A stretch of 41,536 nucleotides of DNA, taken from positions 1 to 41,536 of the forward strand of contig VGRJ01000032.1 in the NCBI GenBank assembly GCA_016875405.1, read 5' to 3'. Made by a program: the position numbers and the translations under genes. The stretch is from Deltaproteobacteria bacterium (lineage in GTDB: Bacteria > Myxococcota_A > Polyangia > Polyangiales > Polyangiaceae). Shown here piece by piece: positions 1 through 41,536 of the stretch (within the stretch, counting starts at the first letter, position 1; each line of letters begins with the position of its first letter). A model generated the notes under the pieces. It ran no database searches. It saw only the letters and a program-made list of their open reading frames with translations, and was not told where the DNA came from.

Positions 1-198
1 GAAAGGAAGGCGGAGGTTGCGAAGTCCATTCATAGGGCGAGGTTACTATCGCACCAACTTGCGCCTGTGGGAAAGTGGGCACCACAGCTTCGGAGGCATT
101 CGGCGACGCCCCACGACCTCGAGAGGCCCTTCGGATCGGCAGACGACGCGATCGACGTTCGGGTTGTGGCGCCCGGGTCGCGGAGGCTTCGCCGCGGG

Positions 199-348
199 TC
201 AGCTCTCGGACGGTGCCTTCGCCCCCTCGAGCGCCTTCTTCCAGCGCTTGGCCTTCGCGCCGACCTTGCGGCTGCGGGTCTGCTTCGCGGCGAGCTTCTT
301 CTCGAGGTTCTGGGTCTTGCGCGTCGGGCGGTACATAGGGCCGAGCAT
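199..348 (-). CDS. small highly basic protein, unknown function
   Basis: A 49-residue reading frame with a strongly Lys/Arg-rich sequence. It begins MLGPMYRPTRKTQNLEKK, continues with alternating Ala/Lys/Arg (KLAAKQTRSRKVGAKAKRW) and ends in APSES. Nearly every codon ends in G or C and Lys is almost always AAG, as in the surrounding real genes, which argues for coding. An in-frame TAG lies only three codons upstream of the ATG, so the start is well bounded; Met5 is an alternative. No signal peptide or membrane segment is visible, so it should be cytoplasmic; the charge suggests nucleic-acid or ribosome contact, but that is inference. I recognise no family. Confidence 0.6.
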   Translation of the reverse strand: MLGPMYRPTRKTQNLEKKLAAKQTRSRKVGAKAKRWKKALEGAKAPSES

Positions 349-543
349 CTTCTTCTAACGGCGGAGGTCGAGGCAAGTCCATTCCGCTCGCCCGACGGTT
401 CCTGCACACCCCTCGCCCGCTGAAGCACCCGTCGCGCCGCGAAACGCGATGGGTGTCGGGCGGTTCAATGGGAGGAGCCGCGAGCGCTTGAGACGCGCCC
501 TTCGCTTGTCCACGCGGACGAAACGCGCGAGTCTCAACAGACC

Positions 544-1167
544 ATGCGTTCGAGGCTTTTCATCGCGCTTCTGGGGCTCGCCGCGTGCGAGAGCCGCACA
601 CCCAGCCTCGAGGAGGCCCCGCCGCCTGACCCCCAGGCGGCTGCGGAGGCCGCGCCCGTCGAGTTCGCAGCCACACCTCCTCGAGAGGCCCCTCCGAAGG
701 TGGCCCCGACGGACGTGCGGACGCCGGAGTGGCCCGCCGAGCGGGATGAGTTCGCGCGGAGCCGCTTGACCGATGCCGCGCGGGTCGAGGTGGATCGCTC
801 TCCGCTGCCCGCGCTCGTCGTCGCCGAGACGAAGCTCCTCGCCTCGACGGTCGTGACGACCGGGCCGCACTGGTACTCGGCGACCTCGCGCGACGGCGGC
901 CTGACGACGACGCTTCACGGCACGCGCCTCGCGCACCAGCACGCGCACATCCCGCCCGCGAGCGGACGCTCGGCGGTTCGCGGCCAGCCGGCGTTCGTGA
1001 CCGAGAACGAGGGGATCGTGAGCGCCGCTTGGGTCGAAGGCGGCGTGGCCTACGCCCTCGACGTCGAGTGCCGCGACCGGGACGACGCGCGGTGCCACGG
1101 CGAGGGGTTCGTCGTCGGCCTCGCCTCGCGGCTGGTCTTCGTGGGTGGGCATGGGGGTGCGCGATGA
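544..1167 (+). CDS. predicted lipoprotein, unknown function
   Basis: A 207-residue protein with a short signal peptide and a good lipobox (Leu-Ala-Ala-Cys, Cys15), so it is probably anchored in the envelope. Residues 16-60 are a Pro/Ala/Glu-rich linker. The rest forms a compact domain with beta-strand-like stretches and His residues around 120-135 (THQHAH-like region). I do not recognise the family. Its stop overlaps the ATG of the following M23 peptidase by 4 nt (ATGA), so the two are probably translated together and may act in the same cell-wall or surface process. Confidence 0.7.
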   Translation: MRSRLFIALLGLAACESRTPSLEEAPPPDPQAAAEAAPVEFAATPPREAPPKVAPTDVRTPEWPAERDEFARSRLTDAARVEVDRSPLPALVVAETKLLASTVVTTGPHWYSATSRDGGLTTTLHGTRLAHQHAHIPPASGRSAVRGQPAFVTENEGIVSAAWVEGGVAYALDVECRDRDDARCHGEGFVVGLASRLVFVGGHGGAR

Positions 1168-2708
1168 ACGTGCGTCGAGCGTTCGCTCGCGGTGCCCGGT
1201 CCGCTCGACTCGTGGGCGTGATCGCCTTCGGCCTCGCGCAGATGGCAAGCCCGCGCGCGGAGGCGCAGACGTTTTCGTTCCATCCGCCGGGCGACCTCGT
1301 CCCAGGGTCGGGAGAGGGTCGCGTCGACGACGTCGTCTACGTGCCCGGCATGCTCTTCCCGATCGATGGCAGGGCGTACTCGAACTCCCAAGTGTACGGC
1401 AACGGCGGCCTCTACGGACCAGGCGGCGGGCAGTGCGACGAGGTGAACTTCAGCTACCCCTGGCGCGACAACTACTGCGAAAAGCGGAGCTGGGACATGC
1501 CGCTCTGCCCCGCGGGGATTGGCCACCAAGGCCAGGACATCCGCGCCGAGACGTGCACGAAGGACCTTCATTGGGCCGTGGCTTCGGTCGACGGCACGAT
1601 CACGAGCATCGGCAGCTACAGCGTCTATCTCACCTCGGCCGACGGAACGCGGCACGACTACCTCCACATGGACAGCGTGCAGGTCGCGGTGGGCCAGAAG
1701 GTCAAGCGCGGCGACAAGGTCGGGCGCGTCTCGAACAACTTCGGCGGGACCGCGACCACGGTGCACCTTCACTTCAATCTGAGACAAAACGTGGCGGGTC
1801 TGGGGCTCGTCTACGTGCCGCCGTACACCTCGCTCGTGGCGTCGTACGCGCTCGACAAGGCGGCGCCGCCGCCCCGCGGCACGCTGGAGGTCGCCGATTG
1901 CGACTGGCTCGGCGGCTGGGCGCTTGACCCGGAGACCCCCGACAGCGCCGTCTCGGTCGAGCTGCGCATCGATGGCGCGGAGGCGACGCAGGAGCAGCGC
2001 GTCACGGCCGCTCGGCCGCGCGAGGACCTCTGCGAGACCCTCGGCTCGTGCGACCACGCCTTCGAGGCCGCGACGCCGCTCTCGCTCCACGATGGCGCAC
2101 CGCACGAACTCCGGGCAGACATCGTCGACCCGATGAACGGCGAGCGCCACGAGCTGCTCGAGAGCCCGGCGACGCTCACGTGCGGCCCGATCGTCCCGCG
2201 CGGCGTGAGGCGGCCGCTCGACTCCGCGGCGCGAAAAGCGTGGAAGCTCTCGCGCTTCTGGGACGGGCTGCCGGCCGACGCGAGCGACCTCGCCGTGGGT
2301 GATGCGCTCCCGGCCGAGCCGAGCGCCTTCGTCGATCCGAGCGACCCCTCGCGGCTGTGGATCGTCGACGGCGAGCGCCGACGCGAGCTCCCCGCGAGCC
2401 GCGCGCTCGCCTGGCACCTCGAGGTGTCGAGCCTCTCGACGGCGGACGCCGCGACGCTCACGCTGCCGGTGGGTCTGCCGCTGCGCGAGCGGCCTATGCT
2501 TACGGAAGTGAGCGGCGCGAGCTTCCTCATCGACGATACCGAAGAGAAGCCTTCGGTCGTCGCGACGACGACCGGAGGAGGCGCGACCTCGGAGACCGCG
2601 AGCTGCACGGTCGGAGGAGCTCGGAGCCTCACGCCCGCCGCGCTGGTCGGGCTCGCGGGTGTGCTCGCGCTCGCGCGGGCGCGACGAAGCCGTCCTCGGT
2701 CTCGGTGA
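1164..2708 (+). CDS. secreted M23-family metallopeptidase with MYXO-CTERM-like tail
   Basis: A 514-residue exported protein. Residues 1-34 form a signal peptide ending near AEA. The LytM/M23 domain spans about 110-235: the GHQGQD motif supplies His121 and Asp125, and the VHLHF motif supplies His201 and His203, so the zinc site looks complete. M23 enzymes cleave peptide cross-bridges in peptidoglycan or proteins. Residues about 275-480 are a less recognisable extension. The last 34 residues start with Cys481, then a hydrophobic stretch, then an Arg-rich end: the layout of the MYXO-CTERM sorting signal, which in myxobacteria leads to processing and surface anchoring. The start is chosen for the 4-nt overlap with the upstream lipoprotein. 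The 3' end overlaps the convergent helicase gene by 80 nt. Confidence 0.88.
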   Translation: MNVRRAFARGARSARLVGVIAFGLAQMASPRAEAQTFSFHPPGDLVPGSGEGRVDDVVYVPGMLFPIDGRAYSNSQVYGNGGLYGPGGGQCDEVNFSYPWRDNYCEKRSWDMPLCPAGIGHQGQDIRAETCTKDLHWAVASVDGTITSIGSYSVYLTSADGTRHDYLHMDSVQVAVGQKVKRGDKVGRVSNNFGGTATTVHLHFNLRQNVAGLGLVYVPPYTSLVASYALDKAAPPPRGTLEVADCDWLGGWALDPETPDSAVSVELRIDGAEATQEQRVTAARPREDLCETLGSCDHAFEAATPLSLHDGAPHELRADIVDPMNGERHELLESPATLTCGPIVPRGVRRPLDSAARKAWKLSRFWDGLPADASDLAVGDALPAEPSAFVDPSDPSRLWIVDGERRRELPASRALAWHLEVSSLSTADAATLTLPVGLPLRERPMLTEVSGASFLIDDTEEKPSVVATTTGGGATSETASCTVGGARSLTPAALVGLAGVLALARARRSRPRSR

Positions 2709-5016
2709 AGCCGAGCGCGAGGAGGACAGACGCGACCTCATCCTCGCTTCGACCGAGGCTCGCCGCGAGCTCGGCGCCTCCGCGGATCGGTCCGGCGGGG
2801 ACGAGACCATCGAGCTCTTCGAGCAAGGCCTCGACGGCGTCGACGCGCATCGCGAGCGGACCGAGCTCCAGGTAGCCGCACGCGAGGTAGGTCGACGACG
2901 CGACCTTCGCGTCGCGACGCACCGCGACCGCGCCCCCTTCGAGACGCACCGGCGGTCGCCGCGCGACGAACGCCCCGACGAGCGCGAGGCGCGTCCGCAC
3001 CGCGCGCGCATCGGCAAGTGCGGGCACGTACACCGCGCGACGACCGATCGTCACGCCCCGCTCGAGGAGGCGACCGCGCGCCTCGTCGGAGAGCTGCTCT
3101 AAGACCGGACGGGCGTCCGCGAGCGCGAGGGTCCCGAGCCCGCGGGAGAGTTGATGGAGGAGGCCGCGCGTCGCGGCATCGACAGGAGCCGGACGCTCGG
3201 GATCGAGCGGCGCGAGCAAGCTCGTGACGAGGTCGCGCGCGTGAGCGCGGAGCCTGCGAAGGAGCAGGAGCGCGCGGCCCTGCGGGACCTCGCGACCGAG
3301 CGCGAGCTTCACCTCGGGGTGAACGAGCTCGCGGCCACGAACGAGCTCTGCGACGCGCTCGCCGTCGAACGAGATCGCCCCCGCCTCGTCGACGACGAGC
3401 GCCTCGAAGGGCGCCGCGACGACCGCATCGACCCAGCGCCCGAGCTCGGCGTCGTCGCCCTCGAGGGCATGGCTCGGGACCGCACCGCGGAGCTGGGCGA
3501 GCATCGCGAAGGGCCCGCTCGCGGCCCGGGCCGCCTCGATCACCTGAGGGCGCGTCTCGACGCCGCGGCTCGCCGGCCGATGAGCCCTGCGGCGGCGCTG
3601 CGCGCGATCGACGAAGCGCTCGATGAGCCGCTGGTGGAGAGCGTCGCTAATCGCGTCCTCGGCCTGCTCCGTCCGGCGCTGCCAGCGCTCTGGATGATCA
3701 AGCCACGAGCCGCGGTTTGCGACGTAGCGCCAGGTTCGCACGAGCTCGAGGCGCATGATGAGGGTGTCGATGTCGCCCTCGGCCGTCTCGAGGCGGCGCA
3801 CGTGGCGCTCCATCCCATCGTCCGAGAGGCGACCGCCCCCCGCCACGAGCGCGAGGAAGATCTCGGCGAGGAGACTCGCGTGGTGCTCGGGCAGCAACCT
3901 CCGAAAGTCGGGGATCTCGCACACCGCCCAGGCCAACCGAAGGAGCTCCGGGTCGCCGAGGAGCGGCCGCACCTCGGCGTGTTGCGTGAGCGCCTTCAGC
4001 GCGGCGGCGTCCTCGGCGTGCTCGACCAGCGACAACCACCTCGATCGCGGGCGCTCGTCGAGCGACGCCTGCAGCGACGCGAGCGAGGCGAAATCGAGCG
4101 CCGAGTTGCGCCACACGAGCCGACGAATCGCCGGGAAGCGGTGGTTCTCGACAGCGAAGACAACGTCGGCTCCCAGCTCGAGCGGCGCGAGAGTCCCGAA
4201 GCTGCCATCGCGAACGTGGCGTCCGGCGCGCCCCGCGATCTGCCCGACCTCGGTCGGCGCGAGCGGTCGAGCGTGACGCCCATCGAAGCGCGTGAGGGAG
4301 GCGAAGGCCACGTGATCGAGATCAAGATTGAGCCCCATGCCGATCGCGTCGGTGGCGACCAGGTAGTCGACCTCGCCGGCCTGGTACATCGCGACCTGAG
4401 CGTTGCGCGTGCGCGGCGACAGCGCCCCGAGCACGACCGCCGCGCCGCCGCGCCGACCACGGAGTCGATCGGCGAGCTCGTAGACCTCGCGCGCCGAGAA
4501 CGCGATGAGGGCGCTCCGCGGGGGGAGCGACGCGAGGTTGACCGCTCCGCGAGCGGTGAGGCGCGAGAAGCGCGGATGGCGCCGGTGCTCCGCGACCGGG
4601 ACGAGATCCACGAGCGCGTCGCGCATCGTGTCGGACCCGAGGAACCACGTCTCGGAGCGGCCGCGCGCGTGGAGCAGCCGGTCGGTGAAGACGTGCCCAC
4701 GCTGTGGGTGCGCGCACAGCTGGATCTCGTCGACGGCGAGGAAGTCGACCTCGAGGTCGAGCGGCATCGCCTCGACCGTCGCGATCCAGTACCGGGGTCG
4801 CGGCGGCACGCGCTTCTCCTCGCCGGTCACGAGCGCAACCTCGAGCTCGCCGACGATCGACGAGACGCGGTCGTACACCTCGCGCGCGAGCAGCCTGAGC
4901 GGCAGGCCGATCATTCCGGTGCGGTGCTCGAGCATGCGCGCGATCGCGCGATGCGTCTTGCCGGTGTTGGTCGGGCCGAGGAGCGCCGCCACCGAAGAGC
5001 CGAAGACCGCGGACAT
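2629..5016 (-). CDS. Suv3-like DExH RNA helicase
   Basis: A 795-residue superfamily 2 helicase resembling SUPV3L1/Suv3, the RNA helicase of the mitochondrial degradosome. Motif I is GPTNTGKT (14-21), the Walker B box is DEIQ (96-99, as in Suv3), and motif VI is QIAGRAGRH (259-267). The SAT-like motif III is replaced by LGSDTM around 126-131. The C-terminal half is helical and Arg-rich, as in Suv3. The expected role is ATP-driven unwinding of structured RNA during turnover, in the cytoplasm. It stands alone, divergent from the unknown gene at 5079 and convergent with the M23 gene, whose MYXO-CTERM tail lies opposite its last 26 codons. The extreme C-terminus is Arg/Ala/Pro-rich and may be dispensable. 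Confidence 0.9.
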   Translation of the reverse strand: MSAVFGSSVAALLGPTNTGKTHRAIARMLEHRTGMIGLPLRLLAREVYDRVSSIVGELEVALVTGEEKRVPPRPRYWIATVEAMPLDLEVDFLAVDEIQLCAHPQRGHVFTDRLLHARGRSETWFLGSDTMRDALVDLVPVAEHRRHPRFSRLTARGAVNLASLPPRSALIAFSAREVYELADRLRGRRGGAAVVLGALSPRTRNAQVAMYQAGEVDYLVATDAIGMGLNLDLDHVAFASLTRFDGRHARPLAPTEVGQIAGRAGRHVRDGSFGTLAPLELGADVVFAVENHRFPAIRRLVWRNSALDFASLASLQASLDERPRSRWLSLVEHAEDAAALKALTQHAEVRPLLGDPELLRLAWAVCEIPDFRRLLPEHHASLLAEIFLALVAGGGRLSDDGMERHVRRLETAEGDIDTLIMRLELVRTWRYVANRGSWLDHPERWQRRTEQAEDAISDALHQRLIERFVDRAQRRRRAHRPASRGVETRPQVIEAARAASGPFAMLAQLRGAVPSHALEGDDAELGRWVDAVVAAPFEALVVDEAGAISFDGERVAELVRGRELVHPEVKLALGREVPQGRALLLLRRLRAHARDLVTSLLAPLDPERPAPVDAATRGLLHQLSRGLGTLALADARPVLEQLSDEARGRLLERGVTIGRRAVYVPALADARAVRTRLALVGAFVARRPPVRLEGGAVAVRRDAKVASSTYLACGYLELGPLAMRVDAVEALLEELDGLVPAGPIRGGAELAASLGRSEDEVASVLLALGFTETEDGFVAPARARAHPRARPARRA

Positions 5017-5064
5017 CGCCAGTCAAGCATAGCGGCCCGGTGGCGTCGGCGCAGGTACGAGCCG

Positions 5065-5070
5065 TATACT
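5065..5070 (+). promoter_or_regulatory. -10-like element TATACT
   Basis: TATACT lies 8 nt before the ATG at 5079. No convincing -35 box is seen. If used, transcription would begin almost at the start codon, giving a leaderless mRNA. Confidence 0.4.
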
Positions 5071-5078
5071 CGCGGACG

Positions 5079-6038
5079 ATGGTGCGGCGGCCTTCGTTCG
5101 ATCCTGGGTCGGGGGCGCATCCTCCGACGCGCGCCGAGCCCCCGCGCATCGCATTTCCTCGCCCCATGGAGGGCGATCTCGAAGACGTCGAGGTCGCGCT
5201 CTCGGCTGGGCGCGCGCTCTGGGAGAGCGGCGACGAGGTCGAGGCGCTCCGGTGGTTGCGCCGCGCGGCAGGCACGGCCGCGGACCGCGACGCCGACGAT
5301 CGCGCGCTCGCGCTCTTCAAGGTCGCAGCCGAGATCGCGAGCGAGCTCGATGCCCGGAAGCGTGCCCGCTCGAGCAGCGCCGCCTCGACGCCGGACGCGC
5401 CAGGCGCCGCACGAGGCAGTCACCCCGCGCCTCCCCCGAGGCCCGGTCGCGACAGCTCGATCGTTCCGCCGCTCCCGCCCGCGACCACGGTGCTCGAGGT
5501 GCCGCGCTACCGCGGAGCCCGAGGCGGAGACGAGGGCGAGGAGGACACGTTCATCCGCCCCGAGACGGCGCTCCGGAGAGCCCTGCTCGCGATCGATCCT
5601 GGGTATGCCCAGCGCATCGACTACTCGCCCGACGATGGTCCCGACGACGGGCCGCCGGCGTCCCGGCCTCGGAGCTCCGCTCGCTCGAGCCGCGAGGACT
5701 CGTGGTCGACACCGCGGCGCCCGCTCGACTCGACCACCGCCGTCGGGCCCGCGTCCGACGAGGCACCGGCGCGTGACTCGGACACGATGGCACTCGTCGA
5801 GGCCGACACCGAGCGCCCGTCGAGCGCGCCAGGCACCTCGTCCGCGATCCCGGGCGCGCTCCTCGCGCTGCGCGTCGCGGTGCTACCCATCCCCGAGGAG
5901 CGCGACGTCCGGCTCGTGTTCCTCACCTCCGACGCGGCGCCACCACCCGGCGTGATCGTCGCGACGCTCGTGCCCGCGACCGAGGAGGACGCCCGGCGCC
6001 TCGCGGCCGTCTACGCGAACACCGACGCGAAGCTGTGA
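5079..6038 (+). CDS. protein of unknown function with TPR-like N-terminus and disordered middle
   Basis: A 319-residue protein. After about 30 variable residues, residues about 30-90 form Ala/Leu/Glu-rich helices resembling a short TPR or helical-repeat unit (ALSAGRALWESGDEVEALRW). Residues about 100-245 are low-complexity Ser/Pro/Arg/Asp and probably disordered. The last 65 residues are an Ala/Val-rich folded segment, with strands such as LRVAVLPIPEERDVRLVFL. No signal peptide or catalytic motif is seen. I chose the ATG at 5079 because it follows a -10-like TATACT; an upstream ATG-less extension to 5040 and Met at 5166 are alternatives. The function is unknown. Confidence 0.65.
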   Translation: MVRRPSFDPGSGAHPPTRAEPPRIAFPRPMEGDLEDVEVALSAGRALWESGDEVEALRWLRRAAGTAADRDADDRALALFKVAAEIASELDARKRARSSSAASTPDAPGAARGSHPAPPPRPGRDSSIVPPLPPATTVLEVPRYRGARGGDEGEEDTFIRPETALRRALLAIDPGYAQRIDYSPDDGPDDGPPASRPRSSARSSREDSWSTPRRPLDSTTAVGPASDEAPARDSDTMALVEADTERPSSAPGTSSAIPGALLALRVAVLPIPEERDVRLVFLTSDAAPPPGVIVATLVPATEEDARRLAAVYANTDAKL

Positions 6039-6052
6039 CGCTGGCCTGAGCT

Positions 6053-6080
6053 TTGCCACGCAGACGCGACGGGCTACACT
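6053..6080 (+). promoter_or_regulatory. sigma-70-like promoter TTGCCA-N16-TACACT
   Basis: A -35 box (TTGCCA, 6053-6058) and a -10 box (TACACT, 6075-6080) are spaced by 16 nt, upstream of the GTG at 6095. The implied leader is about 8 nt and has no Shine-Dalgarno sequence. Confidence 0.45.
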
Positions 6081-6094
6081 CGGTTAGCTAGCTT

Positions 6095-7912
6095 GTGATC
6101 GCCGTGCATCGCCGCTCCCACCCTCGGTTCGCCCTCGCGCTCGTCGCCGCGGTGCTCGTCCACGGGGCGTGCAGTGACAAGGGCGCGGAACGGTCGGTCT
6201 GCGTCCCCGGTCGTACGAATCTCTGCGCGTGCTCGGGCACCAAGGCAAAGGGCGTGCAGAGCTGCCTCGCGGACGGCTCGGGCTACAGCGCCTGCGAGGG
6301 CTGTGAGACGCCGATAAACGACGGCGGCTTCACCGAGGTCTCCGAGCAGACGGGATTGAGCTTCCGACAGTCGGTGCCGTTCGATCCGCCGACGAACTGC
6401 ATCACGAAGCTCGCCTGCCAGCTCAACGTGATCACGGGCGGAGCGGCGGTCGGCGACTACGACAACGACGGCTTCCCGGACCTGTTCGTGACGACGGCGA
6501 TGAGCTCGCCGATCCTCTTTCGAAACGCGGGCGACGGCACCTTCGACGACGTGACGAAGGCCGCGGGACTCGAGCGCTTCCACAGCACCAACGGCGCAGT
6601 CTGGCTCGACCTCGAGAACGACGGTGACCTCGACCTGTTCGTCAACACGGTCGGGGAAGACAGGTATTACCTTTACGTCAACGACGGCTCAGGACACTTC
6701 ACCGAAGACGCGATCACGCGCGGCGTCGCGATGGACGACGGGATCGTGAAGGCCGGGACCAGCGTAGCCACCGGTGACTACAACCGCGACGGCTACCTCG
6801 ATCTCCACGTCGCCGAATGGGGGCCGAAGGGGAGCGGCGACTACGGCTTCCTCGACCCGAAGCGCCCCGGGCGCTCGCGCCTCTTTCGGAACCTCGGCGC
6901 CGCGAAGGCGGGTCATTTCGAGGACGTAACCTCACAGGTCGGCGCGTCGCTCGACCGTCTCCAACCCACCGGCGAATACGAGAGCGTCTTCAGCTACTCG
7001 ACGGCGATCGTCGACTTCGATGGCGACGACTGGCCCGATCTCGCGGTCGCAGGCGACTACAGGACGAGCAAGTTTTTCTGGAACAACAAGGGAATCTTCG
7101 CCGAGGCCGGAAAGTCGTCTGGGCTCGCCAAGGACGTCTTCGGCATGGGCTCGGCCATCGCGGACCTCGACGGCGACGGCCGGCTCGACTGGCTCGTGAC
7201 ATCGATCTCCGACGGACCGACCTGCGTGCACAACATCTGCAACAGCGGCGAGATCGGCAATCACTTCTATCGCAACCTCGGCGGCCGCCAGTTCTCGGAC
7301 TCGCTCAGCGTGCCGCTCACCATCAACGCGGGCTACTGGGCCTGGGGCGCAGAGTTCTTCGACTACGACAACGACGGCGATCTCGACCTCGCCGTGACGA
7401 ACGGCACCGACTACCCGTTCACGACCAAGGGCGATTTTTTCACCCGCGATCCGATGCGCTTCTGGCGCAACGACGGGACGGCGATGGTCGAGACCTCGGC
7501 GACGCTCGGGCTCGTCGACACGCGCTCCGGGAAGGCGCTCGTCACCTTCGACTACGATCGCGACGGCGATCTCGACCTGTTCATCTCGAACAATCAGGAG
7601 ATGCCGCTGCTCTTCCGCAACGACTCGTCGAACAACGACTGGCTGCGGGTGAGAGTGCTCACGAAGAATGGACGCGAAGCGATCGGCGCGCGCGTGATCG
7701 TGACGCCCACGGCCGGCGGTCCGCCGCGGCTCGCGGTGATCGGCACTGGCAGCAACTTCCTCAGCCAGAGCGAATCAACGGCGCACTTCGGCCTCGGTAA
7801 GAAGGGCGGGCAGCCCGTCGCCGAGGTTCGGGTCCACTGGCACGACACGGGCGCAGACAAAGTCCTCACGAACGTCGAGCGCAACCAGGTGCTCGTCGTG
7901 AAGCCCGACTGA
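6095..7912 (+). CDS. CRTAC1-like FG-GAP/VCBS repeat lipoprotein with ASPIC/UnbV domain
   Basis: A 605-residue predicted surface protein. The N-terminus is a signal peptide with Cys at about residue 23 in HGAC, a weak lipobox. A Cys-rich segment follows (about 33-70). Residues about 75-500 carry repeated calcium-type motifs of the form DxDxDGxxDL (DYDNDGFPDLF, DLDGDGRLDWL, DYDNDGDLDLA, DYDRDGDLDLF), typical of a beta-propeller. The last about 90 residues match the ASPIC/UnbV domain found at the end of CRTAC1 proteins. Such proteins bind calcium and are thought to mediate adhesion or surface interaction; the partner is unknown. It is monocistronic behind its own promoter and convergent with the OmpA-family gene. 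The GTG start is set by the signal peptide. Confidence 0.85.
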   Translation: MIAVHRRSHPRFALALVAAVLVHGACSDKGAERSVCVPGRTNLCACSGTKAKGVQSCLADGSGYSACEGCETPINDGGFTEVSEQTGLSFRQSVPFDPPTNCITKLACQLNVITGGAAVGDYDNDGFPDLFVTTAMSSPILFRNAGDGTFDDVTKAAGLERFHSTNGAVWLDLENDGDLDLFVNTVGEDRYYLYVNDGSGHFTEDAITRGVAMDDGIVKAGTSVATGDYNRDGYLDLHVAEWGPKGSGDYGFLDPKRPGRSRLFRNLGAAKAGHFEDVTSQVGASLDRLQPTGEYESVFSYSTAIVDFDGDDWPDLAVAGDYRTSKFFWNNKGIFAEAGKSSGLAKDVFGMGSAIADLDGDGRLDWLVTSISDGPTCVHNICNSGEIGNHFYRNLGGRQFSDSLSVPLTINAGYWAWGAEFFDYDNDGDLDLAVTNGTDYPFTTKGDFFTRDPMRFWRNDGTAMVETSATLGLVDTRSGKALVTFDYDRDGDLDLFISNNQEMPLLFRNDSSNNDWLRVRVLTKNGREAIGARVIVTPTAGGPPRLAVIGTGSNFLSQSESTAHFGLGKKGGQPVAEVRVHWHDTGADKVLTNVERNQVLVVKPD

Positions 7913-7955
7913 GACGCGAACGCGCTCGAGGAGTGGGCGTCAAACGGACTCGACG

Positions 7956-9014
7956 TCAGAGGCTCGTCCAGCTCGAGCGCGGCAGCGACGTGCTCGACCC
8001 CGGCGTCTGGCCAGAGAGAATGTAGAGCGCGCGGCGGTTGGCTTGCTCGTCGGTCTCGTCCGGCGTCGGCTTCGCGAGGACGTCCTCCCCGAAGCCTTGG
8101 TAGAAGATCGGGAGCCGGAGGCCGTTCTTGCGGTACCAGCCTGCGATCGCGCGCGCGCGGTTCTGCGAGAGCGTTCGGTTCGACTCCTTCGAACCGACGG
8201 TGTCGGTGTAGCCCGCGACGTAGAGGCGCATCTCGATGAGCTTGCCGTACTTGTCGAGCGCCTCCTTGATGAGGCCGAGCGTCTTCTTCAGCTTTGGCTC
8301 CTCGGTCGCGCGGATGTCCCACTTGCCGCTCTCGAACTCGACCTCCTCGTGCGGGATGTCGACGCGGAACGGGCTCAGCCGGATCCCCTTCCAGAAACCG
8401 GCGACGTCGGTCACCTTGAAGTCCATGTAGAGGATCTCGGCGCCAGGATCGTCCCAGGTGAAGGGGATGGGCGCGCCGCCGGGCGCGCCGCCGAGCTTTC
8501 GCTCGACCGTCTTCAGCTTCTGACCGTCCTTGCCGAAGAGCTCGAGGCTCGCGCTCTGCACCGGGTTGTTCGAGCGAAACGCGAGCGTGCGCTTCTCGAG
8601 GTTCACGTCCTCGGGCTGCAGCTCGAGCTTCAGTTTGTCGACGCGCGTCAGCGAGAACTTCATATCGAACGCCGTTTTGCCGCCGTTCGCGAACGTCGCA
8701 TCGAAGTGCGCGCTGTAGCTGTACTCGCCGAAGGGTTGGCTCACCGCGAGGAGCTTGCGGGCGCCGGCGCCGATGGTGCCCGACGAGAGGCTCGACGTCG
8801 GTCCATCTTGCCGCTCGAGGCGGATCGTGACGCTCGAGACGGCCTCCGGCGGCTCGAGCACGATCTGCGGCTGCTTGTCGCCGGAGACGAGCGACTCGAA
8901 GTGCACGCCGAGGCGCGCCTCCTCACCCGCGAGGGCATCGCTGCTCGCAAGGCCGAGCCCGAGCCCGAGCCCGAGGAGCCATCGTGCGCCATGAAGCCGT
9001 GCGTGTCGTGTCAT
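7956..9014 (-). CDS. OmpA-family protein (peptidoglycan-associated)
   Basis: A 352-residue exported protein. Residues 1-30 are a signal peptide with a run of Gly-Leu repeats. Residues about 30-215 are predicted beta-rich and of unknown fold, not an obvious porin barrel. Residues about 230-345 form an OmpA C-terminal domain: VAGYTDTVGSKESNRTLSQ supplies the conserved Asp and the NxxLSxxRA helix, and ANRRALYIL the second Arg, both used to hold diaminopimelate of peptidoglycan. It should tether the envelope to the wall from the periplasmic side. The start ATG is chosen because the signal peptide begins there; the frame stays open far upstream but that part is a shadow of the deacylase gene. Confidence 0.85.
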   Translation of the reverse strand: MTRHARLHGARWLLGLGLGLGLASSDALAGEEARLGVHFESLVSGDKQPQIVLEPPEAVSSVTIRLERQDGPTSSLSSGTIGAGARKLLAVSQPFGEYSYSAHFDATFANGGKTAFDMKFSLTRVDKLKLELQPEDVNLEKRTLAFRSNNPVQSASLELFGKDGQKLKTVERKLGGAPGGAPIPFTWDDPGAEILYMDFKVTDVAGFWKGIRLSPFRVDIPHEEVEFESGKWDIRATEEPKLKKTLGLIKEALDKYGKLIEMRLYVAGYTDTVGSKESNRTLSQNRARAIAGWYRKNGLRLPIFYQGFGEDVLAKPTPDETDEQANRRALYILSGQTPGSSTSLPRSSWTSL

Positions 9015-9122
9015 CTCGTTCTGCTCCGTTCGCGGATAGTCTCCGATCGACCCGCACCTCACAAGGGCGGAGAGCACGATCGCGACTGCGGCTCGCGCGA
9101 GGTCGTTGTACGAGAGCTTGCC

Positions 9123-10802
9123 GTGTCGTCGCTCCGTCGTCTCGCCCTCTTCGCGCTCGCGTCGCTCGTCCTCGGCGGCTGCCGCGAGGGCGCGACCAGC
9201 CATGACGCCGCTCCTCCGGTCGCGCCGACCTTGAGCGCGAGCTCCCTGGCCGCGAGCACCGCGACATCGTCCAGCCCGACCACCACGGCGACCGCCGACG
9301 CCGAGCCGAGGAGCCCGACGTTCGCGTCGGCGCCGCTCTTCGACGAGGCCCGTCAGGTCGAGGTCGTGATCGCGGGAGGCACCGTGATCGACGGCACCGG
9401 GGCGAGAGGGGCGCGCGCCGACGTGGTGATCGACGACGGGCGGATCGTTCACGTCGGACCGGTGGGGCCGCGAGTCGAGGCGCGTCGGCGAGTCGACGCG
9501 ACCGGGCTCGTGGTCGCGCCGGGGTTCATCGATCTGCATGCCCACGGCGAGCCCGAGGGCGCGAGTCGCAACTACCTCGCGATGGGCGTGACCACGATCT
9601 GCGTCGGGCAAGATGGTCGCAGCGTGACGGATTCGCCGATGCGCAAGCTCGCAGGAGTGCTTGGCAAAAAGCAGCTCGCGGTCAACGTGGTGCCGTTCGT
9701 CGGTCACGCGACCGTGCGCGAGCTCGAGGGCGTCAACCTCAAGGAGCAGCCGAGCCCGCGAGAGCTCGAGCGGATGACGAAGCGGGTCGAGCGGGAGCTC
9801 GCAGACGGCGCCTTCGGACTGACCACCGGGCTCGAGTATTTGCCGGGAGCCCGCGCGCCCAAGGAAGAGCTCATCGCCCTTGCGCGCCCGGTCGCCGCAG
9901 CCGACGGCCTCGTGATGAGTCACCTTCGCAGCGAGGACGACGACGCCATCGACGCCGCGCTCGACGAGCTCCTCGCGCAGGGAAAAGAAGGCGGGGCGCG
10001 GGTGCACGTCTCGCACCTCAAGATCGTGTACGGCAAGGGCGTTGCGCGCGCCGAGAAGCTCCTTCAGAGGCTCGACGAGGCACGTACCCGAGGCGTGCGA
10101 ATCACCGCGGACCTTTACCCCTACGAGGCGAGCTACACGACCATCGGCATCGTGTTCCCGGCCTACGCCAAACCGCCGCACTCCTACGCGCGGGTGCGGC
10201 GCGAGCGCCGCGACGAGCTCGCCGGCTACCTGCGCGAACGCATCTCGCGACGCGGCGGTCCCGAAGCGACGCTCTTCGGGACCGGCGATTACCGAGGCAA
10301 GACCCTCGCCGACCTCGCGCGCGCGTCGGGTCGCCCCTTCGAGGACGTGCTGCTCGGCATCGGCCCGAACGGCGCGAGCGCGGCGTATTTCGTGATCGAT
10401 CCCGAGGTGCAAGAGAGGTTGCTCCTCGACCCGAACGTGATGGTCGGCACCGATGGCTCGTCGTCGAGCCAGCACCCGCGCGGCTACGGAACGTTCGCGC
10501 GGGTCCTCCGGGAGTACGTGGTCGAGAAGGCGCGTCTCCCGCTCGAGGAGGCGGTCCGCAAGATGAGCGGAATGGCAGCGAGCACGCTCCGCCTCGAGGC
10601 GCCGAGGCGCGGCGTCGTCGCGAAGGATCACGCCGCGGACGTGCTCGTCTTCGACCCCCGCGAGGTGCGGGACGAGGCCAGCTACACCAAACCACATGCG
10701 CTCTCGAAGGGCATGCGGTGGGTCTTCGTGAACGGAGTCGCCGCGATAGCCGAAGGCAAGCTGACGAAGGCGCGCGGCGGTCGACTGCTCCTGCACCGCT
10801 GA
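9123..10802 (+). CDS. lipoprotein of the N-acyl-D-amino-acid deacylase (amidohydrolase) family
   Basis: A 559-residue lipoprotein: signal peptide, lipobox Leu-Gly-Gly-Cys (Cys20), a Ser/Thr/Ala linker to about residue 70, then an amidohydrolase TIM barrel. Metal-site features include DLHAHGE (His139, His141), SHLRSEDD, VHVSHLKI, and GTDGSSS with the likely catalytic Asp. LTTGLEYLPG and TADLYPYEA are typical of D-aminoacylases and dihydroorotase-like relatives. It should hydrolyse N-acyl-D-amino acids or related dipeptides outside the cytoplasm, possibly from peptidoglycan or secondary metabolites; the substrate is not deducible. The GTG at 9123 is chosen because the signal peptide follows directly. 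It is divergent from the OmpA-family gene. Confidence 0.85.
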   Translation: MSSLRRLALFALASLVLGGCREGATSHDAAPPVAPTLSASSLAASTATSSSPTTTATADAEPRSPTFASAPLFDEARQVEVVIAGGTVIDGTGARGARADVVIDDGRIVHVGPVGPRVEARRRVDATGLVVAPGFIDLHAHGEPEGASRNYLAMGVTTICVGQDGRSVTDSPMRKLAGVLGKKQLAVNVVPFVGHATVRELEGVNLKEQPSPRELERMTKRVERELADGAFGLTTGLEYLPGARAPKEELIALARPVAAADGLVMSHLRSEDDDAIDAALDELLAQGKEGGARVHVSHLKIVYGKGVARAEKLLQRLDEARTRGVRITADLYPYEASYTTIGIVFPAYAKPPHSYARVRRERRDELAGYLRERISRRGGPEATLFGTGDYRGKTLADLARASGRPFEDVLLGIGPNGASAAYFVIDPEVQERLLLDPNVMVGTDGSSSSQHPRGYGTFARVLREYVVEKARLPLEEAVRKMSGMAASTLRLEAPRRGVVAKDHAADVLVFDPREVRDEASYTKPHALSKGMRWVFVNGVAAIAEGKLTKARGGRLLLHR

Positions 10803-10887
10803 GACCCGGCGCTCCATTCCGGCGCGGGCCCGCCCCGATGCAGCGCGGCGCGACATCAACGGCTCGTCGATCCGGACATTTGGCGCG

Positions 10888-10902
10888 TGGCACGCAGTTC
10901 GC
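10888..10902 (+). promoter_or_regulatory. sigma-54 (-24/-12) promoter
   Basis: TGGCACG, four bases, then TCGC. The GG and GC pairs sit at the exact -24/-12 spacing, and only one base of the TTGC box differs from the RpoN consensus. It lies 28 nt before the ATG at 10930, with a strong AGGAGG at 10917-10922 in between. It once drove the MBL-fold gene of which only the start remains. Confidence 0.6.
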
Positions 10903-10929
10903 GCTGAGCCCACCCAGGAGGAGCCACAC

Positions 10930-10962
10930 ATGAAGATCACGTGCTGGGGAGTGCGCGGACGC
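10930..10962 (+). pseudogene. 5' remnant of an MBL-fold metallohydrolase gene
   Basis: Only the first ten codons remain: MKITCWGVRG, the typical opening of a group of MBL-fold metallohydrolases that normally continues with SIP and the metal-binding part. The ATG still has an ideal AGGAGG ribosome site and a sigma-54 promoter upstream. At about 10956-10966 the sequence jumps into the middle of a sigma-54 activator gene in another frame, so the rest of the gene has been deleted. The frame stays open to 11862, but most of that translation is out of frame with the activator. Confidence 0.65.
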
Positions 10963-10963
10963 G

Positions 10964-11673
10964 CGCACGCTCGGCAAGTTCGATGCGGCGCGCAGAGGGA
11001 CACTGTTCCTCGACGAGCTTGGCGAGCTCCCGCTCGCGGTGAAGGGAAAGCTCCTCGGCGTCGCGCAGGACCGAGCCTACCTGCGAGTGGGCGGGACCGA
11101 GTCGATCGCCGCCGACGTTCGGATCGTGGCGGCGACCAATCGCGACCTCGAACGAATGGTGGCGGACGGCCGGTTCCGCGAGGATCTGTACTTCCGCGTG
11201 AAGGTCGTCACGCTCGAGCTCCCGCCGCTGCGCGAGCGTGGGCCGCGCGACATCGAGCGGCTCGCGCGGCATTTCCTGTAAGCTGCCGCGAAGCGCAACG
11301 GGCTCGCGGCGCCAGCGCTGACCGACGCGGCGCTCCATCGCCTGGTGGCTACCTTTGGCCGGCCAACGTTCGGGAGCTCGAGAACTGCCTCGAGAGCGCC
11401 GTGGTCGTGGCCGAAGGGTCGAGCCTCGGCACCCTGGATCTTCCGCTCCCGGAGCGCATCCCCGTCTTCGCCGAAGCGCGCCTCGCGGACCACGTCCTAC
11501 CCGCAGAGCGGGGCCGAGCCACCACGCAAGCGGAGCCGGAGCTGCTCGAGGTCGTCGAGCGGCGTCACATCCTCGCCGTGCTCGAGCGGGCTTCCGGCAA
11601 TCAGACCCTCGCCGCGCAGCTCCTCGACATCGGGCGCAACACGCCCGCGCGCAAGCCGAAGAGCTACGGCCTC
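10964..11673 (+). pseudogene. decayed sigma-54-dependent activator (NtrC-type AAA+ and Fis HTH)
   Basis: The first block (10964-11278) encodes the second half of the AAA+ domain: GKFDAARRGTLFLDE (Walker B), VRIVAATNRDLE (sensor I) and REDLYFRV...LPPLRER. A TAA at 11279-11281 interrupts it. The same frame resumes with KRNGLAAPALTDAALHRL, then a frameshift near 11330-11350 moves the reading into YLWPANVRELENCLESA, a linker and a Fis-type helix-turn-helix. That HTH reads RNTPARKPKSYGL where Leu is expected at both Pro positions, which should break the recognition helix. The regulatory domain, Walker A and GAFTGA loop are missing. It is therefore dead in at least four ways. The 3' end touches the AgmX/PglI gene. 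Confidence 0.85.
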
Positions 11674-12887
11674 GGCCGACCAGCTGGGCGGCGCGGCGGA
11701 GGCGGCGCGTCAGGGAGCTCGTGGCGCGAGCGATCGCTCGAGAAGCGCAGGCCCACGACGAAGCGCAGATCGCCGCCCTCGGGCTTCGCGAACGACAGCC
11801 TTCGCGCGGTGCGGAGCACGCACTGGCTCATGCGCGGATCGGGGAACTGCGTCCCCGCCTGAAAGGCCTCGTCGACCTTGCCGCGCTCGGTGACGTGAAA
11901 GCGGAGGAGCATGCGACCCCAGAGGCCTGGCACCTTCTGCAGCGAGCGGCGGTAGCACGCCTCGAACTCGGGCTCGGCGGGACGCAGCCCGTCGCGCATC
12001 GCGGTCGTCGAGAGGAACCCGTCGCCGGGGATGAGCAGGTCCTCCGGCGGCGGCATGGGCTCATCCCCAGGACCGACGCGCATCTCGAACCTCACCGTCG
12101 ACGCGAGGCGCGCGGACGGGAACGTGAGGGCCTTCAGCTTCTCGGTCATGCACTCGGCCACCGGCCTGTCGGCGAGCTCGGTCTCGAGCAGCTGCACGTG
12201 CGTGACGACACCACTGCGGGAGATCGTCGCGAGCGCCTTGGTCCACCCGCGTAGCTCGGGATCCTTGTACGCGCCGAGCCGGTAACAGCGGATCACCTGA
12301 ATCCAATGGTTGCGGCGCGCGAGGCGCAGCACCTCGGCGAGATCGTGCGAGCCGCTGACGCGCTCGACGTTGACGACGACGCGCGGATCGGGGTGCCCCT
12401 CAGGCCCCGGCAACGGCTCCGCGAGGTCTCCGGTGCCTCCCGCGCCCCAGTGACGGAGCTCGCGGATGTCGCGACGATAAGCGTCGGAGGAGCGTGGCTC
12501 CGGGCGCTCGCCGAGTTTGTACGGCGCCTCGACGAGGAGCGTGGGGATCGGACCGGGCTCGCTCTTGGGGAGCGGAGCGAGCTGCGACGACGTCGACGAT
12601 GAGCCGAACGCGTCACGCTGCGCGGGCCCGTCATTTCCTTGGGTGGGAGGCTCGACGACGGCGGGTGCTCCCCCGGAGGCCGGCACCGCCTGCATCGCTC
12701 GAGACGACGGCGTGGAGGCCCCCGAAGGAGAGGGCGCGCTCGGCGCGACGAGCCGCGGGTCGGGCGGCCAGAGCGCAGGTGGCGCGGGGATCTCTGGCAA
12801 CACGGGAGCCGTCGGCCGCGCGACCTCGACGCAGCCGGCGAGCAGCGCGGCGCACGGGAGGAGGCGGCGCGCCAGCTCACGCCTCAT
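11664..12887 (-). CDS. AgmX/PglI-type lipoprotein with two C-terminal-domain repeats
   Basis: A 407-residue lipoprotein: signal peptide with lipobox Leu-Ala-Gly-Cys (Cys19), a long Pro/Ser/Ala linker (about 20-125), then two related domains. The first is about residues 180-270 (IQVIRCYRLG...GVVTHVQLLETELADRPVAEC). The second is about 300-390 (FEACYRRSLQKVPGLWGRMLLRF...DPRMSQCVLRTARRLSF). This pattern of CYRxxL, LRF, then a Cys and a hydrophobic end is that of the AgmX/PglI C-terminal domain of myxobacterial motility and transport proteins, related to TonB C-termini. A periplasmic scaffold role is inferred. It is the last gene of a three-gene minus-strand operon; its ATG overlaps the end of the DUF1415 gene by 11 nt. 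Confidence 0.8.
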   Translation of the reverse strand: MRRELARRLLPCAALLAGCVEVARPTAPVLPEIPAPPALWPPDPRLVAPSAPSPSGASTPSSRAMQAVPASGGAPAVVEPPTQGNDGPAQRDAFGSSSTSSQLAPLPKSEPGPIPTLLVEAPYKLGERPEPRSSDAYRRDIRELRHWGAGGTGDLAEPLPGPEGHPDPRVVVNVERVSGSHDLAEVLRLARRNHWIQVIRCYRLGAYKDPELRGWTKALATISRSGVVTHVQLLETELADRPVAECMTEKLKALTFPSARLASTVRFEMRVGPGDEPMPPPEDLLIPGDGFLSTTAMRDGLRPAEPEFEACYRRSLQKVPGLWGRMLLRFHVTERGKVDEAFQAGTQFPDPRMSQCVLRTARRLSFAKPEGGDLRFVVGLRFSSDRSRHELPDAPPPPRRPAGRPRP

Positions 12888-13527
12888 CGACGAGCCTTGG
12901 ATAGGTGGCCTCGCGCTCGCTTCGTAGCTCGGCGAGCAACGCGACGATGCGCTCGAGGTCGGCGTCGTCGAGATTCGCGACGCGCCCCTTCGGCTTGGCG
13001 GTCGCGGCGAGCAGCGCGGCGAGATCGAGGCTCGTGGGATCGACGAAGGTCGAGCCGCCGCCCGTCAAGCCTTGCGGGACGAACTGCACGAACGGGTCCG
13101 GGGCTCGTCGAACGAGGCCGATCCGGCGCTGCGTCGTCGTCGTGTCGCCCTCCATCTCGGGGTGGAAGGTCGCGTGGACGGGCGGCGTCGACTCGCCGCG
13201 CGCGAACACCTCGCGGCGGACGGCCTCGTGAAGCGCATTGCCGAAGCGCTCCATCGTGTGGCAACCCTCGCGGACGAGCGGGTAGACGAGGTGCACGACG
13301 CCCGGGGCCGCGAGCACGACGTCGCGTGCGAGGAGGACGTCGAGGCGACGCTCGAGGATCACGCAGAACCGCCCGAACGCGCTCTCGGGATCGTTCATGA
13401 ACGGACAGAGCCCGAACGCCCCGACGACCTCGCGTGCGTAACGGAGGTGAAGCGCGTGCACAGCCGCGACGAGCTCTTCCGCGCGGTAATGGGCCGCAAG
13501 CGCGCCGACGACGACCGGCTCAGCCAC
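12877..13527 (-). CDS. DUF1415-family protein
   Basis: A 216-residue cytoplasmic protein with the DUF1415 hallmark GLCPFMNDPES near residues 35-46 and a compact Arg/Glu-rich body including HPEMEGDTTTTQRRIGL. The catalytic or binding role of this family is not established. The GTG start at 13527 is chosen because it overlaps the end of the upstream barrel gene by 8 nt, giving translational coupling; TTG codons at 13539 and 13545 are alternatives. It sits between two envelope-protein genes, which is odd for a protein without export signal. The C-terminal 60 residues are more variable. Confidence 0.75.
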   Translation of the reverse strand: MAEPVVVGALAAHYRAEELVAAVHALHLRYAREVVGAFGLCPFMNDPESAFGRFCVILERRLDVLLARDVVLAAPGVVHLVYPLVREGCHTMERFGNALHEAVRREVFARGESTPPVHATFHPEMEGDTTTTQRRIGLVRRAPDPFVQFVPQGLTGGGSTFVDPTSLDLAALLAATAKPKGRVANLDDADLERIVALLAELRSEREATYPRLVDEA

Positions 13528-14257
13528 CGCCCGCTCCAACGTCAAACGCGTAGGCGAAGCCCGTGCGAATCGAGAACACCTGTGCGCTCCCGGCTCCCGA
13601 GACGCAGTCGGCCACGGGCCCGTCGCCGAGCGCGAGCACGCCGAAGCCTCCGGTGGTGAAGAACGAGAGCCCCGCCCCGAGCGGCGCATCGAGGCCGACC
13701 GCGACGCGCATCGCGGGCGCCGGCGAGCCCGTGCCACGGCAAGCGACGCTCGTCGCGCGCCCCGGCTCGAACGGCGGCCATAGGAGCGCGGTCGCGGTCG
13801 CGTGCTGCCAGGCCATTCCGACCCCGAGCGCGACCGAGGTCGCGAGCCACCGGTTCGACCACGGCTCGAGCCGCACGCCGAGCCAGCCCTGGTCGATCCG
13901 ACGCGATACCCGCGCACTTCCATAAGCGGTGACGCCGGACTGCTCCTCGCCGAGGCCGAACCGCTCGTAGCCTCCGACGATCGCGAAGCGCCGCGCAAAA
14001 TACGCACGAAGATCAAGCCCTCCGCCGATCGAGTCACGCTCGTCCGCCGCAAAGAACGGCGGCGCATCGAGGCGTCGATGGTAGCCGAGCTGCGGCGCGA
14101 CGCCGAACCGCGACAGCCTCCCGAGGCCCCACTCGTTGACGCGCTCGGCCACGGCGGCGGGCGGCGTCGAAGCGACCGCCGGCTCCTCGGCGACGGCCGG
14201 CAGGGCGAGCGAGGCGGTGAAAGAGGCGACGGCGAGGGCAGCGACGCGTGGACTCAC
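13520..14257 (-). CDS. outer-membrane beta-barrel-like protein
   Basis: A 245-residue exported protein with a signal peptide (about 1-23, ending AVA). From about residue 45 it shows alternating hydrophobic/polar strands with many Gly, Phe, Tyr and Arg residues (GYHRRLDAPPFF, IVGGYERFGLGEEQSG, LGVRLEPWSNRW, MRVAVGLDAPLG, FSIRTGFAYAFDVG), as in small outer-membrane barrels. The last residues are a Gly-rich end rather than the usual terminal aromatic. Cargo or function is unknown. It is the first gene of the operon with the DUF1415 protein and the AgmX/PglI lipoprotein. The start is GTG. Confidence 0.7.
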   Translation of the reverse strand: MSPRVAALAVASFTASLALPAVAEEPAVASTPPAAVAERVNEWGLGRLSRFGVAPQLGYHRRLDAPPFFAADERDSIGGGLDLRAYFARRFAIVGGYERFGLGEEQSGVTAYGSARVSRRIDQGWLGVRLEPWSNRWLATSVALGVGMAWQHATATALLWPPFEPGRATSVACRGTGSPAPAMRVAVGLDAPLGAGLSFFTTGGFGVLALGDGPVADCVSGAGSAQVFSIRTGFAYAFDVGAGGG

Positions 14258-14332
14258 GAGGGGGTTATATCCGATGGGCGCGGCGCGGCATTGTGCTTGA
14301 ATTTGGCCCTGCGATTTGCGAAGGTCCGCGAC

Positions 14333-14419
14333 GGAGGGATGACCGAGTGGCCGAAGGTGCCTGATTCGAAATCAGGTGTGCCTGCAAGGGTACCGCGGGT
14401 TCGAATCCTGCTCCCTCCG
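14333..14419 (+). tRNA. tRNA-Ser (anticodon CGA)
   Basis: A type II tRNA, 87 nt. The acceptor stem pairs GGAGGGA with TCCCTCC. The anticodon stem CCTGA/TCAGG encloses the loop TTCGAAA with CGA at 14367-14369, reading UCG serine codons. A long variable arm precedes the T-arm with GGTTCGAATCC. The discriminator base is G, correct for serine. CCA is not encoded and must be added afterwards. No integrase or repeated tRNA end is seen downstream, so there is no sign that it serves as an attachment site. Confidence 0.95.
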
Positions 14420-14504
14420 CTAAAACTTTCGCCTGGGTAGAACGCTCAAGGATTGCGACGGCCGACCGTTCTGGCTGCGCAGGGAGTGTGCTCTCCCGGG
14501 AGCC

Positions 14505-15782
14505 ATGCTTTACGCCGTCAAGCCCCCCGCCGCCTCACCACGCCCATCGCAGCTCGTCCGCGAGCCGTCGCCCGAGGGCGGACACGACGCGGAGGACATG
14601 CGGCTCGTGCTGCGCAACGCGCTGCGGACGTTCACCTCGACGCCGCTCCAGGCACCGCAGCTCCGAAGCTACGCCGAGTACCTCGAGTCGATGGCCTATG
14701 CAGGGCCGACGCGCTGGTTCGATGCGCCGAGCCGACTCGCCTGGGCTTGGCGTGACTACTTCGAGCTCGCCGACCGCGTCGAGCGGCAGCTCACGCTGCG
14801 CCCTGAAGAGCATGACGCCGATCAAGTGAGGCGAGTCCTCGTGAGCGCGATGACGCTGCTCACCTCGAGGGTGCTGGCGTTCGCGACGCAGGAGGCGCGC
14901 GCGAACCCGAAGGCGGTGACGGTGCCGCTCGTCGCGACCGCGAGCCGCGCGTCGTCTCGAACGCGCCGCTGGTGTTCGGACGACGAGCCCGGCAAGGCGC
15001 AGATGCTTGGCGTCCTCTCGTACTCCGTGATCGACGTCGCGTCTCAGGCGGTCGAGCGGCTCACGCACGACGATAGCTGCACCGCCGAGCTCGTCCAGGA
15101 GACCTCCCGGGCGCTCGACGAGGTGCTCGCGACGCTGCGCCAGCTCGCAGGTCATCACGCTCCGGACGCCTGCTTCGACGATGCCGACGAGGGGGCGAAC
15201 GCGCAGCCTTCACGAGCCGTCCGCGCGCTGCGAGGGCTCGCATGGAGCCACGATGTGCTCGGGCAAGCGGGGGTCGCGCCGAGACAGGGTCAAGTCGAAG
15301 ACATGCTCGGGCTGCTCGAGACGATGTGGCAGAGCGCGCAGGGCCGTCCGCACGAGCTGCCGACGCTCATCGGCTCGGCCGCGCACCTGACCTCGACATG
15401 GGCGACGCTCGTCGATTCCGGCACGGTGAAGACGGTGACGCCTGCGACCCGGAGCCTCTGGCTCGCGCGGCAAGCGAGCGTTCGAGCCGGCGACGATCTC
15501 GGACTCGCGAAGACCTTGCTCGAGGTCGCTCAGGCGGCCGCAGCGGTGGCCGGGCTGGCGATCCAGCGCGGCGTCGGAAACGGCATCGGCCTCGCCGCAC
15601 ACACCGCCGATCTGGTTGAGACCGTCGTGCGCCGCACCTCGGGTCGGCTGTCCGGCGAGACCTTCTTCGAGCCGGTCGCGAACCTCACGATGGTCGCCGC
15701 CGACGCGCGCGATCGCGGCCTACCTCAGAGCGCCGAGCTCTTCGATCGCATCGCCGGGCTCAACGTCGTCACCCGACGCTGA
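14505..15782 (+). CDS. helical protein of unknown function
   Basis: A 425-residue protein, predicted almost wholly alpha-helical and rich in Ala, Leu and Arg. Long amphipathic stretches occur around 60-160, 180-240 and 290-425. No signal peptide, membrane segment or known catalytic motif is seen. The segment TVPLVATASRASSRTRRW (about 145-162) is basic and probably a loop. The ATG at 14505 has a weak GGGAG upstream; Met at about 14598 is an alternative start that removes a Pro-rich leader. It follows the tRNA gene and converges on the phosphofructokinase gene. I do not recognise the family. Confidence 0.7.
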   Translation: MLYAVKPPAASPRPSQLVREPSPEGGHDAEDMRLVLRNALRTFTSTPLQAPQLRSYAEYLESMAYAGPTRWFDAPSRLAWAWRDYFELADRVERQLTLRPEEHDADQVRRVLVSAMTLLTSRVLAFATQEARANPKAVTVPLVATASRASSRTRRWCSDDEPGKAQMLGVLSYSVIDVASQAVERLTHDDSCTAELVQETSRALDEVLATLRQLAGHHAPDACFDDADEGANAQPSRAVRALRGLAWSHDVLGQAGVAPRQGQVEDMLGLLETMWQSAQGRPHELPTLIGSAAHLTSTWATLVDSGTVKTVTPATRSLWLARQASVRAGDDLGLAKTLLEVAQAAAAVAGLAIQRGVGNGIGLAAHTADLVETVVRRTSGRLSGETFFEPVANLTMVAADARDRGLPQSAELFDRIAGLNVVTRR

Positions 15783-15815
15783 CGGCGCTCCCTCGGCCAC
15801 GCGGGCGCCTCGGGC

Positions 15816-16919
15816 TCACTCGTCGCCGAACACGATGCCGACGTCGCGCGCGGCCTTCAGCACCGGATCGTTTGCGGGCACGAGGTGAGGCGCGGCGATC
15901 GCTTGCGCGATCGGGACGAGGACGACATCGGGCGTCCGCAGCGCCACCATCTGTCCCCACTTCCCGGCGAGGACGGCGTCGACCGCGGCGACCCCGAAGC
16001 GCGTGCCGAGGACGCGATCAAACTGGGTCGGGCTGCCGCCTCGCTGGAGGTGGCCGAGCACCGTGACCCGCACCTCGACGTCGAGGTGGGGCTCGAGCGC
16101 GGCCGCGAGCCGATACCCGGCGCCGAAGAGCCGTCGCATCTTGCCGAGCTCACGCGGCCCCTCGTAGCTCGCCTCGCCGGCGGCTGGCCGTGCGCCCTCG
16201 GCGACGACCACGATGCTGTACGGCTTGCCCTTCGCCCGGCGCGCGCGAATCGCCTGCACCACCCGCTCGATTCGATAAGGGATCTCGGGCAAGAGGCACA
16301 CGTGCACGGCGCCCGCGATCGCAGCGTGGAGCGAGATCCAGCCCGCGTCGCGCCCCATCAGCTCGAGGATCATCACGCGGTCGTGGCTCTCTGCGGTGTC
16401 CTGGAGCCGATCGATCGCGTCGGTCGCCGCCTCGACCGCGGTGTTGAAACCGAAGGTGTAGTCGGTCGCGCCGAGATCCTGATCGATGGTCTTCGGCACG
16501 CCGACGATGCGCAGGCCCTTGTCGATGAGGCGCTGGGCGATGCGCATGCTGCCGTCTCCGCCGACGCTGATGAGGCCATCGAGGCCGAGCTTCGCGCAGT
16601 TCTCGACGAGGCGATCGGAGACATCTTGTTCCTCGCGCTTGCCGTCGTGCTCGACGACGAAGCGGAAGGGGTCGCTCTTGTTCGAGGTGCCGAGGATCGT
16701 TCCGCCCTTGCCGACGATCTCCTCGACGTCGCGCGGCTCGAGCCAGCGGTTGCCGTGGGGCGAGCGGTAGTCGAGATCGATGAGCCCGCTCGTGGCGTCC
16801 TCGATCCCCAGGACCTCGATGCCTGACGCGCGCGCCTTCAGCACGACAGCGCGGATGACGGGGTTCAGGCCAGGGCAGTCGCCGCCGCCGGTGAAGATGC
16901 CGATGCGTTTGACGCTCAC
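15816..16919 (-). CDS. pfkA: 6-phosphofructokinase
   Basis: A 367-residue glycolytic kinase, cytoplasmic. The nucleotide-loop motif TGGGDCPGLNP is at residues 10-20, GGDGS at 120-124, and PKTIDQD at 142-148 with the catalytic Asp. The substrate helix contains ELMGRDAGWISLHAA, and the C-terminal part LGHLQRGGSPTQFDR is typical. Gly in GGDGS is the residue of ATP-dependent enzymes, while Lys in PKTID is shared with pyrophosphate-dependent and group III enzymes, so ATP is the likelier donor but not proved. Gln replaces the usual Asn in TIDND. The ATG lies 42 nt downstream of the PrsW stop, so the two may be co-transcribed. Confidence 0.92.
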   Translation of the reverse strand: MSVKRIGIFTGGGDCPGLNPVIRAVVLKARASGIEVLGIEDATSGLIDLDYRSPHGNRWLEPRDVEEIVGKGGTILGTSNKSDPFRFVVEHDGKREEQDVSDRLVENCAKLGLDGLISVGGDGSMRIAQRLIDKGLRIVGVPKTIDQDLGATDYTFGFNTAVEAATDAIDRLQDTAESHDRVMILELMGRDAGWISLHAAIAGAVHVCLLPEIPYRIERVVQAIRARRAKGKPYSIVVVAEGARPAAGEASYEGPRELGKMRRLFGAGYRLAAALEPHLDVEVRVTVLGHLQRGGSPTQFDRVLGTRFGVAAVDAVLAGKWGQMVALRTPDVVLVPIAQAIAAPHLVPANDPVLKAARDVGIVFGDE

Positions 16920-16960
16920 GCCTTCGGGTGTAGGAGGCGAAGACCCGAACGGTCAAGCGT

Positions 16961-18271
16961 TTATCCGTGCGCGCCGCGCTGCGCCATCATGCGCTGTCGG
17001 TGGTGAGCGAGCTCTTGGCGGAGCGGGACGATGAAGTCCGCGCTGATGGTTCGCTTCTGACCCTGCATCGCGCGGGCCGTGTGGTATTTCGAGAGCGCGA
17101 GGCGGGCGCCCGCCGCGACGAAATCTTCTCCCGCCTTGCCGCGCCACGAGAGCCGCGCCTTCAGCCGGCCGCCCCACGAGCCGATGAGCTGAAACTCCTC
17201 TTGTGAGATCGTGCCGATGAGGAGCTCGTCGTAGAGATACTTCTTGATGGTCTGTCCTTTGCGGCGCACGAGCAAGACGACGATGACGAAGAACGTCAGC
17301 GCCATCGCGAGCCCGATGAGCAGGTTCAGCCCCTGCATCAGCTGCCCCTCCGTCGGGCCGACGATGCGCGCGGTGATCGTCGGCAGGCCGTTCCACCACG
17401 AGTGAAGCAGCACCGCGACCACGTAGCCGAGCCCCGGGTAGACGACCTTCTTCCAGGGCTCGTTGTTCTCGCGCGCGAGCCCGAAGCCAAGCCCGGTCAT
17501 CGAGGTGAAGAGCGGGTGGAGCCAAGGCGTGAGCACGCCGCGCAACACGAAGATCTGGCTCAGCGCGCCCGAGCGATTGCCGACCGTCTCGGCGAGATCG
17601 GCCCGCGCGTAATAGATGATGTTCTCGGTCGCAGCGAAGCCGATCGCGACGAAGGTCGCGTAGATGATCCCGTCGACGACGCCGTCGAACTCGCGCCTCA
17701 AGAACACCACCATGCCGAGGACCGCGAGCCCCTTGAAGAGCTCCTCGAAGACCGGCGCGCTGATGGCGAGGCTGTAGAGCTCACCGGTCGCGCGATCGGC
17801 CGTGAGCTCGCCGACGAGCTGACCGCCGTAGGTGTTGAACACCGCCGAGAAGCCGGTCGCGAAGAGCGCGCCCCAGGCGAACACACCGAGGAGCGCCCAC
17901 CAAGGCTCGGGGTCGTAACGATCGACGACGTAGGGGACGAACAGGTAGAGCGCGACGGGCAGGTACGCGAGCATCGACGCGCGCGTCATCGAGTTGAGGA
18001 CCGCGTCGCGCTGCGCCGCAGGAACGTCGAGGACGAACACCTTGAGGAGCAGGAGGAGGCCGGCGAGGCAGCCTAGCAAGGTGAGCGCGAGACCGACGAC
18101 GAAGCGCGCGTCCTGCCGCCTCGGCGCCTCTGGACCGCCACCTCCGTGACCGTAGGGCGCGCCGTAACCGTAGTGGTGTGAGGCCTGACCGTGCGGCGGG
18201 TAGGGAGCGTGTCCCTGCGGCGTGCCGTAGCCGTGCGGCGAGCCGCCGTGACCGTGGGGCGCGTACGTCAT
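16961..18271 (-). CDS. PrsW-family intramembrane metalloprotease
   Basis: A 436-residue multi-pass membrane protein. Residues 1-52 form a soluble His/Gly/Tyr/Pro-rich tail, followed by about eight hydrophobic segments between 57 and 375. The PrsW/CAAX-protease type motif FEELFK (Glu176, Glu177, Lys180), GFAATEN (Glu216, Asn217) and LLHSWWNG (His) supply the expected metal-site residues. In Gram-positives PrsW cleaves an anti-sigma factor to start envelope stress signalling; the target here is unknown. The C-terminal 110 residues after the last membrane span are basic and cytosolic. The gene is divergent from the amidohydrolase gene and precedes pfkA. Confidence 0.85.
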   Translation of the reverse strand: MTYAPHGHGGSPHGYGTPQGHAPYPPHGQASHHYGYGAPYGHGGGGPEAPRRQDARFVVGLALTLLGCLAGLLLLLKVFVLDVPAAQRDAVLNSMTRASMLAYLPVALYLFVPYVVDRYDPEPWWALLGVFAWGALFATGFSAVFNTYGGQLVGELTADRATGELYSLAISAPVFEELFKGLAVLGMVVFLRREFDGVVDGIIYATFVAIGFAATENIIYYARADLAETVGNRSGALSQIFVLRGVLTPWLHPLFTSMTGLGFGLARENNEPWKKVVYPGLGYVVAVLLHSWWNGLPTITARIVGPTEGQLMQGLNLLIGLAMALTFFVIVVLLVRRKGQTIKKYLYDELLIGTISQEEFQLIGSWGGRLKARLSWRGKAGEDFVAAGARLALSKYHTARAMQGQKRTISADFIVPLRQELAHHRQRMMAQRGAHG

Positions 18272-18413
18272 CGCGCGAATTACACGCCGATCGCGGCGCG
18301 CGCGTCCATGGGAGACGCGACGACGATGACGCGCGAACGGATTGTCCTTGGCGACGCTCGGAGGGCCCCCCTATCCTTCGAGGTCGCCTACCACCCGGAG
18401 CAACAGGAGCAGC

Positions 18414-19286
18414 ATGGGACGCACGGTACGAGTCGGACTGATTCAGGCCTCGGACGCCGCCAACGACGGAGATCTTCCGATCCCCGAGATCCAGCAAAAG
18501 GCGCTCGACAAGCACATCGGCATGATCGAGGAGGCCGCGAAGAAGGGCGCGCAGGTGGTCGGCCTGCAAGAGATCTTCAACGGGCCCTACTTCTGCCCGA
18601 GCCAGGACCCGCGCTGGTACGCCGCGGCCGAGGCGATCCCCGGCCCGACGACCGAGACGCTGCAGGCGCTCGCGAAGAAGCACTCGATGGCGCTCGTCGT
18701 GCCGCTCTACGAGCGCGAGGCGGCGGGCATCTACTACAACAGCGCGGCGGTGATCGACGCCGACGGCAAGTACCTCGGCAAGTACCGGAAGCAGCACATC
18801 CCGCAGACGAGCGGCTTCTGGGAGAAGTACTACTTCAAGCCCGGAAACCTCGGCTATCCGGTGTTCCAGACGCAGTACTGCAAGGTCGGCGTCTACATCT
18901 GTTACGACCGCCACTTCCCGGAGGGCGCGCGCCTGCTCGGCTTGCACGGTACCGAGGTGCTGTTCAACCCATCGGCGACGGTGGCCGGCCTTTCGCAGCA
19001 CCTGTGGAAGATCGAGCAGCCGGCGCACGCGGTCGCGAACAACTACTTCGTCGCGGCGTCGAACCGCGTCGGCGTCGAGAAGCCATGGAACCTCGGCAAG
19101 TTCTACGGCACGAGCTACATCGTCGATCCGCGCGGGCAGTTCCTTGCGACCGGCAGCGAGGACCACGACGAGGTCGTCGTGGCCGACTGCAACCTCGAGC
19201 TCATCGAGGAGGTGCGCCGCACCTGGCAGTTCTACCGCGATCGCCGGCCCGAGACGTACGACGACATGACGAAGCTCCTGCCCTGA
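18414..19286 (+). CDS. nitrilase-superfamily amidohydrolase, beta-ureidopropionase-like
   Basis: A 290-residue cytoplasmic enzyme. The Glu-Lys-Cys triad is intact: Glu53 in LQEIF, Lys126 in KYRKQHIP, Cys163 in ICYDRHFPEG. Beyond the triad, FNPSATVAGLSQHLWKIE and FYGTSYIVDP resemble beta-ureidopropionases (N-carbamoyl-beta-alanine amidohydrolases of pyrimidine breakdown) more than N-carbamoylputrescine or omega-amidase members; substrate assignment remains inference. AGGAG at 18406-18410 supports the ATG at 18414. A stem of 8 bp lies just after the stop. It is divergent from the PrsW gene with 142 nt between. Confidence 0.9.
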   Translation: MGRTVRVGLIQASDAANDGDLPIPEIQQKALDKHIGMIEEAAKKGAQVVGLQEIFNGPYFCPSQDPRWYAAAEAIPGPTTETLQALAKKHSMALVVPLYEREAAGIYYNSAAVIDADGKYLGKYRKQHIPQTSGFWEKYYFKPGNLGYPVFQTQYCKVGVYICYDRHFPEGARLLGLHGTEVLFNPSATVAGLSQHLWKIEQPAHAVANNYFVAASNRVGVEKPWNLGKFYGTSYIVDPRGQFLATGSEDHDEVVVADCNLELIEEVRRTWQFYRDRRPETYDDMTKLLP

Positions 19287-19295
19287 GCGGGCGCG

Positions 19296-19328
19296 GGGCG
19301 GGCGCGGGGATTTCCTCGTTGCCCGCCC
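19296..19328 (+). terminator. GC-rich hairpin after the amidohydrolase gene
   Basis: GGGCGGGC at 19296-19303 is perfectly complementary to GCCCGCCC at 19321-19328, with a 17-nt loop, starting 9 nt after the stop. There is no run of T after the stem, so termination is not certain. Confidence 0.4.
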
Positions 19329-19333
19329 TGGGT

Positions 19334-19339
19334 TAGGGT
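19334..19339 (+). promoter_or_regulatory. -10-like element TAGGGT
   Basis: TAGGGT ends 7 nt before the ATG at 19347, giving a transcript that starts at or next to the start codon. No clear -35 box is seen. Confidence 0.3.
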
Positions 19340-19346
19340 CCACGAC

Positions 19347-19553
19347 ATGATGCGTCGGGTCAGTTGGGTGCTCGGTCTCGCGTTCGCAGGTCTCCTGGGG
19401 GCGGGCTGCGAAGGCGACGTCGAAGGCGGCAACGTGTCCGTGAACATCCCGTGCGGACCGGTCGAGTGCGCGTCGACCGAGTACTGCTGCGACGCGAGCT
19501 GCGGACTCTGCGCGGCCGAAGAGGTCGCGTGTTCCGACACGTGCGCGGAGTGA
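19347..19553 (+). CDS. small Cys-rich lipoprotein
   Basis: A 68-residue lipoprotein: signal peptide with lipobox Gly-Ala-Gly-Cys (Cys21), then a short domain with eight further Cys in CGPVEC, YCCDASCGLC and CSDTC spacing, probably disulphide-bonded. Small Cys-rich lipoproteins of this kind recur in myxobacterial genomes; no function is known. The ATG has no Shine-Dalgarno sequence but follows a -10-like TAGGGT. It ends 21 nt before the convergent small membrane protein. Confidence 0.7.
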   Translation: MMRRVSWVLGLAFAGLLGAGCEGDVEGGNVSVNIPCGPVECASTEYCCDASCGLCAAEEVACSDTCAE

Positions 19554-19574
19554 CCTCCGCGCGAGCGGCAGACG

Positions 19575-19811
19575 TCAGGGAGACGGCGCCGCCGACGCCG
19601 TAGGGAGCGCGGACCGGTCGGGCGCCGTCGGCGTGACGGTCGGCGACGAGCTCGACGACGCGGCCGGGCGGCTCGTCGCGGGGGCGCGCGGCACGGGCGT
19701 GACGAGCGGATCATCGGCGCGACGCTGGAACTTCAGGAAAAAAGCGCCGATCACTGCGATCATCGCGAGCAGGATACCGAGGCTCTGGAGTCGACCGTCA
19801 CTCTTTGCCAC
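19575..19811 (-). CDS. small single-span membrane protein
   Basis: A 78-residue protein: short basic N-terminus, one hydrophobic span (LGILLAMIAVIGAFFL, about 11-26), then basic residues and a Pro/Ser/Ala-rich, probably disordered tail. The basic residues after the span make an N-outside topology possible. The start is GTG with a weak AAGG upstream on its strand. It is divergent from the moxR operon, 129 nt away. No family is recognised. Confidence 0.55.
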   Translation of the reverse strand: MAKSDGRLQSLGILLAMIAVIGAFFLKFQRRADDPLVTPVPRAPATSRPAASSSSSPTVTPTAPDRSALPTASAAPSP

Positions 19812-19898
19812 AACTTAGCCTTACCAGCGACCGACCGGCGGGGCCCGTCGAATCGTCTCGGCGGGGCGGCGAGCACGGGAATGACCCGGCAGGCTCGA

Positions 19899-19928
19899 TT
19901 GTCTCTCCGCGCGCATCTGCGCTACAAG
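19899..19928 (+). promoter_or_regulatory. possible promoter of the moxR/bat operon
   Basis: TTGTCT (19899-19904), 18 nt, then TACAAG (19923-19928), 12 nt before the moxR ATG. The last base of the -10 box is off consensus, so this is tentative. Confidence 0.3.
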
Positions 19929-19940
19929 CCGGCAGGCACC

Positions 19941-20927
<987 letters not shown>

Positions 20928-20937
20928 AGGGGGGCGC

Positions 20938-21834
20938 GTGGCGACCACGACCTCTCCGACGGAGCTCCTCCGCCAGCTGCGCTCGATCGAGCTCCGCACC
21001 TCGCGGCTCGCCGACGAGCAGCTCGCCGGCACGTACCACTCCGTCTTCAAGGGGCAGGGCCTGAGCTTCCGCGAGGTGCGCGGCTACAGCGCCGGCGACG
21101 ACGTCCGCTTCATCGACTGGAACGTGTCGGCGCGCATGAGCGAGCCCTTCGTGAAGATCTTCACCGAGGAGCGCGAGATGACCGTGATGCTGGTCGTCGA
21201 CGCCTCGGCGAGCGAGAGCTGGGGCACCGTGCGCGCGTCGAAATCGCGGCTCGCGGCCGAGGTCGCCGCGCTGTGCGCGTTCAGCGCGATCAAGAACAAC
21301 GACAATGTCGGGCTCATTCTCGGGACCGAGGTGGTCGAGCGCATCGTCCCCCCGAAGAAGGGCGACAAACACGTCATGCGCGTGATCCGCGAGATCCTCG
21401 GCTTCGAGCCGAAGTACCTCGGAACCGATCTCAAGCTCTCCCTCGAGACGCTGGTGAAGGTGTGCAAGCGCCGCAGCGTCGCGTTCGTCTTGAGCGACTT
21501 CTTCGATGAGGGCTACGAGCGCGCCCTCTCCCTCGCCGCCGCGAAGCACGACGTGATCCCCGTCATGCTCGTCGATCCGCGTGATGAGGAGCTGCCCGAC
21601 GTCGGCATCGCCGCCCTCGAGGATCTCGAGACCGGCGAGGAGCTGCTCGTCGACACGAGCGATCCAAAGGTCCGGCAGCGCTACCGCGATGCGATGAAAG
21701 ATCTGCGCGCCGCGCGCGATCGAGTGTTCCGCAAGCTCTCGCTCGATCGCGTCGTGGTCCGAACCGACCGCGATTTCGTCCGGCCGCTGCGCGAGCTGTT
21801 CGCGAAGCGTGCCCGGAGGATGGGCGCGCGATGA
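20938..21834 (+). CDS. DUF58 domain protein of the MoxR/Bat cluster
   Basis: A 298-residue soluble protein with the DUF58 signature GYSAGDDVRFIDWNVSAR (about 49-66) and a C-terminal von Willebrand A-like fold containing VDASASE and TDLKLSLETL. The MIDAS-like motif is degenerate (DASAS). In Bat clusters the DUF58 protein is the direct partner of MoxR. The GTG start follows GGGGGG-like purines. Its last four bases (ATGA) are shared with the start of the next gene. Confidence 0.92.
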   Translation: MATTTSPTELLRQLRSIELRTSRLADEQLAGTYHSVFKGQGLSFREVRGYSAGDDVRFIDWNVSARMSEPFVKIFTEEREMTVMLVVDASASESWGTVRASKSRLAAEVAALCAFSAIKNNDNVGLILGTEVVERIVPPKKGDKHVMRVIREILGFEPKYLGTDLKLSLETLVKVCKRRSVAFVLSDFFDEGYERALSLAAAKHDVIPVMLVDPRDEELPDVGIAALEDLETGEELLVDTSDPKVRQRYRDAMKDLRAARDRVFRKLSLDRVVVRTDRDFVRPLRELFAKRARRMGAR

Positions 21835-23045
21835 GCCGCTTGGTCGAGGGGCCTCGTCTCGGCGTAGCCCTCGCCCTGACGACCGCGAGCGCGCTCAGCG
21901 TCGCACAGGCGCCGCCTCCCACGGCGAACGGCGCGCCCCCGACCGCGAGCCCGAGCCCGACCGCATCGACGAGCGCGGCTCTGCCGCCCCAGTCGTCCGC
22001 GACCGCGACGAGCGCCGCCCCCGAGCCCGCCGCCCCAGCCGCGCCCGAGCGGTCGTGGTCCTCCTGCGTCGAGTACATCCCCGAGGGCGCGATTCGCCCG
22101 AAGCTCGAGGCGCATTTTCCGCCGAACGGGCTGTCGGGGTATGCGCTCGAGCTCTTGATCGTCGTCACGCACGGGCGCGGCGAGACGGTGCTGCCCGCCG
22201 GATTTCGGATCGACCGAGGCAGCGACGCGATGCGGGCGATCGAGGCCGCGCACTTCCGGATCCCGGACCCGCAGGGAGGCTCCCGCCCCAGCGTGGACCG
22301 ACCACCAGAGTCCGAGCGCGAGTCGAGCGACAAGAAGACGCTGACGACCACGGTCCGACTGCCCTTCGTCGCGCTGCCGGACACGCCCGGACGCCACGCG
22401 CTGCGTCTGCCTCCACTGCCCGTCGCAGTCGGGCGCGCGAACGGCCAGATGATGACCGTGTGCACTGCGGCCCTGGCGATCACGATCGAGGATCCGATCG
22501 CCAACGAGGCCGACCCGAAGCTCCAGAAGAACCCGCCCCCGCGCTCCCAGCGAGAGGAGTGGACGCTCGCGAAGAACCTCACGCTCGGCGGCCTCGCGGT
22601 CGCCGTGCTCGCCGCGCTCGGCGCGATCCTGCTCGCGCGCTGGAGTCGACGCCCGAAGCCCGAGCCGGAGACGCCGCGCGTCCCGCCGTGGGTCACGGCG
22701 CTGCAGGAGCTCGCCGCCATCCGGGGCTCTCGCCTCGTCGAAGAAGGGCAGCTCGACGCGTACGTTGATCGCGTCAACGACTGCGTGCGCCGCTACCTCG
22801 GGGAGCGCTTCGGCTTCGATGGCCTCGAGTCGACGACGGAAGAGATCCGAGCCCTGCTCGGGCGCCTCGGCTGGCACGGGATCGACCGGCGCGCCGTCGA
22901 AGGCTTCCTCGACGACTGCGATCTCGTGAAGTTCGCAAAATTCACGCCTGGCCCCGAGGACTGCGCCCACATGCTGGCGCGCGCCGAGACGATCGTCCGA
23001 AGCACCATGCCGGCGCGGGCCGAGCGCATCGAGGAGGGCCATTGA
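21831..23045 (+). CDS. membrane protein of the Bat cluster, BatD/DUF4381-like
   Basis: A 404-residue protein: N-terminal signal peptide, a Pro/Thr/Ala linker to about 75, a beta-rich domain (VEYIPEGAIRPKLEAHF...VVVTHGRG-like), one membrane span at about 245-265, and a helical cytoplasmic tail with RVNDCVRRYLGERFGFDG and STTEEIRALL, as in DUF4381 and the tails of BatD-like proteins. The layout suggests a periplasmic domain linked to a cytoplasmic tail. It overlaps both neighbours by 4 nt. Confidence 0.8.
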   Translation: MSRLVEGPRLGVALALTTASALSVAQAPPPTANGAPPTASPSPTASTSAALPPQSSATATSAAPEPAAPAAPERSWSSCVEYIPEGAIRPKLEAHFPPNGLSGYALELLIVVTHGRGETVLPAGFRIDRGSDAMRAIEAAHFRIPDPQGGSRPSVDRPPESERESSDKKTLTTTVRLPFVALPDTPGRHALRLPPLPVAVGRANGQMMTVCTAALAITIEDPIANEADPKLQKNPPPRSQREEWTLAKNLTLGGLAVAVLAALGAILLARWSRRPKPEPETPRVPPWVTALQELAAIRGSRLVEEGQLDAYVDRVNDCVRRYLGERFGFDGLESTTEEIRALLGRLGWHGIDRRAVEGFLDDCDLVKFAKFTPGPEDCAHMLARAETIVRSTMPARAERIEEGH

Positions 23046-24268
23046 GCGCGCCCGTCTCGCGACGCATGCCGGTGCCGACCCTCCCCGATCCCGAGGAGCG
23101 CCGCGAGCGCGTCCGCGAGGGTCGCAGGCTCGTGCGCGTCGCGGTGTCGCTCATGCTGACGCTGCTCGTCGCAGGCCTCGCGCTCGCGTGGCCGCTCGCC
23201 TCACGCGGCGCCGAGTGGCTCGCGGTGGTGTGGGAGGCCCGCTGGGTCCTCCTCGGCCTTGGCCTGCTCCCCGTGGTCTTCTGGTGGACGACCTTCGGCG
23301 AGGAGCGACGGCGGCCCCGCCTTCGCATGGGTACGCTCGCCGCGCTGGTCGTTGCGCCCACCGGCCTGCGCACGAAGCTCCGCGATTTGCCTGGGATCTT
23401 GCGCACCGTCGCGATCGGCATGTTCGTGCTCGCGCTCGCGCGTCCGGTCGCGGTGACCGGCGTCCGCGCCGCCGAAGACGAGGGCATCGACATCGTCCTC
23501 GCGATCGATCTGTCTCACTCGATGGCCGCGATCCTCGACGGCGATCCGCGCGACCTACCGAAGACGGGTCGCGGCAAGAGCGCGCAGCTCCGGCCCTCCC
23601 GCATCGACACGGCGAAGCTCGTGGTGCAGGACTTCGTCGCGCGCCGCCGCTCCGACCGGATCGGCGCCATCGTATTCGGCAAGGAGGCCTACATCCTCTC
23701 GCCGCCGACCCTCGACTACCAGCTGCTCTCGAAGCTCATCGGGCAGCTCCGCCTCGACGTCATCGACGGCACGCGCACCGCCATCGGCGATGCGCTTGGC
23801 ACCGCAGTCGCGCGCCTCGACCTGTCGGAGGCCCGGAGCAAGGTGGTGATCCTGCTCACCGATGGCGACAGCAACGCCGGCAAGTACTCGCCCGAAGAGG
23901 CCATGCGGGAGGCAGGCCGCGTCGGCGCCAAGGTGTACGCGGTGCAGATCGGCAACGGCGAGGCCGCCGAGGTGCAGGTCGGTACCGATCCGTTCGGCCA
24001 ACCCGTCTACGAGAAGCGCGTGGTCCCCGTGAACCCGAAGCTCCTCGAAGAGATCGCGACGAAGACCGGCGGCAAGCACTTCATCGCCACCGACGGCAAG
24101 GGGCTGCGCGAGAGCATGCACGCGATCCTCGATCAGCTAGAGCGAACGCAGTTCGAGGCGCCGATCGCTCATCACGAGGAGCTCTTCCCGCTGTTCGTCG
24201 TGCCGGGCGTGCTGCTGGTCGCGCTTGAGGCGCTGCTCCGCGCGTGGCTCCTCAGGAGGTTCCCGTGA
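23042..24268 (+). CDS. batA: BatA-like von Willebrand A membrane protein
   Basis: A 408-residue protein. Three hydrophobic segments precede the domain (about 33-50, 66-82, 118-135), the VWA domain starts near 148, and a last span lies at about 385-402. The MIDAS motif DLSHS is at 156-160, with a charged insert of about 15 residues (DPRDLPKTGRGK) after it, and LTDGDSNAG later; metal-dependent binding should be possible. The TTG at 23042 is chosen for the TTGA overlap and the GGAGG before it; ATG at 23066 is an alternative. Bat proteins are linked to oxidative and envelope stress. Confidence 0.88.
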   Translation: MSAPVSRRMPVPTLPDPEERRERVREGRRLVRVAVSLMLTLLVAGLALAWPLASRGAEWLAVVWEARWVLLGLGLLPVVFWWTTFGEERRRPRLRMGTLAALVVAPTGLRTKLRDLPGILRTVAIGMFVLALARPVAVTGVRAAEDEGIDIVLAIDLSHSMAAILDGDPRDLPKTGRGKSAQLRPSRIDTAKLVVQDFVARRRSDRIGAIVFGKEAYILSPPTLDYQLLSKLIGQLRLDVIDGTRTAIGDALGTAVARLDLSEARSKVVILLTDGDSNAGKYSPEEAMREAGRVGAKVYAVQIGNGEAAEVQVGTDPFGQPVYEKRVVPVNPKLLEEIATKTGGKHFIATDGKGLRESMHAILDQLERTQFEAPIAHHEELFPLFVVPGVLLVALEALLRAWLLRRFP

Positions 24269-25389
24269 ACGTCGGCGGCTTGCGCTTCGCGGCGTGGATC
24301 TTTCTGCCGCTCGGGCTCGGGCTCGCGGCGCTCGTAGCGGCGCTACTCGTCATCGGCGGGCTCCGCCAGCGTCGCGCGCTCGCGGCGATGGGAGACGCCG
24401 AGCGCATCCGCAGCCTGCTCACCTTCGACGCGACCCGACGCCGCGCGGCGAAGGGCGTCTTGCTCGTGGCAGCGAGCCTGCTCGCGTTCGTCGCGGCAGC
24501 CCGGCCGCAGTTCGGGCGCGGCGAGCGGCTCATCCCGCGGACCAACCTCGACGTCATCCTGGTGCTCGATTTCTCGAAGAGCATGCACGCTCAGGACGTT
24601 CAGCCCTCGCGAATCTTCCGCGCGAAGGTGGAGATCGAGCGACTCGTACGCTCGCTGCGCGGCGCGCGCTTCGGGGCGGTCGCGTTTGCCGGCGAGGCGA
24701 TGAGCTTCCCGCTCACGTCCGACGGCGCCGCGGTCGCTCAATTTCTCCGACAGCTCACGCCGAACGACATGCCCGTCGGAGGGACGGCCATCGGACGCGC
24801 CCTCGATCAAGCGCGCGATCTGCTCGCGCGCGATCCGCACTCGGCGCAGCACGAGCGGGTGATCGTGCTCGTCACCGACGGCGAGGATCTCGAGGGGAGT
24901 CCGGTCGACGTCGCGCGACAGATCGGCGAGGGGAGGACCACGATCCACGTCGTGCAAATCGGCGGTCGTACGCCAGAGCGCATCCCCGAGGTCGCCGCCG
25001 ACGGCACCGTGCAAGGGTACCGCTCCACCCCCGACGGTCGTCCGATGACGACGCAGCTCTCGTCGGAGGGCGAGGCGCAGCTCGCGGCGATCGCCGAGGC
25101 GAGCGGCGGCCAGATCGTCCGGGCCGAGAAGGGAACGACCGGAATCGACACGATCGCCACCGCGCTCCGCACGAAGATGGTCACCGAACTCAGCGAGCGC
25201 GTCGAGAGCGTGTACGCCGACGTGTTCCACTACCCGCTCGTGCTCGCGCTCTTGCTGCTCGTCGTTGAGGCGCTGCTGCCCGAGGGCCCGCGCCGCAACT
25301 TCGTTCGCCCGGTGCCGCCGCCGCGCGCGCCGCGCCTCGTCTTGCGCGGGTTGCGAGCCGCCGCAGGGAAGGAGGAGCGCCGTGGGTAG
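24265..25389 (+). CDS. batB: BatB-like von Willebrand A membrane protein
   Basis: A 374-residue protein with spans at about 10-30 and 63-80, a VWA domain with intact MIDAS (DFSKS at 102-106, LVTDGEDLEG later), and a C-terminal hydrophobic segment. The GTG at 24265 follows AGGAGG and shares GTGA with the previous stop. Two VWA proteins side by side are the standard BatA/BatB pair. It overlaps the TPR gene by 8 nt. Confidence 0.88.
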   Translation: MNVGGLRFAAWIFLPLGLGLAALVAALLVIGGLRQRRALAAMGDAERIRSLLTFDATRRRAAKGVLLVAASLLAFVAAARPQFGRGERLIPRTNLDVILVLDFSKSMHAQDVQPSRIFRAKVEIERLVRSLRGARFGAVAFAGEAMSFPLTSDGAAVAQFLRQLTPNDMPVGGTAIGRALDQARDLLARDPHSAQHERVIVLVTDGEDLEGSPVDVARQIGEGRTTIHVVQIGGRTPERIPEVAADGTVQGYRSTPDGRPMTTQLSSEGEAQLAAIAEASGGQIVRAEKGTTGIDTIATALRTKMVTELSERVESVYADVFHYPLVLALLLLVVEALLPEGPRRNFVRPVPPPRAPRLVLRGLRAAAGKEERRG

Positions 25390-26440
25390 AGCGCGTACCG
25401 TGCTCGCGGCGCTGAGGAGGGTGCCGCGCGTCGTGTGGCTCGCGCTCGTCGGCGTCGCCCTCGCCGCGACGGCGCTCGTCTTCGCCACGCGGCGCGGATG
25501 GAACCCGCGTGAGCCGTTCCATCGGAACGCGCCGGTGGTCGAACAGGCAAAGGCCGCGCTCGCGGCCGGCCAGCACGAAGCGGCGCAGCAGGCGCTCGGC
25601 GCCTACCTCGGGACGGGGCCGTGCACGGAGGAAGGCTCCCTCGCGCTGAGCGACCGCGTGCGCGCCTACCCAGACGCCTCATTCGATCTCGCGCTCTCGC
25701 TCTTTCAGCTCGCCGAGTCGCACGGGCCTCCGTTCGGCGAGGAGCAGGTGCCGAGCACCGACGGCAAGGAGCCCGAGCTCGATCCGAAGCGCAAGGCCGC
25801 GATCGAGTGCGGTCGCATCGTCGCACTGGCGGTCTCGAGCGACCCCGACGTCCCGGCGGCGGTGCGTGCGCGCGCATCGTTTCTCGTCGGCAACCTCGAG
25901 TTTCTTCGAAGCGCGTACGAGGAGGCGGTGAAGCACTACGACCGCGCCCTCGAGATCGTCCCCGCCATCGGCGAGAAGGACGTGGGGGACGCCATCGGCC
26001 GCGACGTCGCCCACAACCGCGCGATCGCCCTGCGACGGATCGAGGACAAGAAGCGACGCGACGAAGAGAAGAAGAAGAACGAGCCGAAAGAAGACAAGGA
26101 CAAGCAGGACGAAGACAAGGACAAGCAGGACCAGAAAAACCAGGACGAGAAGAAGCAAGACGACAACAAGGACAAGCAGGACGAAGACAAGGACAAGCGG
26201 GACCAGAAAAACCAGGACGAGAAGAAGCAAGACGACAACAAGGACAAGCAGGACGAAGACAAGCCCTCGCCTGCCCCCAGCGCCGCGCCGTCCGCCGAGC
26301 CCGAAGACGCGCCTGAGGCGCGCACTCCCCCGTCGAGCCGCATGCTCGACGATCTGCGCGAAGCGCCGACCTATCAGGAGGAGAACGCCAAGCGGGATGC
26401 CGCGCGCGTGAGGCGCGGCTCGACGATGGAGGACAAGTGA
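25382..26440 (+). CDS. batC: TPR protein of the Bat cluster with charged repeat tail
   Basis: A 352-residue protein: one membrane span at about 18-36, then TPR-like helices (about 45-225; VEQAKAALAAGQHEAAQQAL, FLRSAYEEAVKHYDRALEI), then a strongly charged Lys/Asp/Gln region (about 230-295) made of a 24-residue repeat, and a Pro/Ser/Glu tail. BatC proteins are TPR partners of BatA/BatB. The GTG start has AGGAGG before it and overlaps the previous gene by 8 nt. The repeat region looks disordered and may be a flexible spacer. Confidence 0.82.
   Translation: MGRARTVLAALRRVPRVVWLALVGVALAATALVFATRRGWNPREPFHRNAPVVEQAKAALAAGQHEAAQQALGAYLGTGPCTEEGSLALSDRVRAYPDASFDLALSLFQLAESHGPPFGEEQVPSTDGKEPELDPKRKAAIECGRIVALAVSSDPDVPAAVRARASFLVGNLEFLRSAYEEAVKHYDRALEIVPAIGEKDVGDAIGRDVAHNRAIALRRIEDKKRRDEEKKKNEPKEDKDKQDEDKDKQDQKNQDEKKQDDNKDKQDEDKDKRDQKNQDEKKQDDNKDKQDEDKPSPAPSAAPSAEPEDAPEARTPPSSRMLDDLREAPTYQEENAKRDAARVRRGSTMEDK
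26096..26263 (+). repeat. 72-bp in-frame tandem repeat in batC
   Basis: Copies at 26096-26167 and 26168-26239, and a partial third at 26240-26263 (8 codons). Each encodes 24 residues rich in Lys, Asp and Gln, starting KDKQDEDK. The two full copies differ at one codon (Gln versus Arg), so the duplication is recent or kept uniform. Confidence 0.9.
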
Positions 26441-28359
26441 GTCGCGCCGCGCTCCGCCTCGCTGGGCTCCTCGTCGCCTGGTTCGCCTGCATGTCGCAAG
26501 CGCTCGCGCAGTCTGGCGTCGAGCTCCACGCCGCGGTCTCGAGCGAGATCGTCGAGGTCGGCGAGATCTTCGTCGTCGAGCTGACGGCCATGACCTCCGA
26601 GCAGCAGCCCTTCTCCGATCCGCTGCTTCGTCTGCCCGCCGGCCTCAGCGCGAATGGCCCGACCGTCGGCTCGCGCACGATGGTGCAGATGGCAGGCGGC
26701 GGGACGTCCTTTCGGCGCGGGATCAGCGCGAAGTGGCGCCTCTCAGCGAGCACCGTCGGTCGCTTCACCATCCCACCGCCGAGCGTTCGCGTCGGAGGGC
26801 GCACGGTCACCGCTGACGCCGCGCTGCGCGTGTCGGTCGTCGGCTCCGGTCAGAAGCCGCCGACGAAGGCAAAGCCGCTCGATCCGTTCGGCCTCGGCTC
26901 GCCGTTCGGCTCACCGTTCGACGATCCGCTGAACGAGTTCTTGAAGGATGCCGCGCCGAAGCGCGAGGCCGACCTCATCGTCGACGAGCCGGTCCTCGAC
27001 CTCGAGGCCCTCGGACCGGCGGGCAAGGCGCTCGCGCTCACCCGCGGAGACGACCCGTACCTCTTCCTGCGCGTCGTCCCAGACAAGACCCGCGTCGTCG
27101 TCGGAGAGCAAATCACGCTGCGTTTTCTCGAGTATTACCGCGTCACCAACGAGCGCTTCGACGAGCGTGAGCCAAAGCTCCCCGACTTCCTCAAGGTCCC
27201 GCTCGACGACGAGCCCGGCCAGTCGCAGCGCGCCACGACCTCGGTCGGAGGGCGCCTGTGGTTCGCGCAAGAGCTCGATCGGATCGCGGTCTTCCCGCTG
27301 CGCGCCGGCACCCTCCAGACCGGCGCGGTGAGCGCACAGTTTCGCATCCCGTACCTCAAGAACCAGACCGCGCGGCGCAGCTCGAACGACCTCGTGATCG
27401 AGGTGCGCGAGCCTCCGAGCGAGGGGCGCCCGGCGGGGTATCGCGTGGGCGACACGGGGCGCTTCACGGTCGCGGCGACGGTCGCTCCCCGCGCGACGCT
27501 CGCGGGTGAGACCGTCAGCGTGTCGATCAAGGTCGAGGGGCGCGGCGTGATGCCGAACCAGCTGAAGCTCCCCGAGCGGACCGGCGTCGAGTGGCTCACC
27601 CCCGAGAAGCACGACACCCAGGACATGCAGGCAGGTCGCGTCGGCGGCAGCCGGACCTTCGGTTACGCGGTGCGCGTCCTCGAGCGCGGCGAGGTCGATC
27701 TCGGATGGGTCGAGCTGCCTCACTACGACCCCGAGGCGCGCGAGTACAAGGTAGCGCGCGCGGCGCTCGGTACGGTGCGCGTCACCGCGAAGCAAGGCGC
27801 CGAAGAGCCACCGCGCCCGGGGACCGCCCCGGAAGAGGACCCCTTCGCGACGCTGCCGCGTCCGCGCACCACGCTGCAAGCCTTCGAGCGAGCGCCGAGT
27901 CGTGCGCCGTCGCCAGGGTGGCTCCTCGGCCTCGCGCTCGCCCCCGCCGCCTTGGTGCTCTCGGGCCGCGCCCTCACGAGGGGTGTCCGCGCGCTCGGCG
28001 AGCGACGGCGCGCACGTCAGCAGGAGCCGACGGCGATAGCGGGCAGCGCACGCGACGAGCTCCGCGCAAAAGAAGATCCCGCCGCGATCGCCGCATCGGC
28101 CGAGCGCGCCATCCACCTCGCCCTCGAGGCGGCGACGGGGCTTCGCTCGCGCGGCGTGCTCGTCGCCGAGCTCGCGCGGGAGCTCTCGGCACGAGGCCTC
28201 GACGCACAGCTCGCTTCGCGCGCGCAGGCGAGCCTCGAGGCGCTCGAGGCGGTGCGTTTTCTGCCGGTCTCCGCGCCGGGCGACGCGGCTCGTCTGAGAG
28301 CGGACGTGCTCGGCCTCATCGACGAGCTGCTCTTGATCGAGCGCAAGGGGGCACCGTGA
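26437..28359 (+). CDS. batD: BatD-like protein
   Basis: A 640-residue protein: signal peptide (about 1-24, SQALAQ), several immunoglobulin-like beta-rich domains (ELHAAVSSEIVEVGEIFVVEL, RTMVQMAGGGTSFRRGISAKW, TVAPRATLAGETVSVSIKVEGRG), one membrane span at about 490-508, and a helical cytoplasmic tail with SAERAIHLALEAATGLRSR. This matches BatD, the large periplasmic partner of the Bat complex. A Pro/Lys spacer lies at about 140-165. The GTG start shares GTGA with the previous gene. Confidence 0.9.
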   Translation: MSRAALRLAGLLVAWFACMSQALAQSGVELHAAVSSEIVEVGEIFVVELTAMTSEQQPFSDPLLRLPAGLSANGPTVGSRTMVQMAGGGTSFRRGISAKWRLSASTVGRFTIPPPSVRVGGRTVTADAALRVSVVGSGQKPPTKAKPLDPFGLGSPFGSPFDDPLNEFLKDAAPKREADLIVDEPVLDLEALGPAGKALALTRGDDPYLFLRVVPDKTRVVVGEQITLRFLEYYRVTNERFDEREPKLPDFLKVPLDDEPGQSQRATTSVGGRLWFAQELDRIAVFPLRAGTLQTGAVSAQFRIPYLKNQTARRSSNDLVIEVREPPSEGRPAGYRVGDTGRFTVAATVAPRATLAGETVSVSIKVEGRGVMPNQLKLPERTGVEWLTPEKHDTQDMQAGRVGGSRTFGYAVRVLERGEVDLGWVELPHYDPEAREYKVARAALGTVRVTAKQGAEEPPRPGTAPEEDPFATLPRPRTTLQAFERAPSRAPSPGWLLGLALAPAALVLSGRALTRGVRALGERRRARQQEPTAIAGSARDELRAKEDPAAIAASAERAIHLALEAATGLRSRGVLVAELARELSARGLDAQLASRAQASLEALEAVRFLPVSAPGDAARLRADVLGLIDELLLIERKGAP

Positions 28360-29147
28360 GGCGCGTCGCTCTCGCGGCCCTGACGCTCATGGTGAGCTTC
28401 GCCACCGTGGCGCTTGCCGAGGAGCCGGCCACGTCGTTCGAACGCGGGGCGAAGGCGCTCGTCGCCGGTCGCTACGAGGACGCGATCGCCGAGCTCGAAG
28501 CGTACGCAGACCGTGAGCCGCCACACCCCGACGCGAGCTTCGATCGCGGCATGGCCTACCTGCTCCGAACGAGGAGCGGAGGCGAGCGCCCCGGCGATCT
28601 CGGGCGCGCGGCGGCGGCCTTCGAGGAGACCCGTCTGCTTCGGCCCCATGACGACGAGGCTCGCCATGCGCTCGAGCTCGTTCGCGCCGAGATCGCGCGA
28701 CGTCGGGCCCGCTCCGGCAAGGGCGTCGTCCTCGCGACGCCGAGCATCGACCGCGCGCTCGTCGGGCTCGCCGAGCCGCGGACCTGGTCTGTCCTCGCAG
28801 TCGGCGCCGGCGCGCTCCTCGGGCTCGGCCTGTGGCTGCGCGGGCGACGCGGCGCGAACGAGCTTGCGGGGCTCCTCACGACCGCGGTGAGCGGGGTCGC
28901 GCTCCTCGGCCTCGTCCCGCTCGCGCTGTGGTCCGACCACCTCGACCGCGCGCGGCGACCGGGGGTGCTCGTCGTCCGCGAAGCCTTCCTCACGGACGAG
29001 TCGGGCACCACGCTCGGCGGCGATCCCGTCGTCGAAGGGGCGCGCCTCGAGCTCGCAGAGGCCCGCAGCGATCGAGTCCTCGTGCGCTACGGCACGCGCG
29101 AAGGTTGGCTCCCGATCGAGGCGGCGCGCGAGCTGCGGCGACGTTGA
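28356..29147 (+). CDS. batE: BatE-like TPR protein with SH3-like end
   Basis: A 263-residue protein: signal peptide (about 1-22), TPR helices (FERGAKALVAGRYEDAIAELEAYA, about 25-115), two membrane spans (about 144-165 and 170-190), and an SH3-like C-terminal domain (VLVVREAFLTDESGTTLGGDP...RYGTREGWLPIEAARELR). TPR plus SH3 is the BatE design of Bacteroides and Deltaproteobacteria. Last gene of the operon; its GTG overlaps the batD stop (GTGA). Confidence 0.85.
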   Translation: MRRVALAALTLMVSFATVALAEEPATSFERGAKALVAGRYEDAIAELEAYADREPPHPDASFDRGMAYLLRTRSGGERPGDLGRAAAAFEETRLLRPHDDEARHALELVRAEIARRRARSGKGVVLATPSIDRALVGLAEPRTWSVLAVGAGALLGLGLWLRGRRGANELAGLLTTAVSGVALLGLVPLALWSDHLDRARRPGVLVVREAFLTDESGTTLGGDPVVEGARLELAEARSDRVLVRYGTREGWLPIEAARELRRR

Positions 29148-29174
29148 CGCGTGTCGCCTCGCGGCGGGGCGCGG

Positions 29175-29202
29175 TTGTGACGCCGGAGCGGAACTGTTAG
29201 CT
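29175..29202 (+). promoter_or_regulatory. sigma-70-like promoter TTGTGA-N16-TTAGCT
   Basis: TTGTGA (29175-29180) and TTAGCT (29197-29202), 16 nt apart. The -10 box ends 8 nt before the ATG at 29211, so the transcript would be nearly leaderless. Confidence 0.45.
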
Positions 29203-29210
29203 CATGGGCA

Positions 29211-29795
29211 ATGTGGGTTCGAAGCGCCGCGATTCGTCCCGTGCCCGCGCACGCGGTGCTTTCGCGCGAGGCGCTCGAGGGCGTCGAGGAGTGGCTCGGC
29301 GACGACGAGGCCACGACCGAGGCGCGGCTCACCGAGATCTTCGAGGGGCTCGAGGAGCGGCAGCCGGCGCTCGCCGAGCGGCTCGGGACGGCGTTCTCGC
29401 GGTGCCGCGACGAGGTGGCCGAGGCGCTCGGATATTTTCTGGGGCTCACGATGTTTCGTGCGTTCGAGGAGGTGTTCGGGGAGCGCCTCGCGACCGCGAC
29501 GCCCGAGGCGCTCGCCGGCGCGGAGGAGGCCCTCACGCTCGACGAGGAGCTTCGCGGCGGAGATCCCGCCGAGGCCGTCGATTCCGACGATGTGGTGGCG
29601 ATGGAGCAGCCGCACGTCGTCACCTACATCCACGAGCACATCGACACGGCCCTTGAGCTTCACGCCGACAGCGTCGATGTCGACGCCGTCCACGCGATGT
29701 ACCGCGTGCTGCTCGTCGAGCTCCTCGCGCTCAGCTACGCGGTCGAGGCGCCCGAGGGGACGTTGGCCCTCGACGGCGGCGAGATGCTCGCCTGA
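29211..29795 (+). CDS. protein of unknown function
   Basis: A 194-residue acidic, helical, soluble protein rich in Glu, Leu and Ala. A moderately hydrophobic helix is at about 75-90 (ALGYFLGLTMFRAF) and an acidic segment at about 120-160, with His residues in PHVVTYIHEHIDTALELH. No signal peptide. It starts just after a sigma-70-like promoter and stands between the bat operon and the convergent dehydrogenase. No family recognised. Confidence 0.65.
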   Translation: MWVRSAAIRPVPAHAVLSREALEGVEEWLGDDEATTEARLTEIFEGLEERQPALAERLGTAFSRCRDEVAEALGYFLGLTMFRAFEEVFGERLATATPEALAGAEEALTLDEELRGGDPAEAVDSDDVVAMEQPHVVTYIHEHIDTALELHADSVDVDAVHAMYRVLLVELLALSYAVEAPEGTLALDGGEMLA

Positions 29796-29819
29796 CGATA
29801 ATTGACGGCTGTCAAATGG

Positions 29820-30857
29820 CTAGTCGACGTGCAGGACGACCTTCCCGAACGCCTCGCGGCGCTCGAGGATCCGGTGCGCCTCGGCCGCGTCGGCAAGCGG
29901 CAGCACTCGGTGGAGCACGGGAACGAGCCGACCGTCACGCATCAGCGGCAGCGCGCGCGCGAGGTCGCCCTTCGAGCCCATCGTCGAGCCGACGATCTCG
30001 AGCTGCTTGAAGAACACGGTCCGGAGATCGATCGACGGCGCAAAGCCCGCGGTCGCGCCACAGGTGACGACGCGGCCGCCCCAGCGCAAGCAGGCGAGCG
30101 TCTTCTCGAAGAGCGCGCCGCCGACGTGATCGAAGGCCACGTCGACGCCGGTCTTTCCGGTGAGCGCGCGGACCTCGGTGACGAGCTCGGACTCGCTCGT
30201 GACGATGACGTGGTCCGCGCCGAGTGCGCGGGCGGGCTCGACCTTGTCGCGCGCGGAGGTGGTGGCGATGACGCGCGCCCCCGCGAGCTTGCAGAGCTGC
30301 AAGAGCATGGTCGAGACACCGCTCCCCGCCGCGTTCACAAGCACCGTGGTGCCAGGCACGACCTCGGCCTTGACGTAGGCCATCTGCCAGGCCGTCAGCG
30401 TACAGAGCGGCAGCGCGGCAGCGCGCTCGAAGGGCATGTCCCCGATCGGGAGGACGGCGTCGTCCGCGACGACGATCCGCTCGGCATAGCCGCCTTGCGT
30501 GTTCTCACCGAGGATCCGGTAGCTGCGGCAGAGGTTGTCACGGCCCGATTTGCACGCGCCGCAGGTCCCGCACGAGACGCCTGGGTGCACCATCACGCGC
30601 TCGCCGATCGAGACGCCACGCGCTCCTGGCCCGACCGCCTCGATCTCGCCGGCGATGTCCGACCCGAGTCGGTGCGGGAACTCGAGGCGAAACGCCGGCC
30701 CGCCGCGACGCACCCACAGATCGAGGTGGTTCAGCGCCACGGCGCGCACGCGCACGCGAACCTCGCGCGGCCCCGGCTCGGGGACATCGATCGTACGCGC
30801 GACGAGCGCCTCGGGGCCCCCATGCGCCTCAAGCACCATCGCCTTCGTGGCGACCAC
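29820..30857 (-). CDS. medium-chain dehydrogenase/reductase (zinc-type or quinone reductase-like)
   Basis: A 345-residue cytoplasmic oxidoreductase. The structural zinc loop is complete: SCGTCGACKSGRDNLC has the four Cys. The NAD(P)-binding Rossmann motif is AAGSGVSTMLLQL. The catalytic-zinc position reads NHLDLWVRRGG, as in quinone oxidoreductases, without the usual Cys, so the active site may be zinc-free. Substrate unknown. The GTG at 30857 follows GAGG and lies 2 nt after the stop of the DUF6918-like gene; Met at 30839 is an alternative. Last gene of a minus-strand operon. Confidence 0.85.
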   Translation of the reverse strand: MVATKAMVLEAHGGPEALVARTIDVPEPGPREVRVRVRAVALNHLDLWVRRGGPAFRLEFPHRLGSDIAGEIEAVGPGARGVSIGERVMVHPGVSCGTCGACKSGRDNLCRSYRILGENTQGGYAERIVVADDAVLPIGDMPFERAAALPLCTLTAWQMAYVKAEVVPGTTVLVNAAGSGVSTMLLQLCKLAGARVIATTSARDKVEPARALGADHVIVTSESELVTEVRALTGKTGVDVAFDHVGGALFEKTLACLRWGGRVVTCGATAGFAPSIDLRTVFFKQLEIVGSTMGSKGDLARALPLMRDGRLVPVLHRVLPLADAAEAHRILERREAFGKVVLHVD

Positions 30858-30859
30858 CG

Positions 30860-31300
30860 TCAGGACCTCGCGTGGCGGTCGATGAGCTCGGCGAGCGCGG
30901 GCACCGCCTCCTCGACGTGCTCCTTCGCCGAGGGCCGCAGCTTCTTGTACGTGCTCGCAACGATCGCGTGATCGGCGCGCTGAGCCTTCTCGTCGGTGAC
31001 CGACAGGAGCGCGTCCGCGACCGCCGCCCGCTCGGCGACGAGGTGTGCGACCGGTGATTTCCCGGAGGCCTCCGCGGCGTCCCAGAACGGTGCGAGCTTC
31101 GCCGCCCAGCGGTCGAACAGGCCGTCGACGACCTTTCGGACGAAGCCCGGCTTGATGCCCTTCACGGCGCCGTAGCCCGTCTTGATGACGATGCCGCCGA
31201 AGCCCTTCTTCTTCTCTACCTCGACGTCGACCAAGGCCACGCACGCGTCGACCACGCGCTCACGGCGCGCGGGCTCCTGAAACTTCTCGATGAGACTCAT
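30860..31300 (-). CDS. DUF6918-like helical protein
   Basis: A 146-residue soluble, Lys/Ala/Val-rich helical protein. It resembles the DUF6918 family also seen in actinobacteria (KKKGFGGIVIKTGYGAVKGIKPGFV, DALLSVTDEKAQ, HVEEAVPALAELIDRH). No known function. It lies 12 nt after the Tudor-knot lipoprotein gene and 2 nt before the dehydrogenase gene, so the three are very likely one transcript. Family naming is from memory of the pattern. Confidence 0.65.
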   Translation of the reverse strand: MSLIEKFQEPARRERVVDACVALVDVEVEKKKGFGGIVIKTGYGAVKGIKPGFVRKVVDGLFDRWAAKLAPFWDAAEASGKSPVAHLVAERAAVADALLSVTDEKAQRADHAIVASTYKKLRPSAKEHVEEAVPALAELIDRHARS

Positions 31301-31312
31301 GCTTCGATCCTC

Positions 31313-31867
31313 TCAGGGTGTCTTGGCTCGGATGCGCTCCGGGCCGACGTTCTCGTCCCACTCGTTGCCGTAGCCTTCGTAGTGGACGCGGTACTTCTCG
31401 GGGCCGACCACGCCGACGATCACCGCCGGGTAGAAGTGGCGATGGAACTCGACGGTGACGCGATCGCCGAGCTTGTACTTGTTGTTCTTGCTCGCGTCGG
31501 CCGCGGCGCGACGCACCTTCTCCGGCGGCTCGGGCACGTTGGAGATGGGCCCCTCGATGCGTCCCTTCAAGCGGCTCCGCGGGATGATCTCGTCCCACAT
31601 CTCGTCGTAGCCGTCGTAGTGGACCTTCACCTTCCCCGGGCCGGGCACGTCGAGGACCATGGCGGGGTAGCTCTTCCCCTCCCACTCCACGAGGACGTGG
31701 TCGCCGACGTCGTAGGCACGCGTGCACGCCGCGAGCACGGCCGCGAGCGCGAGGGCGCGCGCGAGACGGCTCCCCGGCCGCGTCGAGGTCGCACGGGCGC
31801 GACGCGGCGTGCCGTCGCCCTGGGCTCGGCACCCGTCTCGATCGCGAGGTCGTCGAAGCTGGTCCAT
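31313..31867 (-). CDS. lipoprotein with two Tudor-knot-like repeats
   Basis: A 184-residue protein. After about 30 basic, Arg-rich residues there is a hydrophobic stretch with lipobox Leu-Ala-Ala-Cys (Cys48), so the N-terminal region is unusually long for a signal peptide. Two repeats follow: YDVGDHVLVEWEGKSYPAMV...VHYDGYDEMWDE and YKLGDRVTVEFHRHFYPAVI...VHYEGYGNEWDE. The VHYxGY..xWDE end is typical of Tudor-knot/chromo-like barrels, best known from eukaryotic chromatin factors. No Met or GTG occurs between the chosen ATG (31867) and the lipobox. First gene of the operon with the DUF6918-like protein and the dehydrogenase. Ligand unknown. Confidence 0.75.
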   Translation of the reverse strand: MDQLRRPRDRDGCRAQGDGTPRRARATSTRPGSRLARALALAAVLAACTRAYDVGDHVLVEWEGKSYPAMVLDVPGPGKVKVHYDGYDEMWDEIIPRSRLKGRIEGPISNVPEPPEKVRRAAADASKNNKYKLGDRVTVEFHRHFYPAVIVGVVGPEKYRVHYEGYGNEWDENVGPERIRAKTP

Positions 31868-31998
31868 CGGCTCGTGGCTGCTCGCGCTGCGGGCAGCGAC
31901 TTCGCGTAGCACGCAGCCGGGCGCGCCTCCAAGTGCAGGGACATTCGCGGGTCGCCGTCACCGAGCCGCCCGCCGTCCTGCGAGGCCTCGCGATCTGC

Positions 31999-32004
31999 TA
32001 GGGT
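31999..32004 (+). promoter_or_regulatory. -10-like element TAGGGT
   Basis: TAGGGT ends 6 nt before the ATG at 32011, so transcription could start exactly at the start codon. GAGGGG also lies in this spacer and could act as a ribosome site if transcription starts further upstream. Confidence 0.3.
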
Positions 32005-32010
32005 GAGGGG

Positions 32011-32670
32011 ATGTTGCGCGCGCTCGCCGCCCTCCTCGCCCTCGGCCTGACGGCCTGCGAGAGCTTCGGCGGCGAGCCGGTATCGCCGCTCCCTGGCTCG
32101 GGCAACCAGAAGGAGACCGACGCCGACTATCCGACGGACAACGTGGGGACCTCGGTCGGCAACGTCATCCCGAACTTCTGCTTCCCGGGCTTCGTCGATC
32201 CGGTCGACGCGATGGCCGAGACCGAGATCTGCCTCTCAAACTTCTACAACCCGACCGGCGACGGCACCTTTGGCGCCGACGATCCATTCGACGACGGCGC
32301 GCCGCTCCCGCAGGTGGTCGTCATCGACGTGTCGGGCAAGTGGTGCAGCCCCTGCAAGTACGAGGCGCAGCACGTCCTGCCGGGCGTCTGGGCCGAGCTC
32401 GAACCGCGCGGGCTGATGCTAATGACGGTGCTCGCCGACGGCGGGAAGCCGACCGTCCCCGCGACGATGACCGACCTCGCGCAGTGGTCGGCGGCGTTCC
32501 AGCCGCGCTACCCCAACGTGATCGATCCCAAGTACCAGATGGGCGCGCTGTTCGACTCGAGTCAGTTCCCGGCGTTCTTCGTGCTCGACGCGAGGACGAT
32601 GGTGATCACCCGCTTCGTCGGCGGCAAGCCGCCCGAGACCTTCTGGCAGACCGTGGAGGAGCTCCTGTGA
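32011..32670 (+). CDS. thioredoxin-fold lipoprotein
   Basis: A 219-residue lipoprotein: lipobox Leu-Thr-Ala-Cys (Cys16), a Gly/Asp/Pro linker, then a thioredoxin/TlpA-like fold. The active site is WCSPC (Cys112, Cys115), with the cis-Pro in SSQFPAFFVLD. It should carry out thiol-disulphide exchange in the periplasm. Its stop overlaps the start of the copper monooxygenase-like gene by one base (TGATG), so it may serve that partner's folding or redox state. Confidence 0.88.
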   Translation: MLRALAALLALGLTACESFGGEPVSPLPGSGNQKETDADYPTDNVGTSVGNVIPNFCFPGFVDPVDAMAETEICLSNFYNPTGDGTFGADDPFDDGAPLPQVVVIDVSGKWCSPCKYEAQHVLPGVWAELEPRGLMLMTVLADGGKPTVPATMTDLAQWSAAFQPRYPNVIDPKYQMGALFDSSQFPAFFVLDARTMVITRFVGGKPPETFWQTVEELL

Positions 32671-33587
32671 TGCTTCGTTCGAATCGTGTGGTCTCGTCGA
32701 TCCTTCTCGCGGGCGCGGGCCTCCTCGTCGGATGTTCGAGCGCAGAGTCGCCCAACCCGCCGCCGAGCGTCGAGCCGACCTTGACCTTCGAGACCGAGGA
32801 GTACGAGGTCGGGACCGGCGACGTCTTCGAGTGCTTCTACACCGACACCATCACCGAGGAAGAGCTCGACGTCTACGAGGCGATCGGCAAGCAAGGGCCG
32901 GGGGGACACCACGTGATGGTGTTCTACACCTCGGATATCCACGATCCGGAGCACCACCCGTGCGTCGACTCCGAGATGGTCAACTGGAACATGGTCGCGG
33001 GCGCGGCGGGCTCGGGCGACGACGGACTCAAGCTGCGCGACAACCTCTCGAACCGCGTCCCGAAGGGCGTCCAGCTCGTGCTGCAGGCCCACTACATCAA
33101 CACCACGGCCGCGCCCTACAAGACGCGGGACGCGGTCACCTTGAAGCTGCGCAAGCCGGGCGAGACCGTGGACTACGTGAACTACTTCGCGGTGTTCGAC
33201 GGCGGCTTCACGATCCCGCCGCAGACGACGCACGTGAGCCGGACGCGCTGCACCATCGAGGAGGACCTCCAGCTCGTGTTGTCGCTCGGCCACATGCACG
33301 AGCGCGGACGCCGCTATCGCCTCGAACAGCTGCGTGCCGACGGCACCGTGGAGCGCGTGCTGCGCGACGACACGTGGAGCCCCGAGTACACCTCGCACCC
33401 GCCGATCGATCACTACCCGATCGTCGCGCCGCTCGAGCTCGCGAAGGGGACGGTGCTTCGGCAGACCTGCGAGTGGGACAACGATGGCGCGGCGGCGCTG
33501 CAGTTCCCGACCGAGATGTGCGTCGGGTTCTTCTACTACTTCCCGGGAACCGGCGACAAAGTCTGCGCCGCGCTCCCCGAGCCGTGA
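32670..33587 (+). CDS. copper type II monooxygenase-like lipoprotein (PHM/DBH fold)
   Basis: A 305-residue lipoprotein: lipobox Leu-Val-Gly-Cys (Cys22). Its core matches copper type II ascorbate-dependent monooxygenases (peptidylglycine alpha-hydroxylating monooxygenase, dopamine beta-hydroxylase). Likely CuH ligands: His80-His81 in GGHHVMVFY and His141 in LQAHY. Likely CuM ligands: His208 and His210 in LGHMHERG, and Met283 in TEMCVGFFYY. All six are present and in the right order. Paired Cys may form disulphides. Substrate unknown; such enzymes hydroxylate C-H bonds with O2 and ascorbate. It follows the thioredoxin-fold gene and ends 4 nt from convergent pyrE. Confidence 0.88.
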   Translation: MLRSNRVVSSILLAGAGLLVGCSSAESPNPPPSVEPTLTFETEEYEVGTGDVFECFYTDTITEEELDVYEAIGKQGPGGHHVMVFYTSDIHDPEHHPCVDSEMVNWNMVAGAAGSGDDGLKLRDNLSNRVPKGVQLVLQAHYINTTAAPYKTRDAVTLKLRKPGETVDYVNYFAVFDGGFTIPPQTTHVSRTRCTIEEDLQLVLSLGHMHERGRRYRLEQLRADGTVERVLRDDTWSPEYTSHPPIDHYPIVAPLELAKGTVLRQTCEWDNDGAAALQFPTEMCVGFFYYFPGTGDKVCAALPEP

Positions 33588-33591
33588 CCGC

Positions 33592-34206
33592 TCAGGAGCG
33601 CGTGTCGGCGAGCGTCGACAGGAAGTCGTCGTCCTCGTCGGCGATGAAATCGTGGCGCGTGTAGAGCGTGACCACCTCGACGCCCGCCGCGCGCACCGCC
33701 TCGACGCCACCCTCGAGCCTATCGACCAGCACCGCGACCGCCACGACGTCGACGCCCGCCTCGCGCAAGGTCGCGATCGCCTGCAAGGTCGACCCGCCGG
33801 TGGTGATCACATCTTCGAGGAGGACGACGCGCATCCCCGGACGAAAGGGGCCCTCGATGAGGCGGCGCGTGCCATGGTCCTTCGCCTCTTTGCGCACGTA
33901 GAGCGCATGGAGCGACCGGCCCCGCAGCGCGCTCGTCAGCGACACCGCGCTCGCGAGGGGGCAGCCACCGAGGGCGACGCCTGCGACGGCGTGGAGATCG
34001 TGGAGGTGTCGGATCCCGTCGAGGACCAGCTCCGCGACGAGCTGGTGACCACGCGCGGTGAGAACGGTCTGCTTGCAGTCAATGAAGAAGTCGCTCTCTT
34101 TGCCAGAGGCGAGCAGCACCCGCCCCTCGCGGTACGAGAGCTTGCGTAGGAGCTCGAGAAGCTCGGGGCGGGCCTCGGCGGTCTTGTCGCGACGCGAGCG
34201 AGCCAT
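33592..34206 (-). CDS. pyrE: orotate phosphoribosyltransferase
   Basis: A 204-residue enzyme of pyrimidine synthesis that joins orotate to PRPP, making OMP. The PRPP motif is VVLLEDVITTGGST (127-140), with ESDFFIDCKQT near the N-terminus. Length fits the family. Its ATG lies 2 nt after the stop of the first bactofilin gene, so it is probably expressed with the bactofilins. The C-terminal Asp/Glu-rich end (ADEDDDFL) is variable. The last residues lie 4 nt from the convergent monooxygenase gene. Confidence 0.92.
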   Translation of the reverse strand: MARSRRDKTAEARPELLELLRKLSYREGRVLLASGKESDFFIDCKQTVLTARGHQLVAELVLDGIRHLHDLHAVAGVALGGCPLASAVSLTSALRGRSLHALYVRKEAKDHGTRRLIEGPFRPGMRVVLLEDVITTGGSTLQAIATLREAGVDVVAVAVLVDRLEGGVEAVRAAGVEVVTLYTRHDFIADEDDDFLSTLADTRS

Positions 34207-34208
34207 CG

Positions 34209-34781
34209 CTAGCGAGCGCGGCGCTTCTGCGCCTTCTTGGTGCGCTTCTGGAGCGCGGGGACCACCGGCTCAGGGGCGCGCTTCGGGGCGGCCTCGGCTC
34301 GCACCGCGGGGGGCGTGGCGGCGGGCTTCGTGACGGGGGGCGCGCTCACCTTGGCGGCGACGCGGGGCGGCGGTGCCACGACGGGCGCCTGACGCGCGGT
34401 CGACTTGGAGGCCACCGCGGCGGCTGGGGAGCGAGCAGGGCGAGCCTCGGCGGCGGGCGCCTCACCGGTGGCGACGCGACCTCGCAGCTTCGCCCCGGGG
34501 CGAATGCCGATCGAAGGAGCGGACACGTCGCCGACGACGCGCGCCCCGTCTTCGAGGACGACGCGCTCGCTGCCGCGCAGGTTGCCGGAGACCGCGCCCG
34601 CGACCACGACGCTCTGCGCCGCGAGATCGCTCTTCACCATGCCGTCGGGCCCGACGACGAGGTGGCCCGCCACCTCGACCGTCCCCTCGACGTGCCCGTG
34701 GATCTCAAGGTCACCGTCGGACTGGATGCGCCCGCGGATCACGGTGCCCGCGGCGATGATCGAGGTGTCTTTCGGGGCCAT
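34209..34781 (-). CDS. bactofilin with long basic C-terminal tail
   Basis: A 190-residue protein. The bactofilin domain (about 5-105) has the repeated short beta strands with Gly/Val pattern (IRGRIQSDGDLEIHGHVEGTVEV, VVVAGAVSGNLRGS). The rest is a Pro/Ala/Val-rich tail ending in the basic KRTKKAQKRRAR. It resembles the design of Myxococcus BacP, whose tail recruits a partner. ATG at 34781 is chosen because the conserved part starts there. Confidence 0.88.
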   Translation of the reverse strand: MAPKDTSIIAAGTVIRGRIQSDGDLEIHGHVEGTVEVAGHLVVGPDGMVKSDLAAQSVVVAGAVSGNLRGSERVVLEDGARVVGDVSAPSIGIRPGAKLRGRVATGEAPAAEARPARSPAAAVASKSTARQAPVVAPPPRVAAKVSAPPVTKPAATPPAVRAEAAPKRAPEPVVPALQKRTKKAQKRRAR

Positions 34782-34785
34782 CGGC

Positions 34786-35100
34786 TCAGACCTCCATGTC
34801 GACGTTGCCCTTGAACACGGCACCGTCCGCGATGGTGAGGCGCGCGGCCTTGACGTCGCCGACGAGCCGCCCGCCCGAGAGCAGATCGACGCGATCGTTC
34901 GCCGTCACGTTGCCGGTCACATGGCCGCCGATCGCGACCGACTGCGCCGCGATGTCGGCCTCGACGACGGCGTCGCCCTCGACGGTGACGGCGCCCTCGG
35001 ACTCGAGCTTGCCGCGCAGGGTGCCGCCGACGATGACCTCATCGTCCGACGAGACCTCGCCCTCAATGGTGATTCCGGGTCCGATGACTGTTGCTGCCAC
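34786..35100 (-). CDS. short bactofilin
   Basis: A 104-residue protein that is nearly all bactofilin domain (ITIEGEVSSDDEVIVGGTLRGKLES, AQSVAIGGHVTGNVTAN), with no extension. Bactofilins polymerise into filaments without nucleotide. It lies 4 nt before the tailed bactofilin and 33 nt after the third copy, so co-transcription and mixed filaments are likely. Confidence 0.9.
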   Translation of the reverse strand: MAATVIGPGITIEGEVSSDDEVIVGGTLRGKLESEGAVTVEGDAVVEADIAAQSVAIGGHVTGNVTANDRVDLLSGGRLVGDVKAARLTIADGAVFKGNVDMEV

Positions 35101-35133
35101 GCTGATGCTCCGTCCGTTACGCGGTCTACGACC

Positions 35134-35484
35134 TCAAGCGAGCGCGTCCGGCAGCTCGAAATCCGCCGAGACCCGTCCGTGAAACTGCCCGCCTTCTTCG
35201 AGCACGAGGCTCGCCGCCTCGACATCGCCGCGGAGCGACCCGGTGGCCGTCACGACCACCTCGCCGCGTACCTCGACGTCGCCTCGGAGCGCGCCCGACA
35301 CCGTGACCGTCTCGGCCGCGACCGCGCCGCGAACCTCGGCGCCCTCGCCGAGCTCGAGCGCCCCCGAGACGGTGACGTCGCCCTCGACCTGCGCCTCGAC
35401 ACGCAGGTCGCCCTCGCCGCGCACGCGCCCTCGCACGCGCAGCCCACGACCCAACACCGTCGCTTCGGTCGAACCCTTGGCCAT
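35134..35484 (-). CDS. bactofilin
   Basis: A 116-residue bactofilin with regular six-residue strands (RVRGRVRGEGDLRVEAQVEGDVTV, ALRGDVEVRGEVVVTATGS). First gene of the operon bactofilin-bactofilin-bactofilin-pyrE. The ATG at 35484 begins the usual short N-terminus; the open frame upstream is a shadow of the esterase gene region. Confidence 0.88.
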   Translation of the reverse strand: MAKGSTEATVLGRGLRVRGRVRGEGDLRVEAQVEGDVTVSGALELGEGAEVRGAVAAETVTVSGALRGDVEVRGEVVVTATGSLRGDVEAASLVLEEGGQFHGRVSADFELPDALA

Positions 35485-35668
35485 CGATCGTTGCTCCGCG
35501 TGGACGCTAACGCAAGGCACCCCGACAAGCAATGGCCGCTTCCCCGTGCGGTCGAGCGGCGCAGGTCGGAGGGTACGACCCCACAAACTGGGGCGCGACC
35601 CCGCGGACGCGCGAGGCCGCGTGCTACCGTCCGTCGAGCGAGCCACCGGCCCTCGCTCGCATCGCACC

Positions 35669-36553
35669 ATGGCATCGAACCCGCTCTCCCGTCGGCAGCT
35701 GCTCCACGGAGCCGCGAGCCTCGGGCTCTCGCGCAACGCCATCGCCGGCGAGCCGTTCGAGGTGCGCGATGTCGTCGTCGCCGGGAGCCTCGCGACCGGA
35801 CGCCGCTTCACGCTGCTGGTCCCGCGGCACACGACGGGTCCCGTGCCGCTCGTCGTCGCGTTCCACGGCAAGGGCGAGACGATCGACGAGACCCTGGGCG
35901 TGCGAGCGTGGCTCGATCGGTATGGCCTCGCGTCGACTTACGCGCGCCTGCTCACGCCGCCCGTCTTGGCCCTCGACAAGAAGCTCACGCACTGGACCGC
36001 AGCGCGCGTCGCCGAGGTGAACGCGGAGCTCCTCCGCCGCCCGTTTGGGGGAGTCGCGGTCGCGTGTCCGTTCACACCTGACGTCTTCAACGTCGGCGGA
36101 CGTCGCACGTTCCTCGACGACTACGCACGCTGGGTGACCGAGGAGGTCGTGCCACGCGCCCGCCGCGAGACCGCGATCTTGGAAGGCGCGACGCACGTCG
36201 GCGTCGATGGCGTCTCGCTCGGGGGGTTCGTGAGCCTCGAGGTCTTCCTGCGGCGTCCCGAGCACTTCGGGGCCTTTGGCAGCGTGCAGGGCGCGCTCGG
36301 CGGAGTCGGTGCGGCTCGCTATGCGCGCGCGCTCGCCGCTGCCCTCGAGCGCGTGGGACCACGGCGGCTGCACCTCGAGACGAGCCTTGGCGATGTCTAC
36401 CGCGCCGACACCGAGGCGCTGTCGCGCGCGCTCACGAAGCTCGCGGTGGGCCACGATTTCATCGCGCCGCCAGGCGGGCACAACCAGCCCTTCTTGCGCG
36501 ACAGCGGCACGCTCGAGATGCTGCTCTGGCACGATCGCGCGCTGCGCTCGTGA
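35669..36553 (+). CDS. exported alpha/beta-hydrolase, esterase-like
   Basis: A 294-residue hydrolase. The N-terminus has a twin-arginine-like motif SRRQLLHG (7-14) with a weak hydrophobic stretch, so Tat export is possible. The nucleophile elbow is GVSLGG (Ser183), the oxyanion region VVAFHGKGE, and the C-terminal His is in PPGGHNQPF. Resembles putative esterases of the Esterase-D/feruloyl group; substrate unknown. It is divergent from the bactofilin operon and convergent with yqgE. Confidence 0.82.
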   Translation: MASNPLSRRQLLHGAASLGLSRNAIAGEPFEVRDVVVAGSLATGRRFTLLVPRHTTGPVPLVVAFHGKGETIDETLGVRAWLDRYGLASTYARLLTPPVLALDKKLTHWTAARVAEVNAELLRRPFGGVAVACPFTPDVFNVGGRRTFLDDYARWVTEEVVPRARRETAILEGATHVGVDGVSLGGFVSLEVFLRRPEHFGAFGSVQGALGGVGAARYARALAAALERVGPRRLHLETSLGDVYRADTEALSRALTKLAVGHDFIAPPGGHNQPFLRDSGTLEMLLWHDRALRS

Positions 36554-36596
36554 GGCCGCGCGGCCCCGTGCCCTTCGAGGTGGGTCGCGGTCCGCG

Positions 36597-37175
36597 TCAC
36601 GCCTCGCCGACCGTGCGCATGGACATCATGTTGCCGGGCTTCAGGCCGACGAGCGCATACGCGCGCTCCCAGCGCTCCTCGGGGGCGCACTCGAAGAGCA
36701 CGCGCTCGTCGAGCGCCACGGGGAGCCAAGCGCCGCGCGCGATCTCCGACTCGAGCTGAGCGGGCCCCCACCCCGAATAGCCGAGCACGACGAGCCGCCG
36801 CGGAGCCTCAACGAGGGCGCCGGGCGGCGGCTCGGCGAGGGCGTCGAACGCCTCGCGTGACGACGAGACACGCAGCCTCGACCCGACCTCGATCACCCCC
36901 TCGCCCCCGAGCGACGGATCGTCGACCACCACCCAGCCCGACTGGGGCTGCACGGGCCCGCCGAGCCAGACGGGCGACGCGTCGTCGTGGTCGCCATCGT
37001 AACCGGCGTGGCGCAAGAGCGCTCCGACCGTGACGGGCGCGGTGCGATTCACGACGAAGCCGAGCGCGCCCTCGGCGTTGTGGATCGCGAGCAGCACGAC
37101 CGTGCGGTCGAAGTTCGGATCGCCGAGCGGCGGCGAGGCGATGAGAAACCCTGGTGCCAAACTGCGGAACGCCAT
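36597..37175 (-). CDS. YqgE/AlgH family protein
   Basis: A 192-residue soluble protein with the family signatures GFLIASPPLGDPNFDRTVVLL, GFVVNR, WLGGPVQPQ and LGYSGWGPAQLE. Length is normal. Function is poorly known; some members affect alginate and virulence regulation in Pseudomonas. It is divergent from the XPB-type helicase with 44 nt between. Confidence 0.92.
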   Translation of the reverse strand: MAFRSLAPGFLIASPPLGDPNFDRTVVLLAIHNAEGALGFVVNRTAPVTVGALLRHAGYDGDHDDASPVWLGGPVQPQSGWVVVDDPSLGGEGVIEVGSRLRVSSSREAFDALAEPPPGALVEAPRRLVVLGYSGWGPAQLESEIARGAWLPVALDERVLFECAPEERWERAYALVGLKPGNMMSMRTVGEA

Positions 37176-37219
37176 CGTAACCTCGCGCGCGACGATCCCC
37201 GAAGCGCCACGGTGTCGCA

Positions 37220-38591
<1,372 letters not shown>

Positions 38592-38605
<14 letters not shown>

Positions 38606-39806
38606 GCTCTTGCGGGTGCGCCGTCAGGGCAAGCTCGTCGTGCCGCGGTTCTTGTCGGCGTCCGAGCGGGCGCGCCTAGGGCCGGTCGCGTGGGAGCTCG
38701 TCGCGACGCTCGCCGGCGCGGCGGGCCACAGCCGCGACGACGTCACGGCCGCGCTGTCGATCGTCGATCACCTGCCGAAGGATCGACCCATCGTGCGCGG
38801 CCTCGAGAAGCTCCTCCTCGATCGCTGCGAGTTCCTCGCCCCCGAGGGCGATGACCCGGAGACGCTGCGCGACGCCGTGTTTCGCTTGGCCGCCGAAGCC
38901 CGCCGCGCGCTGGGCCCGACCGAGCGCTTCGATCGAGCGCGCGTTCTGTCGCTCGCAGCCGAGCGGCTCGACCTCGACGCCGAGCGCATCGAGGCGCGCC
39001 TCTTCGCCGATCTTCGCAAGAACGAGCGGCTCACGCACTTTCGACCGACTACGGTCGAGCGGCTGCTCGAGCGCTATGACGTCGCGCTCGTGCAAGGCGT
39101 GTTGCTCCGCGCGCTGCGCGTGGTCGTGACGCTCGAGGGCGAGTCGCCTGACCGCGTAAGGCAGCTCTTTCGAACCGCGCGCTTTCATGGCCTGCTCCAC
39201 CGCGTCACGCGCGACGGCACCGCGCATCGCATTGAGCTCGACGGCCCGCTCAGCCTGTTCACCGCGTCGCAGCGCTACGGGCTCGCGCTCGCGCTCTTCG
39301 TGCCGGCGGTGCTGCGCTGTCGGCGCTTTCGGCTCGAAGCAGACGTGCTCTGGGGGAAGGAGCGTCGACCGATGCGCCTCGAGCTCGGCCCCGAGGCGGG
39401 CCTCGTCCCTCATGGGCGCGCGCTCGACGGCATGGCGCCAGAGCTCGAGCGGTTCATCGCCGGGTTCGGCGCGCTCGAGTCGTCCTGGGACGTCACGCCG
39501 TGCGACGACATCGTCGCGATCCCCGGCGAGGCGGCGGTCGTCCCGGATCTCGTCTTCACGAATCGCGAGACGGGCGAGCGGGTGTGGCTCGAGGTCTTCG
39601 GCTACTGGAGTCGCGCCGCCGTGTGGCAGCGCATCGAGACCGTGCGGCGCGGATTTCCGGGGCGGATCCTGCTCGCGGTCGGCAAGCAGCTGCGGGTGAG
39701 CGAAGATCTGCTCGACGAGTCCGAGGCGGGCGAGCTCTACGTCTACCGGACGAGCCCGCAGCCCAAGGCGCTCCTCGAGCGGCTCGAGCGCGACGGCGCG
39801 AGCTGA
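38592..39806 (+). CDS. Bax1-type nuclease (DUF790), partner of XPB
   Basis: A 404-residue protein of the DUF790/Bax1 family. The N-terminus (MLTSELLRVRRQGKLVVPRFL) and the C-terminal nuclease segment VVPDLVF...RVWLEVFGYWSR (about 313-336) are typical; the PD...E.x spacing fits a PD-(D/E)xK-like nuclease, where the Lys position is Phe, as in Bax1-like proteins. In archaea Bax1 binds XPB and cuts DNA at bubble junctions. The ATG overlaps the helicase gene by 14 nt, which supports joint expression. Nuclease activity is inferred from the family. Confidence 0.88.
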
Positions 39807-39843
39807 CGAGGGTCGACCGCGGCGCCCGAGCGCGACGCGAACG

Positions 39844-40788
39844 TCACGGCTTCAGCGTGACGCCGTAGGCCGCGAGCGCGGGGATCCCCTTGCCGTCGAG
39901 CGTCGTCACCGTCTTGCCGTCGTCGCTGACGACCGCCTCGGCAACCTTGGCCCAGGTGCCGTACGGCACCCAGTTGTCGTACGTCTTCACACCATTCGCC
40001 CACAGCTCGACCGTGGCCTTCGCGGGGAACATCGCCGCGTTGGGGAACGAGAGCTTCGCCGGCGGGCACACGTCGACGTCGGCCGGCCCCATCCCGACGA
40101 TGAGCGCGAAGTCGACCGGCGACGCGGCGAGCTGGGGAAACTTCCCGTCGGTGGGCTTGAAGACGACGGCGGCGAACGGCTCTTCGGGCGCGAGGAGCTC
40201 CTGCTCGATGCGCGCGTTGGGATCGAAGGTCACGCTGACGCCATTGCTGGTGACGGTGGCGCCCTTCTCGAGCTTGCCGCCCACCGGGCCAAGCTCGACC
40301 GCCGTGACGACGCCGAAGTCGACGTCCGCGCCCATCGGCAGCGCGCCGCCCCAGAAGAGGTACTGGGTGCCCGACTGGCTCCCGTACTTCAGCGAGGGGT
40401 CGATGAGCTCTTTCCCGCCGTTCGAGATGGTGTAGGAGCCGTCGCTGCTCTTGCCGTAGAGGCAGAGATCGCTGCCGCACACCTGAACGTCGATCAGGGC
40501 ATCGGGCAAGCCCTTGCCGTTCTTGTCTTGAACGGTGACCTTGACGGTCCCGACGGCGACCTTCTTTCCGGGGTTCGCGGGTGAGGGGGCAACGCAATCC
40601 GGCACGGTGATGACGCCGCTGCCCGAGGAGCTCGTGGCGTCCCCGCTGCCCGAGCCACCGCCCCCCGTCGAGCCGGTGCTCGAGGTCGCGCTCGCGCTGC
40701 TGCTCGTCGTCGCTTCGGAGTCGTCGCCACCGCACGCGCCGGCGAGGACCGCCGCGGCACCTAGGACCAGAACCAAGCTCGTTTTCAT
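39844..40788 (-). CDS. lipoprotein with Ser/Gly linker and regulatory-like beta domain
   Basis: A 314-residue lipoprotein: lipobox Ala-Gly-Ala-Cys (Cys19), a Ser/Thr/Gly low-complexity linker (about 20-58), then a beta-rich region starting VAVGTVKVTVQDKNGKGLPDALIDVQV, like a carboxypeptidase regulatory (CarboxypepD_reg) or Ig-like fold, with conserved Cys in VCGSDLC. The rest is of unknown fold. The ATG at 40788 begins the signal peptide; the frame stays open 35 codons upstream without a signal. Divergent from the Ser-rich lipoprotein at 40947. Confidence 0.8.
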   Translation of the reverse strand: MKTSLVLVLGAAAVLAGACGGDDSEATTSSSASATSSTGSTGGGGSGSGDATSSSGSGVITVPDCVAPSPANPGKKVAVGTVKVTVQDKNGKGLPDALIDVQVCGSDLCLYGKSSDGSYTISNGGKELIDPSLKYGSQSGTQYLFWGGALPMGADVDFGVVTAVELGPVGGKLEKGATVTSNGVSVTFDPNARIEQELLAPEEPFAAVVFKPTDGKFPQLAASPVDFALIVGMGPADVDVCPPAKLSFPNAAMFPAKATVELWANGVKTYDNWVPYGTWAKVAEAVVSDDGKTVTTLDGKGIPALAAYGVTLKP

Positions 40789-40908
40789 GTCCTTGAACGT
40801 AGCACGACCTGGCGCTCGGTCGGCGTGGCTCGCGTTCCGACCGGGCGAGAACCTTCCGCTGCGGACGCTGTCCGTTTCGTGCCGTCGGCGCACGATTCAC
40901 GCTTCATC

Positions 40909-40938
40909 TTGTTCAAAACCGGAGCCGGGTGGTGTAGA
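40909..40938 (+). promoter_or_regulatory. possible promoter TTGTTC-N18-TGTAGA
   Basis: TTGTTC (40909-40914) and TGTAGA (40933-40938), 18 nt apart; the -10 box ends 8 nt before the ATG at 40947. Both boxes are only partly consensus. Confidence 0.3.
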
Positions 40939-40946
40939 CGTCAGTC

Positions 40947-41351
40947 ATGACTCGTTCAGGGTTCTACGGCATCGGTGCGTTCGCGGTCGGCTTTGGCATG
41001 GTGATGAGCTGCGCGACCGGCGCCACCGACATCGACACGGGAGCGGGCGGCGCAGGCGGCGCGGGCGGCTCGACCCTCAGTGGTCCGACCGTGAACTCGA
41101 GCTCGTCGGTCGCCTCGAGCTCGTCGGTCGCTTCGAGCTCTTCGGTCGCCTCCAGCGCGGTGAGCTCGGTCGCGAGCACGTCGACGGTCTCGTCGGCGGT
41201 CGCCTCGTCGAGCGGCGTCAGCGGGAGCGCGGGGAGCGGCGGCATGACGTGCAGCAGCGCGGCGCAGTGCGGGGGCGATTGCTGCTGCGACTCCGTGAGC
41301 CAGTGCCTTGACCAGATGATCTGCGATCTCGCCGGCGGCACCTGCCTCTGA
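40947..41351 (+). CDS. Ser-repeat, Cys-rich lipoprotein
   Basis: A 134-residue protein: signal peptide with Cys22 in VMSC, a Gly-rich segment, a Ser/Val/Ala low-complexity region (about 48-92) built on a six-residue repeat, and a Cys-rich end with eight Cys (MTCSSAAQCGGDCCCDS, CLDQMICDLAGGTC), probably disulphide-bonded. A surface-exposed stalk with a small knob is plausible. No family recognised. A 35-bp tandem repeat lies just downstream. Confidence 0.7.
   Translation: MTRSGFYGIGAFAVGFGMVMSCATGATDIDTGAGGAGGAGGSTLSGPTVNSSSSVASSSSVASSSSVASSAVSSVASTSTVSSAVASSSGVSGSAGSGGMTCSSAAQCGGDCCCDSVSQCLDQMICDLAGGTCL
41097..41150 (+). repeat. 18-bp in-frame tandem repeat
   Basis: Three 18-bp copies (41097-41114, 41115-41132, 41133-41150), each encoding Ser-Ser-Ser-Ser-Val-Ala, with one or two base differences between copies. 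Confidence 0.85.
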
Positions 41352-41374
41352 CGCCCGGGCGCGGGCTTCTTTCT

Positions 41375-41536
41375 TCTTCGGCTCTTCGGCTGACGCCTCA
41401 TCGCGGGCCTCTTCGGCTCTTCGGCTGACGCCTCATCGCGGGCCTCTTCGGCTCTTCGGCTGACGCCTCATCGCGGGCCTCTTCGGCTCTTCGGCTGACG
41501 CCTCATCGCGGGCCTCTTCGGCTCTTCGGCTGACGC
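41375..41536. repeat. 35-bp tandem repeat array, running off the window
   Basis: About 4.6 head-to-tail copies of a 35-bp unit; TGACGCCTCA recurs at 41391, 41426, 41461 and 41496 and again begins at 41531. Copies seen are identical. Each contains the 8-mer TCTTCGGC twice. The period is not a multiple of three and no frame is kept across copies, so it is not coding. No spacers, so not a CRISPR. The total size is unknown because the array reaches the edge. Confidence 0.95.

Follow-up and report, generated by a model that had tools for sequence, protein, structure and literature searches.

Does the lipoprotein gene at this locus encode a working copper hydroxylase of the PHM/DBH kind, and does it form a functional unit with the thioredoxin-fold lipoprotein gene directly upstream? 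The locus lies in a stretch of 41,536 nucleotides from a Deltaproteobacteria bacterium in the myxobacterial group, hereafter the window, and consists, as the original prediction had described, of two plus-strand genes, a WCSPC-containing lipoprotein gene followed by a hydroxylase-like gene whose start overlaps its stop (Table 1). The overlap amounts to a single base within TGATG (thioredoxin TGA at 32668-32670, hydroxylase ATG at 32670-32672), and a GGAGGAG element is read 8 nt upstream of the second start. Both features make co-translation plausible, and in the window the hydroxylase may be translated together with the upstream protein. Beyond pyrE, which closes the locus on one side, three bactofilin-like genes, identified by sequence reading, stand in a row (34209-35484). 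A plasmid search gave no match.

Table 1. Coordinates of features in the window and of Cys-rich genes at related loci
Position	Strand	Feature	Conservation or basis
31313-31738	minus	Tudor-like gene, flanking the gene pair	named by sequence reading
32011..32670	+	ResA/TlpA-like thioredoxin-fold lipoprotein, 219 aa, P0002; upstream neighbour of the hydroxylase-like gene
32341..32355	+	redox motif WCSPC in the upstream lipoprotein	W111, C112, C115 invariant in 26 homologues
32655..32661	+	GGAGGAG, putative ribosome-binding site of the hydroxylase-like gene	within the upstream gene, at its 3' end
32670..33587	+	PHM/DBH-like (type II copper monooxygenase) lipoprotein, 305 aa, P0001
32733..32735	+	Cys22, predicted lipidated residue, lipobox LVGC	sequence read by eye
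32907..32912	+	H80-H81 in GGHHVMVF, putative CuH ligands (PHM His107, His108)	invariant 37/37; aligned with PHM HH
33090..33092	+	H141 in QAHYIN, putative third CuH ligand (PHM His172)	invariant 37/37 and 110/110
33291..33299	+	H208-M-H210 in GHMHERG, putative CuM ligands (PHM His242, His244)	invariant 37/37 and 110/110
33516..33518	+	M283 in TEMC, putative CuM thioether ligand (PHM Met314)	36/37 and 108/110
33592-34206	minus	pyrE, other flank of the gene pair	named by sequence reading
L091:8903-9418		Cys-rich gene beside hydroxylase
L093:8924-9307		Cys-rich gene beside hydroxylase
L097:3544-3891		Cys-rich gene beside hydroxylase
L099:8810-9166		Cys-rich gene beside hydroxylase

Routine annotation shows half an enzyme, since Pfam finds the C-terminal domain of the window protein (PF03712, Cu2_monoox_C, 7.6e-10, 38.9 bits against a cut-off of 23, the single Pfam match) and misses the N-terminal, CuH-binding one: PF01082 (Cu2_monooxygen) gave no match in the window protein and matched one of its 37 homologues, at E 0.002. 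Searching the PDB by phmmer from the window sequence alone also returned no match, and a profile was needed. The profile of the 37-homologue family reached rat PHM at about 2.4e-20 to 2.6e-20 and human DBH at 9.2e-13, with no further PDB match below E 0.1, and its alignment spans both PHM domains with the HH, H, HxH and Met motifs in register. The N-terminal domain is thereby aligned with the HH pair and third His of PHM, and residues 34-305 of the predicted model superpose on PHM 60-341. The PHM/DBH homology first recognized from motifs is upheld by the Pfam and the profile matches alike.

The model, built with AlphaFold2 from a 37-sequence alignment of the window protein and fetched loci, has a mean pLDDT of 90 and a pTM of 0.81, with low values in the signal peptide and linker only. 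The first 31 Foldseek matches in the PDB are all PHM or DBH, and VIA-align gives Z scores of 22.9 to PHM 6ala_A (rmsd 3.1, 262 aligned), 22.4 to DBH 4zel_A and 19-22 to other PHM entries; the next fold, PNGase F, is a similar two-sandwich fold matched at Z 8.7 only. At the level of the fold, then, the comparison with PHM that had been suggested as a check yields a predicted two-domain PHM/DBH architecture (Z 21-23 against 8.7). The closed PHM and DBH forms, 6ala_A and 4zel_A, fit the model slightly better than the other entries listed (rmsd 3.0-3.1 Å against 3.7-5.3 Å), and we read no mechanism into this because the closed structure of PHM comes from a copper-site mutant containing citrate (PMC6123673).

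Are the copper sites intact? All six putative ligands claimed for the window protein are present and aligned with those of PHM, and the residue number assigned to Met283 was correct. Across 37 aligned sequences with identities of 20-53%, none of the five His varies, and 36 sequences have the Met. The search for homologues without Met283 and the His pairs, proposed as the way to overturn the prediction, left it standing: 107 of 110 surveyed PHM-like domains keep H80, H81, H141, H208, H210 and M283, the exceptions being one fragment (L136) and two members of one clade with Met replaced by His. These two, L049:6056-7138 (C28 of the window genome) and L170:5937-7124, form a subclade in which EHC stands in place of EMC, with His at the CuM Met position. 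Cysteines 55, 98, 194, 267, 284 and 299 are conserved across the hydroxylase-like family, and the predicted pairs 55-98, 194-299 and 267-284 correspond by position to Cys232-283, Cys390-503 and Cys466-488, which are disulfide pairs of DBH (PMC3197665). The description as a lipoprotein is also supported, and with it export, the LVGC lipobox (Cys22) being predicted by eye; the proposed placement on the cell surface goes beyond the sequence, which speaks for lipoprotein status only.

The homology and the complete ligand set make the dicopper hydroxylase originally proposed a plausible reading, and we take the window protein to be, with a probability of roughly 0.72, a working dicopper hydroxylase of the type II (uncoupled dinuclear) copper monooxygenase superfamily. 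The dicopper scaffold might instead have been kept for a role as copper store, sensor or copper-dependent redox carrier. Many paralogues per genome, a window in which conserved catabolic neighbours are missing and a substrate pocket that has no residues in common with PHM would all agree with such a role, but the two-domain fold and the full set of ligands, CuM Met included, are fixed at 20-30% identity. A simple copper store in particular is disfavoured because it would not need both sites to be kept exactly, and we regard the whole group of such roles as unlikely. For the preferred hydroxylase, we propose the following mechanism by homology. The gene product would be an exported lipoprotein, for which we infer copper binding, catalysis, electron donor and location. 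Electrons would enter at the N-terminal beta-sandwich, which would hold CuH through H80, H81 and H141, and O2 and substrate would react at CuM, held by H208, H210 and M283 in the C-terminal beta-sandwich, where a C–H bond would be hydroxylated.

How unusual is such a protein in a bacterium? The original prediction treated these enzymes as known mainly from animals, and this rarity did not hold. The family occurs in 77 of 188 sampled Myxococcota genomes at 1e-5, and PF03712 scores above its cut-off in 27 of 57, a carriage of 41-47% over both samples; none of 14 named control genomes has a PF03712 match above cut-off. PF03712 and P0001 each match eight times in the window genome, in overlapping sets that correspond to about eight copies. 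Related loci were retrieved with a narrower alignment (A2), whereas the single protein and a broad alignment (A1) retrieved nothing; the named relatives are Myxococcota metagenome genomes, with Poribacteria more distant. The window gene is an ordinary member of a large, widespread bacterial branch. In the open-access literature we found no experimentally characterised bacterial PHM/DBH homologue, and no biochemistry on the window protein or its close bacterial relatives.

What is the relevance of the adjoining thioredoxin-fold lipoprotein? The upstream protein has a lipobox (LTAC, Cys16, by eye) and WCSPC at residues 111-115, and its AlphaFold2 model (pLDDT 88.6) finds ResA and DsbE-like proteins as best Foldseek matches (ResA-type at 2.2e-8 to 1e-7). 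It shares the thioredoxin fold, WCxxC motif and export signal with ResA/TlpA/DsbE-like oxidoreductases, although it falls far under the NCBIfam cut-offs for ResA (20.2 against 170 bits) and DsbE (14.4 against 123 bits). All five genomes of the genus carry an orthologue, with 53-71% identity over the aligned proteins, and in one of the five, that of the window, the hydroxylase adjoins it. In G163 and G190 pyrE comes immediately after the thioredoxin gene (26 bases on in G163), the two being separated by the hydroxylase in the window, and neither of those genomes (98% and 97% complete) holds a close hydroxylase homologue. The hydroxylase of G188 and G189 sits at a separate locus, with a Cys-rich lipoprotein gene next to it and genes for AI-2E-type and ABC transporters, named by sequence reading, in the vicinity. 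The thioredoxin-hydroxylase pair is therefore unique to the window among these genomes, and a survey of about 97 loci from Myxococcota, with as much as 16 kb of surrounding sequence, found no other relative of the window thioredoxin adjacent to a hydroxylase. A conserved thioredoxin-hydroxylase operon can be set aside on this distribution, and the search for orthologue pairs in other Myxococcota, from which the proposed coupling was to be judged, went against it. We read the pairing as one of local origin, seemingly an accident of this locus and no fixed partnership.

It is conceivable that the thioredoxin-fold lipoprotein is nevertheless a functional partner, which would reduce or fold the hydroxylase or deliver copper or electrons to it, possibly in a recent local arrangement. 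The one-base overlap is compatible with this, as is the fold of the upstream protein, since proteins of the ResA/TlpA fold are known to act on the thiols of exported metalloproteins. Fusions and neighbours point the same way: in 11 Poribacteria loci (L120-L130, e.g. L120:6729-8603; Pfam check on two) a redoxin, a cytochrome c (CXXCH) and the hydroxylase form one chain, and another hydroxylase paralogue of the window genome has a divergent, adjacent AhpC-TSA gene. The Poribacteria redoxin, however, has CPVA in place of CXXC and belongs to a distant branch of the tree, and the restriction of the adjacency to one of five genus genomes, with no second case in the Myxococcota loci, weighs further against the partnership, which we consider improbable.

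The AhpC-TSA gene (L048:4649-5179, C127 of the window genome) is in two pieces and possibly frameshifted. Two membrane genes, by sequence reading a UbiA-like prenyltransferase and a carotenoid-type membrane protein, precede the thioredoxin gene in the other four genus genomes (as at L090:4682-6393; one is truncated in G190, where the contig stops) and are missing from the window at 31738-32011. The prenyltransferase was not found elsewhere in the window genome.

Two other partners recur across the family. In the smallest well-supported clade that contains the window gene (SH-aLRT 99 in what is a quick phylogenetic tree), a Cys-rich lipoprotein gene lies directly downstream of the hydroxylase in seven of eight members, and the window copy is the one without it. 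The motif of this protein is CVxPGDxGNxxGVGxYC..., its gene start overlaps or nearly overlaps the hydroxylase end in several loci, and in related branches the Cys-rich domain is fused to the hydroxylase C-terminus (L100-L116). The domain matches no Pfam family above cut-off and bears a weak resemblance to WAP and Dickkopf_N. A model of the Cys-rich family, which recovers the G188 and G189 members as positive controls, finds no match in the window genome, G163 or G190, metagenome-assembled genomes being liable to miss genes. In a Sandaracinus metagenome genome (L104:411-2572), tandem hydroxylase-like genes occur with a divergent Cys-rich lipoprotein gene.

The window copy could on these grounds be a relic, which lost its Cys-rich partner on moving into the slot between thioredoxin and pyrE and whose function is fading: it alone in its clade is without the partner, and the partner family is missing from its genome. 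Its reading frame is intact, however, a likely ribosome-binding site precedes it, every ligand and cysteine is kept, and the relatives L095 and L098 also stand without an adjacent Cys-rich partner. Decay of this kind therefore seems to us quite unlikely.

Cytochrome c is the second recurrent partner. N-terminal cytochrome c domains occur in other branches, with CX4CH together with the Cys-rich fusion (10) or with CX2CH (16), and a cytochrome c-like gene is adjacent to the hydroxylase in 14 further loci; the neighbour survey over-represents relatives of the window hydroxylase and used motif rules and a simple in-house gene caller, and its counts express recurrence while its percentages are indicative. 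The N-terminal parts of L107-L118 are cytochrome c-like with CX4CH replacing the CXXCH heme motif, fused to hydroxylase and Cys-rich domain. Given how many family members bear or adjoin a cytochrome c, the most probable electron donor in general would be a periplasmic cytochrome c, and the recurrence of these domains suggests a donor other than ascorbate. With no such partner in cis, the window hydroxylase would draw on a diffusible periplasmic protein or a small molecule. We tentatively extend the dicopper hydroxylase reading, at somewhat less than even odds, to a picture in which Myxococcota hold a large and diversified PHM/DBH-type dicopper branch that takes its electrons from joined or adjacent cytochrome c and not from ascorbate, often with a dedicated Cys-rich partner, and in which the window gene is a reduced version that has shed this partner and come to lie behind a thioredoxin gene.

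A bacterial branch with a full active site and many cytochrome c fusions would give small soluble proteins for tests of electron transfer between CuH and CuM, would let the natural electron donor be tested, and would open a pool of candidate C–H hydroxylases.

How does the window protein compare with the known enzymes? PHM and DBH have been studied as neuroendocrine, ascorbate-dependent enzymes. With PHM (1phm, 1opm, 6ala) the window protein shares two predicted beta-sandwich domains, the six copper ligand residues, the positions of the core disulfide pairs and a Gln two residues before the third CuH His, but it is a bacterial lipoprotein with 15-17% identity, no lyase domain and no known ascorbate system. 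Near CuM, PHM has Arg240, two residues before His242, and Tyr318, four after Met314, which we take to be peptidylglycine substrate-binding residues; the window protein has Leu206 and Phe287 at these positions, which vary across the family. These replacements imply that substrate recognition differs from that of PHM and speak against PHM proper, with its peptide amidation. With the substrate residues of PHM lost, we would expect copper chemistry like that of PHM/DBH in a protein that is neither by substrate, and a peptidylglycine or catecholamine substrate is unlikely. With DBH (4zel) it shares the catalytic core, the ligands and the three disulfide-pair positions, at 18% identity; DBH proper is excluded, as the N-terminal DOMON domain is absent from a protein of 305 aa with a single Pfam match and a core that starts at about residue 34. 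The bacterial PF03712 proteins of Myxococcota and Poribacteria are its direct homologues, with identical ligands. Many of them have additional domains, whether cytochrome c (with CX2CH or CX4CH), Cys-rich or redoxin, whereas the window copy consists of the bare core beside an unrelated gene.
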